Shown here: piece after piece, positions 1 through 64,000 of the stretch
Layout of the letters: each line of letters opens with the position of its first letter
How positions within the stretch are numbered: position 1 is the first letter of the stretch
DNA from: Gramella sp. MAR_2010_147
GTDB lineage: Bacteria; Bacteroidota; Bacteroidia; Flavobacteriales; Flavobacteriaceae
Direction: 5' to 3'
DNA length: 64,000 bases
NCBI RefSeq assembly: GCF_900105135.1
Contig: NZ_LT629741.1
Coordinates: 434,001 to 498,000 of the forward strand
The notes under the pieces: generated by a model
Told to the model about the DNA's origin: nothing
Databases searched by the model: none
What the model saw: only the letters and a program-made list of their open reading frames with translations
Program-made: the position numbers and the translations under genes

Positions 1-1
1 T

Positions 2-2215
2 GGCGGATTGATCATAGGTTTTAACTGGATGGCCTGTAAAGGGCCGGCGGAAGAAGGCAGCAAGGAAATGGCAATGCAAATGCCCGATGAATGGTTTGAA
101 CTAAACGGATATTTAAAAATAGGAGATAATGGGATTGTCACTATTTATTCTCCCAATCCGGAGATAGGTCAGAATGTGAAGACTTCCATGCCTATGATCG
201 TAGCTGAAGAACTGGATGTAGACTGGAATAATGTGGTCGTAGAACAAGCTCCGCTCAATACAGAAGTTTTTACTCGTCAGCTTGCGGGAGGAAGCCAGTC
301 TATTCGCCAAGGATGGGAATCCTTAAGAACTGCAGGGGCTACAGCAAAACAAATGCTCTTAACTGCAGCTGCAAAAAAATGGGAAGTTCCGGTTTCTGAA
401 CTTTCAGTAGCAGATGGGATAATAAAGCATGCGAATAGCGATAAATCTATAGGTTATGGTGAGATCGCCAAAGCTGCAGTAGATGTGGAGATCCCTGAAG
501 AAGTTGAGTTAAAAGACAATGATAGTTTTAAAATTATAGGAACATCCCGTAAAAATGTGGATGCTAAGAAAATAGTGACCGGCCAGCCGCTTTATGGTCT
601 GGATACTTATAAAGACGGGATGCTTATCGCTATGATCGTGCAACCTCCCGCTTTCGGTATGGAATTCAAATCCATGGACGACGAAAAGGTGAAGGAGATG
701 CCGGGGATAAAAGATGTTTTTACCATAGACACCTATCCCGAAGATATGGAAAAGGAATGGAGTGATGTGGGAGCTTTTTCTAAACTGGTTGTTGTGGTAG
801 GTGAATCTACCTGGCAGGTGATGCAGGCTAAAAAAGAGTTGAAGGTAGAATGGGATCTAAATCCCGAACTAACCAAAGAAATTGAGATCCTGGAGAAATC
901 TGCTGGAATGGATGATGCCAGCGGATTAGAAAGCAGTGGGATCCATGCTTCATTAATGGCCGGAGTGGGTTCTAAAAAATCTGAAATAATAAGAAGGGAT
1001 GGCGATCCTGAAAAAGCATTTAAAAATGCCGCTCGTGTAATTGAACGTTCGTATACCTGCCCGTTTCTTGCGCATAATTGTATGGAACCAATGAACTTTT
1101 TTGCAGATGTTAGCGGTGGTAAAGCTCAATTATTGGGTCCTATCCAAACTCCGGAATATGCCGAAAAAAGCATCAATAAACGCTTAGGATTTGATCTTGA
1201 GAATATAGACATTCAAATGACCCGTATGGGTGGTGGATTTGGTCGCAGGCTGTATGGTCACTTTTTAGTGGAAGCTGCAGTGATTTCTGAAAAAATGGGA
1301 GCTCCAATAAAACTTGTGTATTCAAGAGAGGATGACATGACCAATGGTGTGTACCGCCCGGCCTATCATGTAACCTATCGTGCAGCCCTTGATGCTAGTA
1401 ATAAGCTGACGGCTTTTCATGTAAATGCGGGAGGAATTCCTGAAAGTCCGCTTTTTGCTAATCGATTTCCGGCAGGAGCTTTAGATAATTATCTAGCTGA
1501 AAGCTGGTCGTTGAATTCTAATATTTCTGTGGGTGCATTTAGGGCACCTCGTTCCAATTTTATTGCCGGGGCTGAACAATCATTTTTGGATGAACTTGCA
1601 GAAGAAATGGGAGAAGATCCTATTCAATTCAGACTGGATATGCTGGAACGTGCAGGAAATGATCCTGTGGGAGAAGAAAATGACTATGATGCCGCCCGTT
1701 ATGCAGGTGTATTAAAAATGGCTCGTGATAAATCTGGATGGACTAATAACAATTCCGGCCTAAGTCGCGGCGTTTCTGCTTACTATTGCCATAATTCCTA
1801 TGTGGCCCAGATTCTTGATATGTCAGTAAAAAACAACGAACCTTTAATAGATAAAGTGACCTGTGCGGTAGACTGCGGAATTGTGGTAAATCCCGATGCG
1901 GCTAAAAATATGGTAGAGGGTGGAACCATAGACGGAATTGGCCATGCCCTTTACAGCGAAATGACCTTTGAAGATGGAGTACCACAACAGAGTAATTTTG
2001 ATAAATACAGGCTCATACGTCACAAAGAAGCGCCAAAAAAGGTGGATGTTCATTTTGTTGATAATGGTATAGACCCTACAGGTTTAGGGGAACCACCTTT
2101 TCCACCTATTCAGGGGGCTTTGGCAAATGCACTTTATAAGGCAACCGGAAAAAGATTTTATAAGCAGCCATTTATAAATGAACTGAAAACAAGCAGCCAG
2201 GATTTGAAAACCTGA
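2..2215 (+). CDS. Molybdopterin dehydrogenase large subunit (IorB-like), 5'-partial
   Basis: This is a large, molybdenum-binding subunit of the xanthine dehydrogenase/aldehyde oxidase family, closest in style to isoquinoline 1-oxidoreductase beta subunit (IorB). It would hydroxylate an aromatic or aldehyde substrate using Moco. The frame is open to the left edge, reading Gly-Gly before the first possible TTG at 8, so the true start lies upstream. The hydrophobic stretch ending in Met-Ala-Cys at the left edge looks like the end of a Tat or lipoprotein signal. Numbering from base 8, the Moco-binding GGGFGRR is at about 408-414 and the family's catalytic glutamate is E695 in GLGEPPFPP. The C-terminus is complete. 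A small 2Fe-2S partner (IorA) would be expected upstream of the window. The genes that follow make and insert its cofactor. The physiological substrate cannot be told from sequence. Confidence 0.9.
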   Translation, partial: GGLIIGFNWMACKGPAEEGSKEMAMQMPDEWFELNGYLKIGDNGIVTIYSPNPEIGQNVKTSMPMIVAEELDVDWNNVVVEQAPLNTEVFTRQLAGGSQSIRQGWESLRTAGATAKQMLLTAAAKKWEVPVSELSVADGIIKHANSDKSIGYGEIAKAAVDVEIPEEVELKDNDSFKIIGTSRKNVDAKKIVTGQPLYGLDTYKDGMLIAMIVQPPAFGMEFKSMDDEKVKEMPGIKDVFTIDTYPEDMEKEWSDVGAFSKLVVVVGESTWQVMQAKKELKVEWDLNPELTKEIEILEKSAGMDDASGLESSGIHASLMAGVGSKKSEIIRRDGDPEKAFKNAARVIERSYTCPFLAHNCMEPMNFFADVSGGKAQLLGPIQTPEYAEKSINKRLGFDLENIDIQMTRMGGGFGRRLYGHFLVEAAVISEKMGAPIKLVYSREDDMTNGVYRPAYHVTYRAALDASNKLTAFHVNAGGIPESPLFANRFPAGALDNYLAESWSLNSNISVGAFRAPRSNFIAGAEQSFLDELAEEMGEDPIQFRLDMLERAGNDPVGEENDYDAARYAGVLKMARDKSGWTNNNSGLSRGVSAYYCHNSYVAQILDMSVKNNEPLIDKVTCAVDCGIVVNPDAAKNMVEGGTIDGIGHALYSEMTFEDGVPQQSNFDKYRLIRHKEAPKKVDVHFVDNGIDPTGLGEPPFPPIQGALANALYKATGKRFYKQPFINELKTSSQDLKT

Positions 2216-2232
2216 CAGTATCATTTTCGAGT

Positions 2233-2571
2233 ATGAAAAAGATCAAATTTAAATGCTGGATTGAAGATAATAATGAGAAGTTTTATGGGCCGGGTCCCAA
2301 TGAGCTTTTAAAGAGAATTCAAAGTGAAGGTTCCCTTTCTAAAGCTGCTGAGCAAATGCATATGTCTTATAAAAAGGCCTGGGAAATGGTTCAGCGTTTA
2401 AACCATCATTCAGATGAACCTTTGGTGATTCTGAAAAAAGGCGGGCAGCACGGAGGTGGTGCAGAAGTTACCCCTCATGCTATAATGATCATGGACCAAT
2501 ATGAAAGTCTTCAAAAGAAGTTGGCAGAATTGATTGATGAGGAAGAGAATTTATTAAAGATTTTGAAATAG
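2233..2571 (+). CDS. ModE-type winged-helix regulator, DNA-binding domain only
   Basis: A 112-residue protein matching the N-terminal DNA-binding domain of the molybdate regulator ModE. The helix-turn-helix lies around residues 25-55 (GSLSKAAEQMHMSYKKAWEM), and the wing carries the typical LVILKKGGQHGGGAEVTP stretch. Canonical ModE is about 260 residues and has C-terminal TOBE domains that bind molybdate. These are absent, so the signal it senses is unknown. It starts 17 bases after the dehydrogenase gene and is probably cotranscribed with it. A 28-bp ModE-box-like palindrome sits just downstream (2609-2636), between this gene and the Moco biosynthesis genes. It is therefore a natural candidate for local control of the cluster. 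Confidence 0.85.
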   Translation: MKKIKFKCWIEDNNEKFYGPGPNELLKRIQSEGSLSKAAEQMHMSYKKAWEMVQRLNHHSDEPLVILKKGGQHGGGAEVTPHAIMIMDQYESLQKKLAELIDEEENLLKILK

Positions 2572-2608
2572 GTTTTAAGCCGAGCATTTAACCGGTATGA
2601 ATTTACAG

Positions 2609-2636
2609 ATCGATATATTTATGAATACATAACGCT
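2609..2636. promoter_or_regulatory. ModE-box-like operator
   Basis: Two half-sites, ATCGATATATT and TACATAACGCT, are separated by six bases. The remembered enterobacterial consensus is ATCGCTATATA-N6-TATATAACGAT, and 18 of its 22 fixed positions match. The right half contains TACATAACG, which as I recall is also in the E. coli modA operator. It ends 4 bases before the ATG of the cysteine desulfurase gene and overlaps a possible -7 box (TATATTTA, 2613-2620), so binding should block initiation there. The adjacent ModE-type gene supports the reading. Binding itself is inference. Confidence 0.7.
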
Positions 2637-2640
2637 CTTA

Positions 2641-3795
2641 ATGAGAAATAATAAGAAGATATATCTTGATTACAATGCCACCACACCTGTTGATAAAAGG
2701 GTTGTCGAAGCTATGTTGCCATATTTTACTGAAAATTTTGGTAATGCAAGCAGTGATCATTTTTCGGGCTGGGATGCCAGGGAAGGTGCTGAGCTTGCAA
2801 GGGAACAAATTTCAAACCTACTGAACTGTAAACCTACCGGGATTACGTTCACTTCGGGAGCTACGGAGGCCGCAAACCTCGCTTTGTTTGGGTTTTGCGA
2901 AAGCAACAGATCTAAAGGAAATCATATTATTACCTGTAAAACGGAACATAAAGCTATTCTGGATTGCATGCAGGCGCTGGAAAATCAAGGTTTTGAGGTG
3001 ACTTATTTAGAGGTCGATTCCGAGGGAAATATCGATTTGAAGGAATTAGAAAACGCTATTTCTCAGGAAACTATACTGGTATGTTTGATGCTTGCCAATA
3101 ATGAAACAGGTCTTATCCATCCAATGAAAGAGATTGAAAGAATTGTTCATCAAAAAGGAGTGAAATTAATGAGCGATATCACTCAGGCGGTGGGAAAAAT
3201 TCCGGTTGATGTCAAAAAATTGAATTTAGATATTGCGGTATGTTCTTCTCATAAATTGTATGGTCCTAAAGGAGTTGGAGCACTATATATCAATAAAAAG
3301 AATGATGTGATGATAGGTCAAACTGTATTTGGTGGCCGTCAGGAAAAAGGAATTCGTCCGGGAACTTTAAATGTTCCGGGAATTGTTGGTTTTGGAAAAG
3401 CTGCAGAAATTGCTTTTTCTGAGATGGAAGCTGATTCCAAAAATGTATCTGAATTGCGAAAAAGAATGGAAGTGCTTTTAGCTGAAATTGAAACAACTGC
3501 AGTTAATTCAAATAAATCAAACAGGTTGCCAAATACTACAAATATAACCTTCAATAATATTGATGGAAATCAGCTGCTTCGAAGATTGAACAAATTAGCT
3601 GTTTCTCGCAGTTCAGCCTGTACTTCAAATACTATCAATCCATCGCATGTATTAACGGCAATGGGAAAAAACAAACACCAGGCTTTATCATCTTTAAGAA
3701 TAAGCCTTGGAAAAAATACAAGTTTAGAAGATATCGAATTCGCAGTTTCTGAAATTCAAAAAACAGTTGATCAATTAAAAACTGCAACAGTATGA
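2641..3795 (+). CDS. Cysteine desulfurase (NifS/IscS family)
   Basis: PLP enzyme that takes sulfur from L-cysteine as an enzyme-bound persulfide. The 384-residue length is normal. It begins with YLDYNATTPVD. The PLP lysine is K205 in SSHKLYGPKG and the persulfide cysteine is C327 in SRSSACTSN. The longer group-I style Cys loop suggests it hands sulfur to a partner. It sits directly before xdhC, mocA, moaD, the moeB-rhodanese gene and moaE. Its sulfur is therefore probably meant for the MoaD thiocarboxylate (through the rhodanese domain) or for the terminal sulfido ligand of a xanthine-oxidase-type Moco. This link is inferred from position; a general Fe-S role cannot be excluded. Its stop overlaps the next start by 4 bases. 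Confidence 0.92.
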   Translation: MRNNKKIYLDYNATTPVDKRVVEAMLPYFTENFGNASSDHFSGWDAREGAELAREQISNLLNCKPTGITFTSGATEAANLALFGFCESNRSKGNHIITCKTEHKAILDCMQALENQGFEVTYLEVDSEGNIDLKELENAISQETILVCLMLANNETGLIHPMKEIERIVHQKGVKLMSDITQAVGKIPVDVKKLNLDIAVCSSHKLYGPKGVGALYINKKNDVMIGQTVFGGRQEKGIRPGTLNVPGIVGFGKAAEIAFSEMEADSKNVSELRKRMEVLLAEIETTAVNSNKSNRLPNTTNITFNNIDGNQLLRRLNKLAVSRSSACTSNTINPSHVLTAMGKNKHQALSSLRISLGKNTSLEDIEFAVSEIQKTVDQLKTATV

Positions 3796-4946
3796 GAGAA
3801 TTGGAGATGATCATCGCAAGATATAATTCACTAAAAGTATCTGGAACTGACTGTGTTTTGGCCACTCTTGTGCATATTGAAGGTTCATCTTACCGAAATG
3901 CGGGCGCTAGAATGCTGGTAGATGAATTTGGGAATATTACCGGAGCTATTAGTGGTGGTTGCCTGGAAGGAGATGCACTTCAAAAAGCTTTACACGCTTT
4001 ACATCAGCAAAAAAACAAATTGATCACTTATGATACCAGTGATGAGGATGATGCGGTTATAGGTGCACAATTAGGTTGCAATGGAGTTATCCAGGTTTTA
4101 TTTGAGCCTTTAGATTATAAGGATCATTTAAACCCCTGCGAACTGCTGAAAAAAGTAATTACGCAGGCACATTCATTGGCAATTGTGGTACAATTCAATT
4201 TAGAAAGATCAAAAGATCAGCCTGGAACAATTTTACTGGTTGATAAAAATTTGAGATACACTGGAAAACCACCAGATGAAGATCCATTAGGTCTTATTTT
4301 GAATCAGGCTGAAATCACACTCGAGAATAATAGAAATCGGTTTGCTGAATTTTCAAAGGACGGTGAAAAGCAGCAGCTATTTATTCAGAATTATGAACCT
4401 CCGGTAAAATTAATTCTGGTAGGAGCCGGAAATGATGCACAGATATTAGCTAAACAAGCTGATCTTCTTGGCTGGGAAGTGATCGTTACCGATGGAAGAC
4501 CAACACATGCTAATAAAGATCGCTTTGCTGGTTCATGTCAGGTAATTATTACTAAACCTGAAGAAACACTGGAAAATATTCAGATTGATGATCGAAGTTG
4601 TTTCGTCCTGATGAGCCATAATTATAATTATGACCTGTCAGTTCTGAAAATATTATTGAATGAAGAGCAGATACCATATATAGGAATTCTTGGTCCTTTA
4701 AAAAAGTATAAAAGAATGCTCGAGGATTTAGAGAACGAAGCTTATGATCCTGGCGAGAAAACTTTAGCAAAGATCCATGCCCCGGTTGGGCTCGAAATCG
4801 GTGCCGAAACCCCGGCGGAAATCGGACTTTCCATATTAGCTGAAATACAAACTGTAATTACTAAAACAAGTGCAAGACCCTTAAGAGAAAAGTTGGGCCC
4901 GATACACGAAAAAAAGAACAATCAATTTAAGCAGGTAGAAATTTGA
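3792..4946 (+). CDS. xdhC: XdhC/CoxI family Moco maturation protein
   Basis: A 384-residue XdhC-type protein. Members bind Moco, protect it during terminal sulfuration, and insert it into xanthine-dehydrogenase-like apoenzymes. The N-terminal XdhC/CoxI domain is seen in HIEGSSYRNAGARMLV and the nearby AISGGCLEGD. The C-terminal Rossmann part begins around residue 205 with LILVGAGNDAQILAK. The start ATG overlaps the stop of the cysteine desulfurase gene (ATGA), a sign of translational coupling and of a working sulfurase-chaperone pair. The likely client is the dehydrogenase subunit at the left edge. Confidence 0.9.
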   Translation: MRELEMIIARYNSLKVSGTDCVLATLVHIEGSSYRNAGARMLVDEFGNITGAISGGCLEGDALQKALHALHQQKNKLITYDTSDEDDAVIGAQLGCNGVIQVLFEPLDYKDHLNPCELLKKVITQAHSLAIVVQFNLERSKDQPGTILLVDKNLRYTGKPPDEDPLGLILNQAEITLENNRNRFAEFSKDGEKQQLFIQNYEPPVKLILVGAGNDAQILAKQADLLGWEVIVTDGRPTHANKDRFAGSCQVIITKPEETLENIQIDDRSCFVLMSHNYNYDLSVLKILLNEEQIPYIGILGPLKKYKRMLEDLENEAYDPGEKTLAKIHAPVGLEIGAETPAEIGLSILAEIQTVITKTSARPLREKLGPIHEKKNNQFKQVEI

Positions 4947-5551
4947 TACAACATGCTAAAATAGGGGTGGTGATTCTTGCTGCAGGTTCTTCCAGCAGAC
5001 TTGGTTATGCGAAGCAATTGGTTGAATTTAATGGGAAATCATTATTACAAAATGCGATAGATACTTCATGTTCAATTGGTTTTAAAACCAACATATTACT
5101 TCTGGGAGCAAGAGCAGAAGAGATAATAAGTAGTATAGACCCTAAGGACTTTGAGATCGTGATCAATAAGCAATGGAGAGAGGGAATGTCTGGCAGTATT
5201 AAAGAAGCTTTGAACAGGTCGCTGGAATTATACCAAGATCTGCAACATTTACTGATTCTTGTATCAGATCAGCCCTTCATTTGCAAAGAATCATTAGAGA
5301 AACTAATTGAAGTTCAGTTGAAAAGCAAAAGTCCGGCTACTTTTTCAGAGTATGTCGGTAATGTTGGAGTTCCTGCAATTTTTTCAGCGGAGGTTTTTCC
5401 ATATTTAAATGAATTGAAGGGAGACCAGGGAGCGAAAAAACTAATTATGGATCATAAAATTGATTTCAAGACCGTAAAATTTGAAAAGGGAAATTTTGAT
5501 GTGGATACGCAGGAAGATGTAGAATTATTAAAAAAGATGAAAAACGAATGA
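4943..5551 (+). CDS. MocA/MobA-like molybdopterin nucleotidyltransferase
   Basis: A 202-residue NTP-transferase (MobA-like fold). The N-terminal VVILAAGSSSRLGYAKQ is the nucleotide-binding signature of MocA/MobA enzymes, and DQPF near residue 110 fits the metal-binding region. The family attaches CMP or GMP to molybdopterin. Xanthine-oxidase-type enzymes usually use the CMP form, and the gene follows xdhC, so a MocA role is likely. No in-frame ATG precedes the LAAG motif. The chosen start is TTG at 4943, which overlaps the xdhC stop (TTGA). Specificity for CTP or GTP is not proven by sequence. Confidence 0.82.
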   Translation: MIQHAKIGVVILAAGSSSRLGYAKQLVEFNGKSLLQNAIDTSCSIGFKTNILLLGARAEEIISSIDPKDFEIVINKQWREGMSGSIKEALNRSLELYQDLQHLLILVSDQPFICKESLEKLIEVQLKSKSPATFSEYVGNVGVPAIFSAEVFPYLNELKGDQGAKKLIMDHKIDFKTVKFEKGNFDVDTQEDVELLKKMKNE

Positions 5552-5784
5552 AAGTAAGGGTGAAATATTTTGGGATGATCGCAGAATCAGCTGGCAGAAA
5601 TGAAGAAATTCTGGAGCTGGAACAGGGATTTTCACTTAAAAAGCTAAAGAATCAACAGGTTCAGAAATATCAGATCATTGATCCAGATTCGGTACAGCTT
5701 GCGGTAAATCAAAATTTAAATAAGGAAGTTGAACTAAAAGATGGCGATGAGGTCGCGTTTTTACCGCCATTTGCCGGAGGATAA
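5548..5784 (+). CDS. moaD: Molybdopterin synthase sulfur carrier subunit MoaD
   Basis: A 78-residue ubiquitin-fold protein that ends in the Gly-Gly tail (PPFAGG) required for adenylation and thiocarboxylation. It carries sulfur to MoaE in the conversion of cyclic pyranopterin monophosphate to molybdopterin. The N-terminus (VRVKYFGMIAESAGR) and the GDEVAFLPP stretch before the tail are typical of MoaD. The start overlaps the upstream stop by 4 bases (ATGA), and its TAA shares a base with the next ATG. It is thus tightly coupled to the MoeB-like activator that adenylates it. Confidence 0.92.
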   Translation: MKVRVKYFGMIAESAGRNEEILELEQGFSLKKLKNQQVQKYQIIDPDSVQLAVNQNLNKEVELKDGDEVAFLPPFAGG

Positions 5785-6809
5785 TGAGATACGACAGACA
5801 GATAAAATTAGATGAAGTTGGAGTTGCTGGACAGGAAAAACTCCAGAAAGCCAGTGTACTGATTGTTGGTGTTGGTGGCCTTGGCTGTCCTGCTGCACAG
5901 TATTTGGCGGGAGCTGGGATAGGTAGAATTGGACTGATAGACCATGACCGGATTTCCCTGTCTAATCTTCATAGACAGTTATTGTTTACTGAGGAGGATA
6001 TAGGAAAATCAAAAGCGGCTGTGGCGAAACAACGGCTTCAAATGATCAATTCAAAACTGGAAATTGATGTTTTCCAGGAATCATTAAATGTGGATAATGC
6101 TGAAAATCTATTTCAGTTATATGATATTATCCTTGATGGCACAGACAATTTTGAAACAAAATATTTGATCAATGATGCCTGTGTTTTAGCTGGAAAACCC
6201 TGGGTGTACGCTTCAATTTATAAGAATGAAGGGCAGCTTTCAGTGTTTAATTATCAGGAAGGACCTTCTTATCGATGCCTTTTTCCAAAGACAACAAAAC
6301 AAAATATAAGCTGTGAAGAGACTGGTGTTCTTGGTGTTACACCAGGAATTTTTGGTATCATGCAGGCCGCGGAAATTTTAAAGATAATCCTGGGAGCAGG
6401 AAATGTTCTTTCGGGAAAATTGAAACTGATAAATATTTTATCTGCTCAGGATCAAATCTTATCAATTTCAAAGCGACCGGAGGAGATCGAAAAGATCAAA
6501 AATCACGGAATCATTCCGATGACGATTGAATGCAAAATTTATGATGAGACAAAAATTTTCCTGGATATTAGGGAGATTTTTGAGCAACCAAAGGTTATTT
6601 CAGAAAAAGTTATTCAGATTCCGCTGAGTGAACTTGAAGATCGCTTTGAGGAAATTCCAAAGCAGGAAGAAGTTCTGGTCTTTTGCCAGTCGGGGAAACG
6701 AAGTAAAAAAGTAGTGGATCTATTAAGCACAGCATTCGACTTTAAAAATCTAATAAACGTAGAAGGAGGAGTAGAAACAATTTTACAGAAGGACTATGCT
6801 GAAGACTAA
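5784..6809 (+). CDS. moeB: MoeB/ThiF-family adenylyltransferase with C-terminal rhodanese domain
   Basis: A 341-residue E1-like enzyme expected to adenylate the C-terminal glycine of MoaD. The Rossmann ATP-binding region is VLIVGVGGLGCPAAQYLAGA (about residues 26-45), followed by DHDRISLSNLHRQ. The C-terminal rhodanese domain has the loop CQSGKRS with candidate persulfide cysteine C301, so activation and sulfur transfer sit on one chain, as in MOCS3-type proteins. Oddity: E. coli MoeB binds zinc with two CxxC pairs. Here the first is SYRC (C165, one cysteine lost) and no second pair is evident, so the zinc site looks lost. The start ATG overlaps the moaD stop (TAATG). A ThiF role in thiamin synthesis is possible but less likely in this operon. 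Confidence 0.88.
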   Translation: MRYDRQIKLDEVGVAGQEKLQKASVLIVGVGGLGCPAAQYLAGAGIGRIGLIDHDRISLSNLHRQLLFTEEDIGKSKAAVAKQRLQMINSKLEIDVFQESLNVDNAENLFQLYDIILDGTDNFETKYLINDACVLAGKPWVYASIYKNEGQLSVFNYQEGPSYRCLFPKTTKQNISCEETGVLGVTPGIFGIMQAAEILKIILGAGNVLSGKLKLINILSAQDQILSISKRPEEIEKIKNHGIIPMTIECKIYDETKIFLDIREIFEQPKVISEKVIQIPLSELEDRFEEIPKQEEVLVFCQSGKRSKKVVDLLSTAFDFKNLINVEGGVETILQKDYAED

Positions 6810-6826
6810 TTATGTGTTTGCTAAAT

Positions 6827-6899
6827 CATACTGAACTTGTTTCAGCATCTATTTGGAGGCCGATTCAAAGAAAATCCCTGAAATAAATTGAGGACGACA
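6827..6899. repeat. Dispersed hairpin-pair element, copy 1
   Basis: It lies in the 119-base gap between the moeB-like gene and moaE. The left arm contains CTGAACTTGTTTCAG (6831-6845), the right arm CCTGAAATAAATTGAGG (6877-6893). The two arms are imperfect reverse complements, and each also folds alone into a small hairpin. A better-preserved copy is at 29882-29964 and a lone arm at 30679-30703. As it sits inside an operon, it could be an mRNA processing or partial termination site; that is inference. Confidence 0.65.
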
Positions 6900-6928
6900 G
6901 AAAATATAGAATGATATAAGAAAGATAA

Positions 6929-7381
6929 ATGGATAAGAAAGATAAGAAGAAACCAAAAAAAGTATTCGTTCATGGGGGCATTCCACCGGAAAAGATCGCC
7001 ACTTCCATAGCGAATCATCAATCAAAGACTAATATAGGTGCTCATAGCATATTTCTTGGTCAGATAAGAGCTGATGAAATTGATGGAAAAACGGTAAGTG
7101 GCATAGATTATTCAGCTTACGAAGAAATGGCTGAAAGCGTTTTTCATGAGATAAGAGAGTCAGCTTTTGCGAAATTTGATATTACCTGCGCTCATATTTA
7201 CCATAGCCTGGGAGCAGTGAGAACTGGTGAAATATGTCTTTTTGTGTTTACTTCTTCTGTCCACAGGAAAATAGCCATAGAAGCTTGTAATCATTTTGTA
7301 GAAGAGATCAAGACAAAAGTACCCATTTTCGGAAAAGAGATTTTCGAAGATGAAACTCACCAATGGAAAGTAAATAAATAG
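6929..7381 (+). CDS. moaE: Molybdopterin synthase catalytic subunit MoaE
   Basis: A 150-residue MoaE, the large subunit of molybdopterin synthase that, with MoaD thiocarboxylate, inserts both dithiolene sulfurs. The core GAHSIFLGQIR, AYEEMAESVFHEI, HSLGAVRTGEI and the conserved KTKVPIFGKE segment are present. By alignment to E. coli MoaE the catalytic lysines correspond to K130 and about K136. A lysine-rich N-terminal extension (DKKDKKKPKKVF) precedes the fold and is unusual in its charge. It is separated from the upstream gene by a repeat element but abuts the moaCB start, which follows its stop directly. Confidence 0.93.
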   Translation: MDKKDKKKPKKVFVHGGIPPEKIATSIANHQSKTNIGAHSIFLGQIRADEIDGKTVSGIDYSAYEEMAESVFHEIRESAFAKFDITCAHIYHSLGAVRTGEICLFVFTSSVHRKIAIEACNHFVEEIKTKVPIFGKEIFEDETHQWKVNK

Positions 7382-8278
7382 ATGGTTGATATTACCCATA
7401 AAATAACGACACTTAGGGAAGCTACTGCGATTGCCGTGGTAAAAACTTCCAGTGCAAAAACGATCAAAGCGATTCAGGAAAACAGGGTTCCAAAAGGCAA
7501 TGTTTTTGAAATGGCGAAAGCCGCAGGATTACTGGGTGTTAAGAAAACTCCAGATCTCTTACCCGATTGTCATCCATTACCTATTGAATATACGGGGATC
7601 GAATATGAAATTAACGGTCTCGAGATCCAGATTTCGATGAAAGTCAAAACTATTTATAAGACAGGCGTGGAGGTAGAAGCCATGCATGGAGCTAGCATAG
7701 TGGCTTTGACGATGTATGACATGCTAAAGCCTATTGATAAGAATGTGGAGATAGGAACTATTAAACTTCTGAAAAAAAAGGGCGGGAAATCTTCCTTTAA
7801 AGTAAATACTGAAGGACTTACAGCAAAAATCATTGTTTGCTCTGATACGATTTCTAAAGGTAATGGCGAAGACAAAGCCGGGATAACGATTATTTCAAAA
7901 CTTGAAGAATTTGGAATAAAATCTGAAAAAGTCATTATTCCTGATGAAGCTGATGAAATACGTTCAGCATTAAATTCAGCAAAAGCCGATATCGTAATTT
8001 TTACGGGAGGAACCGGAGTTGGGCCACGCGATGTTACACCGGAAACTATAGAGCTCATGCTGGATCTAAAACTAAAAGGAGTTGAGGAGCAAATGCGAAA
8101 TTATGGACAGCAACGTATGCCATATGCAATGCTCTCAAGATCTGTAGCCGGACTTAAAGATGAAAAAGTAGTGCTGACACTGCCAGGATCTACCAAAGCA
8201 GCTACTGAATGTATGGATGCGATATTTCCGCATGTATTGCACGTTTTCAAAGTGATAGAAGGAAAGAGACATGATTAA
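7382..8278 (+). CDS. MoaC-MoaB fusion protein (cPMP synthase / MPT adenylyltransferase-like)
   Basis: A 298-residue two-domain protein. Residues 1 to about 150 are MoaC, which with MoaA makes cyclic pyranopterin monophosphate; conserved motifs are [10 protein letters not shown] and [19 protein letters not shown]. Residues from about 150 to the end are a MoaB/MogA-type domain ([37 protein letters not shown]) that adenylates molybdopterin before metal insertion by MoeA. An early and a late step of the pathway are thus joined. Such fusions are known in Bacteroidota. The gene begins right after the moaE stop and overlaps the moaA start by 8 bases. Confidence 0.92.
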
Positions 8279-9262
8279 AAAGAAAAAGAAAATAATAGAC
8301 AATTTTGGAAGAGCCCATACCTATCTCAGGATCTCACTGACAGATCGCTGCAACCTGCGTTGTTTTTATTGCATGCCTGAAGAAGGGATAGAGCTGATGG
8401 AAAAGTCTAATATTATGAGCATTGAAGAGATCATTGAACTGGCCAGAACTTTTCGGGATCTGGGAGTTGATACTATCCGGCTTACGGGGGAGAACCCCTG
8501 GTGCGAAAAAATTTTGGCTATCTGGTTGAAGAACTGGCAAAATTAGGCGTGACTTTAAAGATCACTACAAACGGAATCATGCTGGATAGATACCTGGAGC
8601 TTTTTCAGAAGATAGGCTTGAAAAAGATCAACTTGAGTCTGGATACACTGGATAAAGCGAAATCGGTTTTTATTACCAAGCGCGATTACTTTGAGCGTAT
8701 TATGACGAATATAGAAATGGCACTGGAGATGGCTATGGAAGTGAAGCTTAATATTGTATTGATCAAAGGAGTGAATGATAACGAGATCAATGATTTTGTT
8801 GAACTTACCAGACATAAGAACCTTACGGTGAAATTTATTGAATTTATGCCCTTTAAAGGTAATAAATGGGATTGGAGCAAAGGCATAGGGAAGCAGGAGA
8901 TACTCGATACAATTTCTGATAAATTTGGGGATTTTGAAGAGCTGGAAAATCCAAAACACAGTACTTCTACTAATTTTAAGGTGAAAGGACATCTTGGGAG
9001 TTTCGCGATCGTAAGCACGATTACCAATCCGTTTTGTGATGAATGCAATCGTATTCGAGTCACCGCCGATGGTAAAATGAAGAATTGTCTTTTTGCAAAT
9101 TCTGAAACCGATCTGCTCACACCGTTCCGAAATGGTGAACAGATGAATGAAATTATTATAAATGCGATCAAGACCAAAAAATATTCCCGGGATGGTATGG
9201 ATGTTAAAATGGATGCCGATCATTACGAACAGAACAGGTCTATGATCTCAATTGGAGGATAA
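8271..9262 (+). pseudogene. moaA: moaA, GTP 3',8-cyclase, interrupted by a one-base frameshift
   Basis: Radical-SAM enzyme of the first Moco step (GTP to 3',8-cH2GTP). The first frame (8271-8546) holds the iron-sulfur motif CNLRCFYC and runs well up to IRLTG, then turns to nonsense at about 8490. The second frame resumes as [19 protein letters not shown] and continues to the C-terminal cluster motif CDECNRIRVTADGKMKNC and the conserved terminal Gly-Gly. The break lies in GGGGG (8486-8490). Adding one G would restore the universal LTGGEP motif and a 330-residue protein, the usual MoaA length. All other motifs are intact, so the lesion is recent, phase-variable, or a sequencing error. Its ATG overlaps moaCB and its stop overlaps moeA (TAATG). 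Confidence 0.9.
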
Positions 9263-10428
9263 TGGTAAGCATAGAAGAAGCTCTAAAAATCATCAGTAAT
9301 CAGCCCGTCAATCTAAAAACAGAAACACGGGAACTCAGTAAATGTCCAGGTTTTTCGCTTTCCGAAGAAATTAGAGCGCCATTTGATATGCCTGCTTTTG
9401 ATAATTCAGCCATGGACGGTTATGCCTTATGCGGAATTTCAAAGGAATACAATATAGTAGGCGAAGTTGCGGCAGGCGATAAAAGTGACTATAAATTAAA
9501 GGAAGGTGAAGCGGTACGTATTTTTACGGGAGCCAGTGTTCCGGAAAATTCAACTGCTGTAATAATGCAGGAAAAAACGAAGGTAGAGGTGAGTAAACTC
9601 ATTCTGGAGCAAGTACCTAATGAGGGGCAGTGTATTAGAAGAAGAGGTGGAGAGCTAAAAAAAGATCAGCTTGTTTTTGAAAAAGCTTATACAATCACTC
9701 CCGCAGGAATTGGACTGATTGGAAGCCTTGGAATTGAAAAAGTGGAAGTTTTTAAAAAGCCAAAAATCAACCTGATTACCACGGGAAATGAATTGATTGA
9801 ACCGGGTAAAGAAAAAGCGGCAGGGCAGATTTACGAATCTAATAGTTACGCACTTGCTTCAGCCTGCGAACAATATGGATTTTCAATTAACGGTAAAGAA
9901 CAGATCAAAGATGATTTTCAGGCGATCAAATCTGGAATCAGAAAATCATTAAAAAGCTCAGATGTATTGATACTTTCCGGGGGAATTTCTGTAGGTGATT
10001 ACGATTTTGTTAAACAGGCACTGGAAGAGAATGGTGTAGAAGAACTGTTTTATAAAGTTTTTCAGAAACCGGGAAAACCGCTGTATTTTGGAAAAAAAGC
10101 TGATAAATATATTTTTGCTTTACCGGGAAATCCTGCTTCCTCTTTAAGCTGTTTCTATGTGTATGTATTACCTTTTCTCTATAAATTAAGTGGATCTCAA
10201 AAAGATGGTTTAAAACAATTTAATGTTCCCATTTCTCACGATTTTGAAAATAAAGCTGACCGTCCAGTATTTTTAAAGGCAAACCTGGTAAATAACCACG
10301 TAGTTATTTTAAACGGACAGGGGTCTTCCATGATCCAGTCTATGGCTCTTGGAAATGCTTTAGTATTTCTAAATGCAGAAACATCGGTTAAAAAGGGTGA
10401 GAATGTCAGTTGCCTTCTAATTTCATAA
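9262..10428 (+). CDS. moeA: Molybdopterin molybdenumtransferase MoeA
   Basis: A 388-residue MoeA, which inserts molybdate into adenylylated molybdopterin. Motifs visible: FDMPAFDNSAMDGYAL near residue 43, GEAVRIFTGASVP, LITTGNELIEPG, LSGGISVGDYDFVK and ALPGNPASSLSCF in the MoCF-like domain, then a short C-terminal domain. The length fits the family. The ATG shares a base with the moaA stop, so its translation is probably coupled to the end of the moaA reading frame. The upstream frameshift could therefore also lower MoeA expression. Confidence 0.93.
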   Translation: MVSIEEALKIISNQPVNLKTETRELSKCPGFSLSEEIRAPFDMPAFDNSAMDGYALCGISKEYNIVGEVAAGDKSDYKLKEGEAVRIFTGASVPENSTAVIMQEKTKVEVSKLILEQVPNEGQCIRRRGGELKKDQLVFEKAYTITPAGIGLIGSLGIEKVEVFKKPKINLITTGNELIEPGKEKAAGQIYESNSYALASACEQYGFSINGKEQIKDDFQAIKSGIRKSLKSSDVLILSGGISVGDYDFVKQALEENGVEELFYKVFQKPGKPLYFGKKADKYIFALPGNPASSLSCFYVYVLPFLYKLSGSQKDGLKQFNVPISHDFENKADRPVFLKANLVNNHVVILNGQGSSMIQSMALGNALVFLNAETSVKKGENVSCLLIS

Positions 10429-10429
10429 T

Positions 10430-11185
10430 ATGCCTGTAGAATATCTCCCGTTTATATTCTTTTTTATTGCATTGTTTTATAGTTCGGTTGGGTTTGGTGG
10501 TGGTTCCAGTTATCTGGCAATTTTAAGTCTTTTTCTAACTGATTTCTATGAAATACGTTCTACCGCCCTTATTTTAAATATTTGTGTGGTAAGTATAGGA
10601 ACGATTGTTTATTTTAAAAATGGAATTCTAAAACCAAAAAAGCTCTGGCCCTTCTTTCTATTCAGTATTCCCTTAGCTTATCTTGGAGCAACGGTTAAAC
10701 TATCTCAACCTGTTTTCTTTTTGATCTTAGGAGGAGCTTTGATTCTGGCGGGATTTTCCATGATCCTGAAATTTGTAAATACTAGGGTGGAATCTCAGAA
10801 GTTTTCCAAATCTAAAAAGATCATATTAGGAGGTGGGATTGGTTTTCTATCAGGAATTTCAGGAATTGGTGGAGGTATATTTTTATCTCCTGTTTTAAAC
10901 CTGCTGAAATGGAAAAATCCCAGAATCATCGCTTCTCTTGCTTCCGTATTTATCCTGGTAAATTCAGTATCCGGATTAATAGGTCTAAGCGTTGCAGGTA
11001 CTTTTTTTGTAAATGATGACTTTATTTTAAGATTAATTATTGCAGTAGTACTTGGCGGTAGTTTGGGCTCTTACTTTTCAAACAGAAGATTTAACCTGAA
11101 GATTCTGGGAATTTTTACAGCAATTCTGGTTTTCTACGTTGGTCTCAGATTAATTATGCGCTACGGTTTCGGCCTTTATATTTGA
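10430..11185 (+). CDS. TauE/SafE family anion permease
   Basis: A 251-residue integral membrane protein with about eight hydrophobic segments and the two internal-repeat signatures of the TauE/SafE family: SVGFGGGSSYLAI near the N-terminus and GFLSGISGIGGGIFLSP in the middle. Family members move sulfite, sulfoacetate and other organosulfur or anionic compounds. It starts one base after the moeA stop and is the last gene of the Moco operon. A role in exporting sulfite or importing an oxyanion for the cofactor pathway is possible. The substrate cannot be assigned. Confidence 0.85.
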   Translation: MPVEYLPFIFFFIALFYSSVGFGGGSSYLAILSLFLTDFYEIRSTALILNICVVSIGTIVYFKNGILKPKKLWPFFLFSIPLAYLGATVKLSQPVFFLILGGALILAGFSMILKFVNTRVESQKFSKSKKIILGGGIGFLSGISGIGGGIFLSPVLNLLKWKNPRIIASLASVFILVNSVSGLIGLSVAGTFFVNDDFILRLIIAVVLGGSLGSYFSNRRFNLKILGIFTAILVFYVGLRLIMRYGFGLYI

Positions 11186-11354
11186 TTCTCTATTAATCAA
11201 TGGCATAAATTGGATGGAGCTTATAAATTTAAGAATTATCAACGCTAAGGAGTGAGGGACATAGTTGGGGATATGTGTGTTTAAGTATGGGGTAAAATTT
11301 CACGTTTCTATACCCTGTCATTTTGCAACTTGCTGATAACAAAACGCCTATAAA

Positions 11355-11371
11355 CTGGCACGAGAATTGCT
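11355..11371 (+). promoter_or_regulatory. Sigma-54 (RpoN) -24/-12 promoter
   Basis: The sequence reads CTGGCACG-N4-TTGCT, an exact match to the RpoN consensus YTGGCACG-N4-TTGCW, with GG at 11357-11358 and GC at 11369-11370. Transcription should start at about 11382. It faces the glycosyltransferase gene, and this is the only such site noticed in the window. No NtrC-type activator gene is visible nearby, so the activator is unknown. Confidence 0.85.
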
Positions 11372-11427
11372 AAGGCGCATTGGAACAACTTCAGAATAAA
11401 ACGTTGTCGGGAATCAATAAACTTAAA

Positions 11428-12864
11428 ATGCAAATTGACAATATGGGTTCGGTGAGCTCAGGAAATAATAGCGTAGATAGCGGGGCAAAAAACACAGTCT
11501 TAGCAGAGGAGAATTTGACATCTTCAAAAACCAGAAACACAAAAGGGGTCATAGTAAGAGCAGCCAGCTTTCTTTTATTAATTGGGGCCGCGTACATGGC
11601 ATATGTACTGCAACATGATTTTACACAATATAAGCTGGGACGGGTAGAATCTATTTGGGGTTTACTGTTCTTTTCCGCTTTAACAGCCCTATTCTTTTTT
11701 AAAGTAGGCTTCTTTTTATATAATCTTTATCTATACTTCAGGTACAAACCGATTGAGGGGGTTAGTGATGAAAATTTGCCAACCTGTACCGTGATAGTAC
11801 CCGCATATAATGAAGGAAAGCAGGTATGGGCAACGCTCATGAGTCTCGCAGAGGGAGATTATCCGGCAGAAAAACTTGAATTATTAGCTATAGATGATGG
11901 AAGTAAGGATGATACCTGGTATTGGATGCAAAAAGCCAAAGAGGTGCTTGGAGACCGACTTTCAATATATCAACAACCTGTTAATAAAGGAAAGCGTCAT
12001 GCTTTATACCGCGGATTCAATTTGGGTAAGGGAGAGATTTTTGTTACTGTAGACAGTGATTCTGTCGTTGCTAAAGATACTCTTCGCAACCTTGTGAGTC
12101 CATTTGTAGTCAATGAAAAATGTGGGGCAGTTGCAGGAAACATTCGCGTACTTAATAATGAGGAAAAAGCCTTACTGCCAAAAATGCTGGATGTGAGCTT
12201 CGTTTTAAGTTTTGAATTCGTGCGTTCTGCGGAAAGTAGCCTTGAATCTGTTTTTTGTACTCCTGGAGCGCTGGCTGCATATAGAAGCGAAGCCGTTTTT
12301 AATTGCCTTCCAGAATGGATCAACCAGACATTTATGGGAAATCCTTCAGATATTGGGGAAGACAGAGCGATGACAAATATGATATTAAAGCAAGGCTACC
12401 ACGTGCTTTTCCAGAGGAATGCCTATGCATATACCAATGTTCCTGAAAAGTATACAGGGCTTTACAAGATGTTTATTAGATGGGGAAGAAGTAATGTAAG
12501 GGAGAACCTTGCGATGTCCAGATATGTATTTACAAATTTCAGGGAGGGATCAAAAACAGGTACCAGGATACTTTTTATAAATCAGATTTTAAAATTGGTG
12601 ATGAGCTATCCTTTTGTATTTTTTATGTTCTTTTTAATTTTTACGCATCCGTTGCTATTTATAAGTTCCACACTTTTAAGCATTCTTGTATGGTCCAGCT
12701 TTCCAGTATTGTTTTATGCAAAGAGATACAAATTATCTGAATCTTTTTGGGCCTATTCATATAGTATCTTATATACTTTTGGATTATTCTGGATCACTCC
12801 ATATGCCATCGCCACGGCTAGTAGAAGAGGTTGGCTAACCAGAGAACTGGTTGAAAAGAAGTAA
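11428..12864 (+). CDS. Membrane-bound family 2 glycosyltransferase (processive, hyaluronan/cellulose-synthase-like)
   Basis: A GT2 enzyme with an N-terminal pair of membrane segments, a cytoplasmic catalytic domain and C-terminal membrane segments, the plan of processive polysaccharide synthases. Catalytic signs are CTVIVPAYNEG, AIDDGSKDD, VTVDSDSVV (DXD-type), GEDRAMTN and the terminal IRWGRSN, equivalent to the RW of QxxRW. The frame is open from a TTG at 11380, but the sigma-54 promoter would start RNA near 11382. ATG 11428 (478 residues) or 11443 are thus better starts. It is monocistronic, ends at a hairpin terminator, and probably makes an exopolysaccharide under RpoN control. Sugar specificity is unknown. 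Confidence 0.85.
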   Translation: MQIDNMGSVSSGNNSVDSGAKNTVLAEENLTSSKTRNTKGVIVRAASFLLLIGAAYMAYVLQHDFTQYKLGRVESIWGLLFFSALTALFFFKVGFFLYNLYLYFRYKPIEGVSDENLPTCTVIVPAYNEGKQVWATLMSLAEGDYPAEKLELLAIDDGSKDDTWYWMQKAKEVLGDRLSIYQQPVNKGKRHALYRGFNLGKGEIFVTVDSDSVVAKDTLRNLVSPFVVNEKCGAVAGNIRVLNNEEKALLPKMLDVSFVLSFEFVRSAESSLESVFCTPGALAAYRSEAVFNCLPEWINQTFMGNPSDIGEDRAMTNMILKQGYHVLFQRNAYAYTNVPEKYTGLYKMFIRWGRSNVRENLAMSRYVFTNFREGSKTGTRILFINQILKLVMSYPFVFFMFFLIFTHPLLFISSTLLSILVWSSFPVLFYAKRYKLSESFWAYSYSILYTFGLFWITPYAIATASRRGWLTRELVEKK

Positions 12865-12881
12865 TTTTTTTAATTTATCAG

Positions 12882-12912
12882 AAAGGGATCTTAATAGATT
12901 CCTTTTTTTTTT
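12882..12912 (+). terminator. Intrinsic terminator after the glycosyltransferase gene
   Basis: The stem AAAGGGATCT / AGATTCCTTT closes a 3-base loop and runs into ten or more T residues, 17 bases after the stop codon. One internal G-T wobble is present. Confidence 0.85.
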
Positions 12913-12975
12913 TGAAGCGGTGATATTTGTGAATATCTAATCTAAAATTTACTCTACTCCTCGTAAGTTCTAAAT

Positions 12976-12983
12976 TATATTTG
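12976..12983 (+). promoter_or_regulatory. Bacteroidota -7 box upstream of the DUF4494 gene
   Basis: TATATTTG matches the -7 consensus TAnnTTTG and lies 22 bases before the ATG at 13006. No clear TTG -33 box is seen at the usual distance. Confidence 0.6.
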
Positions 12984-13005
12984 CCCTCCTAAAATATATA
13001 ATAAT

Positions 13006-13512
13006 ATGAGCGTTACCTGGTACGAATGTAAAGTTAAGTATAGAAAAACACACGAAACTGGAGAACAGAAACAAACAACGGAAACCTACCTGCTGGATGC
13101 GGTTTCCTATACCGAGGCTGAAGCTAGAATAAGCGAGGAAATGAAGGCTTACACGAGTGAAGAGTTCATGATAACGAATATCAAAGTAGCGAACCTTGCC
13201 GAGGTGCATCCTTTTGAAAATTCAGATCGCTGGTTCAAAACCAAAGTTTCTCTAATCGCCTACGATGATAAAACCGGAAAAGAGAAAAAAACAAATATGT
13301 ATTTGCTAGTCCAGGCGAATGATGTTAAAGAAGCCTTTGATAATACCAACCAGGCTATGCAGAATACTATGGGTGAATTTTCTATTCCAGCAATTACAGA
13401 ATCTTCTATACTTGATGTTTTCCCCTATTTTAGTGATGAAGAATATACGGAAAACAGGAGTGAGACCAATTCTGCAGATGAAGAATTAATTGAAGAGAGT
13501 GAATTAGTTTAA
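13006..13512 (+). CDS. DUF4494 domain-containing protein
   Basis: A 168-residue cytoplasmic protein of a family (DUF4494) conserved across Bacteroidota. The family function is unknown to me. The N-terminal half has the typical WYECKVKYRKTHETGEQKQ and DAVSYTEAEARI stretches. A second, similar strand-rich part follows (WFKTKVSLIAYDDKTGKEKK ... LLVQANDVKEAF), suggesting an internal duplication of one alpha/beta unit. The last about 25 residues are acidic and probably disordered. No signal peptide or membrane segment is seen. It is flanked by its own promoter and terminator, so it is transcribed alone. Confidence 0.85.
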   Translation: MSVTWYECKVKYRKTHETGEQKQTTETYLLDAVSYTEAEARISEEMKAYTSEEFMITNIKVANLAEVHPFENSDRWFKTKVSLIAYDDKTGKEKKTNMYLLVQANDVKEAFDNTNQAMQNTMGEFSIPAITESSILDVFPYFSDEEYTENRSETNSADEELIEESELV

Positions 13513-13549
13513 GATTCCTGAAAACCTGGTTTTAAACCATACTTTTTAT

Positions 13550-13583
13550 AAAGCATCCTTCAAAAATAGAGGATGCTTTTTTT
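13550..13583 (+). terminator. Intrinsic terminator after the DUF4494 gene
   Basis: A perfect 9-bp stem, AAAGCATCC / GGATGCTTT, is separated by 12 bases and followed by a T run. Confidence 0.9.
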
Positions 13584-13605
13584 ATCCTTTATCATATAGT
13601 TGGAC

Positions 13606-13620
13606 ATTAACTCAGTTAAT
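13606..13620. promoter_or_regulatory. Perfect 15-bp palindrome, possible operator of the uvrA-like gene
   Basis: ATTAACTCAGTTAAT is a perfect palindrome around a central C. It lies between a TTG (13600-13602) and a near-consensus -7 box TATATTTTG (13627-13635), about 130 bases before the uvrA-like ATG. This is where a repressor or activator would act. The regulator is unknown. Confidence 0.5.
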
Positions 13621-13750
13621 TTGTGGTATATTTTGCATGTAATAAGTATCAACAGCAATTATTCATAAGGTACTTCCCTTAAAAACTCATTTTAGCTATT
13701 TTAATCTCTCTATATTTATTTTTTTGAATTATATGAAACGATAGGCTTTT

Positions 13751-16700
13751 ATGCACATTATCAATGCCCACCAGAACAATCTCAAAAATATAAGTTTAAA
13801 GCTTCCGGAAAATCAGTTGATCGTTGTGACCGGTTTATCTGGTTCAGGGAAATCTTCTCTGGCCATGGATGTGATTGCCAATGAAGGATATCGTTATTTT
13901 TTGGAAAGTCTCCCAGCCTACAACCAGCAAAATGCACAATTAATACCTACTGCCGAAGTTGACGAAATTGAGGCATTACCCCCGGTAATTAAAGTGGAGC
14001 AGTCCAGACGTTTCCAGTCTATAAATACCACCTTCGGGACACTGTCTGAACTTGCTGCTATTTTCAGAATTTTATTCGCGCGTTTTGCTGGTGAAGAAAC
14101 CATGAGTAAATCATTATTTTCATTCAACCATCCAAAAGGGGCATGTACGCATTGTAGAGGGATTGGTGAAGCGGAATATATTGATCTTAATAAATTAATT
14201 GGAGATGAAAATAAAACGCTTAGGGAAGGTGCCATCACCACAACTTTGCCAAATGGTTATATTGTTTACTCCCAGATTACGGTAGAAGAATTAAATAGGG
14301 TATGTAAGGAACATGGGTTTAACGTGGATATTCCCTGGAAGAACCTCACAGAGGAACAAAAAGAGGTTGTTTTAAATGGTAGCGATCGATTAAAAGTCTT
14401 TTACGGGAAACATAGTATAGAGTCGCGTTTAAGATGGAAAGGTCTAAAAGCAAAGCCCAGGGAAGAAGGTTTTTATAAAGGTATGCTTCCTATCATGAAA
14501 GATATTTTGAGGCGTGATCGGAATCCAAATATCCTGAAATTTGCCAGTTCCCGTATTTGTCCCAGTTGTAAAGGGGCACGTATTAAGGCAGATCATCTAA
14601 AATTTACATGGAAAGGGCTTAACTTTCAGGATTGGATGGATCTTAATTTAAAAGATTTATACGATAAACTGCAAAATCAAGACTTTACGGCAGCGGAACA
14701 GGCACTGGTTGAAAAGATTTCAATTCAGTTATTCGACCTCATTCGGCTGGGAATGGAAGATTATAAGCTGAGTACCCCAAGTACAGAAATATCTTCAGGA
14801 GATGCTCAGCGTATCAAATTAATAAAACAGGTAAACAGTGATTTACAGGGTGTTCTTTATGTTTTTGATGAACCTTCTATTGGATTAAGTCCAGATTACC
14901 AGTCTTACCTGAGACACATTTTCAACCGACTGATAAGCCGAGGGAATACGGTAATGGTGGTGGAACATGATCTGAACTTTATCAGGTCTGCCGACTGGAT
15001 CGTTGAATTAGGTCCGGCTGCCGGAATTCATGGAGGTGAAGTTATTTTTAATGGACCGATTCAGGAATTTTTAAATTCACAAAATTTATTAAGCCCCACG
15101 TTGGCGGAGTTGCAAAGAGAAACTCCTGATTTTGAGATTTCATCAAACCAAAAATCGCAAGATACTTTTAAGCCTCAGCTACACAAATTGACGGTTATAA
15201 GCAGAAAAACTCCGCGTATGCTAGAGTTGCTTTCTAAATATTGTGAAAAACAAAGTCTAAACCTTGTAGCAGTATCAGATCAACCCATAGGTAAAACCCC
15301 CAGAAGTAATCCCGCCACGTATACGGGCTTAGCAGATAAGATTCGTGATTTACTTGCCAAATCTCCTGAAGCAAAATCACTGAATTTAGCTAAAGGAGCT
15401 TTTTCATTCAACAATAAAACCGGGAGATGTGAAACCTGCGAAGGGGCGGGGGTTATTACATTATCCATGAATGTGATGGGAACGATTAACCAGGTTTGTC
15501 CGGAATGTAATGGGAAGCGTTTTAAGCCGGAAGTGTTACAGGTGCACTGGAATAATAAAAATATCGCCGATATCTATAACCTGAGCATTTCCGAAGCTTT
15601 TGATTTCTTTTCCGGAGAGAAGAAAATTGCTAAAATACTGTCTTTGATGTTACAGTTGGGTCTTGGCTATATTAAACTGGGACAACCTTCCAATACCTTG
15701 TCGGGTGGTGAGGCGCAGCGCATTAAACTTACCAGGCATTTTGCAAAACAGTCTAAAAATACACTGCTATTATTGGAGGAACCAAGTATTGGCTTGCATC
15801 CGCAAAACGTAAGGCAGCTGTTGAAAGCTTTGCATGAACTTAAACACGGAACAGGAGGAATTATTTGCTTTGAGAATCATTCCCTTTTTCAATCTGAAGC
15901 TGATGTATTTATAGACAATGCGCTTAAAGCTCCGGCACTCAATCTCAAAGAGGTTTCAGGTTATAGTAGGGATAGTATTTCAATAAAGGGAGCCCGAACA
16001 CATCATCTCAAAGATCTCGATCTGGAACTGCCAAAAAATCAACTATCTGTGATCACAGGAATTTCAGGATCTGGAAAATCATCCTTAGTGATAGACACCT
16101 TACATGGCTACGGATTACAGGAAATGACCAAACAATTTTCGAGTTACCAACAATCAAGGGTAGGAGTGAATTTTCAGTTTGAAGTAGATCATATACAAGG
16201 GCTTAGTCCCACGATTTGTATCACACGTAAAGAAAAAAGTTTTACCCAGCGTTCTGATATTGCCAAACAAACCGGTATTGATAAGATTTTACGTTTCGCG
16301 TTCTCCCGAAAAGCACAATTTGAAGGTGAAAATTTATCTGCCAGTCATTTTTCCAATAATCATGAATTAGGAAAATGTGCTATTTGCGATGGAATTGGAG
16401 AAGAACTGTTGCCAGATCTGAATAAAATCGTAGTTGATGAATCGAAAAGTATTTCGGAGGGGTTATTTAAACATAATAAAGCCCTGGCATATTATGGCCA
16501 TGCTGGCAGTCAGTATATGGCAGTTGTAAAAGAGCTGAGTAAGAATCACGGATTTAGTCTGGAAACAGCGTTCGATGAATTGACTGCAAAACAGAAAGAT
16601 ATTCTATTTTATGGCACTGGCGAGGTGATATGGAAAACGAACTGGCAATTCAAAACCAAAACCAGGAAAGGAAGCCAAAAATTAAGCATGCCCTGGGAAG

Positions 16701-18238
16701 GTCTTTTTCATTACCTGAAAGAAGAATATTATAAGACCCGTAAAAATAAGAATATAGATAAGTTAAAGTCACTTTTCACATCTGCAGAATGCAGTAACTG
16801 TGAGGGAAGTGGATTAAAACCGGAAAGATTAGATTTCAAAATTAGTGAGAAATCTATTCATGCAATTAAATCCATGGATTTTAATGCTTTGGAAGAATGG
16901 ATCGCTTCTGAAGATCAGGCAGAAATAGATCAAAAACTTATTTCCCGTATTCGGCCACTTCTGGCTAACACCGTTAAAAGAGCAAAACAATTACATATAG
17001 ACCATTTACAATTAAACCGAAAATCGGTCACACTTTCCGGAGGAGAAAATCAACGAGTAGCGCTGATCAAACAATTGAACTCACCGCTTAAAGGCATAAC
17101 CTATCTACTAGATGAGCCTTCAGCAGGATTGTCCAATGATAATATTCCTGATTTGATCACTATTCTAAAGGAACTTATTGAAAAAGGGAATACGGTAATT
17201 GTAATTGAACACAATAAGGAAATCATGCTGGCAGCCGATAAATTAATTGAGTTAGGGGTTGGCGCAGGTAAGTTTGGGGGTGATATTACTTACCAGGGGA
17301 CTCCTCAGGATTTTTTGAAACAAGCCGATTGTCATCCATATTTGAAAACAGCTTCTAAAAAGCTGGAATTGAAAAGCGGAAGAAATCCTGTTGAGATCAA
17401 AAAACTATTCAGACATAGCTTAAAAAAAGAAAGGCTGGAAGTGCCGGTTGGAGGAATCACCGCAGTAAGTGGGAAATCGGGGATAGGAAAGACCACCTTA
17501 GTGAAAGACATCCTGATTCCCAGTATTAATACGGGGAAACCTGTGCATTGTGGAGGCATTAAGTTTCCGAAGAAATATTCATCCGCGCATTATTTTGAGG
17601 CTAAAAAACTAAGGTCTCATGCAAATACTTTGTTAGTATCCTATCTGGATCTTATGAAAGAAATCGGTAAAATTTTTGCTCGTGAAACGGAGCTCAAACC
17701 TCGGGATTTTTCTTATAAAACTAAAACCAGTCAGTGTCCCAACTGCAACGGCAAAGGATATATTGAAACCAGTTTAGATGTTGCAGCTAATTCTGTAGAA
17801 AAATGCGAGGTATGCAACGGGCTACGCTTTAAGAAAGACATTCTGAAGCATGCGGTAACATCTAAAAATATCGCTGAGGTGCTGGCTTTGAATATAGCGG
17901 AGTTTAAAGAATGGTTGCAGGCTGTTGAAACTACTGTTAAAGAACATCATTTGCTGGATCAACTGGAGGATATTGGTTTAGCTCATCTTCGCTTAGATCA
18001 ACGAGTGCAGTCACTTTCATCTGGAGAAAAACAGCGCTTACTATTATTAAACTGGCTTCAGGAAGAAAATAAGAATACTCTTTATATTTTAGATGAACCC
18101 AGCACTGGATTGCATTATGCAGATATTGACCTGTTATATGCTATTCTGAAGAGATTGAGCAAAAACAATGATATTCTGGTTATAGATCATAATCCATATT
18201 TACTGGAGAAAATAGGAGTAGGGGTGGTTCTGAAATAG
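13751..18238 (+). CDS. Tandem UvrA2-like ABC ATPase, two UvrA units in one chain
   Basis: A 1495-residue protein built as two UvrA-like units (about 1-735 and 745-1495), so four ABC ATPase domains. Walker A motifs are at 28-36 (GLSGSGKSS), 770-778 (GISGSGKSS) and 1241-1249 (GKSGIGKTT). The second domain has none. Signature motifs are at 346-354 (EISSGDAQR), 650-657, 1095-1102 and 1421-1429. Walker B Asp/Glu pairs are at D373, D1121 and D1448, with Glu-Glu (E676-E677) in domain two. Every domain keeps a CxxC pair set (for example CTHC at 132), so four zinc modules. Only about 95-105 residues separate Walker A from the first CxxC, against about 215 in UvrA. The UvrB-binding domain is thus missing, as in UvrA2 proteins. 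UvrA2-type proteins are linked to damage tolerance and drug resistance; the role here is unproven. Confidence 0.85.
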   Translation: MHIINAHQNNLKNISLKLPENQLIVVTGLSGSGKSSLAMDVIANEGYRYFLESLPAYNQQNAQLIPTAEVDEIEALPPVIKVEQSRRFQSINTTFGTLSELAAIFRILFARFAGEETMSKSLFSFNHPKGACTHCRGIGEAEYIDLNKLIGDENKTLREGAITTTLPNGYIVYSQITVEELNRVCKEHGFNVDIPWKNLTEEQKEVVLNGSDRLKVFYGKHSIESRLRWKGLKAKPREEGFYKGMLPIMKDILRRDRNPNILKFASSRICPSCKGARIKADHLKFTWKGLNFQDWMDLNLKDLYDKLQNQDFTAAEQALVEKISIQLFDLIRLGMEDYKLSTPSTEISSGDAQRIKLIKQVNSDLQGVLYVFDEPSIGLSPDYQSYLRHIFNRLISRGNTVMVVEHDLNFIRSADWIVELGPAAGIHGGEVIFNGPIQEFLNSQNLLSPTLAELQRETPDFEISSNQKSQDTFKPQLHKLTVISRKTPRMLELLSKYCEKQSLNLVAVSDQPIGKTPRSNPATYTGLADKIRDLLAKSPEAKSLNLAKGAFSFNNKTGRCETCEGAGVITLSMNVMGTINQVCPECNGKRFKPEVLQVHWNNKNIADIYNLSISEAFDFFSGEKKIAKILSLMLQLGLGYIKLGQPSNTLSGGEAQRIKLTRHFAKQSKNTLLLLEEPSIGLHPQNVRQLLKALHELKHGTGGIICFENHSLFQSEADVFIDNALKAPALNLKEVSGYSRDSISIKGARTHHLKDLDLELPKNQLSVITGISGSGKSSLVIDTLHGYGLQEMTKQFSSYQQSRVGVNFQFEVDHIQGLSPTICITRKEKSFTQRSDIAKQTGIDKILRFAFSRKAQFEGENLSASHFSNNHELGKCAICDGIGEELLPDLNKIVVDESKSISEGLFKHNKALAYYGHAGSQYMAVVKELSKNHGFSLETAFDELTAKQKDILFYGTGEVIWKTNWQFKTKTRKGSQKLSMPWEGLFHYLKEEYYKTRKNKNIDKLKSLFTSAECSNCEGSGLKPERLDFKISEKSIHAIKSMDFNALEEWIASEDQAEIDQKLISRIRPLLANTVKRAKQLHIDHLQLNRKSVTLSGGENQRVALIKQLNSPLKGITYLLDEPSAGLSNDNIPDLITILKELIEKGNTVIVIEHNKEIMLAADKLIELGVGAGKFGGDITYQGTPQDFLKQADCHPYLKTASKKLELKSGRNPVEIKKLFRHSLKKERLEVPVGGITAVSGKSGIGKTTLVKDILIPSINTGKPVHCGGIKFPKKYSSAHYFEAKKLRSHANTLLVSYLDLMKEIGKIFARETELKPRDFSYKTKTSQCPNCNGKGYIETSLDVAANSVEKCEVCNGLRFKKDILKHAVTSKNIAEVLALNIAEFKEWLQAVETTVKEHHLLDQLEDIGLAHLRLDQRVQSLSSGEKQRLLLLNWLQEENKNTLYILDEPSTGLHYADIDLLYAILKRLSKNNDILVIDHNPYLLEKIGVGVVLK

Positions 18239-18640
18239 CTCAGGAATTATCGGCGATTGCTTTAATAGTAGTTTTAAAACTTTTACAAAATAAAGGTTAT
18301 TTGAAAATTGATTAACATATTAACTGAGCTTGTAATTACATAGTTTCTTTAAATTTCACCTCCAAGCTTTCTGAATTACTGCTGAAATCGACTATTGCCA
18401 CATTTTCTTTATAAAACCTGTTTTTACATTATTTTTACTATTTTTAGGAAATTGTTAAGAATACTGACGGTTTTGATCTAATCTGAATTTTCTCCTAACC
18501 TGCTTTTAGCATAAATTTCATTAAAAGGATAGCCAACCTCCTTTTACCTGGAGAAGGAAATTATTTTCAGATTGTGTTATCAGGCCGAATAACAAAAAAG
18601 TTTAAAATAATTTATTCAATCAAGAAACAGATAAGTTTTT
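18239..18640. other. 402-base non-coding gap before tldD
   Basis: AT-rich, with no open frame of note. There is no clear TAnnTTTG promoter or strong terminator. A half-site ATTAACTGAGC near 18319 resembles the palindrome upstream of the uvrA-like gene but is not symmetric. A short inverted repeat GTTAT/ATAAC lies near 18574-18591. Confidence 0.4.
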
Positions 18641-20281
18641 ATGGAAAGAAGAAAATTTGTTCAATTAGCGGGTCTTGGAGCGGGAGCTTTTATGTTTCCA
18701 ATGCAGTTCATGGGTAAAGATATTCCTGCGGAAGCACTCCTTGAACCCGGAATGGACGTGGCAATAAAAAAGAAAATGGCAGATATAGCTCTTAATACAG
18801 CTAAATCTTTAGGAGCATCTTATGCCGATGCCAGAATAGGCCGTTATCTAAATCAATATGTTTTCACCCGTGAAGATAAGGTACAGAATGTGGTAAATAC
18901 AGAATCTTTTGGTATTGGTATCCGAGTTATTGCCAATGGTACCTGGGGGTTTGCTTCTACCAATGAAGTAACCGAGGATGGAATTAAAAAAGCGACAGAT
19001 CAGGCTGTGGCCATTGCCAAAGCCAATTCTATGATTCAAAAGGATCCGGTGAAACTGGCTCCGGTAGAATCTTACGGGGAAGTTTCCTGGAAAACTCCAA
19101 TCAAAAAAGATTTCAAAGAAGTTCCGGTTTCAGAAAAGGTAGATCTTCTTCTGGATGCAAACGCTGCAGCTATGAGCAATGGAGCAGATTTTGTGAATTC
19201 AGCTTTATTTATGGTGAATGAGCAAAAATATTTTGCATCTACCGAAGGTTCTTATATAGACCAGGATATTCATCGTATCTGGCCAACTTTTGGTGTGACA
19301 GCCATAGATCGTGCTGCTGGTAAATTCAAATCCCGGGATGCTATGAGTGCGCCTATGGGAATGGGGTATGAGTATATGGATGGTCTGGAATCTGAAAAAC
19401 TGGAAGGACCTGCTGGTCTTAAATTATATCGAAATAGCTACGATATTGTTGAAGATGCGACTTTGGCTGCTAAACAGGCTAAGGAAAGACTTACCGCTAA
19501 ATCTGTAGAACCGGGTAAATATGACCTGGTGCTAGAACCTAATCATTTAGGTTTAACCATTCATGAGTCTGTGGGGCATCCATTAGAACTGGATAGGGTA
19601 CTGGGCTATGAAGCTAATTATGCGGGAACCAGTTTTGCTACTTTAGATAAGTGGAAGTCTGGTGACTTTAAATATGGTAGTGATATCGTGAATCTGGTAG
19701 CCGATAAGGTGCAGCCGAATTCGCTGGGTGCTGTTGGATATGATGATGAAGGTGTTAAAACCAAAGAATGGGATCTGGTTCGGAATGGAATATTAACCAA
19801 TTACCAGGCAATTCGTGATCAGGTACATATGATAGATCAAAATGAATCTCATGGTTGCTGTTATGCACAAAGTTGGAACGATGTTCAGTTTCAGCGTATG
19901 CCAAACGTTTCCCTGGAGCCAGGTAAAGAAAAATATAATATAAACGACATGATCAAAGATGTGGAGAAAGGAATCTACATCGCCGGAAGAGGATCTTATT
20001 CTATAGATCAGCAACGTTATAACTTCCAGTTTGGTGGTACCGTTTTTTATGAAATAAAAGATGGTAAGATCGTGGGGATGTTAGATGATGTGGCTTACCA
20101 GTCGAACACTCAGGAGTTCTGGAATTCGTGTGTGAAAATTTGTGATAAAGATGATTATCGCATGTTTGGTTCTTTCTTCGATGGAAAAGGCCAGCCATCT
20201 CAGGTAAGTGCAGTTTCTCATGGTAGTTCTACCGCCAGATTTAATGGCGTAAATGTGATTAATACGGGTAGAACGGTTTAA
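18641..20281 (+). CDS. tldD: TldD-family metalloprotease with Tat signal
   Basis: A 546-residue TldD homologue. TldD with TldE (PmbA) forms a zinc protease that, in E. coli, processes microcin B17 and degrades CcdA. The zinc motif HESVGH is at 308-313, in the usual context LTIHESVGHPLELDR. The N-terminus reads MERRKFVQLAGLGAGAF, a twin-arginine signal with a hydrophobic core, which E. coli TldD lacks. This protein is thus probably exported to the periplasm after folding. The tldE-like partner starts 29 bases downstream. The two form the head of a run of same-strand genes that continues with DUF4159/MoxR/DUF58, separated by a terminator. Confidence 0.9.
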   Translation: MERRKFVQLAGLGAGAFMFPMQFMGKDIPAEALLEPGMDVAIKKKMADIALNTAKSLGASYADARIGRYLNQYVFTREDKVQNVVNTESFGIGIRVIANGTWGFASTNEVTEDGIKKATDQAVAIAKANSMIQKDPVKLAPVESYGEVSWKTPIKKDFKEVPVSEKVDLLLDANAAAMSNGADFVNSALFMVNEQKYFASTEGSYIDQDIHRIWPTFGVTAIDRAAGKFKSRDAMSAPMGMGYEYMDGLESEKLEGPAGLKLYRNSYDIVEDATLAAKQAKERLTAKSVEPGKYDLVLEPNHLGLTIHESVGHPLELDRVLGYEANYAGTSFATLDKWKSGDFKYGSDIVNLVADKVQPNSLGAVGYDDEGVKTKEWDLVRNGILTNYQAIRDQVHMIDQNESHGCCYAQSWNDVQFQRMPNVSLEPGKEKYNINDMIKDVEKGIYIAGRGSYSIDQQRYNFQFGGTVFYEIKDGKIVGMLDDVAYQSNTQEFWNSCVKICDKDDYRMFGSFFDGKGQPSQVSAVSHGSSTARFNGVNVINTGRTV

Positions 20282-20310
20282 ACTATTTTCTAAATTAAGA
20301 TCTTATAAAA

Positions 20311-21624
20311 ATGGCAATATATACAAAAGAAGAAGCAAGAAAACTGATGGAAAAAGCCCTGAGCTTTTCTACCGCAGATTCTTGTGAAATCAATATGGGT
20401 GGAAGCGAGAGCGGTAATATTCGCTACGCCAGAAATACTGTAACCACAGCAGGCCACCGGTCTAACCAGACTCTAGCGGTAACTTCCAGTTTTGGTAAAA
20501 AATCTGGAACTGCTACTATAGATGAGTTTGACGATGAATCATTGGAAAAAGTGATTAAACGAGCGGAAGAACTGGCAAAATTATCACCGGAGAATCCGGA
20601 ATTTATGGAGCCGCTTGGACCTCAGAACTATCAGGAATCAAAAAGTTTTATTGAAAGTACAGCGAATGTTCAACCGGCATATCGGGCCAAAGTTGCGGCA
20701 AGTAGTATAGAACCAGCTTCGGCAAAAGATGTTACTGCAGCAGGGTTTTTACAGGATTCAGCAGGCTTTAGTGCAAAAATGAATTCAAACGGATTGTTCG
20801 CTTATAATCAGTCTACCAATGTAGATTTTACAGTTACGATGCGTACCAACGATGGTACTGGATCTGGCTGGGTGACCAGGGATTACAATGATATCTCAAA
20901 ATTTAATCCTGATGAAGCGGCGAAAGTGGCGATAGATAAGGCAGTAATGTCACGCGAAGCAAAAGCTATAGAACCGGGAAAATATACGGTTATTCTGGAG
21001 CCTGCTGCGTCTGTAGATTTACTGGGAAATATGGCAGGATCATTTAACGCTCGTACGGCAGATGAAGGACGTAGTTTTATGTCTAAAGATGGTGGCACCA
21101 AGATGGGACAGAAGATCGTTGATGAACGCGTAAATATATGGTCAGATCCATTACATCCGGAAGTTCCAACTTCTACCTGGAATGGTGATGGTTTGCCTCT
21201 AAAGAAAATGAAATGGATTGAGGATGGAGTGGTCAAAAACCTTGCTTATAGCCGTTTTTGGGCAAAGGAAAAAGGAGTAGACCCTGTGCCGTTTCCAAGT
21301 AATTTTATCATGGAAGGTGGGGATGCTTCAAGAGAAGAACTTATTAAAAGCACTAAAAAAGGAATTTTAGTGACCAGGCTTTGGTACATACGTGGTGTAG
21401 ATCCTCAAACTTTACTTTATACAGGTCTTACCAGGGATGGAACTTTTTATATTGAAAACGGGGAGATTAAATATCCCGTTAAAAATTTCAGATTTAATGA
21501 AAGTCCGATAATTATGCTGAACAATTTAGAAGAATTGGGAGAGCAGGTTCGTATTGACGGAAATTTAATTCCGTATATGAAGATCAGGGACTTTACATTT
21601 ACCAGCTTGTCTGATGCTGTTTAG
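20311..21624 (+). CDS. TldE/PmbA-family protease subunit
   Basis: A 437-residue TldD/PmbA-family protein lacking the HExxxH zinc motif, as expected for TldE, the structural partner that lines the proteolytic chamber. The N-terminal MAIYTKEEARKLMEKALSFS and the later GSFNARTADEGRSFMSKDGG stretches fit the family. No export signal is evident, while its neighbour TldD has a clear Tat signal. A folded TldD-TldE complex could be exported together by the Tat system on one signal; this is inference. It ends at a strong terminator. Confidence 0.88.
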   Translation: MAIYTKEEARKLMEKALSFSTADSCEINMGGSESGNIRYARNTVTTAGHRSNQTLAVTSSFGKKSGTATIDEFDDESLEKVIKRAEELAKLSPENPEFMEPLGPQNYQESKSFIESTANVQPAYRAKVAASSIEPASAKDVTAAGFLQDSAGFSAKMNSNGLFAYNQSTNVDFTVTMRTNDGTGSGWVTRDYNDISKFNPDEAAKVAIDKAVMSREAKAIEPGKYTVILEPAASVDLLGNMAGSFNARTADEGRSFMSKDGGTKMGQKIVDERVNIWSDPLHPEVPTSTWNGDGLPLKKMKWIEDGVVKNLAYSRFWAKEKGVDPVPFPSNFIMEGGDASREELIKSTKKGILVTRLWYIRGVDPQTLLYTGLTRDGTFYIENGEIKYPVKNFRFNESPIIMLNNLEELGEQVRIDGNLIPYMKIRDFTFTSLSDAV

Positions 21625-21640
21625 AATTAATTAAATTTTT

Positions 21641-21680
21641 AAACTGGTTGTTTTGATTCTGTCTTAACAACCAGTTTTTA
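21641..21680 (+). terminator. Intrinsic terminator after tldE
   Basis: A perfect 12-bp stem, AAACTGGTTGTT / AACAACCAGTTT, is separated by 13 bases and followed by TT. It separates tldDE from the DUF4159 operon. Confidence 0.85.
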
Positions 21681-21690
21681 TTTATGATAT

Positions 21691-21805
21691 TTCCCCTCAC
21701 CCAGAACTGCAAAAAAAAGCAGTTCTGACCTCTCCCATGGGATAGGTAAAGAGGAAACCCTACCTTTGCAGGCCCAGGCAGGCCCGAGGCTGAGCCGTAG
21801 GGGAA
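21691..21805. repeat. About 115-bp palindromic-ended intergenic element
   Basis: The segment begins TTCCCCT and ends AGGGGAA. It contains a strong hairpin, CAGAACTGC-A8-GCAGTTCTG (21702-21727), and a direct repeat of GCAGGCCC (21768-21785). It is more GC-rich than its surroundings. A related CCCTCTCC-type hairpin lies near 46030-46063. It looks like a small dispersed repeat inserted before the DUF4159 operon. Confidence 0.55.
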
Positions 21806-21838
21806 TTATATAGAGTAAACATTTTAAATTAAGATGTT

Positions 21839-22459
21839 GTGAGCAATGAGTTTTTCTTTACCAGGCTGCAATATGAGTCGGGAGATTGGGACGTAGATCA
21901 GCGAATGCCTTCTAATTTGCTTAATTCCCTGGTAGAATATACTACGCTGAGAATTGATAAACAGGAAAATATTGTTCCCCTGGCGAGTGATGAAATATTC
22001 AGTTGTCCCTTTTGCTATATTTCAGGTCATAAACTGGTGCAGTTTACCAAAAAAGAGAAAGAAAACTTCAAAAAATATGTGGAAAATGGCGGATTCGTTT
22101 TTGCAGATGACTGCAATCATGATATTGATGGGTTATTTGCTAAATCTTTTGAGCGACAGATGGAGGAGATTTTTGGCTTTTCAGCATTAAAAAAGATTCC
22201 CAATAATCACGAATTATATTCTATATTTTTTGAATTTGAAGATGGTCCGCCTACTACTTCACAAGAGCTAAATGGCTGGGGAGACGACCTGGTGCATGAT
22301 TATTTAAAGGCCATAGAGATGAATGGAAGGATTGGCGTTTTATATAGCAATAAAGATTATGGCTGCGAGTGGGATTACGATTTCCGGAACAAGCGCTGGT
22401 ATAAAATAGATAATACACGGTTTGGGGTTAATATAGTGATGTATGCCTTAACCTCATAA
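21839..22459 (+). CDS. DUF4159 domain-containing protein
   Basis: A 206-residue protein matching DUF4159, a family with a glutamine-amidotransferase-like fold, found beside MoxR and DUF58 genes. Typical stretches are FFFTRLQYESGDWDV, the KYVENGGFVFADDC segment, and the VLYSNKDYGCEWDYD end region. Family members often have a signal peptide; none is seen here, so this copy seems cytoplasmic. The start is GTG at 21839, since upstream ATGs run into stops. It leads an operon that continues with moxR 10 bases later. Confidence 0.82.
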   Translation: MSNEFFFTRLQYESGDWDVDQRMPSNLLNSLVEYTTLRIDKQENIVPLASDEIFSCPFCYISGHKLVQFTKKEKENFKKYVENGGFVFADDCNHDIDGLFAKSFERQMEEIFGFSALKKIPNNHELYSIFFEFEDGPPTTSQELNGWGDDLVHDYLKAIEMNGRIGVLYSNKDYGCEWDYDFRNKRWYKIDNTRFGVNIVMYALTS

Positions 22460-22469
22460 ATTTAAAAAT

Positions 22470-23468
22470 ATGGAGAAAGACCTGGAAATTTTGGAACGGG
22501 AGGTAGAAAGCCTTACCGGGAAACTTAAGGATTTAAAGCAGGAAATTGGTAAAGTAATTATCGGTCAGGATGAAACGGTAGAACAACTAATAATAGCTTT
22601 TCTGGCAGGTGGACATATCTTGCTGGAAGGCGTTCCGGGACTGGCAAAAACGCTGATGATCCGAACCCTTTCACAGGCAATAGATCTCAAATTCAGAAGG
22701 ATTCAGTTTACGCCAGATTTGATGCCATCAGACATTATTGGAACTGAAATTCTGGAAGAAGACCATAGTACGGGAAAGAAATTTTTCAAATTTAATAAAG
22801 GACCCATTTTCGCTAATATTATCCTTGCAGACGAAATTAACCGTACCCCACCTAAAACTCAGGCGGCTCTATTGGAAGCCATGCAGGAATTTGAAGTGAC
22901 TTATTCCGGGCAGACCTATAAACTGGACAGGCCTTTCTTTCTGCTTGCCACACAAAACCCAATTGAACAATCGGGAACTTTCCCCTTGCCGGAAGCACAG
23001 CAGGACCGGTTCTTATCGTATATAAAGATCGGTTATCCTTCTGAACATGAGGAAACCGATATCTTAATGCAAACTACCGGAATTAAGTCGGAAAAAGTAA
23101 ATCCTGTCCTTAATGGGGATGAAATCCTGCGGTTACAGGAACTTGTTCGGGAAGTGCCTATTAGCGAGGATCTGGTAAAAACTGTTAGTAAACTGGTACG
23201 CTCCACCAGGCCGGAAACTACCAGTAACGATTATGTGAAAGAATGGGTGAACTGGGGTGCAGGTCCTCGAGCCGGACAGGCCATGATCCTTACGGCAAAA
23301 GCACGGGCTTTAGTTTACGGCAGGCTTGCGGTCACTTTGGAAGATTTAAAGCATGTAGCTTTACCGGTTTTACGACACCGTACCATAGTGAATTTTAAAG
23401 CCGAAGCAGAAGGAATTACTTCAGATGACGTCACCAGACATCTTTTAAAATCGATTACTAACTCATAG
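22470..23468 (+). CDS. MoxR-family AAA+ ATPase
   Basis: A 332-residue AAA+ ATPase of the MoxR group, chaperone-like proteins that act with von Willebrand-type partners. Walker A is GVPGLAKT (54-61, with K60), Walker B is IILADEINR (D121, E122), and the sensor TQNPIEQSGTFPLPEAQ and arginine-rich C-terminal lid are present. The length is normal. It is followed within 5 bases by the DUF58 gene, its usual partner. The pair is typically linked to envelope stress or to maturation of other complexes. Confidence 0.93.
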   Translation: MEKDLEILEREVESLTGKLKDLKQEIGKVIIGQDETVEQLIIAFLAGGHILLEGVPGLAKTLMIRTLSQAIDLKFRRIQFTPDLMPSDIIGTEILEEDHSTGKKFFKFNKGPIFANIILADEINRTPPKTQAALLEAMQEFEVTYSGQTYKLDRPFFLLATQNPIEQSGTFPLPEAQQDRFLSYIKIGYPSEHEETDILMQTTGIKSEKVNPVLNGDEILRLQELVREVPISEDLVKTVSKLVRSTRPETTSNDYVKEWVNWGAGPRAGQAMILTAKARALVYGRLAVTLEDLKHVALPVLRHRTIVNFKAEAEGITSDDVTRHLLKSITNS

Positions 23469-23473
23469 GTAAG

Positions 23474-24370
23474 GTGAAAACGGAATATCAGCAATTATTA
23501 AAGCCAGAAGTGATAAATAGTGTTTCGGGATTGTCACTAATTGCCCGGGTAATTGTAGATGGATATTTACACGGGCAGAATCACAGCAGACGGGTAGGAG
23601 CGGGAATGGAATTTAGCCAGTACCGTGGATACGAACCCGGCGATGATTTACGGCGATTAGACTGGAAAATGCTCGCCCGTTCCGGAAGATATTATATAAA
23701 ACAGTCTGAAATTGAAACCAATATCACGGTAAAATTTATAGTAGATTCTAGTAAATCCATGCTTCATGAGGAAGATGGAATTTCTAAAATGGATTATGTG
23801 AAAGTCCTAGTAGCTTCTTTGTCTCATTTATGCCAGAACCAGGGAGATGCGATAGGGTTATTTGCGTTGAACGATCAAAATTTGAGAAGTGTTTTTCCAA
23901 AAGTTCAGAAGCAACATTTTAATCGACTTTTACTGGAGCTAATCAATATTAAAACCGAAGGAAAATGGCCAGAAGATCCTTCCATAATTGAAAAAATTCA
24001 CGCCAGAGGTGAGAAGGAACTAATTATTCTTATTTCTGATATGTATGAAAGAGGAGCTGAAATAACAAATTTGATCAAGAAGCTGAAAACTTCCCGAAAC
24101 GAAGTGGTTCTATTTCAGATTATTGGAAAAAGCGAAATGGATTTTGATTATAAAGGCAGTCTTACTTTTGAAGATTTGGAAACCGGACAAAAAATTAAAA
24201 TAGATGCTGCGAAAGCGAAGCAGGAATACTTGGAAGCACTCAGAAATAAGATCAGTGCTGTTAAAGATGAATTGCTGGCCAGTGATATAAGTTATCATCT
24301 TTTTAGGATGGATGAAAATATTGGTCAGGTGTTGCAGACATTTTTAAAGAAAAGGAATAGGTTAGTTTAA
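23474..24370 (+). CDS. DUF58 domain protein (vWA-like MoxR partner)
   Basis: A 298-residue DUF58 protein. The hallmark region RVGAGMEFSQYRGYEPGDD ... RLDWKMLARSG lies around residues 36-75, followed by a vWA-like core with the MIDAS-like DSSKSM (about residues 92-97). No membrane segment is seen. It starts with GTG at 23474, five bases after moxR. MoxR probably remodels or loads this protein onto a membrane partner encoded next. Its exact task is unknown. Confidence 0.9.
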   Translation: MKTEYQQLLKPEVINSVSGLSLIARVIVDGYLHGQNHSRRVGAGMEFSQYRGYEPGDDLRRLDWKMLARSGRYYIKQSEIETNITVKFIVDSSKSMLHEEDGISKMDYVKVLVASLSHLCQNQGDAIGLFALNDQNLRSVFPKVQKQHFNRLLLELINIKTEGKWPEDPSIIEKIHARGEKELIILISDMYERGAEITNLIKKLKTSRNEVVLFQIIGKSEMDFDYKGSLTFEDLETGQKIKIDAAKAKQEYLEALRNKISAVKDELLASDISYHLFRMDENIGQVLQTFLKKRNRLV

Positions 24371-24371
24371 T

Positions 24372-25670
24372 ATGGTTTTTCTCAACCCTACATATTTATG
24401 GGCATTATTAGGGCTTGCCGTCCCCATCGCCATCCATTTATGGAGTAAAAAAGAGAGTAGGACCATTAAAATGGGGAGTATTCAGTTTTTTAAGGAATCA
24501 GATCCTAAAAAAACAAGCTCCATCAGCATCAATGAATGGTGGTTGTTAGTGCTCAGAATACTAATAATTGGCATTTTAGCATGTATTCTTGCTGAACCAG
24601 CTTTACAGAAGAAAAAGAGTAAAAATGCGGTTGTCTATCTTATAGAACCATCCATAGCTTTGGATGCAGATTTTAAAGATCTGGTAGATTCTCTGGATTT
24701 GGATCACGACTTAAGATTACTTCAAAAAGGATTTCCAGACCTGGAAAGAGAAGATTTGGATTCAGCCAATAATACAACTCCTGATTACTGGCAACTGTCT
24801 AATCAAATGGAAAAATTATCGGCAGATAGTATTGTTGTCTTTACCCGAGCATTGGTTGCCGGAATTAAAGGCAAGCGACCAGAGATTAATAAAAAAATCA
24901 ACTTGATCATTGTAAACTCGGAAAATTCGAAATCCGTACCTGTGGAAGCCAGGAGAAAAGAAAATGGAGTTCAGTTAATTTCAATGTTGAGTGATGATAA
25001 GCATATAAAATTTGAAAAAGAAATTGTTTCTGAAAACGACTCCAGGTTCGAAATAAATAATGAAGTAGATAGTGTAGAAGTAACAGGAGCCAATGAAAAT
25101 CATCGTTTAGCTTTGAAAGAGGAAATCGAGATCAATGTCCAGTTATTTTATTCGGATAGTCTGACTAAGGAAGCACATTATATCGAAAGTGCATTTTCGG
25201 CAATTTCAAAATATTTAGATGCTGACATCAAACTTTCGAAGACCAGAAACAGAGACAGTTTAAAGATTAAGGAAGGCAATCCTCTTATCTGGTTGAGCGA
25301 CGAATCACCAGTAAAAAGCTCCGGATCCTTACTTATTTACCGGCCAGACAGTCTGGCGAATGCATTGATTGAACCCGGAGCATACAAAAATTCATTTTAT
25401 CTAACCAGCCCTATAAACGCTGAAAATATCGTAGAAAAGCATCTGGCAGAAAAACTGATTGGTTTTCTTGATCTGCACAAAGGAATAGATCAACAGGTTC
25501 AAAAGAACGATACCCGCGTAATGGACAGGGTAGCTTTTTTACCGATAGAGAACTTAGCGAAAATTGAAAAAAATCAACCGGTTACAACCTCTGTTTCTTA
25601 TTGGTTCTGGATAATACTGGCGATATTGTTAATAGGGGAACGGGCATTGGCGGCTTATAGAAAACAGTGA
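24372..25670 (+). CDS. BatA-N-terminal-like membrane protein
   Basis: A 432-residue protein. The N-terminus (FLNPTYLWALLGLAVPIAIHL, ending in a short basic stretch) and a second segment near residue 60 match the double-transmembrane BatA/aerotolerance N-terminal domain. A long, poorly conserved, strand-rich soluble part follows, and a single C-terminal transmembrane helix (about 410-425) ends in basic residues. The vWA domain of true BatA is not recognisable. It starts one base after the DUF58 gene and overlaps the next by 4 bases (GTGA), so all are coupled. It is probably the membrane anchor of the MoxR-DUF58 machinery. Confidence 0.78.
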   Translation: MVFLNPTYLWALLGLAVPIAIHLWSKKESRTIKMGSIQFFKESDPKKTSSISINEWWLLVLRILIIGILACILAEPALQKKKSKNAVVYLIEPSIALDADFKDLVDSLDLDHDLRLLQKGFPDLEREDLDSANNTTPDYWQLSNQMEKLSADSIVVFTRALVAGIKGKRPEINKKINLIIVNSENSKSVPVEARRKENGVQLISMLSDDKHIKFEKEIVSENDSRFEINNEVDSVEVTGANENHRLALKEEIEINVQLFYSDSLTKEAHYIESAFSAISKYLDADIKLSKTRNRDSLKIKEGNPLIWLSDESPVKSSGSLLIYRPDSLANALIEPGAYKNSFYLTSPINAENIVEKHLAEKLIGFLDLHKGIDQQVQKNDTRVMDRVAFLPIENLAKIEKNQPVTTSVSYWFWIILAILLIGERALAAYRKQ

Positions 25671-27886
25671 AAAATACAGGCATCAACATATTGAACAATT
25701 TTAAAAAGCGATGGCAGCTATTGCTTTGGCTGAAAATTGGATTGTTTGCTATTGGACCTGCTGTACTGGTATTTTTTATTCTGTATAGTCCGTTATGGGC
25801 AATTGTGGTTTTTCTAGCGTTATTCGGATTGCTGACTGTTTTTATAAAACCCTGGACCATAAGTTTAAATAAGGTCAGCAATTCTGTAGATCATCAGCTG
25901 AGCAGCATAGAAAACAGTTCAGGCTTGTTATTAATGCCAAACGAAAAGCTTTCAGGAGTTGCCAGGCTTCAGCAAATAAAAGTCAGTAAGGAATTAGAGA
26001 AACATAGCGAAGAAATTAAGACCGGCGTAAAATTTGGCAAGGCAATAATATTCAGTTCTGTTTGTATCGGAATAGGTTTTATTATTTATCAGTTTCAGCT
26101 TTTTGAAGTCTCACCAAACCTGAATTCTCCTGCAGAACAGGAAGAAATTATCAGTTTTAAACCTATGGATTCAATAGTAACAGAATCCGTTCCCCCTAAG
26201 CTGGAAGAGCAGCAACTCATCATTACTTATCCGTCTTATACCAATATTGCTTCTTTTACCACTTCACAAATGAATGTGAAAGCAGTGGAAGGTACACGCC
26301 TGACCTGGAAATTAAAATTTGATAGAAAACCAGACAGTGTGGTGATGGAAAGCATGGAGAATCAATATCCTATGGAGTGGAGTAATGAAATATATACCAG
26401 AAGTTCTACGATAACAGCCTCTGGATTTTACAATTTTAGATTTAGAGATGAGCAAAATACCTCCTACACATCAGATCTATATAGCATTGAAGCTTTTGAA
26501 GATCAAAGTCCAGTGATTGTTATCAATAATTTGAAGCAGTTTGCGACTTTTAAAATAGATGAAGAAAAGAATATTTTTCTTGAAGCCTTACTGACCGATG
26601 ATTTTGGTTTGGGGAATGCTTATATAATAGCTACCGTCAGCAAAGGCAGCGGAGAATCGGTAAAATTCAGGGAGGAAAAATTAAATTTTAAGGAAGCTAT
26701 AATAGCCGGGCGAAAAAAACAGCGTTTATCGAGAACAATAAATTTAGATGCCTTAAAAATGGAAGCTGGTGATGAACTTTATTTTTATGTCGAAGCTCTG
26801 GATCTTAAGCGTCCCAGGCCAAATAAGGCCAGAAGTGAAACTTATTTTGCGGTGATCCAGGATACGACAACAAATAGTTTCACCGTGGAGGGAAGCATGG
26901 GGGCAGATCTTATGCCGGAATATTTCAGAAGTCAGCGGCAATTAATTATCGATACTGAAAAACTGATTGCAGATAGACAGAAATTATCGAAAGAAGAATT
27001 CAATAGCGAAAGCAACAACCTGGGCTTTGATCAGAAAAGTTTACGTATAAAATACGGACAGTTTATGGGTGATGAGACCGAAGGTGTTACGGAGGGGCAA
27101 ATTGCGGAGGAAACATCTGGAAATGAATCTGATCACGACGATCCTTTAGCTGAATACACGCATGATCATGATGGAGATAATGAGCATAATCTTGTGGAAA
27201 CCGAAGAAACGCATGAGGAAGAGGATTCTAACAATCCATTAAGCGAATACTTGCATAATCATTATGATCCTGAAGAATCCACGCTCTTTAGTAATGCCCT
27301 GAAAAGTAAATTGCGACAGGCTCTAAACATCATGTGGGATGCAGAATTGCACCTGCGTATGTACGCACCTGAAAAATCACTGCCTTATCAATATAAAGCC
27401 CTGGCGTTAATCCAGGAAATAAAGAATTCCGCGCGTATCTATGTGCATCGAATTGGGTTTGATCCGCCGCCTATAAAAGAAGAGGTGCGATTAACCGGAG
27501 AACTGGAAGAGGTTTCCAGTTTCCGAAAGAAGGAAAATCTGGAGGAAACAGATGCTAATAAGGCCATGCGGAGAGCAATTGGAAGGCTAGAAGAACTAAT
27601 GAAAAACCCGGAAACGATTACGGAAGAAGATAAAAAGCTCTTTGAAAATGCGGGTGACGAACTTGCCATTATTGCCATTAACCAACCTGGAAAATATTTA
27701 AAAACGTTGCAACAACTAAAGTCCCTGACGGGGAATATTAAAATTTCTGAGCAAACACTGAATGAGGTGCAGCGCATTTTACTGGAGGCCGTATCCCAAT
27801 TAGAACCAAATCCTGCTAAGAAAATGAGATTTGAGGATCAATTAAATAAAATGGTTTTGGAAGAACTGGAGAGAAATGATAGATAA
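25667..27886 (+). CDS. DUF4175-like large membrane protein
   Basis: A 739-residue protein with two N-terminal transmembrane helices near residues 17-65, a third near 130-150, and a long periplasmic part with beta-rich domains, in the manner of DUF4175 proteins of MoxR operons. Residues about 485-545 form an acidic, histidine-rich insertion. It holds two related units, DPLAEYTHDHD and NPLSEYLHNHYDP, that could bind metal. The last 200 residues are helical. The start is GTG at 25667, overlapping the previous stop. It is likely a structural or sensory part of the envelope complex. The function is unknown. Confidence 0.72.
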   Translation: MKNTGINILNNFKKRWQLLLWLKIGLFAIGPAVLVFFILYSPLWAIVVFLALFGLLTVFIKPWTISLNKVSNSVDHQLSSIENSSGLLLMPNEKLSGVARLQQIKVSKELEKHSEEIKTGVKFGKAIIFSSVCIGIGFIIYQFQLFEVSPNLNSPAEQEEIISFKPMDSIVTESVPPKLEEQQLIITYPSYTNIASFTTSQMNVKAVEGTRLTWKLKFDRKPDSVVMESMENQYPMEWSNEIYTRSSTITASGFYNFRFRDEQNTSYTSDLYSIEAFEDQSPVIVINNLKQFATFKIDEEKNIFLEALLTDDFGLGNAYIIATVSKGSGESVKFREEKLNFKEAIIAGRKKQRLSRTINLDALKMEAGDELYFYVEALDLKRPRPNKARSETYFAVIQDTTTNSFTVEGSMGADLMPEYFRSQRQLIIDTEKLIADRQKLSKEEFNSESNNLGFDQKSLRIKYGQFMGDETEGVTEGQIAEETSGNESDHDDPLAEYTHDHDGDNEHNLVETEETHEEEDSNNPLSEYLHNHYDPEESTLFSNALKSKLRQALNIMWDAELHLRMYAPEKSLPYQYKALALIQEIKNSARIYVHRIGFDPPPIKEEVRLTGELEEVSSFRKKENLEETDANKAMRRAIGRLEELMKNPETITEEDKKLFENAGDELAIIAINQPGKYLKTLQQLKSLTGNIKISEQTLNEVQRILLEAVSQLEPNPAKKMRFEDQLNKMVLEELERNDR

Positions 27887-29627
27887 CCTTAGCTTTTCAA
27901 ATATCGACTGGCTGCTTCCGGTATGTATTTCTGCGATTTTGATCTGGGTGATATTCATCTGGAAAGAATGGTATGTTTCCAAAAAGAAAAGGTTCTTTTT
28001 AAAGACTTTTCTGGCATTTTTAGCAATTGGTTCCCTGGCATTGATAGCCTTAAAACCGGTTAAGATAGTGGATGCTGAAAAGAACAAGGTGATCATCTTC
28101 ACGCCAGGTTATAAAGAAGCGCAACTGGATAGTCTACAAAATGAAACCAAAAAACTGGAAGTTATAAATTACGAGCCCGGTAAACCTCTTTTTACAGAAG
28201 ATGATAGAATAACTTCCGCTTTTATCCTGGGTCATGGTATTGCTTCTTTCGATTTATGGCAATTCGACGGAATTTCATCCAGATTTTTATCTGCTGCTGG
28301 TCCAGACGGAGTGACTAAGTTGCATTATAAAGGAATAAACTCAATAGGAGATTCTTTTGTTTTACAGGGCAACTATAAAAATTCCAAAAATGGAAATAGA
28401 TTAATTTTAGAGGGACCGGCAGGGCGAAGCCTGGATTCTATTTCGTTTGATAATCCTGGAGTACATTCTTTCAACTTAAAATCTGCTTTAAAGGCTAAAG
28501 GCAACTTTCTCTATTCTTTGGTTGAAAAAGATTCCACAGGGAATTTACTCACTTCAAATCCGGTTCCGGTAAAAGTAAAGGATCGGCAGGTTTTAAAAAT
28601 TTTGATACTAAATGCATATCCTACTTTTGAAACCAAATATTTGAAGAATTTCCTAGCGGAATCAGGACACGAAGTTGTGGTAAGGAGTCAGCTTACCAGG
28701 GGCAGGTTCAAATTTGAATATTTTAATACGGAGCGAGTAACAGTAAACAGCATATCTGAAGAAATTCTCGAAAATTTTGACCTGTTGATCATTGATGCAA
28801 TTGAGCTGAGAAATATGGCTGGACGTGCCCGCGATAACCTAAAAATAGCGGTGAAGGAGCAAGGTCTGGGGATATTTATTCAGCCTGATTTAAACTTTTT
28901 TAATTCCCCGGGGAAATTTTCTGAACTTAATTTTGCAAGCACCCAAAACTCCGAATTCAGGATGGAAGAATGGCCAAAGGTTCCAATTGAAACCTATGCC
29001 TTTGCTATAAATGATGAATTTATGCTTCAGGCAATACATGAGTCTGATGGACATATAATTTCAGGTTACAGGAAAGTTCAAAATGGGCGAATTGGCACCA
29101 GTGTATTTCAGGATACTTATAAATTAATACTGGAGGGGAATACTGAAGCTTATCAGGCCTTATGGTCTCAAATTATTACAGATCTCTCCAAAACAGAGGA
29201 GCCAGATATGGATTGGAGCAGCAATTCTTTTATGGCTTATGCAAACGAACCTTTTTCATTTAAAATAAGAACCTCTATTCAGGATCCGGAAATTATGGAT
29301 GATCAAGAAAATGAAATTCCCATAAAGGCTGATATAGATATTCCCACGCTTTGGACTGGGACTAATTTTCCAAGAGAAGAGGGGTGGAGGTATCTATTCA
29401 CGAGTCGGGATAGAATTTCCAAGTTTTATTATTACACCGGTAATACCAAAGACTGGACTTCACTAAGAGCTCAGAAGACCATGCAGGAGAACAAGAGGTA
29501 TTTCAATTCAGAATTAAAAGATAATCAGCTTCAAAAGATACAGGAACCTATAAATCTAATATGGTTCTATATTGTTTTCCTTTTAAGCATTGGTTTCTTA
29601 TGGCTTGAACCTAAAATTAGCAGTTGA
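27876..29627 (+). CDS. Membrane protein with glutamine-amidotransferase-like domain
   Basis: A 583-residue protein with two N-terminal transmembrane helices (about 12-30 and 43-60) and one near the C-terminus (about 560-578). The middle part, around VLKILILNAYPTFETKYLKNF and the following FDLLIIDAIEL, resembles the class I glutamine amidotransferase-like fold. That fold is common in the last gene of such MoxR/DUF58 operons. No catalytic Cys-His-Glu triad was found. It overlaps the previous gene by 11 bases and ends the operon. The name rests on fold-like motifs and context only. Confidence 0.7.
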   Translation: MIDNLSFSNIDWLLPVCISAILIWVIFIWKEWYVSKKKRFFLKTFLAFLAIGSLALIALKPVKIVDAEKNKVIIFTPGYKEAQLDSLQNETKKLEVINYEPGKPLFTEDDRITSAFILGHGIASFDLWQFDGISSRFLSAAGPDGVTKLHYKGINSIGDSFVLQGNYKNSKNGNRLILEGPAGRSLDSISFDNPGVHSFNLKSALKAKGNFLYSLVEKDSTGNLLTSNPVPVKVKDRQVLKILILNAYPTFETKYLKNFLAESGHEVVVRSQLTRGRFKFEYFNTERVTVNSISEEILENFDLLIIDAIELRNMAGRARDNLKIAVKEQGLGIFIQPDLNFFNSPGKFSELNFASTQNSEFRMEEWPKVPIETYAFAINDEFMLQAIHESDGHIISGYRKVQNGRIGTSVFQDTYKLILEGNTEAYQALWSQIITDLSKTEEPDMDWSSNSFMAYANEPFSFKIRTSIQDPEIMDDQENEIPIKADIDIPTLWTGTNFPREEGWRYLFTSRDRISKFYYYTGNTKDWTSLRAQKTMQENKRYFNSELKDNQLQKIQEPINLIWFYIVFLLSIGFLWLEPKISS

Positions 29628-30017
29628 GCAAACTTATTTCAGAAATAATAATTTAAAATAAAGCTTTTACCTTCTTACAAGCTGACCTGACTAGTTTGAC
29701 ATTTGTATATTTGAGAATCCAAATTTCTTTCAGTAGGGATAATTAAAACCTGAATGGTTTTTAGTAAAAAATGAAAACTGATACTCATTCAAATAAACTG
29801 ATTTCCTTGTATTGGGTATTCTAAATAGAAAATACTAATTAAAAAATTGTTTGTCCGTAAAGTTTCCTAAACCGAAAAATGACGTCATTCTGAACTTGTT
29901 TCAGAATCTCATTTTGATATAAACAAATGCTATATTGAGACCCTGAAATAAATTAAGGGTGACGAAAGAAGCTTATAGGACAGAAAACAGATATACATAT
30001 TAAAAAATAAAAAAAAA
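29628..30017. other. 390-base non-coding gap with repeat copy 2
   Basis: AT-rich. It contains the hairpin-pair element at 29882-29964. Upstream of that no terminator with a T run is clear, though TTATTTC-A-GAAATAA near 29636-29650 can fold. TATATTTG at 29706-29713 fits the -7 consensus and could start a long-leader transcript of the CDGSH gene. Confidence 0.45.
29882..29964. repeat. Dispersed hairpin-pair element, copy 2
   Basis: The left arm has GTCATTCTGAACTTGTTTCA (29884-29903), the right arm CCCTGAAATAAATTAAGGG (29941-29959) followed by TGACG. The arms are inverted relative to each other, and each can fold alone. It has the same layout as 6827-6899. It lies 54 bases before the CDGSH gene. 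Confidence 0.7.
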
Positions 30018-30242
30018 ATGGCTAAAACAACATTAAAAGTAAACAATAACGGTTCTGTCGTAGTAAGCGGTGATTTCGAGATCGTAGACAAGGAGGGAAA
30101 TATATACGATCTTGGAGGAAGGGAACTGGTTTCCATTTGCCGATGTGGACTTTCCCAGAACAAACCATTTTGCGATGGAGCACATAGAAAGCATTTTGAA
30201 CACGAAGCCGTAGCTTTTGCCCTGCCTCCAATGAAAAAATAG
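30018..30242 (+). CDS. CDGSH iron-sulfur domain protein
   Basis: A 74-residue mitoNEET-like protein that binds a 2Fe-2S cluster by three cysteines and one histidine. The motif CRCGLSQNKPFCDGAH gives ligands C41, C43, C52 and H56. It has no signal peptide or membrane helix, so it is cytoplasmic. Bacterial CDGSH proteins are implicated in redox sensing or iron-sulfur handling. It stands alone between two repeat elements. Confidence 0.92.
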   Translation: MAKTTLKVNNNGSVVVSGDFEIVDKEGNIYDLGGRELVSICRCGLSQNKPFCDGAHRKHFEHEAVAFALPPMKK

Positions 30243-30270
30243 ACATAGTTAAATACAATTACAAGTTTGT

Positions 30271-30731
30271 AAGGAAGCTGTCTAAAAAGTCCTTATTTCG
30301 TCAAGCTGAGACCCATGATAAAAAATTATCTAGCGTTGGAAATTGACATATTTCATTAAGATACTTGTTCATTTTTTCCATTGATGAAAAAACGAACCAA
30401 AAAAATCTAGGCTTACGAAACTCTATCTAAATTTATCGTTCAGCACCTAAATTTTAGGAACTCGCCATTGAGATGTGTTTTTAAAGAAATTTTTTTAGCT
30501 CAAACAGCCTAAAATTTTACGGTGCTTACACTTCAAATTTTACGATAAATTTTCGATAGGCCGGGGAAATGGAGACTCTTAAAAATTAAGTATTTAACTT
30601 TATGATTACTAATTTCAGAAATACGTCAATAGTAAATTGATTCAGCTTCTAGGTGCTTTTGATTTTTAATTAGTTAAGATCCTGAAATAAATTCAGGATG
30701 ACGTTTCCTCGACTTTTTAGACAGCCTCCTT
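30271..30731. mobile_element. 461-bp MITE-like element with 21-bp terminal inverted repeats
   Basis: The ends are AAGGAAGCTGTCTAAAAAGT (30271-30290, then C) and the complement of AAGGAGGCTGTCTAAAAAGT at 30712-30731, matching at 20 of 21 positions. Inside lies a nested inverted repeat: CTATCTAAATTTATCGT (30423-30439) with ACGATAAATTTTCGATAG (30542-30559), then CACCTAAATTTTAGG with CCTAAAATTTTACGGTG. No protein is encoded. A copy of the CCTGAAATAAATTCAGGA hairpin (30681-30698) abuts the right end. I recall similar dispersed sequences in other flavobacterial genomes. Whether a transposase in trans moves it is unknown. Confidence 0.7.
30679..30703. repeat. Dispersed hairpin element, single arm (copy 3)
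   Basis: TCCTGAA-ATAAA-TTCAGGA is a perfect 7-bp hairpin followed by TGACG. It matches the right arm of the elements at 6876-6899 and 29939-29964 and lies inside the right end of the MITE-like element. Confidence 0.7.
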
Positions 30732-30746
30732 TTTTATTGCTGAAAA

Positions 30747-31508
30747 TTAAAAGCTAATCCCTATTCCAAAATTGAAATTAGAGGTGTATTCCCGGCTACC
30801 TAGAGGTGTTTCACTATCCAGATAATAGTTGAAAAGGGCAAAGACCTTAAACCAACTGGATAAAGGTACATCCATTCTAAATTGTTCCAGAATACGATAA
30901 TCTCCAAAATCTTCGTATAATGGCTGGTAATACAGCGTATTTGCTAAAGAAAAACGCTTCGATTTTGGGAAGTAGGAAAGACTCAGGTAAGTACTATTTC
31001 GGTGATTGTATTCTGTGGTGCCAGCTTCATCACTATGTTCTACTTCATAAAGGTAACTGTTGCCGGCATAACCGGTGAAATTTTCCCTATCAACCCATTT
31101 TATACGAATTCCCAGGCCCAGTAGATTTCGTTGTTCCACCACCAACAATTGGTTGTATTGACCCTGAATAAAAGCTTCCAGTCTAAGCAATGCCGAAAGT
31201 TTATAATTAAATCTACCATGAAGGAACCAGGAATTTTGGAGGTTTTTTTCTTCTGAATCAATCAGCTTATAATTACCCAGCAGTAAGTATATTTTTTTCA
31301 GGTCTTTAGACTTAATCTGAGAAGTAAGTGTGGCGTCCAACTGGTTAACCTCAAGACCATCATTATTGGTATGGTTAAATGAAAAGTCGGCAGTTAGTAC
31401 AAAGCGAATAGAATCTGTTTGCATACGCCTGGACTCGATATTTACCAGTTGCGCACTTAGGTAGCCGGGAAGTAATGCTAATAAAAGAAGGCAGAAGCTT
31501 TTCTTCAT
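30747..31508 (-). CDS. DUF481 outer-membrane beta-barrel-like protein
   Basis: A secreted DUF481 protein. The frame is open to 31589, but the signal peptide (MKKSFCLLLLALLPG ... SAQ) begins at the ATG at 31508, which is the better start (253 residues). The rest is a series of alternating beta strands with aromatic ends, closing with FNFGIGISF, whose terminal Phe is typical of outer-membrane barrels. Function unknown; such proteins may be salt-stress-related or simple porin-like barrels. It is monocistronic. Confidence 0.82.
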   Translation of the reverse strand: MKKSFCLLLLALLPGYLSAQLVNIESRRMQTDSIRFVLTADFSFNHTNNDGLEVNQLDATLTSQIKSKDLKKIYLLLGNYKLIDSEEKNLQNSWFLHGRFNYKLSALLRLEAFIQGQYNQLLVVEQRNLLGLGIRIKWVDRENFTGYAGNSYLYEVEHSDEAGTTEYNHRNSTYLSLSYFPKSKRFSLANTLYYQPLYEDFGDYRILEQFRMDVPLSSWFKVFALFNYYLDSETPLGSREYTSNFNFGIGISF

Positions 31509-31765
31509 GCTTTTTTTTGGAGTAAAGTTAGAAAAATGAAATATTTTAAAACAGGAACATTTTAACTCTTGCAAATTATAGGAAATCATACTTCCTATTC
31601 AGCCCTGTTCTGTTTCAAGAATTTGGAACTAATCAAAATAATATTAATTCTGGTGAACTTCTTTGGGAAAAAGAGCATTTTTTAAGTAGTAAAAATCCAG
31701 ATTGAATCTTACCAAACACATGGTTAAAATTACATTCCGGATTCTCTTAAAGCTTAGGCGTCAAT

Positions 31766-33607
31766 CTAAATTTGCGCTACAAAATCTGAAAACACTTTTT
31801 TGTGCAATTCCAGATTAAGCTCTGGAGAAACAGAAACACGGGCTATATAATCTTTATCGGCTTCTTTGGTAGTACCTTGTGTAGAAGTAGCGGGAATGGT
31901 CCAGTAACAACCTTTTAACTGACCATAGCTTACACAATATTTACTTTCCTCGGGTATCCTGGTAATCATCATTTTGATCAGTTTATGATTAAGCTCTCTT
32001 TTATAAGCTTCTCTTTCTTCAGAAGTATCACCTTTGGTAGGAAGATCCAGAGAAAACACAGAAGGAGTAAAGCCTTGCTTCGCGAGTTCTTCTGAAACAA
32101 AATTTATCTTCGCTTCCGGTAAAGTAGCCTTGATGAAATTCACAAATTCACGTGTGTTTTTGTATGCATCTGTAATTCTCTGGTTCATGGAGGGCAGTTG
32201 CTCGGCCAGTATTTCTACCTGAAGAGCTGTGGCTTCATTATCGCAAAGTTGTAAATGCTTATCAATTTTGTCCAGTAAACTATCCGCTTTTTTATTTGCT
32301 ATACAATAGCCGGCGGTACATCTTCCGCCGCTGGGGAATTTGGAGCCGCTCACGTATGAAATAGTCCTGATAGATGAAAGAATTCCATTTTCACCACAAA
32401 ACTGAACATTTGGGCAGAAAGTCTGATCTAAAATAAATACAGGATCTACCGCTGTTTCTCCAGAGGAAGTTTTACGTTCTTTTTTAAGAACATCTCTTAA
32501 ATTTTCGAGGTTTGGAACTTCAACTCTTGGATTAGTTGGAATTTCAGCAATTATAAAAGGCACCGCATCTTCCCTGGCAACCAACTCTAAAACTTTATCG
32601 GTACTGTTTACCATATCGTTGGCACCATCTACCGGTAAATCCATGATTTCTACATTTTCCAGGCAGGCGGCAACCCGTCTGGCCTGGTCATTCGTTCCAC
32701 CGTAGCAATTTGGAGGTACTATGATTTTAATAGTTTTTCCCGGATGTTTTTCCTGCGCTTCATCTATAAGCCCCATCATAATGGCATACTGTACAGATAA
32801 TCCACAGGAACCAAGAAGCACCTTGGAGCTGGTAGCAGTGATCTTCTGTACTGAGTCGATCACACTTGCTTTATTAGCTTCATACTTATTATCTTTCTTA
32901 GGAGAAGTTTTTCCTACTAATTTATTCAAAGCAGTAAAACAATCTGCCGGGGTCATTGAAATTGTTTCCCTTCTTCTTACATGCTGAATTTCGGAAATAT
33001 AAGATTCATTCTCTGTACCATTTACTATGAGAATGCTTCCAAGTTCAGCCTGCAGACTAATATAAAAGTCGATATTTGAAGAGAGCTCCAGAGCATTCAG
33101 ACCGTCCTGTTCAGAAATAAAAATAGTGCTGCCGTCAAATTCAGGGATATCCTCTGAGTTTTCAACTTGCTTTACCTCAAAATTATAAGCGTAGACACGT
33201 TCTATAGCTTCAAAATCGAAACATTCAGGAAGCTCATTGGTATAGCATATCTGAGTATTTTTATTTGCGAAAAGATTCTTTCTTAACACGGCTAGAACCG
33301 GAATAGTTTTAGATGAGAAACTGATCACATGTTCCGGTTTGATATCATTCAATTTTGAGATTCCCCATTCCAGCACGGTCGATAAAGGATGCCCTAATCG
33401 AATATAATCGTAGGCTGTGGGCAGTTCACTTAATGCTGATCTTTCAGAATTATTGTTTTTATATAAGTTTTCAAAATGTTCAAGGAATTCTGTCTTGGCC
33501 AGTTCTTCGTTATAAATATCCAGTCGGTGAGTGGTTAGTTTCAACCAGTCTTCAGGCATATTTTCTAATACATTTTCTATATAGATTGTCACTTTTTGCT
33601 CTTTCAT
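31766..33607 (-). CDS. Large Cys/Met-metabolism PLP-dependent enzyme (cystathionine gamma-synthase-like)
   Basis: A 613-residue protein. The C-terminal two thirds match the Cys/Met metabolism PLP family: IIAEIPTNPRVEVPNL, LDQTFCPN (in place of the common DNTFATP) and the PLP lysine K423 in SGSKFPSGG. Bacterial members are about 400 residues. This one has an extra N-terminal region of about 230 residues, a layout I recall from fungal cystathionine gamma-synthases. It probably acts in transsulfuration or on a related sulfur amino acid. The exact reaction is open. A 17-base motif shared with the histidine kinase upstream region lies 14 bases before the start. Confidence 0.82.
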   Translation of the reverse strand: MKEQKVTIYIENVLENMPEDWLKLTTHRLDIYNEELAKTEFLEHFENLYKNNNSERSALSELPTAYDYIRLGHPLSTVLEWGISKLNDIKPEHVISFSSKTIPVLAVLRKNLFANKNTQICYTNELPECFDFEAIERVYAYNFEVKQVENSEDIPEFDGSTIFISEQDGLNALELSSNIDFYISLQAELGSILIVNGTENESYISEIQHVRRRETISMTPADCFTALNKLVGKTSPKKDNKYEANKASVIDSVQKITATSSKVLLGSCGLSVQYAIMMGLIDEAQEKHPGKTIKIIVPPNCYGGTNDQARRVAACLENVEIMDLPVDGANDMVNSTDKVLELVAREDAVPFIIAEIPTNPRVEVPNLENLRDVLKKERKTSSGETAVDPVFILDQTFCPNVQFCGENGILSSIRTISYVSGSKFPSGGRCTAGYCIANKKADSLLDKIDKHLQLCDNEATALQVEILAEQLPSMNQRITDAYKNTREFVNFIKATLPEAKINFVSEELAKQGFTPSVFSLDLPTKGDTSEEREAYKRELNHKLIKMMITRIPEESKYCVSYGQLKGCYWTIPATSTQGTTKEADKDYIARVSVSPELNLELHKKVFSDFVAQI

Positions 33608-33620
33608 AATCTCTGTTTTA

Positions 33621-33637
33621 GATCGGCGGGAATATAA
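33621..33637 (-). promoter_or_regulatory. Shared 17-base upstream motif, copy A
   Basis: GATCGGCGGGAATATAA on the + strand; as read toward the gene it is TTATATTCCCGCCGATC. An identical copy is at 38273-38289. The TATATT part followed by a GC-rich stretch resembles a -7 box with its start region, as in the rRNA promoters here. Confidence 0.45.
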
Positions 33638-33776
33638 ATGAATAAGATTATTTCAGAAAGAAATTTGAGTTCGTTTTCTCATTAATTTTTATTTAAATGA
33701 ATGGAATATTTTTCGGTCTATATAATTATTGAAGATAGTGTCGACTAACATTTATTACCCATGTCTTTCTGATATT

Positions 33777-34259
33777 TTAAATGCCATGCAATAAGCCATC
33801 CATCTTTTTATAAACTCCTTCCAGAGTATTCTTCCGGGAACATTTAGCAGTAGAAATTTCCGAATCTTTTAATTCAATAGAAAGTTCATTTTTCGTAAAA
33901 TTGATAAAAATCGTTTTCCCTTTTATTTTACCAGTGTACAGCTGAGCACTTTTTTTGAAGAATATTTTCTGAAATACATACGCTGCGGATTTTTTTTTCT
34001 TGTAGAAGTGAGCTTTTACCAGAATTTTTTCAGTACCGATAAAGCTTATATTGATCACTTTCCTGTAAAATTCTTTATCCTGGGAAACTTCAGAAATATA
34101 TTGGCCGGCGATAAATGCTTTTTTACCGTCATTCTTTCCTTGAAATTCAATGATTCCTGGGATTTTAGGTATAACAATTTCTGAATCACGGGTATGTTTT
34201 CCGCATCCTGAAAGAAGAATGATAATTGCTCCTGTATATAAGAATTGCTTAAACTTCAT
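33777..34259 (-). CDS. Predicted lipoprotein of unknown function
   Basis: A 160-residue protein with a lipoprotein signal (hydrophobic core ending LLSGC, lipidated cysteine about residue 19). The mature part is lysine-rich, with beta-like repeats (IFFKKSAQLYTGKIKGKTIF). I do not recognise the family. It stands alone between two gaps. The GTG/ATG choice is not in doubt, as the signal starts at the ATG at 34259. Confidence 0.65.
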   Translation of the reverse strand: MKFKQFLYTGAIIILLSGCGKHTRDSEIVIPKIPGIIEFQGKNDGKKAFIAGQYISEVSQDKEFYRKVINISFIGTEKILVKAHFYKKKKSAAYVFQKIFFKKSAQLYTGKIKGKTIFINFTKNELSIELKDSEISTAKCSRKNTLEGVYKKMDGLLHGI

Positions 34260-34604
34260 GTTAACATTAATTCGATCCTGATTGCTTTAAACGGAATTAA
34301 GGCTAATAATGAAATAACCTTAATAAATTATATCAGGAGGTGTGGCATTCTAAAATGTTGCTTATTATCCTTATGGCTATCTTTCTTCATTAAAGAATAA
34401 TTAATAGAGTGTGAATTGAGGAGTGGGGGTCTTTTTGAATCTAATTCTAGATACTCAACTTTTTTGATTGATTTAATGACCCCTTTTTACTTTCTATGAT
34501 AGCAGAAAATAGTTGCTATTTCAGGGATATTGTCAAGCCTGTTTGATGAGAATAGACTTTACAGAGTTGAAACGGTTCATGTACTCAAATAGATTTTTGA
34601 GATA
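34260..34604. other. 345-base non-coding gap
   Basis: AT-rich, with no supported gene. A possible weak stem pairs GGGGGTC (34425 area) with GACCCC (about 34480). No promoter matching TAnnTTTG was seen. Nothing else of note. Confidence 0.4.
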
Positions 34605-35339
34605 TTAATTACTCATATCAGAATTTAGTTTGTAGGTATAAGACCAGCTATTTTCTAAGGTTTTGAACCACTTTTCCCAAAGGGCTGCCGCTTTTTCTTC
34701 TCCTACAAGATCTGTATAGATTTTTGCCGGGCTATCTCTTTCAACATCCATTTCGGCATATTTATTAAATGGATATGCAAAGATAAAATCTGCTGTCTCT
34801 GGACCACCGAATTTAATATTATACCATTCCCCCCGTGGAGCATCTTCTTTACTTTTTATAGCTTCGGTTACTGTGGAAACTACCTCTTCAAAAAGATATT
34901 CCTTATGGACTTGGTAATAGGTGACATTAATATATTTAGGGGTTGCCGACGAGTTACTGCTCAACTTTGGTATATGTCGGGCAATTCTTGAACTTACTTT
35001 TTCAATATGCGGCATTATCAAATTGATCAGCGTAATATAACATGCTTTACTGGACGGATCTTCTTTATCCATTTCTGCCCAATTAGTCATATTACCAGAC
35101 ATGATATAGAAATTACCTTCTCCCTGTTGCCGGTGCCACATGTTCCAATTTTCTTTACCATTATTTTCCAGGTAACAAGCTTTCCAGGCTTTAACCCCTT
35201 CTATAAACTGGGCGTGATGACCTTGTTTTACCGTAATTTCACTGGTGGTTAAAATTTCACCTTCATTTTCCTGAGCATTTAAAATACTCATGCTAAAGAT
35301 TGCTGCAATAATGGCTGTAAAAATTTTAATAGTTCTCAT
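34605..35339 (-). CDS. Secreted protein with two dimeric alpha-beta barrel-like halves
   Basis: A 244-residue protein with a signal peptide (MRTIKIFTAIIAAIFSMSIL then NAQ). The mature part seems to hold two similar units: one beginning SEITVKQGHHAQFIEGVKAWK and a second beginning YYQVHKEYLFEEVVSTVTEA. Each has the strand-helix-strand pattern of antibiotic-biosynthesis-monooxygenase-like folds. No catalytic residues can be named. It is a single gene. Function unknown. Confidence 0.6.
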   Translation of the reverse strand: MRTIKIFTAIIAAIFSMSILNAQENEGEILTTSEITVKQGHHAQFIEGVKAWKACYLENNGKENWNMWHRQQGEGNFYIMSGNMTNWAEMDKEDPSSKACYITLINLIMPHIEKVSSRIARHIPKLSSNSSATPKYINVTYYQVHKEYLFEEVVSTVTEAIKSKEDAPRGEWYNIKFGGPETADFIFAYPFNKYAEMDVERDSPAKIYTDLVGEEKAAALWEKWFKTLENSWSYTYKLNSDMSN

Positions 35340-35470
35340 ACGTTATTTTTTGGTTGATACATAATTCAGTGTAACTCTAAATAACTAATAATCAGAGATT
35401 AAAATAAACGATGCAGGACGAAAGTATAAATGTGTTGTCCCAGGAAGTGGTTTAATTTAACGGGAAAAAA

Positions 35471-36214
35471 TTAAATAGTTTGTAGGCGTTTTAGCAACTT
35501 ATTCTTCAATGATTTACCAATAGGAATCGCCTTCCTGGCAATTACTATATGACTTGTGGCTACTTCCCTAATTTGAGAAATATTGATTATATAGGAACGG
35601 TGGATCCTTAAAAAATGCTTAGAAGGCAATTTCTTATCCATCTCTTTGAGTGTAATTACCAGAAGATATTCCTTATTCCTGGTAAAAATGCGGCAGTAAT
35701 TACGTTCGGCTTCAATATAAAGAATGTCCTCAATGTTCACCTTAACCATGGAGTTCAAGTGTCTAACGAAAATACAATCATTTAAGATGAAGGGATTGCT
35801 TTCCTGTGTTCTTAACTCTGAATCGCTCCCGTTTTTAGAGTTTACTTGAGTTATAGTGAGCTGGATCGCTCGTTGAAGATCTAATTTTTTAAAGGGCTTA
35901 GCTATGAAACCGTAAGGATGTGTTGCCTTCGCTCTTTCAAAATGAGCATCATCGGCATTAGCAGTTAAATAAATAATTGGAATATCATGGGATCTTTGCA
36001 TTGCCAATGCTGTTTCTATGCCATCTAAATCGCCTTTAAGATTAATATCCAGCAGTAAAATATCGGGAATTTCAGATTTTAGTTGCATTAAAGCTTCTTC
36101 ACCTCTGGGGACAATTCCGGTAACTTCATAGCCCATTTCAGTTAGTTGCAAAGAAATATTGGCAGCAATAATCATTTCATCCTCCACAATGAGTATTTTG
36201 ATTTTCTCTTCCAT
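35471..36214 (-). CDS. LytTR-family response regulator
   Basis: A 247-residue regulator. The N-terminal receiver domain has acidic residues E11-D12 and the phosphorylation site D56 in DILLLDINLKGD. The C-terminal LytTR DNA-binding domain spans about 140-245 (YIEAERNYCRIFT, FLRIHRSYIINISQI). It overlaps the upstream histidine kinase gene by one base, so the two form a two-component pair. LytTR regulators bind paired direct repeats; no target site was sought successfully here. Confidence 0.93.
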   Translation of the reverse strand: MEEKIKILIVEDEMIIAANISLQLTEMGYEVTGIVPRGEEALMQLKSEIPDILLLDINLKGDLDGIETALAMQRSHDIPIIYLTANADDAHFERAKATHPYGFIAKPFKKLDLQRAIQLTITQVNSKNGSDSELRTQESNPFILNDCIFVRHLNSMVKVNIEDILYIEAERNYCRIFTRNKEYLLVITLKEMDKKLPSKHFLRIHRSYIINISQIREVATSHIVIARKAIPIGKSLKNKLLKRLQTI

Positions 36215-38100
36215 CAGGCACTTTTTTCAAATTGAAAGTCAAACTTAATATGGGTTCCATGATTGTTACGTTCTAACATACTGCCATTTAACTGCTGTGT
36301 TAATAATTTGACTAATTGTGAACCGAAACCGGTACCTTTTGGAGTAAGACCTTCTGTTTTCCCCACCCCATTATCTTTCACCTCCAGTTTTAAATTTTGA
36401 TCCCTGTCCTTTTCCAGACTTATATTGATAACGCCCTGTTGCCGTTCTGGAAATGCATACTTAAGCGCATTTGTAAGCAGCTCGTTTACTATTAGGCCAA
36501 TGGGGACGGCTGTATCCACATCCAGTTCCAGTTTATCCATCGCGCACTCAATTTTCACCCGCTCTTCTGCATTGAAGCTGTCGAGAATCCCTTCGCTCAG
36601 GTTCAAGAAATAATCCTTCATTTCAATACTTCCCAGATTTGTCCCCTGATATAACTTCTGATGAATAATTCCCATAGACTGTACCCGATTCTGGCTGGCG
36701 ATCATCGCGTCTTTTGTGGCAGGATCTTCAATCTGTGCCGATTGTAAAGCAATCAGGCTTTTCACCATTTCCAGGTTATTTTTAACACGGTGATGTATTT
36801 CTTTCAACAGGAGTTCATTTTCAGCATTTTTCGCTCGAATAATTCGGGTGGCTTTTTTGCTCTTGTAGAAAAAGTAAAGCAATGAAAGCAGAAAGATCAA
36901 TAATAAAGATGCGATCACGATAAAAAGTAATTGTGTCTTATTTTTCTGATCGATCAAAGCAGCCTGAGATTGCAGAGCCTCATCTTTTTTCCCGGTTTCA
37001 TATTTAATAGCCATTTCAGATTCAATATTGGCTATCTCCCCTTCCAATAGGTTCTTGGAATTGTTGTAGGCCCTGTCTTTATATTCTAAAGCATTCTTAT
37101 AATCCCCAAGTTGAATATAAGTTTCTGCCAAATCTAAATAAGGCTGTATAAGTCCTATCTGGCCTTTTTCATCATAAGCATTTACACCAGCCAGCAGATG
37201 ATCCTGGGCTTCCTTATAATTTTCCTGTAAAAGGTAAATATGCCCAATTTCAGTTCTATACGTGGCACAACGTTCTTTGCCTATATGTTCTTTACATAAT
37301 TCCCACGCTGCTATATAGTCTTTTAAGGCATTTTCATAGTCTTTGGCTTTGGTATAAACTTCTCCCCGGTAGGAATATGCTCTAACTGGAACAAAAATTT
37401 CTTCGGGTACTTTTGTTCTAACTATTTCAAGACAATATTCCGTTGCGGCGTATGCTTTTTCAAATTCGCCTGTTTCGCCATAGCCTATGATCAAATTAAA
37501 TTGCGCAATGGCTAATTCACTATAATTTTCAGTTTCCTTCAATAACGGAATTGCCTGGTTAGTATAGGATATAGATTTTTCAAAATTACTCATCACACGA
37601 TATTGAACTCCTAAAGTGCGATAGGCGCTTCCGAGACCTGAATCATCGCCCAGTTCTTCATATAAATCAATAGCTTTGAAAATCACCTCCTGAGCTTTAT
37701 CTAATTGTCCGGTATTCAAATAGTCTATGGAAAGAGATCTGTAAGTATCTGCAATTCTCTTTTTATCATCACCTTTCAAATGGTACGATAATGCTTTCTC
37801 AGCATGAAGAACTACCGAGTCTGGTGAAAAAAATCCATTATAAGCATGCCATGAGGCCAGAGATTCGTGAATTTCAGCGATCAAACTGTCATTCTCTGTT
37901 TTCAAACCTCGCTGCAATGTTTTTAAGCCTATTTCGTGGAATTCATTTACGAACTTTTCTGAAGTGGTGTTTACACGCAGCCACGCCGCACTGGAGTCTA
38001 CCGATTGCTTATTGAGACTCTCAATGAGACCTTTAGATTGTGCAAAACCGAATATGGGAATAAAGCATACCAGTAAAATTGCGGAAGTGAATTTTGACAT
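36214..38100 (-). CDS. TPR-containing sensor histidine kinase (HisKA_2 type)
   Basis: A 628-residue kinase. It has a signal peptide (to about residue 20), a periplasmic array of tetratricopeptide repeats (about 70-370), one transmembrane helix (about 390-412), and a cytoplasmic kinase core. The core's phospho-acceptor motif is EIHHRVKNNLEMVKSLI and its ATP-binding motifs are NELLTNALKYAF and GTGFGSQLVKLL. It is a HisKA_2/HWE-like type common in Bacteroidota. It phosphorylates the cotranscribed LytTR regulator. The signal is unknown; the TPR domain suggests protein or peptide contacts. Confidence 0.92.
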   Translation of the reverse strand: MSKFTSAILLVCFIPIFGFAQSKGLIESLNKQSVDSSAAWLRVNTTSEKFVNEFHEIGLKTLQRGLKTENDSLIAEIHESLASWHAYNGFFSPDSVVLHAEKALSYHLKGDDKKRIADTYRSLSIDYLNTGQLDKAQEVIFKAIDLYEELGDDSGLGSAYRTLGVQYRVMSNFEKSISYTNQAIPLLKETENYSELAIAQFNLIIGYGETGEFEKAYAATEYCLEIVRTKVPEEIFVPVRAYSYRGEVYTKAKDYENALKDYIAAWELCKEHIGKERCATYRTEIGHIYLLQENYKEAQDHLLAGVNAYDEKGQIGLIQPYLDLAETYIQLGDYKNALEYKDRAYNNSKNLLEGEIANIESEMAIKYETGKKDEALQSQAALIDQKNKTQLLFIVIASLLLIFLLSLLYFFYKSKKATRIIRAKNAENELLLKEIHHRVKNNLEMVKSLIALQSAQIEDPATKDAMIASQNRVQSMGIIHQKLYQGTNLGSIEMKDYFLNLSEGILDSFNAEERVKIECAMDKLELDVDTAVPIGLIVNELLTNALKYAFPERQQGVINISLEKDRDQNLKLEVKDNGVGKTEGLTPKGTGFGSQLVKLLTQQLNGSMLERNNHGTHIKFDFQFEKSA

Positions 38101-38272
38101 ACCCCTAGAAATATCGGTTGTGAATGAACTAAATCGATACTTAAAGATACAAGAAATTCCTTATAAAAAATGCGGAAAATATTTATAAGTATCTGAAATT
38201 CAATTTATTCTTATTTTAATTCAAACAATAAAGGCTTGGAATTATGAACAGAATGAGATAGGGATAATTTTC

Positions 38273-38289
38273 GATCGGCGGGAATATAA
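38273..38289 (-). promoter_or_regulatory. Shared 17-base upstream motif, copy B
   Basis: Identical to 33621-33637 and in the same orientation relative to its gene, here about 173 bases before the histidine kinase ATG. In both copies the next bases read nAAAA. A shared promoter or operator is plausible. Confidence 0.45.
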
Positions 38290-38525
38290 TTGAAATGGAT
38301 TATTTTAAAAAAGATTCAGTAACGTTTGTTAGATGTTTAACGCCAGAAAAAAAAATCTAAGAAACGTATGTATTTGGTGGCAGAGCTATCGCTGTATTCA
38401 GAATTACCATTTTTAAGACTGCTTCTTTGAGAGAAATAACGCGTCTCAGAGCGTGGGATTCTTTAGTAAGATATACTACTTAGAAATTGGTGAGAAAAAA
38501 AGATGTTTTATTTAGAAGGTATAAA

Positions 38526-38567
38526 TTGAAAGATGATATTTATCTGGCAAAAATTATCATCTTTCAA
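38526..38567 (-). terminator. Hairpin after the GAF histidine kinase gene
   Basis: A perfect 13-bp stem, TTGAAAGATGATA / TATCATCTTTCAA, lies about 30 bases beyond the stop of the - strand kinase gene. The T run is weak, so it may instead stabilise the mRNA end. Confidence 0.55.
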
Positions 38568-38599
38568 AATTAAAAGCTGATAAGACTTCATTTAAATTC

Positions 38600-39817
38600 C
38601 TAGTTTAACTGCATCTTCTTAATAAAGAAATTAAAGACAGTTCCTTTTCCTAAAGTACTATCTACTGAAATATCTCCACCCATATTATCTATAAGTTTTT
38701 GAACCGTTGAAAGACCAATTCCATGACCAGTTTTACTATTTTCATCCTGGGATTCAATAACGGTAAAGAGTTCGAAAATTTCCTGTAATTTATCTTCTGG
38801 TATTCCAATTCCATTATCTTCTAATGAGAAATGATAAAAACCATTCTGTTCTTTACAATTAATGGTAATTATTATCTCTTCCTGGCTATTATACTTGAGA
38901 CTATTGCTAATTAGGTTCATCATAATCTGCCCTAAGCCTGCACGATTGGCTAAGATTTTAATATTTTCTTCGGGAAAATGAATATCACAGGAAGCATCGA
39001 TTCGTAAAAGATCTATGGTGTCTTCCAGGAGGTCATTCAGGAAAAATTCTTTTATATCTTTTACCAGGTTACCATCTTCAGAATAATACTCCAATAGACT
39101 AGTGACATATTCGCTTAATTTGAGTCCGGAATCTTTAATATATTTTAAGTATTCCACACCAGTTTCATCTAAAACATCGGTATATTTTGCTTTTAGAATA
39201 TCTGTAGTTAAAATGATATTGGCTAAAGGCATTTTAAGATCGTGGCTCACATTGCCTGCAAATTCTTTTAAGATCTTATTATTTTCCATTTGTTTTTGCT
39301 GGATCTTTTTGAGCTGTATATTTTGCAGGTGGTATTCATATAGAATTTCAACCTGCTTCCCCAAGGCTATAAGCGATTTTTTTTGATGTAAATTTAGTTT
39401 AATAGGTGCTTTATTTATTACGCAAAGCGTCCCTAAAGCCAAACCATTTTTATCTAAAATAGGAACGCCGGCATACGATCTAAAATGTGTGTCATTAGAT
39501 TGAACCAAGGGATTATCCTTGAAACGCTCGTCTTCTAAAGCATTTTCTATTTCAAAGACACTTTTTGGTTCTAGAATAGCATGACCACAAAAGGAAATAT
39601 CTCTTTCAGTTTCATTAACATATAGCCCTTTTTTTGATTTAAACCATTGTTTGTTTTCATCAAGAATAGTTAGCAAAGCGACTTGGGATTCGCATATTTC
39701 ACTGGCGAGTGTGGTAATATTATCAAAAGTATCCTGAGGTAAGGAATTTAATAAGCCAAGTTGTTTAACACTACGAAGCCTTAAACTCTCATTCTTAGGT
39801 TTTTCTGGTTTAATCAT
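38600..39817 (-). CDS. GAF-domain sensor histidine kinase
   Basis: A 405-residue soluble kinase. An N-terminal GAF domain spans about 20-165 (AHILEP-type context SFCGHAILEPKSVFEI, YAGVPILDKNGLALGTLCV). A coiled linker leads to HisKA with the phospho-acceptor histidine in NVSHDLKMPLANI. The HATPase domain has NLISNSLKY, DNGIGIPEDK and GHGIGLSTVQKL. No membrane segment is seen, so it senses a cytoplasmic signal; the ligand is unknown. No adjacent response regulator is encoded; it may work with a distant partner. Confidence 0.92.
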   Translation of the reverse strand: MIKPEKPKNESLRLRSVKQLGLLNSLPQDTFDNITTLASEICESQVALLTILDENKQWFKSKKGLYVNETERDISFCGHAILEPKSVFEIENALEDERFKDNPLVQSNDTHFRSYAGVPILDKNGLALGTLCVINKAPIKLNLHQKKSLIALGKQVEILYEYHLQNIQLKKIQQKQMENNKILKEFAGNVSHDLKMPLANIILTTDILKAKYTDVLDETGVEYLKYIKDSGLKLSEYVTSLLEYYSEDGNLVKDIKEFFLNDLLEDTIDLLRIDASCDIHFPEENIKILANRAGLGQIMMNLISNSLKYNSQEEIIITINCKEQNGFYHFSLEDNGIGIPEDKLQEIFELFTVIESQDENSKTGHGIGLSTVQKLIDNMGGDISVDSTLGKGTVFNFFIKKMQLN

Positions 39818-40028
39818 TTTACCGTTAGGTTTATTGCAAATAAATAGACTTGAAAGTTTTGATTAAGATTCTTGGGCAGGCAATGGGTAAATATAAGTAG
39901 TACCTTGACAAAGGTAAAACTTTTTATTTTTTGTAATTAGGTTTTATGAGTGAGCGGTAATTCTTAGCATATCCAGATATATATCTAAATCTGAAAATGA
40001 GATTTTCAAAGAAAAAGATATTGAATGT

Positions 40029-40475
40029 TTAGTAATTATCATCATTACTGTTTTCTCTTAATTTTCCATTTAAAAAACCGAAAATAAGATTTATAAAAAT
40101 CACAAATAAAGTTAGGGCTATTAGGTGTAAATACAATCCGAATCCAGCCAGACATCCGGCCGCAGCACTGCACCATATTGCCGCTGAAGTTGCCAGTCCT
40201 GTTACGGCAGTTTCATTCTTTTCATGTAGAATTACACCTGCACCTAAGAACCCAACACCTACCACAATCTGACCAACAATTCTGGTCATATCTGTACTAT
40301 CTGATTCCTGGAACATTAAAGAGATGGTAATAAAAGTTGCCGCTCCAAGTGCTACCAGAGAATAGGTTTTGAGTCCGGCTGGTTTGCCTTTGTATTGTCT
40401 TTCTAATCCCATAAAAGCACCGCTAATAGCGGCAATACCAATTTTTAATATAAATTCCCAGATATCTAATTCCAT
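40029..40475 (-). CDS. MgtC/SapB family membrane protein
   Basis: A 148-residue protein with four to five hydrophobic segments and the MgtC signature: ISGAFMGLERQYKGKPAGLKT, FLGAGVILHE and GLATSAAIWCSAAAG. MgtC proteins help cells grow at low magnesium and can inhibit F-type ATPase. It lacks the C-terminal ACT-like domain of longer MgtC, as in SapB-type members. It stands alone; no magnesium riboswitch was recognised upstream. Confidence 0.9.
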   Translation of the reverse strand: MELDIWEFILKIGIAAISGAFMGLERQYKGKPAGLKTYSLVALGAATFITISLMFQESDSTDMTRIVGQIVVGVGFLGAGVILHEKNETAVTGLATSAAIWCSAAAGCLAGFGLYLHLIALTLFVIFINLIFGFLNGKLRENSNDDNY

Positions 40476-41012
40476 GACACATATTATTAACTCTCCCTCC
40501 GCTGATTGGCTCTCTACTCATTTTATTTAAGAAAGTTACAGTTTTTATTTTTACAAGATACTTTCCCAATAAACTCTGAAACTCATCATTGCTGGCCGAA
40601 TATTTTGATGCAGCCAGGCTGAAATTATCAAAGGAGCCAACCATGTTTTAAAGTGGATATCACCGGTTTATATTTAGCCAGTAAGTTTTCTTGGCGATAC
40701 TGGTATTTATTTCTATTTCCTAGTACAGAAATAATGAGTCCTTGCTATTACTGATGAAATTGCGAGGTACAAAAAGGGCACAAGAAATTAACACAAAAAA
40801 TAGAATAAAAATTTCTCTGGTTTTGTTAGTATACTTTCGTTGGTGAATTCACTGTAAGCTCCATTTGAGTTTAATAGGTCCAAATTTCAAATTTAAAAGA
40901 AAAAAAGCATATGAGCCTGTAATTAATAGCGGCTCATATGCTTTTTCTATCGAAACAAAATTGACGCAGGTTCAACTATCCCTCCATCAACTTTATTTAT
41001 TTTGAAGTAATT
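40476..41012. other. 537-base non-coding gap with a strong hairpin
   Basis: It holds the terminator at 40902-40946 and the upstream region of mgtC. TTG-N15-TAACTTTC on the - strand near 40530-40556 could be a weak mgtC promoter. No open frame of value is present. Confidence 0.4.
40902..40946. terminator. Strong bidirectional terminator
   Basis: A perfect 16-bp stem, AAAAAGCATATGAGCC / GGCTCATATGCTTTTT, has a 13-base loop and A/T tails on both sides. It lies 67-111 bases after the stop of the SoxB-like gene on the - strand, which it should terminate. Confidence 0.88.
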
Positions 41013-42668
41013 TTATTTAAATTGATAATTAGTTCCAGGGACCGTAGAAAATGAAAATTTCCCCAGGTATTCACAATAGGCACGACCTTCAATAGTAGGT
41101 GATACAGGAGACTTTTCTTGTAAGTATTCTTCCATTACGTCATGAATGGTATAATCCATAACCTCTACATCCTTCACGTTAGGCATGCGACAAAGTGTAT
41201 CTAAGGGATCGCCGGGACGCACACAGGCAGAAATGCTGTACATCCTATCACTTTGTAAGAGTTCACCATTCACTGTGATCTCTTGAATTCGTTCGCCCTT
41301 AGAGTTTTGACTGTTGAATTGAACCTCCATACCTGAAAACCTTACCAGCCAGCCTCCAAATCTGTCGAGAGGGTCCTGTGAAAATGCATTGTGCATTTCC
41401 TGTTCAAGCCAATCTCTGATCTGTGCACCCGAAGCTTTACCAGTTTTTACTTTTTCATTCACAGGTAAAAGGTTCCACAGGTTTGCCCTGGTTATAGGAG
41501 CCGCTTGGCCGTTCTTAGGTACTATGGGATTTCCAAAGCGAAAGCCATTGGAAATGGCAATATCAACTCCGGTTTTCCATTTCGCTGCATCTGTTATCAT
41601 GTTGTCTATTGGATTTTCTACCGTTAAATACCTGTATAAAGGTTGGTTAGTGTACCCAATCACGGTCTCCAGGTGATCCCGATAGGGCGCTTTTGCCTTT
41701 TTTACCAGCTTTTGAATTTCAGCATCTGCCGGATATTTTTGAGGATCAACTTCAATAAGTTCGTACTTATCACCTACAAATTCTCCGTCAATAAAGTTCA
41801 GTGTAAGTTTGCCAACAAAGGATCCAAAGGCTCCAGGTTCAGTAACTTTAGCATATTTACCCTGAATTGGTTCCCTAACCCGTTCATGAGTGTCATTTCC
41901 CAGGATATAATCTACATTTCTGGCAATTGGATTATTTGCCAATTTTACTTGTTTAAAAATTCCTAAATGGGTGACGAGGAATAATACATCTACATTCTTT
42001 TCATTTTTTAATGAATTCAGAGTTTTTTCAAACTCCCTGGTATATCCGGAGAATTCGATGCCCTTACTAAACACAGGATTTTGCCTAACGGGTACATCCG
42101 GGTCATTTAGACCTACAAAACCAATCCTGATGCCTTCAATTTCTTTGATCCAATGAGGAGGGAATAAAGCTTTTTTACCATTCTCATGATACATATTTTG
42201 TGCGATGACCTGAGTTTCATAACCATTCATCACATCAATCATGATATTTTTCCCATAGACCACCTCCCAGTTTCCTGGAATAATTACATCATACCCCATT
42301 TTTTTAATAATGCCGGGCATGACTTTTCCTTTTGATAAAGCTGCATACCCGCTTCCCTGAATGAGGTCACCACCGTCCACAATAAGTGTATTACCCGGGT
42401 TAGATGCACGTTCCTCGTCGAATAACGTTTTTATATTCGCCAGGCCACCTCTATTTTTAAAAACGATCTCTTCATTTTCCCAGAAAAGTTCTGGATGAGT
42501 ATCCAATTGACCATGTATATCTGCGGTTTGGAGCACTGTGATACTAAGAGTGTCCGTTTTCGTGTTCGCTTTAATCATTCTATTATCATTCGCTTTATAA
42601 GCAATGAAAACCATAAGAATACTGGTTAATCCTATAAAGCCTAAAAGCTTATTATTAAATTTTGTCAT
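41013..42668 (-). CDS. Secreted SoxB-like/5'-nucleotidase-family metallophosphoesterase
   Basis: A 551-residue protein with an N-terminal hydrophobic segment (likely signal anchor or signal peptide), a calcineurin-like metal domain and a C-terminal 5'-nucleotidase-type domain. Metal motifs are QTADIHGQLD, VDGGDLIQGSG, GNWEVVYG, THLG and GNDTHE. The GNWE in place of the common GNHD/E is, as I recall, a feature of SoxB, which hydrolyses sulfate off SoxYZ-bound thiosulfate. The C-terminal domain closes with PTIEGRAYCEYLGKF. It is cotranscribed with dsrE- and doxX-like genes, which favours a sulfur role. A plain 5'-nucleotidase remains possible. Confidence 0.8.
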   Translation of the reverse strand: MTKFNNKLLGFIGLTSILMVFIAYKANDNRMIKANTKTDTLSITVLQTADIHGQLDTHPELFWENEEIVFKNRGGLANIKTLFDEERASNPGNTLIVDGGDLIQGSGYAALSKGKVMPGIIKKMGYDVIIPGNWEVVYGKNIMIDVMNGYETQVIAQNMYHENGKKALFPPHWIKEIEGIRIGFVGLNDPDVPVRQNPVFSKGIEFSGYTREFEKTLNSLKNEKNVDVLFLVTHLGIFKQVKLANNPIARNVDYILGNDTHERVREPIQGKYAKVTEPGAFGSFVGKLTLNFIDGEFVGDKYELIEVDPQKYPADAEIQKLVKKAKAPYRDHLETVIGYTNQPLYRYLTVENPIDNMITDAAKWKTGVDIAISNGFRFGNPIVPKNGQAAPITRANLWNLLPVNEKVKTGKASGAQIRDWLEQEMHNAFSQDPLDRFGGWLVRFSGMEVQFNSQNSKGERIQEITVNGELLQSDRMYSISACVRPGDPLDTLCRMPNVKDVEVMDYTIHDVMEEYLQEKSPVSPTIEGRAYCEYLGKFSFSTVPGTNYQFK

Positions 42669-42670
42669 AT

Positions 42671-43093
42671 CTACAGACTTATGCTTTTATATCCTTTTTT
42701 CTGAAGCTGAAAATTGTAAAGAATACCATTTTCTACCACTTTCATTTCTTCCGGGATATCTTTTTTTTCAATTTGGAATTTATTCAGGGAGAAACCGCAG
42801 GCTACGAGTTTCACGTTTAACTTTTCAGCCCTGGCAATGAACTTATCCATTTTTATTGGATCGGTAATATCACCTATCTCTTTTCCGCAGATGATAATTA
42901 CAAATTCGCCGAATCGCTTTCCATCTTCATCTTTCAGGTTTTCTGCAGTTAGTAATATCGGTTGTAATTGCGGAACCTTTTTGGTAAGCACCACATAATT
43001 ATGTTTTTCAGGCTTAGATGTTTGAGCCTGAGTCTGCTTTCCTGTGAAAAGAGTGAGTGCCAGAAGTATACTGGTATAAAATATTGTTTTCAT
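42671..43093 (-). CDS. Periplasmic DsrE-family sulfur carrier-like protein
   Basis: The frame is open to 43126, but the signal peptide (MKTIFYTSILLALTLF ... QTQAQ) starts at the ATG at 43093 (140 residues), the likely start. The mature part matches the DsrE fold: EFVIIICGKEIGDITD with a candidate cysteine, and KLVACGFSLNKFQI with a second. DsrE-like proteins carry sulfur as persulfide. The gene lies 2 bases before the SoxB-like gene and 1 base after the doxX-like gene, forming one operon. Confidence 0.82.
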   Translation of the reverse strand: MKTIFYTSILLALTLFTGKQTQAQTSKPEKHNYVVLTKKVPQLQPILLTAENLKDEDGKRFGEFVIIICGKEIGDITDPIKMDKFIARAEKLNVKLVACGFSLNKFQIEKKDIPEEMKVVENGILYNFQLQKKGYKSISL

Positions 43094-43094
43094 G

Positions 43095-43499
43095 TTATTT
43101 GACTTTAAAAAGTTTATCGGTATCATTAATTATAAAAAATAGAAGACCTCCCATAATTGCTATGTTTTTAAAAAGTGGTCCAAGTGTGTTTATTTGCCCT
43201 ACCTGTACAGACAGGGTTATGGGTATTAATACGAGTACTAAAACGATCGCCGTCCATCTGGTTTTGTATCCTATCAGGAATAAAAAGCCTGCTGCTAGCA
43301 TTACGATTCCGGAGAGGATCACTAGCCAGTTTGGATCCCCAAAAAAATAGGCGATTCCTTTAAAACTGGCCTGTTCAAGCCTTTGGACTGTTTTCGTGGT
43401 ATTAAGCAGATGATTACCGCCTGCTACCAAAAAAATCCCACTAACCAAAACTCGCAATAACTGTATGGAACGACGACTAATATGAATTTTGTTAGTCAT
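43095..43499 (-). CDS. DoxX-family membrane protein
   Basis: A 134-residue protein with four predicted transmembrane helices and the DoxX-like start VLVSGIFLVAGGNHLL and GIVMLAAGFLFLIGYKTRW. Family members include a subunit of thiosulfate:quinone oxidoreductase, but many have unknown roles. It is the first gene of the doxX-dsrE-soxB-like operon. The context supports transfer of electrons from a sulfur compound to quinone; not proven. Confidence 0.85.
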   Translation of the reverse strand: MTNKIHISRRSIQLLRVLVSGIFLVAGGNHLLNTTKTVQRLEQASFKGIAYFFGDPNWLVILSGIVMLAAGFLFLIGYKTRWTAIVLVLVLIPITLSVQVGQINTLGPLFKNIAIMGGLLFFIINDTDKLFKVK

Positions 43500-43574
43500 T
43501 GTTTTGTGATATTATAAAATATATATGGTTTGAAGCGGAGTATTACTCAGCCTCATCGAATACTAAAAGTTGGA

Positions 43575-43937
43575 CTATGCTAGTTTGGGAGGAGGGGAAA
43601 GGTGATCCAGATAGATCGTGCTTAATCTGGATGTAAAGACATTAGGAGCATGAATTATATTTTCCCGGAATTCAGTTTCGGAAAAAAATATTTCCAGTTT
43701 AAGCTGCGGACTGCATAAGCTGGCAATAGATAATTGCTGTGATTTTATTTCATTCTCTTGTAGTTGAAAATTGACAGTTCTTTTATCTTTTACAATTTCA
43801 CTATTTTTCTTGCAGAATGGATTAACCACAGTAATGAGATCATGACTTAAAATCTCGATTACTCCGGAGTCTACTATAAGGAGTTTTCCTCCAAAGAGTA
43901 GAATGAAAAATAGCGCTATGTAAATTTTTAAGTTCAC
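43575..43937 (-). CDS. Small secreted or membrane-anchored hypothetical protein
   Basis: A 120-residue protein with an N-terminal hydrophobic segment (IYIALFFILLFGGKLLI). The remainder is polar and ends with HLSPPPKLA. The family is not recognised; similar short proteins in flavobacteria sit beside metal-efflux or redox genes. It is upstream of, and on the same strand as, the doxX operon (75-base gap), so it may be cotranscribed. Confidence 0.5.
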   Translation of the reverse strand: MNLKIYIALFFILLFGGKLLIVDSGVIEILSHDLITVVNPFCKKNSEIVKDKRTVNFQLQENEIKSQQLSIASLCSPQLKLEIFFSETEFRENIIHAPNVFTSRLSTIYLDHLSPPPKLA

Positions 43938-44072
43938 CTAATGGCGAAATTAAAAGAATTTTCAAAGGATATATGTAACCTAGGTTACAGGAAGCCTCAA
44001 ATTTATAGTCAGTTTTTCAAAGGAATGTAATTATTAGAATTTAGATTGGTTATCTATCTTTATTGACGATTT

Positions 44073-45497
44073 TTACTTGCCGATGCAAAAATTCGCAAAA
44101 ATATTTCCAAGCAAATCATCATTAGTGATCTCACCCGTGATCTCCCCAAAATGGTGAAGAGCCTGACGTATATCGATTGCCAGAAGGTCTCCGGAAAGTT
44201 CTGCGTTTAAACCGTCTTCTACCTTATTGATCTCTTCCAGGGCTTTTAAAAGGGCGGCATAATGCCTGGAATTGGTTACGATGGTGTCAGAGTTTCTTAG
44301 GGCTCCGGTATTTACAAATTGTAATAGTCTTTCTTTTAACTCTTCAACGCCCAGATTTGTTTTTGCAGATAATAGTAGAAATTCAGCTCTTTTAGCATGA
44401 CTGGAAATATCTTCCAGTTTTTCTTTTAAAATTTCTATTTCTTCTTCTGCAAGGCGGTCGGTTTTATTGGCGATGATTAATAGTGGTTTCTGTGGAAATT
44501 TATTTTTGATCTTTTCTATTTCAATTCGAACTTCCTGAAGTCTTTCTCTGTTCACGGCAATCTGAGAACTGTCTACCAGGTAGACTACCACTTGCGCCTG
44601 ACTTATTTTTTCAAAAGTCTTTTTAATTCCTATGCTTTCTACCACATCTTTAGTCTCGCGAATTCCTGCAGTATCGATGAATCTAAATCCTACTCCGCCA
44701 ATACTCATTTCATCCTCAATAGTATCTCTGGTAGTACCTGCAATTTCAGAAACTATCGCACGCTCTTCATTCAGTAGTGCATTAAGTAAAGTAGATTTTC
44801 CAACATTGGGTTCACCAACAATGGCAACGGGAATTCCATTTTTCAATACATTTCCGGTTGCGAAAGAATCTATTAACCTCTTTAAAACAGTCTGGATTCT
44901 GGATACCAGATCCCTGAACTGATCTCTATTTGCAAACTCCACATCTTCTTCCGCAAAGTCCAGTTCCAGTTCAATAAGGGAAGCAAAATTCAATAGTTCT
45001 TCACGTAGTTTCTGAATTTCATTAGAAAAGCCTCCACGCATTTGCTGCATCGCCATCTGGTGGGAAGCGGCATTTTCAGAATTGATCAAATCGGCTACAG
45101 CCTCTGCCTGGCTAAGATCCATCTTTGCATTTAAAAAAGCGCGAAGTGTAAATTCACCAGCTTCCGCAGAACGACATCCTTTTCTTATCAATAATTGAAT
45201 GATCTCCTGCTGGATGTACGGACTCCCATGGCAGGATAATTCTACTGTTTCCTCACCAGTATAAGATTTCGGTGCACGAAAAACAGAGGCAAGAATTTCA
45301 TCAATAGTCCTTACTCCATCCATCATATTTCCGAGATGAAGGGTATGCGTTGGTTGCACGGCCAGCTCTTTTTTACTTTTTGCTCTAAAAAGAGGAGAGA
45401 CGATATTTAAAGCATCAGGGCCAGAAACTCTAATTATAGCAATAGCACCGGCACCAGAAGGTGTGGCAAGGGCAACAATAGTATCATTCAATTTCAT
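44073..45497 (-). CDS. mnmE: tRNA modification GTPase MnmE
   Basis: A 474-residue MnmE (TrmE), which with MnmG adds carboxymethylaminomethyl groups to U34 of certain tRNAs. The N-terminal formyl-THF-binding part begins with DTIVALATPSGAGAIAIIRVSG. The inserted G domain has GEPNVGKSTLLNAL, DTAGIRET and NKTD motifs. The C-terminus ends in the conserved CIGK. The length is normal. A -7 box TAAATTTG lies only 4 bases before the ATG, suggesting a leaderless message. Confidence 0.96.
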   Translation of the reverse strand: MKLNDTIVALATPSGAGAIAIIRVSGPDALNIVSPLFRAKSKKELAVQPTHTLHLGNMMDGVRTIDEILASVFRAPKSYTGEETVELSCHGSPYIQQEIIQLLIRKGCRSAEAGEFTLRAFLNAKMDLSQAEAVADLINSENAASHQMAMQQMRGGFSNEIQKLREELLNFASLIELELDFAEEDVEFANRDQFRDLVSRIQTVLKRLIDSFATGNVLKNGIPVAIVGEPNVGKSTLLNALLNEERAIVSEIAGTTRDTIEDEMSIGGVGFRFIDTAGIRETKDVVESIGIKKTFEKISQAQVVVYLVDSSQIAVNRERLQEVRIEIEKIKNKFPQKPLLIIANKTDRLAEEEIEILKEKLEDISSHAKRAEFLLLSAKTNLGVEELKERLLQFVNTGALRNSDTIVTNSRHYAALLKALEEINKVEDGLNAELSGDLLAIDIRQALHHFGEITGEITNDDLLGNIFANFCIGK

Positions 45498-45501
45498 GTA
45501 G

Positions 45502-45509
45502 CAAATTTA
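45502..45509 (-). promoter_or_regulatory. -7 box of mnmE (possibly leaderless)
   Basis: TAAATTTG on the - strand matches TAnnTTTG. With a start 5-7 bases later, transcription would begin at or next to the ATG at 45497. Confidence 0.55.
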
Positions 45510-45603
45510 TAAAAGAAATCATTGCTGCACCCAATTCTGTAACAAACCTCTTTTCTATTCGTCTTTTATATAGAAACCATCAATAACCATCAAAAAATTA
45601 AAA

Positions 45604-45942
45604 ATGAGAGAAGACAAGCAAATGTTAGTCATGACGCACTTAAGTCAATTGTTAGACCTGGTAACAGGAATAGGAGGATTTATAGTCCCGTTAGTGCTTT
45701 GGTTGACGCAAAAAGATAAAGTAGCTGGAATGGATATGCACGGTAAAATGATTTTAAACTTTCAAATAAGCCTGTTCATATATTCCATTATTTGCATTCC
45801 GCTTATCTTTTTATTCGGATTAGGAATTCTGGGATTAATTGTTATTGGATTGATCGCCCTGATACTACCAATAATGAACGCACTAAAAGTAAGTAATGAT
45901 GAAATGCCCTATTATCCCTTAACTATTCAGTTTTTGAAATAG
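45604..45942 (+). CDS. DUF4870 domain-containing membrane protein
   Basis: A 112-residue membrane protein of the DUF4870 (Tic20-like) family. It has three hydrophobic segments, an N-terminal MLVMTHLSQLLDLVTGIGGFIVPL, and the typical DMHGKMILNFQIS motif. Function unknown. It is divergent from mnmE and convergent with dnaN, separated from it by a bidirectional terminator. Confidence 0.88.
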   Translation: MREDKQMLVMTHLSQLLDLVTGIGGFIVPLVLWLTQKDKVAGMDMHGKMILNFQISLFIYSIICIPLIFLFGLGILGLIVIGLIALILPIMNALKVSNDEMPYYPLTIQFLK

Positions 45943-45976
45943 AATTTTCAGTAGTTTTTTTAATTAATTAGTTAGA

Positions 45977-46010
45977 AAAAAGCCCGTTCAAATTTTTGAA
46001 AGGGCTTTTT
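45977..46010. terminator. Bidirectional terminator between DUF4870 and dnaN
   Basis: The stem AAAAAGCCC / GGGCTTTTT encloses a second inverted repeat, TTCAAATTTTTGAA. It serves the convergent DUF4870 and dnaN genes. Confidence 0.88.
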
Positions 46011-46029
46011 AAATTTTGTAATTTTTTTT

Positions 46030-46063
46030 TCTAGCTCTCTCCTTATGAGAGGGGCCGGGGAGG
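46030..46063. repeat. CTCTCC-type dispersed hairpin
   Basis: CTCTC-CTTAT-GAGAG followed by GGGGCCGGGGAGGG, GC-rich in an AT-rich gap, lies next to the end of dnaN. It resembles small CCTCTCC-type repeats found between genes in flavobacteria (from memory) and the segment at 21691-21805. Confidence 0.45.
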
Positions 46064-46065
46064 GA

Positions 46066-47184
46066 TTAGTTATTCAGCATCACCGGCATTACAAGCATGG
46101 TGATTTTTTCTCCAGGATCCAGTCCGTCAACCGGAGTTAAAATTCCAGCTCTGTTAGGCAGGCTCATTTCCAGCATTACTTCATCAGCAGTAAGGTTATT
46201 CAACATTTCTACAAGAAATCTTGAATTGAACCCAATTTGCATATCATCACCCTGGTAAGAACAGGTTAAACGTTCTTCAGCCTTATTACTGTAATCAACA
46301 TCTTCCGCAGAAATATTCAGCTCAGCCCCGGCGATCTTTAATCTCACCTGGTGAGTGGTTTTATTTGAGAAAATAGAAACCCTTCTTACAGAACTTAAAA
46401 ACTGGTTTCTCTCAATAGTAAGTTTGTTTGGATTTTCCTTCGGAATAACCGCCTCATAATTTGGGTATTTTCCGTCTATTAATCTACAGATCAACTGAGT
46501 TTCATCAAACGTAAACTTTGCGTTTGATTCATTGTATTCTATTAACACTTCAGATTCACTGCCGGCAAGAATTCCTTTTAATAGATTCAAAGGTTTTTTC
46601 GGCATAATGAATTCCGCAGCCTGATTTGCTTTAATATCTTCTCTGGAATATTTTACCAGTTTATGAGCATCTGTAGCAACGAAGGTTAATCCGTCTTCGG
46701 TAAACTGAAAGAAAACTCCACTCATTACCGGTCTAAGATCATCATTTCCAGAAGCAAAAATGGTTTTGGAAATAGCAGATGCAAGGATATCAGCTTCAAC
46801 AACCGTACTACTTGGATCTTCAAGCTCTACCGGATTTGGAAATTCCTCCCCATCGGCATACGCAAGTGCATATTTACCGTGGTTGGAACTTAATTCTATG
46901 GTATTGTTATCTTCAACTACAAATGTAAGCGGTTGCTCAGGAAAAGTTTTCAGCGTGTCTAAAAGTAACTTTGCAGGAACTGCAATTTTACCTTCAGAAT
47001 CTGATTCTACTTTAAGTTTTGCAGACATCGTGGTTTCAAGGTCTGAAGCAGAAACCGTTAGTTCGTCATTATTAAGATCGAAAAGGAAATTATCTAAAAT
47101 TGGTAACGTGTTACTATTGTTAATTACCCCTCCAAGTATTTGTAGCTGTTTCAGCAGGTAATTGCTGGATACAATAAATTTCAT
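46066..47184 (-). CDS. dnaN: DNA polymerase III beta subunit (sliding clamp)
   Basis: A 372-residue DnaN that forms the ring-shaped processivity clamp. It starts MKFIVSSNYLLKQLQILGGV and has three clamp domains of about 120 residues, with the conserved FVATDAHKLV in domain 2 and the C-terminal IGFNSRFLVEML and MLVMPVML. It is a single gene in this context, not beside dnaA or recF. A -7 box lies 30 bases upstream. Confidence 0.97.
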   Translation of the reverse strand: MKFIVSSNYLLKQLQILGGVINNSNTLPILDNFLFDLNNDELTVSASDLETTMSAKLKVESDSEGKIAVPAKLLLDTLKTFPEQPLTFVVEDNNTIELSSNHGKYALAYADGEEFPNPVELEDPSSTVVEADILASAISKTIFASGNDDLRPVMSGVFFQFTEDGLTFVATDAHKLVKYSREDIKANQAAEFIMPKKPLNLLKGILAGSESEVLIEYNESNAKFTFDETQLICRLIDGKYPNYEAVIPKENPNKLTIERNQFLSSVRRVSIFSNKTTHQVRLKIAGAELNISAEDVDYSNKAEERLTCSYQGDDMQIGFNSRFLVEMLNNLTADEVMLEMSLPNRAGILTPVDGLDPGEKITMLVMPVMLNN

Positions 47185-47213
47185 CGGCTTTTATTGATTT
47201 GTTTAATCACTTA

Positions 47214-47221
47214 CAAATATA
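47214..47221 (-). promoter_or_regulatory. -7 box of dnaN
   Basis: TATATTTG on the - strand, 30 bases before the dnaN ATG. No clear -33 TTG. Confidence 0.6.
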
Positions 47222-47384
47222 TTTTAATAAGTGAAAAATCCCGGCTTGTTGACTGAGTATTTATTAACAGACTTTCATGTTGAAAATGATGTAAAACACT
47301 TTAAAACAGTTGTTTGTAAAATTAAACTGATTTAAAATTGTTAATATGTAGTAGTTCAAACTTTCTATAGTTTCTTTGTGAGCT

Positions 47385-49055
47385 TTACTTTACATATTTC
47401 TGCTTTCTATAGAACCTGAAAGCAATTCCGAAGATGAAGAGGAGAATTATGGGGCCTGCAATGTTTATTAATTGCCACTTAGATCTTTCATCAGCTGTTT
47501 TTTCTTTATCCAGAAATGCGAGATTGATCTCTTTGGAACGAATATCAATCAATCCGTTATCATCTAATAGATAATTGACAGAGTTTAGAAGGAATTCTTT
47601 ATTTCCATAAGTATTTCCGGTATAACGCTGGAAGCCAAGTTCCATAGCTTTTCCTCCCTGGATATCATTTTTAATCACATCCCCATCTGAAACGATTAGC
47701 ATTTTAGAATCAACTCCTTTATCTAAATGATTTTGTATTTCAAATGGTTTTACCCGGTTCTTATAAACCGATTTAAATTGTCCTTCCAGTAATACCGCCA
47801 ATGGCTGCTCACCGGAATTGTAGCTGTTTAGATCAGGTTTCTGGCCTACAGTATTTAAGCTAATCTGTGCAGGTACTCCTTCAAGTTTGGTTTTGGGGGA
47901 ACTGCTTAAAAGAATTGTTTTATTAATATCATTAGCTAAGGTGTCTATAGGATTGGCGTATTCAAACTTTACAGCCTCAATATTGTTGATTATAGGGTGC
48001 TCATTTGGTGAAGTTGTCAACGGACTATAGAACCAGGGGTATGGATTAAACCTTGTATTCTGTCCGCTGCCGCTAGCCAGAACGATAGGGGCAGAGTAGA
48101 GGTCATTCACAATTTCAGGATTGATTCGAACTCCGTAAGAGAAAAAATAATCTCCAAGGTTCAGGTTTCTTGGCAGAGCAATGGCAGTTCCTTGATCGTT
48201 AAACAGGCTATCATTTTCCATATTGGTCACTTCAGCCAGCCACAACATTTTTCCACCGTTCATTACATATTGATCCAGGATATATTTTTCATTTTCTGAA
48301 TAGGCCCGGGTAGGTTTTGGCTCTAAAATGAGATCATACTCTTTTAGATCTGCTAGTGTTTTTTTAGGATTTATTGCTGCTGAATCTAATGTAAACGGAG
48401 CCATAAAGTAATATTCCTGAATGGTCTTTACAAAATCTGCAATTTGAACATCCGGGAGTTCCCCATTTCCGCGCATTACTGCGATCTTCTTTTTTCGGGG
48501 ATAAATGAGTTTGCTTAATCCATCGGCAAGTGCATATTCTAACTGTTGTACTGAAGCATTTACCCGTTCTTCATCGGTAGCGCCTATCTGGTTTTTAAGA
48601 AGGGGTATTTTTACAGTTTTATCTCCGTAATTGGCAATTGCCCAGGGGAAAATAATACTCTCACTGTTCTTTCCATTTTCCTGTACATTTAATCTCGCGG
48701 GAGTCATTCCCATTTTGTAGAATTCCTCAGCGATGGCATTGGCATCGCCACTTTCTTCCAGCGGGTCTACAAAATTGAATTTTATATTGCGATTATAGGC
48801 TGAAAATTCTTCCAGCATCTGCCTGGTTTCATTTTGTAATCTTCTGAATTCTGATGGAAAACTTCCTTCCAGAAATACATCAAAGATCACCGGTTGTTCT
48901 ACATTAGCTACAATTTCTTTCGCAGCAGGGGAGAGGCTGTATCGTTGATCCTGGGTCAAATCAACACGCGAATAGAATTCTGAAGCCAGGAAATTCACCG
49001 CGATAAGAATTACCAGTAAAATAAGTAGGGATTTTATTTTATTTGGTTGTTTCAT
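47385..49055 (-). CDS. gldG: Gliding motility protein GldG
   Basis: A 556-residue membrane-anchored protein of the GldG family, part of the GldA-GldF-GldG ABC complex needed for gliding in some Bacteroidota. An N-terminal helix is followed by FLASEFYSRVDLTQDQRYSLSP, a hallmark of these auxiliary subunits. A long periplasmic part and a C-terminal helix (about 530-550) with a short basic tail follow. Its start overlaps the gldF stop. The ATPase gldA is not in the window. Confidence 0.93.
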   Translation of the reverse strand: MKQPNKIKSLLILLVILIAVNFLASEFYSRVDLTQDQRYSLSPAAKEIVANVEQPVIFDVFLEGSFPSEFRRLQNETRQMLEEFSAYNRNIKFNFVDPLEESGDANAIAEEFYKMGMTPARLNVQENGKNSESIIFPWAIANYGDKTVKIPLLKNQIGATDEERVNASVQQLEYALADGLSKLIYPRKKKIAVMRGNGELPDVQIADFVKTIQEYYFMAPFTLDSAAINPKKTLADLKEYDLILEPKPTRAYSENEKYILDQYVMNGGKMLWLAEVTNMENDSLFNDQGTAIALPRNLNLGDYFFSYGVRINPEIVNDLYSAPIVLASGSGQNTRFNPYPWFYSPLTTSPNEHPIINNIEAVKFEYANPIDTLANDINKTILLSSSPKTKLEGVPAQISLNTVGQKPDLNSYNSGEQPLAVLLEGQFKSVYKNRVKPFEIQNHLDKGVDSKMLIVSDGDVIKNDIQGGKAMELGFQRYTGNTYGNKEFLLNSVNYLLDDNGLIDIRSKEINLAFLDKEKTADERSKWQLINIAGPIILLFIFGIAFRFYRKQKYVK

Positions 49056-49792
49056 TATCGCCTGTTCTTGGTTGCTGAAAGTTTAATTTCTGTGAGTTTA
49101 AGAAACAGAAATATCAGACTCAGAAAATAAATGATATCACGGGTGTCTATTACCCCGCGACTAATACTTTTATAATGAAAGCTGATTCCAAAAGACTCCA
49201 GAATGTAACTGGAGGTACCAAATAGATTAGTGTTTGCAAGTCCTTCAAAAGCATAGTAACAAATAAAGCAAAGAAAAACGCCCAATAAGAAGGAGACAAT
49301 TTGATTGGAAGAAAGGCTGGATGCAAAAATCCCGATTGCGGCATAACAACCCCCTAGGAAAATAAGTCCTATATAAGAACCAATGGTAGCACCAATGTCA
49401 AAATTTCCAACAGGTCTTCCAAGTTGAGAAATGCTTAAAACATATAAAAGCGTTGGAATAATTGCCAGAAAGACCAGAAAGAGAACCCCCAGATATTTAC
49501 CGGCGATCAGTTTCCAGAGTCCGATAGGTTTAGTTAATAATATTTCCATCGTTCCCATTCGGTTCTCATCAGCAAAGCTTTTCATGGCGATGGCAGGAAT
49601 CAGAAATAGAAAGATCCATGGTGCAAGACTGAAGAATGGTTTAAGATCTGCAAAACCACTATCCAGAATATTATATCCTCCGGAAAACACAAATAGGAAA
49701 AATCCGCAGGCAATAAGAAAGAGTCCGATCACAAGATATCCCGTGAGGGAAGAAAAAAATGATTGTATTTCCTTATTTAGTATCGCCAGCAT
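49055..49792 (-). CDS. gldF: Gliding motility ABC permease GldF
   Basis: A 245-residue ABC-2-type permease with six hydrophobic segments. The conserved LAPWIFLFLIPAIAMKSFADENRMGTMEILLTK region is seen at positions 49520-49620 (key residues FADE and GTMEILLTKP). The frame runs open to a TTG at 49807, but the ATG at 49792 gives the usual start MLAILNKEIQSFF. A run of 7-bp repeats ends 8 bases before that ATG. The gene overlaps gldG by one base. Confidence 0.93.
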   Translation of the reverse strand: MLAILNKEIQSFFSSLTGYLVIGLFLIACGFFLFVFSGGYNILDSGFADLKPFFSLAPWIFLFLIPAIAMKSFADENRMGTMEILLTKPIGLWKLIAGKYLGVLFLVFLAIIPTLLYVLSISQLGRPVGNFDIGATIGSYIGLIFLGGCYAAIGIFASSLSSNQIVSFLLGVFLCFICYYAFEGLANTNLFGTSSYILESFGISFHYKSISRGVIDTRDIIYFLSLIFLFLKLTEIKLSATKNRR

Positions 49793-49800
49793 ACTTTCAA

Positions 49801-49842
49801 TTATCAATTATCAATTATCAATTATCAATTATCAATTATCGG
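49801..49842. repeat. Heptanucleotide tandem repeat (TTATCAA) upstream of gldF
   Basis: Five perfect copies of TTATCAA (49801-49835) are followed by a sixth altered copy, TTATCGG. On the gldF strand this reads TTGATAA repeated, ending 8 bases before the likely ATG. A 7-bp unit can slip, and each change moves any promoter relative to the start. Confidence 0.9.
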
Positions 49843-49875
49843 TTTCGGTTGATTGTTCTGTGTTTTCTGTTTTTT

Positions 49876-49903
49876 GTCATTTCGACCAGAGAGAGAAATC
49901 TCT
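49876..49903. repeat. GTCATTTCGACC-type dispersed repeat half
   Basis: GTCATTTCGACCAGAGAGAG followed by AAATCTC contains the hairpin AGAGA-GAAA-TCTCT. I recall similar GTCATTTCGACC sequences scattered between genes in flavobacteria. Only one arm is present here. Confidence 0.45.
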
Positions 49904-49954
49904 TTTTTATTTGGATATAATTAATTTTTTATAATTTAAACTTCTCACTATGGA

Positions 49955-50251
49955 CTACTCCAAACTAACCAGTTTATCCACGCTCCAGGCTTCCGGTTTT
50001 TCATTGAATAGCACCTTGGTATTCGCCCAGACATTTTTAAATAGCTCAGAATTTCTGTAATTCTCTAATGCCTGTTCGTTTTCCCAGTAGGAATACGTGA
50101 AAAATTGATTTGTATTGTCTTTACCACGATAGAGTTCTAAAAATTGACAACCTTCAAAACCTCGAATCTTGTCTTTATTTTCTTCAAAATTAGCCAGAAA
50201 TTCTTCAATCTTTTCCGGTTGAAAGCCCATTTTCACTATTCTAACAAACAT
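49955..50251 (-). CDS. Antibiotic-biosynthesis-monooxygenase-like small protein
   Basis: A 98-residue protein of the ABM/dimeric alpha-beta barrel family (VRIVKMGFQPEKIEEFLANF, FLELYRGKDNTNQFFTYSYW). Such proteins act as small monooxygenases, haem-degrading enzymes or simple ligand binders; the substrate is unknown. It is cotranscribed with the SAM hydrolase gene, which ends directly before its start. Confidence 0.82.
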   Translation of the reverse strand: MFVRIVKMGFQPEKIEEFLANFEENKDKIRGFEGCQFLELYRGKDNTNQFFTYSYWENEQALENYRNSELFKNVWANTKVLFNEKPEAWSVDKLVSLE

Positions 50252-51085
50252 CTATTCAAAATTTACTGTTATCGTATCTAAATATTCAAGTCCGAATAAA
50301 CTTGCGGCACTGCCGACAGTGCTTGGATTACTTTTATAAATGGCCAGTTCAATATAGCCAGCCGAATTAAATACGGCCAGTTTCTTACCATCTTCTTCCT
50401 TTCGGTTTTCTTTTTCCACATCAAAATTAATGGCATGGCTATAAGTTTCGTAGATCGTATTGAAATTGACGTTTCTGGCACTAATTTTAAAATCCCGACC
50501 CTTTCCAACACTTTCAAATAATTTTCTGGAAATATTGGTGATCACATTTCCATAGTTATCAACATAAATAACATGACCCAGAATCTGATCTTTCTCAGAA
50601 TTAATAAGTGGTTCAAACTGTTTAAGATGTTTGATGTCGCTAACGCTTTTACCTATTACTTCCAGCGTACCACCACGGGAAATATGGCAGGCAACTTTTA
50701 CGAATACATCCAGGACGGGAAAATTGGTTTGAATTTTATCATGAATATTGATTTCTACGATCTTTTCCGGCATGATTTCCGAAGCTAACAAAGAAAGGAT
50801 CCCGTTATTGGCACAGATAAAATAATGATCATCCAGTTTTACTGCCAGATGCTTGTTTTCAGGAGTAAGCTCAGAATCTATTCCGATAATATGAATGCTG
50901 CCTTTCGGGAAACTTTTGTAGGCATTCTTTATAATATATGCGGCTTCACTAATGTGAAACGGCGAAACCGAATGTGAAATATCAACAATTCTAACATCAC
51001 TTAGTTCACTATAAATTGCTCCTTTAACCGCACCAGCGAAATAATCTTTCTCCCCAAAATCGGTCGTTAAAGTGATGATTGCCAT
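50252..51085 (-). CDS. SAM hydrolase / SAM-dependent halogenase family protein (DUF62)
   Basis: A 277-residue protein of the SAM hydroxide adenosyltransferase family. The start MAIITLTTDFGEKDYFAGAV with the conserved TTDFG-x-x-D, the DISHSVSPFHI motif, and DNYGNVITNIS in the second domain fit the hydrolase branch, which splits SAM to adenosine and methionine with water. Halogenases need a specific extra loop, which is not evident. Divergent from phoH. Confidence 0.92.
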   Translation of the reverse strand: MAIITLTTDFGEKDYFAGAVKGAIYSELSDVRIVDISHSVSPFHISEAAYIIKNAYKSFPKGSIHIIGIDSELTPENKHLAVKLDDHYFICANNGILSLLASEIMPEKIVEINIHDKIQTNFPVLDVFVKVACHISRGGTLEVIGKSVSDIKHLKQFEPLINSEKDQILGHVIYVDNYGNVITNISRKLFESVGKGRDFKISARNVNFNTIYETYSHAINFDVEKENRKEEDGKKLAVFNSAGYIELAIYKSNPSTVGSAASLFGLEYLDTITVNFE

Positions 51086-51147
51086 AGGCGATTGTTAATA
51101 TTTTTTTAATCTGAGACTGGTAATTTTCCTTAAGTTTGTAAGGAAGG

Positions 51148-51155
51148 CGAATATA
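51148..51155 (-). promoter_or_regulatory. Possible -7 box of the SAM hydrolase gene
   Basis: TATATTCG on the - strand, 63 bases before the ATG, differs from TAnnTTTG at one base. No -33 box is clear. Confidence 0.35.
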
Positions 51156-51295
51156 ATTTTATTTTTAGTGATTCGTTTAGGCTCAACGCTAAAAAATACC
51201 ATTAATTCGGTTTCAAAATTAGGTTATTGAAAAACGAAGGACAAATAAAAATGCCTCTAAAAACCTACAATGCTTCATCTTAAAAATCATAGCTT

Positions 51296-52249
51296 TTGAA
51301 CGAACTTCTTATTGAACTTTCAGAAATTAGCCCTCGAGAATTTTTCGGGCAACAAAATGAACACATAGAATTATTAAAAAAGTATTTTCCAAAATTAAAG
51401 ATTGTCGCCAGGGGCAGTAAAATAAAAGTTTTTGGAGATGAAGAAATGCTGGAAGAATTCGACAAGCGTTTTTCCATGCTTATGGATCATTTCGGGAAAT
51501 ATAATAAGCTGGACGAGAATACCATTGAAAGGGTTTTAACCAGTGAGAGTGAAGAGGATTATGCAAGTTCAAAAGAAAGTGGTGAAACTATAGTTCATGG
51601 GATAAGCGGGAAGGTGATTAAAGCCCAAACCGTTAATCAGCGTAAACTGGTGGAACTTTCGAGAAAGAATGATCTTGTTTTCGCAATCGGGCCAGCCGGT
51701 ACCGGTAAAACTTATACAGGAGTTGCTTTGGCAGTTAAAGCCTTGAAAGAAAAGCAGGTAAAAAGGATCATTTTAACCAGACCAGCGGTAGAAGCTGGAG
51801 AAAACCTGGGTTTTTTACCGGGTGATCTTAAAGAAAAACTGGATCCTTATATGCAACCTCTATATGATGCATTAAGAGATATGATTCCGCACGAGAAACT
51901 GGAGGTTTTTATTGAAAAGGGAGTGATTCAAATTGCGCCCTTAGCATTTATGCGTGGACGTACCCTGGATCATGCTTTTGTTATTCTTGATGAAGCTCAG
52001 AACACTACCCATGCACAAATGAAAATGTTCTTAACCCGTATGGGTAAGAGCGCAAAGTTTATGATCACTGGAGACCCGGGACAGATAGATTTACCAAGAA
52101 GAACAATTTCAGGATTAAAAGAAGCGCTCCTCGTACTCAAAGATGTAAAAGGAGTGGGAATGGTTTACCTCGATGATAAAGATGTAATTCGTCACAGATT
52201 GGTGAAGAAGATCATTGCTGCCTACAAAACAATAGAACATAACGATTAA
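51296..52249 (+). CDS. PhoH family ATPase
   Basis: A 317-residue PhoH-like protein, a P-loop ATPase related to helicase domains and linked to RNA metabolism. Walker A is GPAGTGKTYTG (from G132, K138); Walker B is FVILDEAQNT, with the later GDPGQIDLP. An N-terminal KH-like region precedes it. The start is TTG at 51296, the only codon giving the family N-terminus NELLIELSEISP. Next is purC, 21 bases away. Confidence 0.92.
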   Translation: MNELLIELSEISPREFFGQQNEHIELLKKYFPKLKIVARGSKIKVFGDEEMLEEFDKRFSMLMDHFGKYNKLDENTIERVLTSESEEDYASSKESGETIVHGISGKVIKAQTVNQRKLVELSRKNDLVFAIGPAGTGKTYTGVALAVKALKEKQVKRIILTRPAVEAGENLGFLPGDLKEKLDPYMQPLYDALRDMIPHEKLEVFIEKGVIQIAPLAFMRGRTLDHAFVILDEAQNTTHAQMKMFLTRMGKSAKFMITGDPGQIDLPRRTISGLKEALLVLKDVKGVGMVYLDDKDVIRHRLVKKIIAAYKTIEHND

Positions 52250-52270
52250 TTATAAAAGTTTAAGCTCTTT

Positions 52271-53224
52271 ATGAGTAATACGATAACGAAAACTAATTTC
52301 AATTTTCCCGGTCAACTGTCAGTTTACAAAGGTAAAGTCAGGGATGTGTATTTTTTGGAAGATGATCAACTGGTGATGATCGCTTCAGACAGGCTTTCAG
52401 CTTTTGATGTGGTTATGCCGAAAGGAATACCATACAAAGGTCAGATCCTGAACCAGATCGCCACCAAAATGATGGAAAAAACAAGGGATATTGTGCCCAA
52501 TTGGTTGGAAGCAACGCCAGATCCTAATGTCGCAATTGGTAAAAAATGTGAGCCTTTCAAAGTTGAAATGGTTATTAGAGGGTATATGTCGGGTCATGCA
52601 GCCAGAGAATATAAAGCAGGGAAAAGAGAATTATGCGGAGTTGCAATGGCTGAAGGAATGAAGGAAAACGATAAATTCCCGGAGCCAATCATTACTCCGG
52701 CTACCAAAGCTGAGCATGGCGATCATGATGAAGATATTTCCCGGGAGGACATTATAAAAAAAGGTATCGTTACTGAAGAGGATTATTTGAGGCTGGAAGA
52801 CTATACCAGAAAACTTTTTGAGCGAGGAACCGAAATTGCAGCAAAACAGGATCTAATTTTGGTAGATACAAAATATGAATTTGGAAAAACTGCAGATGGA
52901 GAGATTGTTCTGATAGATGAGATCCATACGCCAGATTCTTCAAGATATTTCTATAAAAAAGGATACGAGGAACGTCAGGAAAAGGGAGAGGCTCAAAAAC
53001 AGCTTTCCAAAGAATTTGTGCGGCAATGGTTAATTTCTGAAGGTTTTCAGGGACTGGAAGGTCAATCTGTTCCGGAAATGAGCGATGCATACATCGAGTC
53101 TGTTTCTGAAAGGTATATTGAGCTTTATGAAAATATCACCGGTGAGAAATTTAAAAAGGCTGATGTTTCAAATATTGAGTCTCGTATTGAGAATAATGTG
53201 GAATCTTATTTAAAAGCACACTAA
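52271..53224 (+). CDS. purC: Phosphoribosylaminoimidazole-succinocarboxamide synthase
   Basis: A 317-residue PurC (SAICAR synthase) of purine biosynthesis, joining CAIR and aspartate with ATP. The start of the fold ([15 protein letters not shown]), [19 protein letters not shown] and [12 protein letters not shown] are conserved. Length matches the long (fungal-like) type. Followed by a terminator. Confidence 0.96.
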
Positions 53225-53323
53225 AATAATCGTTGATGATTAAACAAAAATTACCTTAATGAGGTCTTCCTGGAGATTTAACTCATTATAACTTTTTTGA
53301 TTCCTTACGATTTAATAATTTTA

Positions 53324-53358
53324 AAGACAGAACCGGTTTATCCGGTTTTGTCTTTTTT
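53324..53358 (+). terminator. Intrinsic terminator after purC
   Basis: The stem AAGACAGAACCGG / CCGGTTTTGTCTT, with one wobble and a TTTAT loop, runs into six T residues. It lies about 100 bases after the purC stop and 20 before acsA. Confidence 0.9.
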
Positions 53359-53377
53359 CATTTAAACCAACTTAACC

Positions 53378-55291
53378 ATGAGTAATTATCACATAAAGAA
53401 TCTAGAGGAATATTTTCAGGTATATCGAAAATCTGTTAGAGAGCCGGAAAATTTCTGGCAGGAAGTGGCTGAAGAACACTTTGTCTGGAGAAAAAAATGG
53501 GATAATGTACTTAGTTGGGATTTTACGAAACCGGAGGTGAAATGGTTTGAAAATGCTAAACTCAATATCACTGAAAATTGTATAGATCGCCATCTTCTTG
53601 CTCAGGGTGATAAAACAGCGATCATATGGGAACCTAATGATCCAAAAGATGAGGCTTTACATCTAAGCTTTAATGAACTACATAAAAAAGTAAATCAGTT
53701 TGCCAATGTGTTGAAAGATAATGGGATTCAAAAAGGCGATAAAGTATGTATTTATCTTCCGATGATTCCTGAATTGGCTTACGCAGTTCTAGCCTGTGCC
53801 AGGATTGGCGCGGTTCATTCGGTTGTTTTTGCTGGTTTTTCGGCTTCAGCTTTGGCCACCAGAACGGTAGATGCAGATTGTAAGATGATCATTACCTCAG
53901 ATGGTTCTTATCGCGGAGACAAAACAATAGATCTGAAAGGAATTGTAGATAAGGCGCTGGAAGATTGTCCAGATGTAGAGACAGTTTTAGTGGCGAAAAG
54001 GACTGGAGTTGAGGTTCAGATGAAAGAGGGCCGAGATAAGTGGCTTGCGCCATTGATGGAAAAAGCTTCAGATGAGTGCAGTCCTGAAGTTATGGATGCA
54101 GAAGATCCTTTATTCATATTATATACTTCAGGATCTACGGGTAAACCGAAGGGGATGCTGCATACCACGGCCGGTTATATGGTATATTCCGCATATACAT
54201 TCAAAAATATATTCAATTATCAAAATGACGATGTCTATTGGTGTACTGCCGATATTGGATGGATCACCGGACATTCTTATATAGTTTACGGCCCGCTTTT
54301 AAATGGTGCCACCACCGTAATGTTTGAAGGAGTTCCGTCGTATCCTGATTTTGGACGATTCTGGGAAATTGTTGAAAAGCACAAAGTCAACCAGTTTTAT
54401 ACGGCTCCAACAGCTATTAGAGCTTTAGCTAAAAAAAATCTTGATTTTGTAGATAAATATGATCTTACATCCTTGAAGGTACTTGGAACGGTAGGCGAAC
54501 CCATAAATGAAGAAGCATGGCACTGGTATGATAATAATATAGGTAAAAACAAAAGTCCGATCGTAGACACCTGGTGGCAAACGGAAACCGGTGGAATCAT
54601 GATCTCACCAATTCCATTCGCCACTCCAACAAAGCCAACCTTCGCGACCTTACCATTTCCGGGAATTCAGCCGGTATTGATGGATGAAGATGGGAAGGAG
54701 ATCAAAGGGAATCAGCTAGATGGTAGATTATGCATAAAATTTCCATGGCCTTCCATGGCAAGGACTATTTACGGAAATCATGATCGCTACAGAGATACTT
54801 ATTTTTCAGCATTCGAGAATAAATATTTCACGGGTGATGGTGCATTACGCGATGAAACCGGCTATTATAGAATTACGGGTAGGGTGGATGATGTGATCAT
54901 TGTTTCGGGACATAATTTAGGTACCGCACCAATTGAAGATGCGATTAATGAGCATCCGGCTGTAGCAGAATCGGCTGTTGTTGGCTTCCCACACGATGTG
55001 AAAGGTAATGCATTGTATGGTTTTATAATTCTGAAAGAATCTGGTGAATCCAGAAATCAGGATAATCTTAGAAAAGAAATCAATCAGCAAATTGCAGATA
55101 AGATAGGGCCAATCGCCAAGCCGGATAAGATCCAGTTTGTTGATGGTTTACCAAAGACCAGAAGTGGTAAGATCATGAGACGAATTTTAAGAAAAATAGC
55201 CTCTAATGAAACATCAGATCTTGGGGATACTTCAACTTTGTTAAATCCTGAGGTAGTAGAGGATATCATTGAAGGAGCAAAAACGAGCTAA
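53378..55291 (+). CDS. acs: Acetyl-CoA synthetase
   Basis: A 637-residue AMP-forming acetate-CoA ligase. Motifs: YTSGSTGKPKGMLHT (ATP loop), WWQTETGG, and YYRITGRVDDVI (A8/hinge). The acetylation-regulated lysine, inferred as K598, lies in LPKTRSGKIMRRI. The length is near the family's 650. It converges with exonuclease and cNMP/CBS/DUF294 genes that often accompany acs, so it is probably the acetate-assimilation enzyme. Confidence 0.95.
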   Translation: MSNYHIKNLEEYFQVYRKSVREPENFWQEVAEEHFVWRKKWDNVLSWDFTKPEVKWFENAKLNITENCIDRHLLAQGDKTAIIWEPNDPKDEALHLSFNELHKKVNQFANVLKDNGIQKGDKVCIYLPMIPELAYAVLACARIGAVHSVVFAGFSASALATRTVDADCKMIITSDGSYRGDKTIDLKGIVDKALEDCPDVETVLVAKRTGVEVQMKEGRDKWLAPLMEKASDECSPEVMDAEDPLFILYTSGSTGKPKGMLHTTAGYMVYSAYTFKNIFNYQNDDVYWCTADIGWITGHSYIVYGPLLNGATTVMFEGVPSYPDFGRFWEIVEKHKVNQFYTAPTAIRALAKKNLDFVDKYDLTSLKVLGTVGEPINEEAWHWYDNNIGKNKSPIVDTWWQTETGGIMISPIPFATPTKPTFATLPFPGIQPVLMDEDGKEIKGNQLDGRLCIKFPWPSMARTIYGNHDRYRDTYFSAFENKYFTGDGALRDETGYYRITGRVDDVIIVSGHNLGTAPIEDAINEHPAVAESAVVGFPHDVKGNALYGFIILKESGESRNQDNLRKEINQQIADKIGPIAKPDKIQFVDGLPKTRSGKIMRRILRKIASNETSDLGDTSTLLNPEVVEDIIEGAKTS

Positions 55292-55293
55292 AT

Positions 55294-55968
55294 CTATCTG
55301 GTTTTGTAAATATCTTTTAAGGTAGAATCTTTATTTTTCTTAAGACGGCTCAATAATTTCATGAAAATAAGTGCTGTTATATAAGCATCTCCAGAAGCTG
55401 TATGTCTGTCTGTAAGGTCGATATTATAAGCTTCAGCAATTTCATCCAGCGAATAAACCTTATCGCGATCTATCAGATTAGTGAGAATACGGGTCTTTTT
55501 AAATAAAACAGATGTATCCAGAACTCTATTTTTCAACTTTGGGAGCCCTTGTCTTTTTAAAGCTTCATTGATCATTTTTATGTCGAAACCTGCATGGTGG
55601 GCAACGAGTACAGAATTTTGAATATAATAGAGGAATTTCTTGAGGGCTTCAATCTCAAGTAATTTATCAAATTTTTCATTGCGAATTATTCCATGAATCT
55701 GCACAGTTTCAGGATTAAATTTTTCCTGCTTTAGAAAAACCTCAAAATTGTCACTTATTTCTATACTGTTATTCTCTACTCGTAAAGCTCCAATACTTAA
55801 AATTCTATCATCTTCAATATTAAAACCTGTAGTCTCGGTATCAAAAACGACAAATCTTATTTCTGAGATTTTTTCAGGGATTTTCTCCTGAAAAGACTTT
55901 GCATAATTCTGCCAGAAATATGGAAAATCTTCATTTACTGTATTCTTTTTTAGCCATTTCCTTATCAT
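55294..55968 (-). CDS. DnaQ-like 3'-5' exonuclease (acs-linked)
   Basis: A 224-residue DEDDh exonuclease, similar to the epsilon subunit of DNA polymerase III. Motifs: VVFDTETTGFN (Exo I), HHAGFDIKMINE (Exo II) and DRHTASGDAYIT (Exo III). It has no polymerase-type extra domains. Its start overlaps the stop of the cNMP/CBS/DUF294 gene by 4 bases, so the two are coupled. Such pairs are often seen near acs; its target is unknown. Confidence 0.9.
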   Translation of the reverse strand: MIRKWLKKNTVNEDFPYFWQNYAKSFQEKIPEKISEIRFVVFDTETTGFNIEDDRILSIGALRVENNSIEISDNFEVFLKQEKFNPETVQIHGIIRNEKFDKLLEIEALKKFLYYIQNSVLVAHHAGFDIKMINEALKRQGLPKLKNRVLDTSVLFKKTRILTNLIDRDKVYSLDEIAEAYNIDLTDRHTASGDAYITALIFMKLLSRLKKNKDSTLKDIYKTR

Positions 55969-57887
55969 AAATAATAGGTGGTTTCAAATCTTAGCTTTAT
56001 AAGTTCCTGAATTTCTTTAATAGTTTTAAAACATCGTTTCAATTTTATTTTATCTTCTTTTGCAAGATCCTCAAGGTTTATAAACCTTCCATTATCTTTA
56101 TGCTTTAAGCCCTGCTTGGTTCTGAATTTAATAAGTGCTCTGGAGGAGTAGGCACAAGCTTGATAGATTTCTTTGTTATTAGGTTCCAGCTGGGCTAGTT
56201 TCTCAAACCTTTCAGAAGTATTACTGATATTCTTCACCCTGTGTTCCAGGATAAGCAGTCTACCGGCATCGGTCAAAGGCATGATTCCACGTTTTTTAAT
56301 ATCAAAAAGATCCTTTTTCTTACCATCCTGTTCCACCAGGAACTGCCTGAAAAAACCAAGTGGTGATGGATTTCTTAGAGCTTGGGCAGCCAACTTATTC
56401 AGAAAATTTTTGTTTCCTTTTAAAATATCGAATATATGATCAGATATAGAATTGGTAAGTTTTACTTCTCCATAGGAGATATCAAAATCAAAAAATATCT
56501 GACATAAAAGGATCTCGTCGTTGCCAGATGTAGTCACCCATTGCGAAAACTGATCTTTCCATTCAGAAAGCGAAAGACAATATTTCGGGTTTCTCGCCAT
56601 CATTTCGGCCGGACAAAATTCGTATCCAATGATATTCAATCGCTTAGTAATTTTAGTGGCGAGCTTTAAAAAATATGCACGGGTTTCTTCCAGTTGATCT
56701 TCAGGGACATCTTCAAATACCAATGCGTTGTCCTGGTCTGTGTGTAATAACTGTTCTTTTCTTCCCTGACTTCCAAGGGACATCCAGGCGAATTTAGCCG
56801 GAAGTGGCCCATCCATCTTGTCTATACATCTTTTAATGGTTCGCTTTATGGTGGCATCATTTAGTTCAAAAATGATATTAGAAGTATGCGAAAGTGGAAT
56901 ATTACTCTTAAGATATCCATTGAGAAGGATCATAATTTTGTTTCTAATCCGTTTTAATTTCTTGGTACTACCAGCTCTATTGATCGCCTTCATTAGCACT
57001 GCCGGATTATTTCCCTGGGAAACAATGATGTCATGTTCAGAAACAATTCCTTTTACCTTGGTGTTGGGAGTGCCGTCTTTGGTAATACAAATGTGATTGA
57101 TATTTTGTTTCATCATAATGAGCTGGGCCTGGGCAATGGTCAGCTTTTTTGAATAACATATTACGGGAGAATTCATAACGTCTCTAATAGGACTCTCAAT
57201 TGGTAGTTTTCCGGTAGCAACCAATTCTCTGAAATCTACATCGGTAACGATACCAACAGGTTTTTCTTCTTCAACAACAATTACAGATCCTACTCTGCGG
57301 TTGCTCATTAATATTGCTGATTTTTGAATACTCGTATCTGGAGAAACCGTAACTATCTTTTTTACAATTGGAATTTGTTGTAATTCGAAGAGCGCCTCTT
57401 TTTTAAACCTGATGTCCTCATCATCAGTAACTAATTTGCCGCGATGTTCATTGGAATAGGGATTCCTGGTGTTGGACGCGAAACTTTCCATTAGAAAATC
57501 TCCTACTTTGGGATTGCTTATCGCGTAGGGTTTGAAAACACTTAAAGGGATTGCATAGATCACGCTTTCCTCATCAGTGATGGCATTTATCTGATAATTT
57601 TCTTTTGCAAATAATGGACGTAAACCGAAGACGTCCCCTTCATCGCATTTGTCAATTGTTTCAGGTTCCTGGTTTGCATCCAGCTTTTGAAGATCTACTG
57701 CTCCTTTCTGTACTATATAGAAATAATCATGAACACTTTCGTCTCTTGAAAATACAGTCTTACCTTGTTCAAAGTACATTACCTTTACCTCATTGGCGAT
57801 TATCTCCAATTGTGAATTATTCAGTAGGGAAAACGGGGGAAATTTACTTAAGAAGTCTGCAATTCTGGAAGCGATTGAATTCGTCAT
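55965..57887 (-). CDS. cNMP-binding / CBS / DUF294 nucleotidyltransferase-like protein
   Basis: A 640-residue signalling protein. In order it has a cyclic-nucleotide-binding domain (about 10-130), two CBS domains (about 170-290), a DUF294 GlnD-like nucleotidyltransferase domain with SLGSQGRKEQLLHTDQDNAL (about 360-380), and a DUF294 C-terminal helical domain. It resembles the acs-linked proteins of other bacteria. It may sense nucleotides (AMP/ATP, cyclic) and uridylylate or adenylylate a target. The target is not known here. Confidence 0.88.
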   Translation of the reverse strand: MTNSIASRIADFLSKFPPFSLLNNSQLEIIANEVKVMYFEQGKTVFSRDESVHDYFYIVQKGAVDLQKLDANQEPETIDKCDEGDVFGLRPLFAKENYQINAITDEESVIYAIPLSVFKPYAISNPKVGDFLMESFASNTRNPYSNEHRGKLVTDDEDIRFKKEALFELQQIPIVKKIVTVSPDTSIQKSAILMSNRRVGSVIVVEEEKPVGIVTDVDFRELVATGKLPIESPIRDVMNSPVICYSKKLTIAQAQLIMMKQNINHICITKDGTPNTKVKGIVSEHDIIVSQGNNPAVLMKAINRAGSTKKLKRIRNKIMILLNGYLKSNIPLSHTSNIIFELNDATIKRTIKRCIDKMDGPLPAKFAWMSLGSQGRKEQLLHTDQDNALVFEDVPEDQLEETRAYFLKLATKITKRLNIIGYEFCPAEMMARNPKYCLSLSEWKDQFSQWVTTSGNDEILLCQIFFDFDISYGEVKLTNSISDHIFDILKGNKNFLNKLAAQALRNPSPLGFFRQFLVEQDGKKKDLFDIKKRGIMPLTDAGRLLILEHRVKNISNTSERFEKLAQLEPNNKEIYQACAYSSRALIKFRTKQGLKHKDNGRFINLEDLAKEDKIKLKRCFKTIKEIQELIKLRFETTYYL

Positions 57888-58004
57888 AGATCAAATTTAT
57901 CTGAATTATGAAAAATATGGAATTAAATTTCAATAATTCCTCTCAGGTAAATTTTGTTATACCGTCACATACTTTTAGGAGGTTTATAATGTTTTTCAGT
58001 CATT

Positions 58005-59087
58005 TTAACTTTCAATCTTTATTTTATAATCTTTAATGAGTTTATGAATCGCTTTTTCTGTTTCTGAAAGTTGAGCATACGTAGGAGCTTTATCTTCCTT
58101 TACTTTTTTAAAATAGGGGATGATTTCTCCTGTTTCGTATGTCTCAATAAGTTTAGGATGTACATAATAGCTCCTGCAAACTGCGCGGGTATTGCCTAGA
58201 CCTTCTGCGGCGGCATCAAAACCTTCAAGAATGTTCTTTTTATTTTCTTTTTCATCTTCTACATAACCTTTTTCAATTAGGGTTTCAAAAAATATCTTCG
58301 TGGCAGACCAGGTTCTGAAATCTTTTGCAGAGTACATATCACCGCTTAACTCATGAATATATTCATTGATCATCTCACTGTTGATAATTTGCTTCTCACC
58401 ACTTTCATTGTAAAATTTAAAAAGTTCCCAGCCGGGAATTTCCTCACACTGATTGATAAGTTCAATGAGTCTTCGATCTTCCACTGTAATAGAGTGTTCT
58501 TTGCCTTTTTTTCCTATAAATTCAAATTTTAGTCCATCATCAAAGGTTTTTACATGTCGGGTTCTAAATGTGGAAAGACCATATGTTTTATTTTTCTTGG
58601 CGTAATAATGATTGCCTACTCTAATATGGGTTTCTTCCATTAATCTAATAACGAGAGCAAGAACTTTTCTTTTAGGCATTCCCTTTAAGTTAAGGTCCTC
58701 GTCTACCTGTTTTCTTATTTTCGGAAGGATTTTACCAAAAGAGGCCATTTTAAAGAATTTTGTTTGATTCCTTATTTCTGACCAGGTAGGATGATACAAG
58801 TATTGTTTTCGATCTTTCTCATCTCTTCCCACAACTTGAAGGTGTCCGTTAGGTAGATGAGTGATTTTTACATTTTTCCATGCAGGTGGAATAACCAATT
58901 TTTTAATTCTTTCAAGAGTCTTCTTATCTGAAACTTTTTCTTCCTTTTTAAAATAAGCAAAACCACGTCCAACTTTTTTTCTTTCTATAGATAAATGGTT
59001 TTCTGAAACGTATCTAAGGTTTGCCAGTTTTACAGCTTCGTGCGGATTAGACATGACGGTTTCAACATCATCAGGCGACAGAGTCAT
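58005..59087 (-). CDS. DNA topoisomerase IB
   Basis: A 360-residue poxvirus-like topoisomerase IB, which relaxes supercoils through a 3'-phosphotyrosine. Motifs are IPPAWKNVKI, VIRLMEETHIRVGNHYYAK with the catalytic Arg, and CRSYYVHP near the C-terminus with nucleophile Y307/Y308. The length fits the bacterial family. It is a single gene. Confidence 0.93.
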   Translation of the reverse strand: MTLSPDDVETVMSNPHEAVKLANLRYVSENHLSIERKKVGRGFAYFKKEEKVSDKKTLERIKKLVIPPAWKNVKITHLPNGHLQVVGRDEKDRKQYLYHPTWSEIRNQTKFFKMASFGKILPKIRKQVDEDLNLKGMPKRKVLALVIRLMEETHIRVGNHYYAKKNKTYGLSTFRTRHVKTFDDGLKFEFIGKKGKEHSITVEDRRLIELINQCEEIPGWELFKFYNESGEKQIINSEMINEYIHELSGDMYSAKDFRTWSATKIFFETLIEKGYVEDEKENKKNILEGFDAAAEGLGNTRAVCRSYYVHPKLIETYETGEIIPYFKKVKEDKAPTYAQLSETEKAIHKLIKDYKIKIES

Positions 59088-59164
59088 ATTTTTTATTTAA
59101 ATATACTTCGAAATCTAAATGCATATATTTAAAAAAGTGTGAAATATTTAAGTCTGAAAAAAGA

Positions 59165-59188
59165 AAACTCCCTGATATCAGGGAGTTT
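59165..59188 (-). terminator. Perfect palindrome terminator of the M42 peptidase gene
   Basis: AAACTCCCTGAT / ATCAGGGAGTTT is a 24-bp perfect palindrome 26 bases beyond the stop of the - strand gene, followed on that strand by TTTTCTTTTTT. Confidence 0.88.
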
Positions 59189-59213
59189 AACAATACTTTA
59201 TGTGATGTTCAAT

Positions 59214-60302
59214 CTAGTCGAAGTAACTAAAACTATCTCCTTCTTTAATATTGAGAAGCGATTCGTAGATAAGATTGATCACATTTTCTACATCGTCCCG
59301 ATGAACCATTTCAACTGTTGTATGCATATATCTTAAAGGTAAAGATATCAAGGCTGAAGGAACTCCGCCATTACTATAGGCAAAAGCATCGGTATCTGTC
59401 CCGGTAAATCTTGAAGATGCATGGCGTTGGAAAGGAATTTTTTTATCCTCTGCAGTATCTAAAATAAGTTCTCGTAACTTGTTTTGAACGGCAGGTGCAT
59501 AAGAAATAACAGGGCCATCTCCTATCTTATTCAGTCCATTGGTTTTCTTTTCGATCATGGGAGTAGTGGTGTCGTGAGTTACATCAGTCACAATAGCCAC
59601 GTTTGGCTGAATTCGGTGAGTAATCATTTCAGCACCTCTTAATCCAATTTCTTCCTGAACAGAATTTGTTACATATAATCCAAATGGTAATTCTTTCTTA
59701 TTCTCTTTTAGAAGTCTTGCAACTTGTGCGATCATAAAACCTCCAATTCGGTTATCTAAAGCACGACAAACAAATTTATCTTTATTCAGAACAAAAAATT
59801 CATCAGGATATGTAATGACACAGCCAACATGAACGCCCAGCTTTTCAACGTCTTTTTTATTATCGCATCCAACATCTATGCAGATATTGTCCATTTTTGG
59901 AGATTGTTCTTTTTCCTTGTCCCTTGTGTGAATCGCAGGCCATCCAAAAACACCTTTTACAATTCCATTTTTAGTATGAATGTTCACTCTTTTGGATGCA
60001 GCGATCTGATGATCGCTTCCACCATTTCTAACAACGTATATTAAGCCCTCATCACTAATATAATTTACATACCACGAAATTTCGTCAGCATGACCTTCTA
60101 TTACCACCTTATATTTAGCTTCAGGATTTATGACACCAACAGCGGTTCCATAAGTATCAGTAATAAACTTATCAACATATGGTTTTAGATATTCCATCCA
60201 TAATTTCTGACCTTCAGATTCATATCCGGTAGGCGCAGCATTATTGAGATAAGTTTCTAGAAACTCCAACGATTTCTTATCAAGTACTTTACTTTTCTTC
60301 AT
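59214..60302 (-). CDS. M42-family glutamyl/leucyl aminopeptidase
   Basis: A 362-residue dinuclear metallopeptidase of family M42. Metal-ligand contexts are EGHADEISWYV, CRALDNRIGG, VQEEIGLRGAE, TDVTHD and YMHTTVEMVH. The family cleaves N-terminal residues from small peptides and forms large oligomers. No signal peptide, so it is cytoplasmic. It ends at a perfect palindromic terminator. Confidence 0.92.
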   Translation of the reverse strand: MKKSKVLDKKSLEFLETYLNNAAPTGYESEGQKLWMEYLKPYVDKFITDTYGTAVGVINPEAKYKVVIEGHADEISWYVNYISDEGLIYVVRNGGSDHQIAASKRVNIHTKNGIVKGVFGWPAIHTRDKEKEQSPKMDNICIDVGCDNKKDVEKLGVHVGCVITYPDEFFVLNKDKFVCRALDNRIGGFMIAQVARLLKENKKELPFGLYVTNSVQEEIGLRGAEMITHRIQPNVAIVTDVTHDTTTPMIEKKTNGLNKIGDGPVISYAPAVQNKLRELILDTAEDKKIPFQRHASSRFTGTDTDAFAYSNGGVPSALISLPLRYMHTTVEMVHRDDVENVINLIYESLLNIKEGDSFSYFD

Positions 60303-60413
60303 TGTTCAATTAATTTTCACGAATTTAAAAAGTTTTAGATGGGTAACAACTTGCTATTGATTAATTTTGGAATGATTTTGGCGAAATTGATTTTTGAAAA
60401 GTTGAAATTATAT

Positions 60414-61130
60414 ATGGTGATCAGATTTTTATTTATATCGATATTTTTAATCGGGTTCAATGTTTCTGCTCAGGACACTAATAATCCTGTAGTGGCAGAC
60501 TCAATTGAAAATGATACGCTGCAAAAAAAATATATGATCATAGCCGGGGATTCCATACCGCGGGAAGCTATAGATCTTGAAGAAGTGGTTTTATTACGTA
60601 AACTGAAATTTGATAGTAATGAAGATAGAAAACGCTACCTTATATTAAGAAGAAAAACCCGAAAGGTTTACCCATATGCAAAATTAGCTTCAGAAAGATT
60701 AGTGGAATTAAATTCCAGGCTCGATGATATAAAGTCCAAAAGAGCTCAAAAGAAATATACTAAAATTGTACAGAATTATATTGAAGAAGAATTTTCTATA
60801 GAATTAAAGAAGCTTACAAGGACAGAAGGACAGATTTTAGTGAAATTAATTCACAGGCAAACAGGTATCACTACTTTTGATTTGGTTAAAGAGTTGAAAA
60901 GTGGCTGGAGAGCTTTCTGGTATAACACTACAGCCAGTATGTTTGATATATCCTTAAAAGAAGAATATCATCCGGAATCTAATCAGGAAGACTTTCTAAT
61001 TGAAGATATTTTACAAAGATCATTTAGAGACAATATTCTGGAAAGACAGGCAAGTGCATTGGATTTTGAATATCTTGATCTAAGTGACAAGTGGAATAAC
61101 CGTAGAAATACAAGAAAAAGAAGCAGGTAA
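60414..61130 (+). CDS. DUF4294 domain-containing secreted protein
   Basis: A 238-residue DUF4294 protein of Bacteroidota. The frame is open from 60339, but the signal peptide (MVIRFLFISIFLIGFNVSAQ) starts at the ATG at 60414. The mature protein has the DUF4294 core around KVYPYAKLASERLVELNS and LIHRQTGITTFDLVKELKSG, and a basic C-terminus. It is probably periplasmic. Function unknown. Confidence 0.88.
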   Translation: MVIRFLFISIFLIGFNVSAQDTNNPVVADSIENDTLQKKYMIIAGDSIPREAIDLEEVVLLRKLKFDSNEDRKRYLILRRKTRKVYPYAKLASERLVELNSRLDDIKSKRAQKKYTKIVQNYIEEEFSIELKKLTRTEGQILVKLIHRQTGITTFDLVKELKSGWRAFWYNTTASMFDISLKEEYHPESNQEDFLIEDILQRSFRDNILERQASALDFEYLDLSDKWNNRRNTRKRSR

Positions 61131-61230
61131 TGGTCATCAGTTCTTCTTGATCATCAATTGATTATATTTTATTTTAAATTTTTCTTAAAAAAAGCCATGA
61201 TTTTATTTGGCGGGAGAGAAGAAGTTGGTG

Positions 61231-61238
61231 TATATTTG
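61231..61238 (+). promoter_or_regulatory. rRNA promoter P1 (-7 box)
   Basis: TATATTTG followed by CAGCCGC. The -33 position, where P2 and P3 have TTG, reads CGG here; a TTG is 4 bases further up. It is therefore the most degenerate of the three. Confidence 0.7.
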
Positions 61239-61345
61239 CAGCCGCTTAACGATGGAGCGATAAGTTCACTGACAGTAATGAGAATGGGGTATACGGCAAG
61301 AAATGGCCTTGCGAATTAAATAAAAAAAGATGATTTTTTATTTGG

Positions 61346-61373
61346 TTGGAGAGTAAAAGTCGTTTTATATTTG
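61346..61373 (+). promoter_or_regulatory. rRNA promoter P2
   Basis: TTG (61346-61348), 17 bases, TATATTTG (61366-61373), then CACCCGC. An exact fit to the Bacteroidota TTG-N17-TAnnTTTG pattern. Confidence 0.85.
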
Positions 61374-61479
61374 CACCCGCTTTGGAGATGAAGTGATGTT
61401 CATTTAAAGAAAAAGGGTTTATTAAAGTGCTGCTGAAAGCTTTAAAAAGAAACTAAAATTTTTATCAAAAAAGTTTTGG

Positions 61480-61507
61480 TTGGTAAATAAAAAGCGTTGT
61501 ATATTTG
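61480..61507 (+). promoter_or_regulatory. rRNA promoter P3
   Basis: TTG (61480-61482), 17 bases, TATATTTG (61500-61507), then CACCCGC. Same layout as P2, 134 bases downstream, nearest to 16S. Confidence 0.85.
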
Positions 61508-61828
61508 CACCCGCTTTGAGAGAGAGCAAACGTTCATAATTACAGAATGATATTAAGAGAAACCGCCGGACGGGGCGTAATTTAAAGGGGTTCAAATCCT
61601 CGGGTTTTAACTAAGACAATGATCAATACACAATAAGCAATGATCATCTGGCAATTTTAGGATTGTTAATTGATACCTGCTAATTGATAATTGACAAGTT
61701 CATTGATATATTGAATTGACAAGGATTATAGAGTAGCGATACTTTATGATCAAGTGTATAAGAATTAAGACTAGAAAAAGTCATACTGAGCAATTTCTTT
61801 AGTAGTTGTTGAATATATATAAGATTTA
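61508..61828 (+). other. rRNA leader
   Basis: About 320 bases between P3 and 16S. It has a T-arm-like GGGGTTCAAATCCTC near 61586-61601 with AAACC and GGTTTT around it, repeats of AATTGATA near 61675-61705, and AAGTTCATTGATATATTG (about 61697-61714). A near-identical copy of the last motif precedes 23S (about 63835). These are probably processing or antitermination signals. Confidence 0.5.
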
Positions 61829-63358
<1,530 letters not shown>

Positions 63359-63455
63359 CTAGAGCTTTGTCACCTAGTGACAAGCGACAATTAGTAAGGG
63401 AAGTTCAGAGGCCAATTTGGTCTTGATTCTTATCGTCAATTCGATTTATATGGAC
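63359..63455 (+). other. 16S-tRNA spacer with processing hairpin
   Basis: TTGTCAC-CTA-GTGACAA (63367-63383) is a perfect hairpin just after 16S, likely an RNase processing signal. Confidence 0.55.
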
Positions 63456-63529
63456 AGTCTCATAGCTCAGCTGGTTAGAGCGCTACACTGATAATGTAGA
63501 GGTCGGCAGTTCGAGTCTGCCTGAGACTA
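63456..63529 (+). tRNA. tRNA-Ile (GAT)
   Basis: 74 bases. The acceptor AGTCTCA pairs with TGAGACT, the anticodon arm is CTACA-CTGATAA-TGTAG with anticodon GAT, and the T loop is TTCGAGT. CCA is not encoded. It is in the usual place between 16S and tRNA-Ala. Confidence 0.96.
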
Positions 63530-63658
63530 CTTTTTAATTAAAGTAAGCCATCAGGTTTATAAAGACGTTCATTTGAAATAACTAAAGGAAATTTTAGAGG
63601 TTGAGTAGCCGTTATAAGTACTGTTAACTAATAACTGTTAACTGATCACTGAAATAAT

Positions 63659-63732
63659 GGGGGATTAGCTCAGCTGGCTAGAGCGCCTGCCTTGCACGCA
63701 GGAGGTCATCGGTTCGACTCCGATATTCTCCA
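63659..63732 (+). tRNA. tRNA-Ala (TGC)
   Basis: 74 bases. The acceptor GGGGGAT pairs with ATTCTCC (two G-U), the anticodon loop CTTGCAC has TGC, and the T arm is ATCGG-TTCGACT-CCGAT. CCA is not encoded. Confidence 0.96.
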
Positions 63733-63962
63733 CGATTCCTAGAGATAAAACGGGAATAGTTTTTACAAACAACCAGGAAACATAAGTTTTTTAGTTTGTA
63801 GGATCATCGAAGTTTTATTGTTAGACAGGAAAAAAGTTCATTGACATATTGAGAAACAAAGAATACGAGAACACTATTAGATAGAAATATTTAATATAAG
63901 TAATACATTATAATACTTCTGTTCTGAGCAATCAGAATGGATTAGAGCATTAAGCAAAGCGC
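63733..63962 (+). other. tRNA-Ala to 23S spacer
   Basis: About 230 bases, AT-rich. It contains AAGTTCATTGACATATTG (about 63835-63852), nearly identical to a motif before 16S, so probably a shared maturation site. Confidence 0.55.
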
Positions 63963-64000
63963 ATACAAGCTAGATAAGGGCGTATGGGGAATGCCTAGGC
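63963..64000 (+). rRNA. rrl: 23S ribosomal RNA, 5' end only
   Basis: AAGCTAGATAAGGGCGTATGG then GGAATGCC aligns with the first bases of E. coli 23S (AAGCGACTAAGCGTACACGG). The gene runs off the window. The first base is approximate. Confidence 0.85.

What the first reader, a model, noticed from the sequence alone, without database searches (positions are those of the whole stretch)
13751..18238. Tandem UvrA2-like protein with four ABC domains, one without Walker A
Two whole UvrA-like units are fused. All four zinc modules are kept. The UvrB-binding domain is missing in both. Domain two lacks a Walker A and has Glu-Glu in Walker B, so the chain has three potentially active ATP sites and one dead one. 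UvrA works as a dimer, so this protein may act as a built-in, asymmetric dimer on damaged or drug-bound DNA, without UvrB.
Basis: partly seen in the sequence, partly recalled or inferred. Interest (0 to 1): 0.75.

Follow-up and report, generated by a model that had tools for sequence, protein, structure and literature searches.

The report
Fused double UvrA, one ATP-site lost
A marine bacterium carries, besides its normal DNA-damage sensors, a protein made of two fused sensor units in which one of the four ATP sites has been worn away during evolution, which would make it a natural lopsided version of a machine that is normally symmetric.

Summary
Window 13751-18238 is one 1495-residue frame of two UvrA-like units. 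Both lack the UvrB-binding domain and keep the insertion domain. All 16 zinc cysteines are invariant in 69 of 69 aligned relatives. These parts form one composite site, the 'distal' ATP site of unit 1. The other three sites keep their key residues in 69 of 69.
The gene belongs to a patchy Bacteroidota family, separate from the chlamydial tandem UvrA, which keeps UvrB domains and four P-loops. Divergent Bacteroidota tandems form a series: one copy has four consensus sites; seven keep a P-loop 2 (altered in one) but lost Walker B Asp, H-loop His and signature of that same site. The genome also has two canonical UvrAs and one UvrB.
Best reading: a UvrB-independent class II UvrA built as a covalent, asymmetric pseudo-dimer. 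Anatomy is shown; intramolecular pairing and substrate are inferred. A new variant of a known kind.

The parts
13751..18238 (+). tandem class II UvrA-like gene, 1495 aa
13751..15967 (+). unit 1 (residues 1-739), NBD1+NBD2; AF2 model pLDDT 85.1
15968..18235 (+). unit 2 (residues 740-1495), NBD3+NBD4; AF2 model pLDDT 87.4
13832..13858 (+). Walker A of NBD1 (GLSGSGKSS, residues 28-36): proximal site of unit 1
   Evidence: Lys and Ser 69 of 69
14144..14569 (+). zinc module 2 of unit 1 (C132/C135 ... C270/C273) enclosing insertion domain 1 (about residues 151-262)
14789..14812 (+). signature of NBD1, ISSGDAQR (residues 347-354), mildly altered; partner of the lost distal site
14855..14878 (+). Walker B of NBD1, LYVFDEPS (369-376), intact
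15176..15268 (+). stretch where NBD2 Walker A should be (residues 476-506): no P-loop, beta-hairpin missing; poorly conserved (mean pairwise identity 0.39)
15290..15331 (+). GKTPRSNPATYTGL motif of NBD2 (residues 514-527), retained in unit 1, not retained in NBD4
15428..15508 (+). zinc module 3 of unit 1 (C560/C563/C583/C586)
15698..15721 (+). signature of NBD2, LSGGEAQR (650-657), intact; completes the proximal site of unit 1
15764..15787 (+). Walker B of NBD2, LLLLEEPS (672-679): Asp replaced by Glu at 676
   Evidence: E in 67 of 69
15875..15877 (+). H-loop position of NBD2 (Asn709 in place of His)
   Evidence: His in 0 of 69
15896..15970 (+). linker between units (residues 716-740), identity 0.33
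16058..16084 (+). Walker A of NBD3 (770-778), intact
16376..16801 (+). zinc module 2 of unit 2 (C876/C879 ... C1014/C1017) enclosing insertion domain 2 (PF17755, residues 889-1003)
17033..17056 (+). signature of NBD3, LSGGENQR (1095-1102)
17099..17122 (+). Walker B of NBD3 (1117-1124), intact
17471..17497 (+). Walker A of NBD4, GKSGIGKTT (1241-1249), intact
17735..17815 (+). zinc module 3 of unit 2 (C1329/C1332/C1352/C1355)
18014..18037 (+). signature of NBD4, LSSGEKQR (1422-1429)
18080..18103 (+). Walker B of NBD4, LYILDEPS (1444-1451)
13550..13579 (+). terminator-like hairpin after the upstream DUF4494 gene, so the gene may be its own transcription unit
   Evidence: consensus match; the region gave no more such sites than its shuffles

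Best explanation
The gene encodes a class II UvrA-type ATPase made as one covalent chain of two UvrA units that pair with each other into the saddle that other UvrAs form as a homodimer. It works without UvrB and senses DNA distorted by an adduct or a bound drug, as Ecm16 recognises echinomycin-bound DNA, and uses ATP to hold, remodel or clear it. Unit 1 keeps its proximal ATP site and the canonical NBD2 PRSNPATYTG motif but has lost its distal ATP site (P-loop, Walker B Asp, H-loop His). Unit 2 keeps both ATP sites. Shown here: the anatomy, the conservation, the concentration of losses in one composite site, and the graded series in relatives. Inferred: intramolecular pairing, UvrB independence in action, the substrate, and what ATP does to it. 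A likely reason for the loss is that an active distal site is reported to favour UvrA dimerisation, and fusion makes that role dispensable in one unit while the second distal site still serves damage discrimination.
Against: The full chain could not be folded, so the pairing of units is untested. The altered signature of NBD1 (ISSGD) is close to the LSSGE of NBD4 and does not by itself prove loss. No conserved neighbour points to a substrate: the commonest neighbour family is in 13 of 69 loci. No expression or phenotype data were seen. The NBD4 and NBD3 loops of unit 2 have diverged from the UvrA consensus, so unit 2 may no longer touch DNA in the usual way.
Confidence: 0.55

Rival explanations
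1. The fusion is only a way to make two UvrA units together; chains still dimerise with other chains, giving an eight-NBD assembly, and asymmetry has no special role.
For: [quoted passage not shown] PMC10192343 passage) are present in both units, and the 25-residue linker is variable (0.33), so it imposes little.
Against: The losses fall on one unit only, in 69 of 69 window-type and 7 of 7 intermediate copies, which fits fixed different roles of unit 1 and unit 2.
Confidence: 0.2
2. It is an accessory of classical NER: it pairs with one of the two canonical UvrAs and reaches UvrB through that partner.
For: Own genome has two canonical UvrAs (947 and 929 aa) and one UvrB over cut-off.
Against: No UvrB-binding domain in either unit; fusion supplies a partner already; the related Ecm16 protects without UvrB (PMC10192343 passage).
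Confidence: 0.12
3. It is a decaying paralogue on its way to loss.
For: Patchy: 13 of 397 family genomes, the own one included, hold the window type; 4 of 24 same-genus genomes lack it (one of them 73% complete); one copy (L111) has no intact frame.
Against: Three ATP sites and 16 cysteines invariant in 69 of 69 across several families; NBD2 outside the lost P-loop is 0.79 identical.
Confidence: 0.05
4. It is an anti-phage defence ATPase.
For: PADLOC mad3 model 279 bits; patchy distribution.
Against: The two canonical UvrAs of the same genome score higher with the same model (325 and 300 bits; a single-unit class II protein 254); the nine neighbours scanned are not defence genes by their Pfam matches.
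Confidence: 0.03

Closest known systems
Class II UvrA / UvrA2 and drug self-resistance UvrA-like proteins (D. radiodurans UvrA2 2vf7, Ecm16 7sh1, DrrC)
   Same: UvrA fold, no UvrB-binding domain, two zinc modules per unit, insertion domain (PMC10192343 and PMC5128194 passages)
   Different: Those are single units with two ATP sites per chain that homodimerise; here two units are fused and one distal site is gone.
Chlamydial-type tandem UvrA (NF001885, PRK00635, 1809 positions)
   Same: Two UvrA units in one chain
   Different: UvrB-binding domain in both halves (7 of 7 rows L124-L130) and four P-loops (7 of 7); separate places in the unit tree; the window protein scores 682 against that family's cut-off 3054.
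ABC proteins with one degenerate site (CFTR, MRP1, TAP and the like; recalled)
   Same: Consensus loss in one of two composite sites
   Different: Membrane transporters; in those the degenerate site usually keeps its P-loop (recalled), here the P-loop is missing.

Membership tests
Class II UvrA (UvrA2) | UvrA core fold | tested here: met
Class II UvrA (UvrA2) | no UvrB-binding domain and no zinc module 1 | tested here: met
Class II UvrA (UvrA2) | zinc modules 2 and 3 and insertion domain | tested here: met
Class II UvrA (UvrA2) | one UvrA unit per chain, active as homodimer with four ATP sites | tested here: not met
   two units per chain, three intact sites
Class II UvrA (UvrA2) | role in damage or drug tolerance | not testable with these tools
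   needs a mutant or a biochemical assay
Canonical UvrA (TIGR00630 / NF001503) | UvrB-binding domain | tested here: not met
   NF001503 1056.9 bits under its cut-off 1147, but TIGR00630 passes at 1080.1 against 729.8
Chlamydial tandem UvrA (NF001885) | tandem units with UvrB-binding domains and four P-loops | tested here: not met
MADS defence component mad3 (PADLOC) | a match to the mad3 model that canonical UvrAs do not share | tested here: not met
   both canonical UvrAs score higher with the same model

The most novel reading that the evidence does not exclude
A natural UvrA with exactly one distal site, in which the two protomers have split the work: unit 1 holds DNA through canonical signature-II contacts with a permanently empty distal site, and unit 2 is the ATP engine. 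The same site of four was eroded stepwise, perhaps twice, after fusion made ATP-driven dimerisation unnecessary.
Probability: 0.35. Interest if true: 0.72.

Novelty: new variant of a known kind. Interest (0 to 1): 0.52.

Why it matters
UvrA is a symmetric dimer with two proximal and two distal ATP sites, so an ordinary mutation removes both copies of a site at once and the role of one distal site cannot be isolated. Here a fused chain has lost one distal site and kept the other, and relatives with an intact and with a partly eroded site exist for comparison. That makes the question 'does damage sensing need both distal sites?' directly testable. It also adds a tandem UvrA lineage without UvrB-binding domains in Bacteroidota, whose substrate is unknown to me.

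Tried and rejected
Defence role: the PADLOC mad3 hit is generic, since the canonical UvrAs score higher. Operon partner: no neighbour family in more than 13 of 69 loci (ORFs of 80 aa or more, blastp clusters). Viral origin: a scan of viral contigs with six peptide patterns found no relative (close relatives only). Membership of the chlamydial tandem family: rejected on UvrB domains, P-loops, score and tree. A single origin of the eroded site: not settled. The unit tree puts intermediates and window type together (83); the full-length tree puts L160, with four consensus sites, beside the window type (92/91); holding eroded copies together is not rejected and gives a log-likelihood 5.14 higher (AU p 0.612). 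A VIA or Foldseek list that omits a family proves nothing about it.

In print: searches of the open PMC library for 'class II UvrA' or 'class III UvrA' (2 papers, none with 'class III UvrA'), for 'fused / tandem / duplicated / double UvrA', 'UvrA fusion', 'UvrA-UvrA' (6 papers, seen as a listing; one of them, PMC7835731, also in passages), and (81 papers, 20 listed; 0 papers; 43 papers, 12 listed) showed nothing about this family in what I saw. Subscription papers are not held, and I recall, without a source here, that earlier reviews may mention a third class of UvrA with four ABC domains.

Full report
What is there. The window lies in a 3.16-Mb single-contig genome, 99.79% complete. Its genus is Christiangramia (Gramella): the same-genus genome G022 has a 731,960-base contig with the gene, the length of the Christiangramia crocea contig in L091. 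The frame 13751-18238 codes for 1495 residues. Its best matches are UvrA models and UvrA structures. The longest frame listed on the opposite strand within it has 107 codons.

Anatomy. Each unit is NBD - zinc module 2 with insertion domain - signature - second NBD with zinc module 3. By the published scheme (PMC10192343 and PMC6486640, passages) the proximal site is ATP-binding I with signature II, the distal site ATP-binding II with signature I. In unit 1 the proximal site is complete: Walker A 28-36, Walker B DE 373-374, His406, LSGGE 650-654. The distal site of unit 1 is not: no P-loop, Glu for the Walker B Asp at 676, Asn709 for the H-loop His, and ISSGD in the partner signature. Unit 2 has both sites. 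In 69 aligned proteins the retained sites are invariant at the Walker A Lys, the Walker B Asp and Glu and the H-loop His, and the lost P-loop is absent in 69 of 69. The first Walker B residue of NBD2 is Glu in 67 of 69 and Asp in 2; the H-loop position is Asn in 64, other residues in 5, His in none. The NBD1 signature change is conservative (Ser348 in 68 of 69, Gly350 in 69 of 69), so by itself it is weak evidence of loss. The UvrB-binding insert is missing in both units (33 residues in each compared stretch in 68 of 69; the two exceptions are 66 and 41).

Relatives. A scan of one genome per GTDB species (two peptide patterns) confirmed 145 relatives and kept the best 80: 72 of the window type (L052-L123) and 8 others, so 72 is a lower bound. 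The window type sits in Flavobacteriaceae, Crocinitomicaceae, Marivirga and Echinicola, and in a few unnamed metagenome genomes. In whole-genome samples it was in 20 of 24 same-genus genomes (two of them cut by contig ends) and in 0 of 15 other genomes of the order, in 13 of 397 of the family including the own genome, in 1 of 395 of the class sample (the own genome), and in 2 of 395 of the phylum sample (the own genome and one more). The class sample held 7 genomes with a more divergent tandem and 12 with a single-unit class II-like UvrA; the family sample held 2 and 11. The single-unit ones not read individually are classed by match and frame length. In the family of G299, 4 of 35 genomes have a tandem. 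In the tree, the Crocinitomicaceae Lishizhenia groups with Echinicola, Mesonia, Sinomicrobium and Zunongwangia (100/100), away from the Crocinitomicaceae Brumimicrobium, which suggests horizontal transfer.

The erosion series. Of the divergent tandems I read ten (L158-L164, L209-L211). L160 has four consensus sites. Seven (L158, L159, L161, L162, L209, L210, L211) have LR[AVS]SE for signature 1, Val or Ile for the Walker B Asp of NBD2 and Gln for its H-loop His. All seven still have P-loop 2, with Ala for the Ser after the Lys in L161. Their other three sites keep the key residues. L163 and L164 are incomplete at the front; L163 has DE and His in NBD2, L164 has Ser for the Walker B Asp but keeps the His. 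So erosion hits one site of four in both groups, by different substitutions. Whether it began once or twice is open.

Origin. In a tree of 58 unit sequences the N-units of Bacteroidota tandems form one group (100) and the C-units another (100), apart from chlamydial-type units and from single-unit class II proteins (97) (SH-aLRT). This fits one fusion in Bacteroidota, independent of the chlamydial one. The rows were 13 window-type proteins of the 69, five divergent tandems plus two partial C-units, five chlamydial-type tandems (one of them from a planctomycete), eight of the 12 single-unit proteins, and the two own canonical UvrAs.

Second asymmetry. [quoted passage not shown] The NBD2 motif GKTPRSNPATYTG is kept in unit 1 (Arg, Ser, Asn each 69 of 69). 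The matching stretch of NBD4 is divergent in the window type, less so in intermediates, and also in chlamydial-type second units. That this motif touches DNA is recalled, not tested here. So unit 1 looks like the DNA holder and unit 2 like the ATP engine, an inference.

Surroundings. Neighbours are molybdenum-cofactor genes, TauE, a glycosyltransferase, DUF4494, two TldD/PmbA-like genes, DUF4159 and a MoxR-type ATPase. The gene lies alone between a terminator-like hairpin (13550-13579) and a 402-base gap. No neighbour family is common: at most 13 of 69 loci. The genome has two other UvrAs with UvrB-binding inserts and one UvrB over cut-off, so classical excision repair need not rest on this protein.

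How it most likely works. UvrA distal sites bind nucleotide tightly and are linked to damage discrimination, and an active distal site favours dimerisation (PMC6486640 and PMC7835731, abstract of the first and passages of both). Once two units are fused, dimerisation is free, so one distal site can go while the second keeps the discriminating function. Without UvrB domains the chain cannot hand DNA to UvrB in the usual way. Ecm16, of the same fold, recognises echinomycin-bound DNA and acts in a UvrB-knockout E. coli K12 (PMC10192343, passages). I therefore read the protein as a UvrB-independent sensor and remodeller of adduct- or drug-bound DNA. Anatomy is shown; pairing, substrate and outcome are inferred.

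Verdict. The kind (UvrA, class II, tandem) is known; the tandem without UvrB domains and with one lost distal site is a new variant as far as the open literature searched here shows.

Noticed in passing
window 8244-9262: The moaA-like gene is interrupted: its N-terminal part with the radical-SAM cysteines and its C-terminal part lie in different frames, meeting near 8480-8500. Real or a sequencing slip.
   Followed up: partly
L111 (Lacinutrix neustonica), around 10001-14502: A 72%-identical copy of the tandem gene without an intact long frame.
   Followed up: no
L164 (G314): Walker B of NBD2 reads Ser-Glu although the H-loop His and P-loop are kept: perhaps an early step of the same erosion.
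   Followed up: no
L020 and L021: The genome carries two canonical UvrAs, 947 and 929 aa, with UvrB-type inserts of about 155 residues; neither shows a C-x2-C pair before the FSFN motif, so zinc module 1 looks incomplete in both.
   Followed up: partly
L128 (Planctomycetaceae): A planctomycete tandem UvrA with UvrB domains in both halves and four P-loops, in a 2356-residue open frame.
   Followed up: no
L215 and L216: Short single-unit class II-like UvrAs (762 and 758 aa frames) with both P-loops intact, possible outgroups.
   Followed up: no
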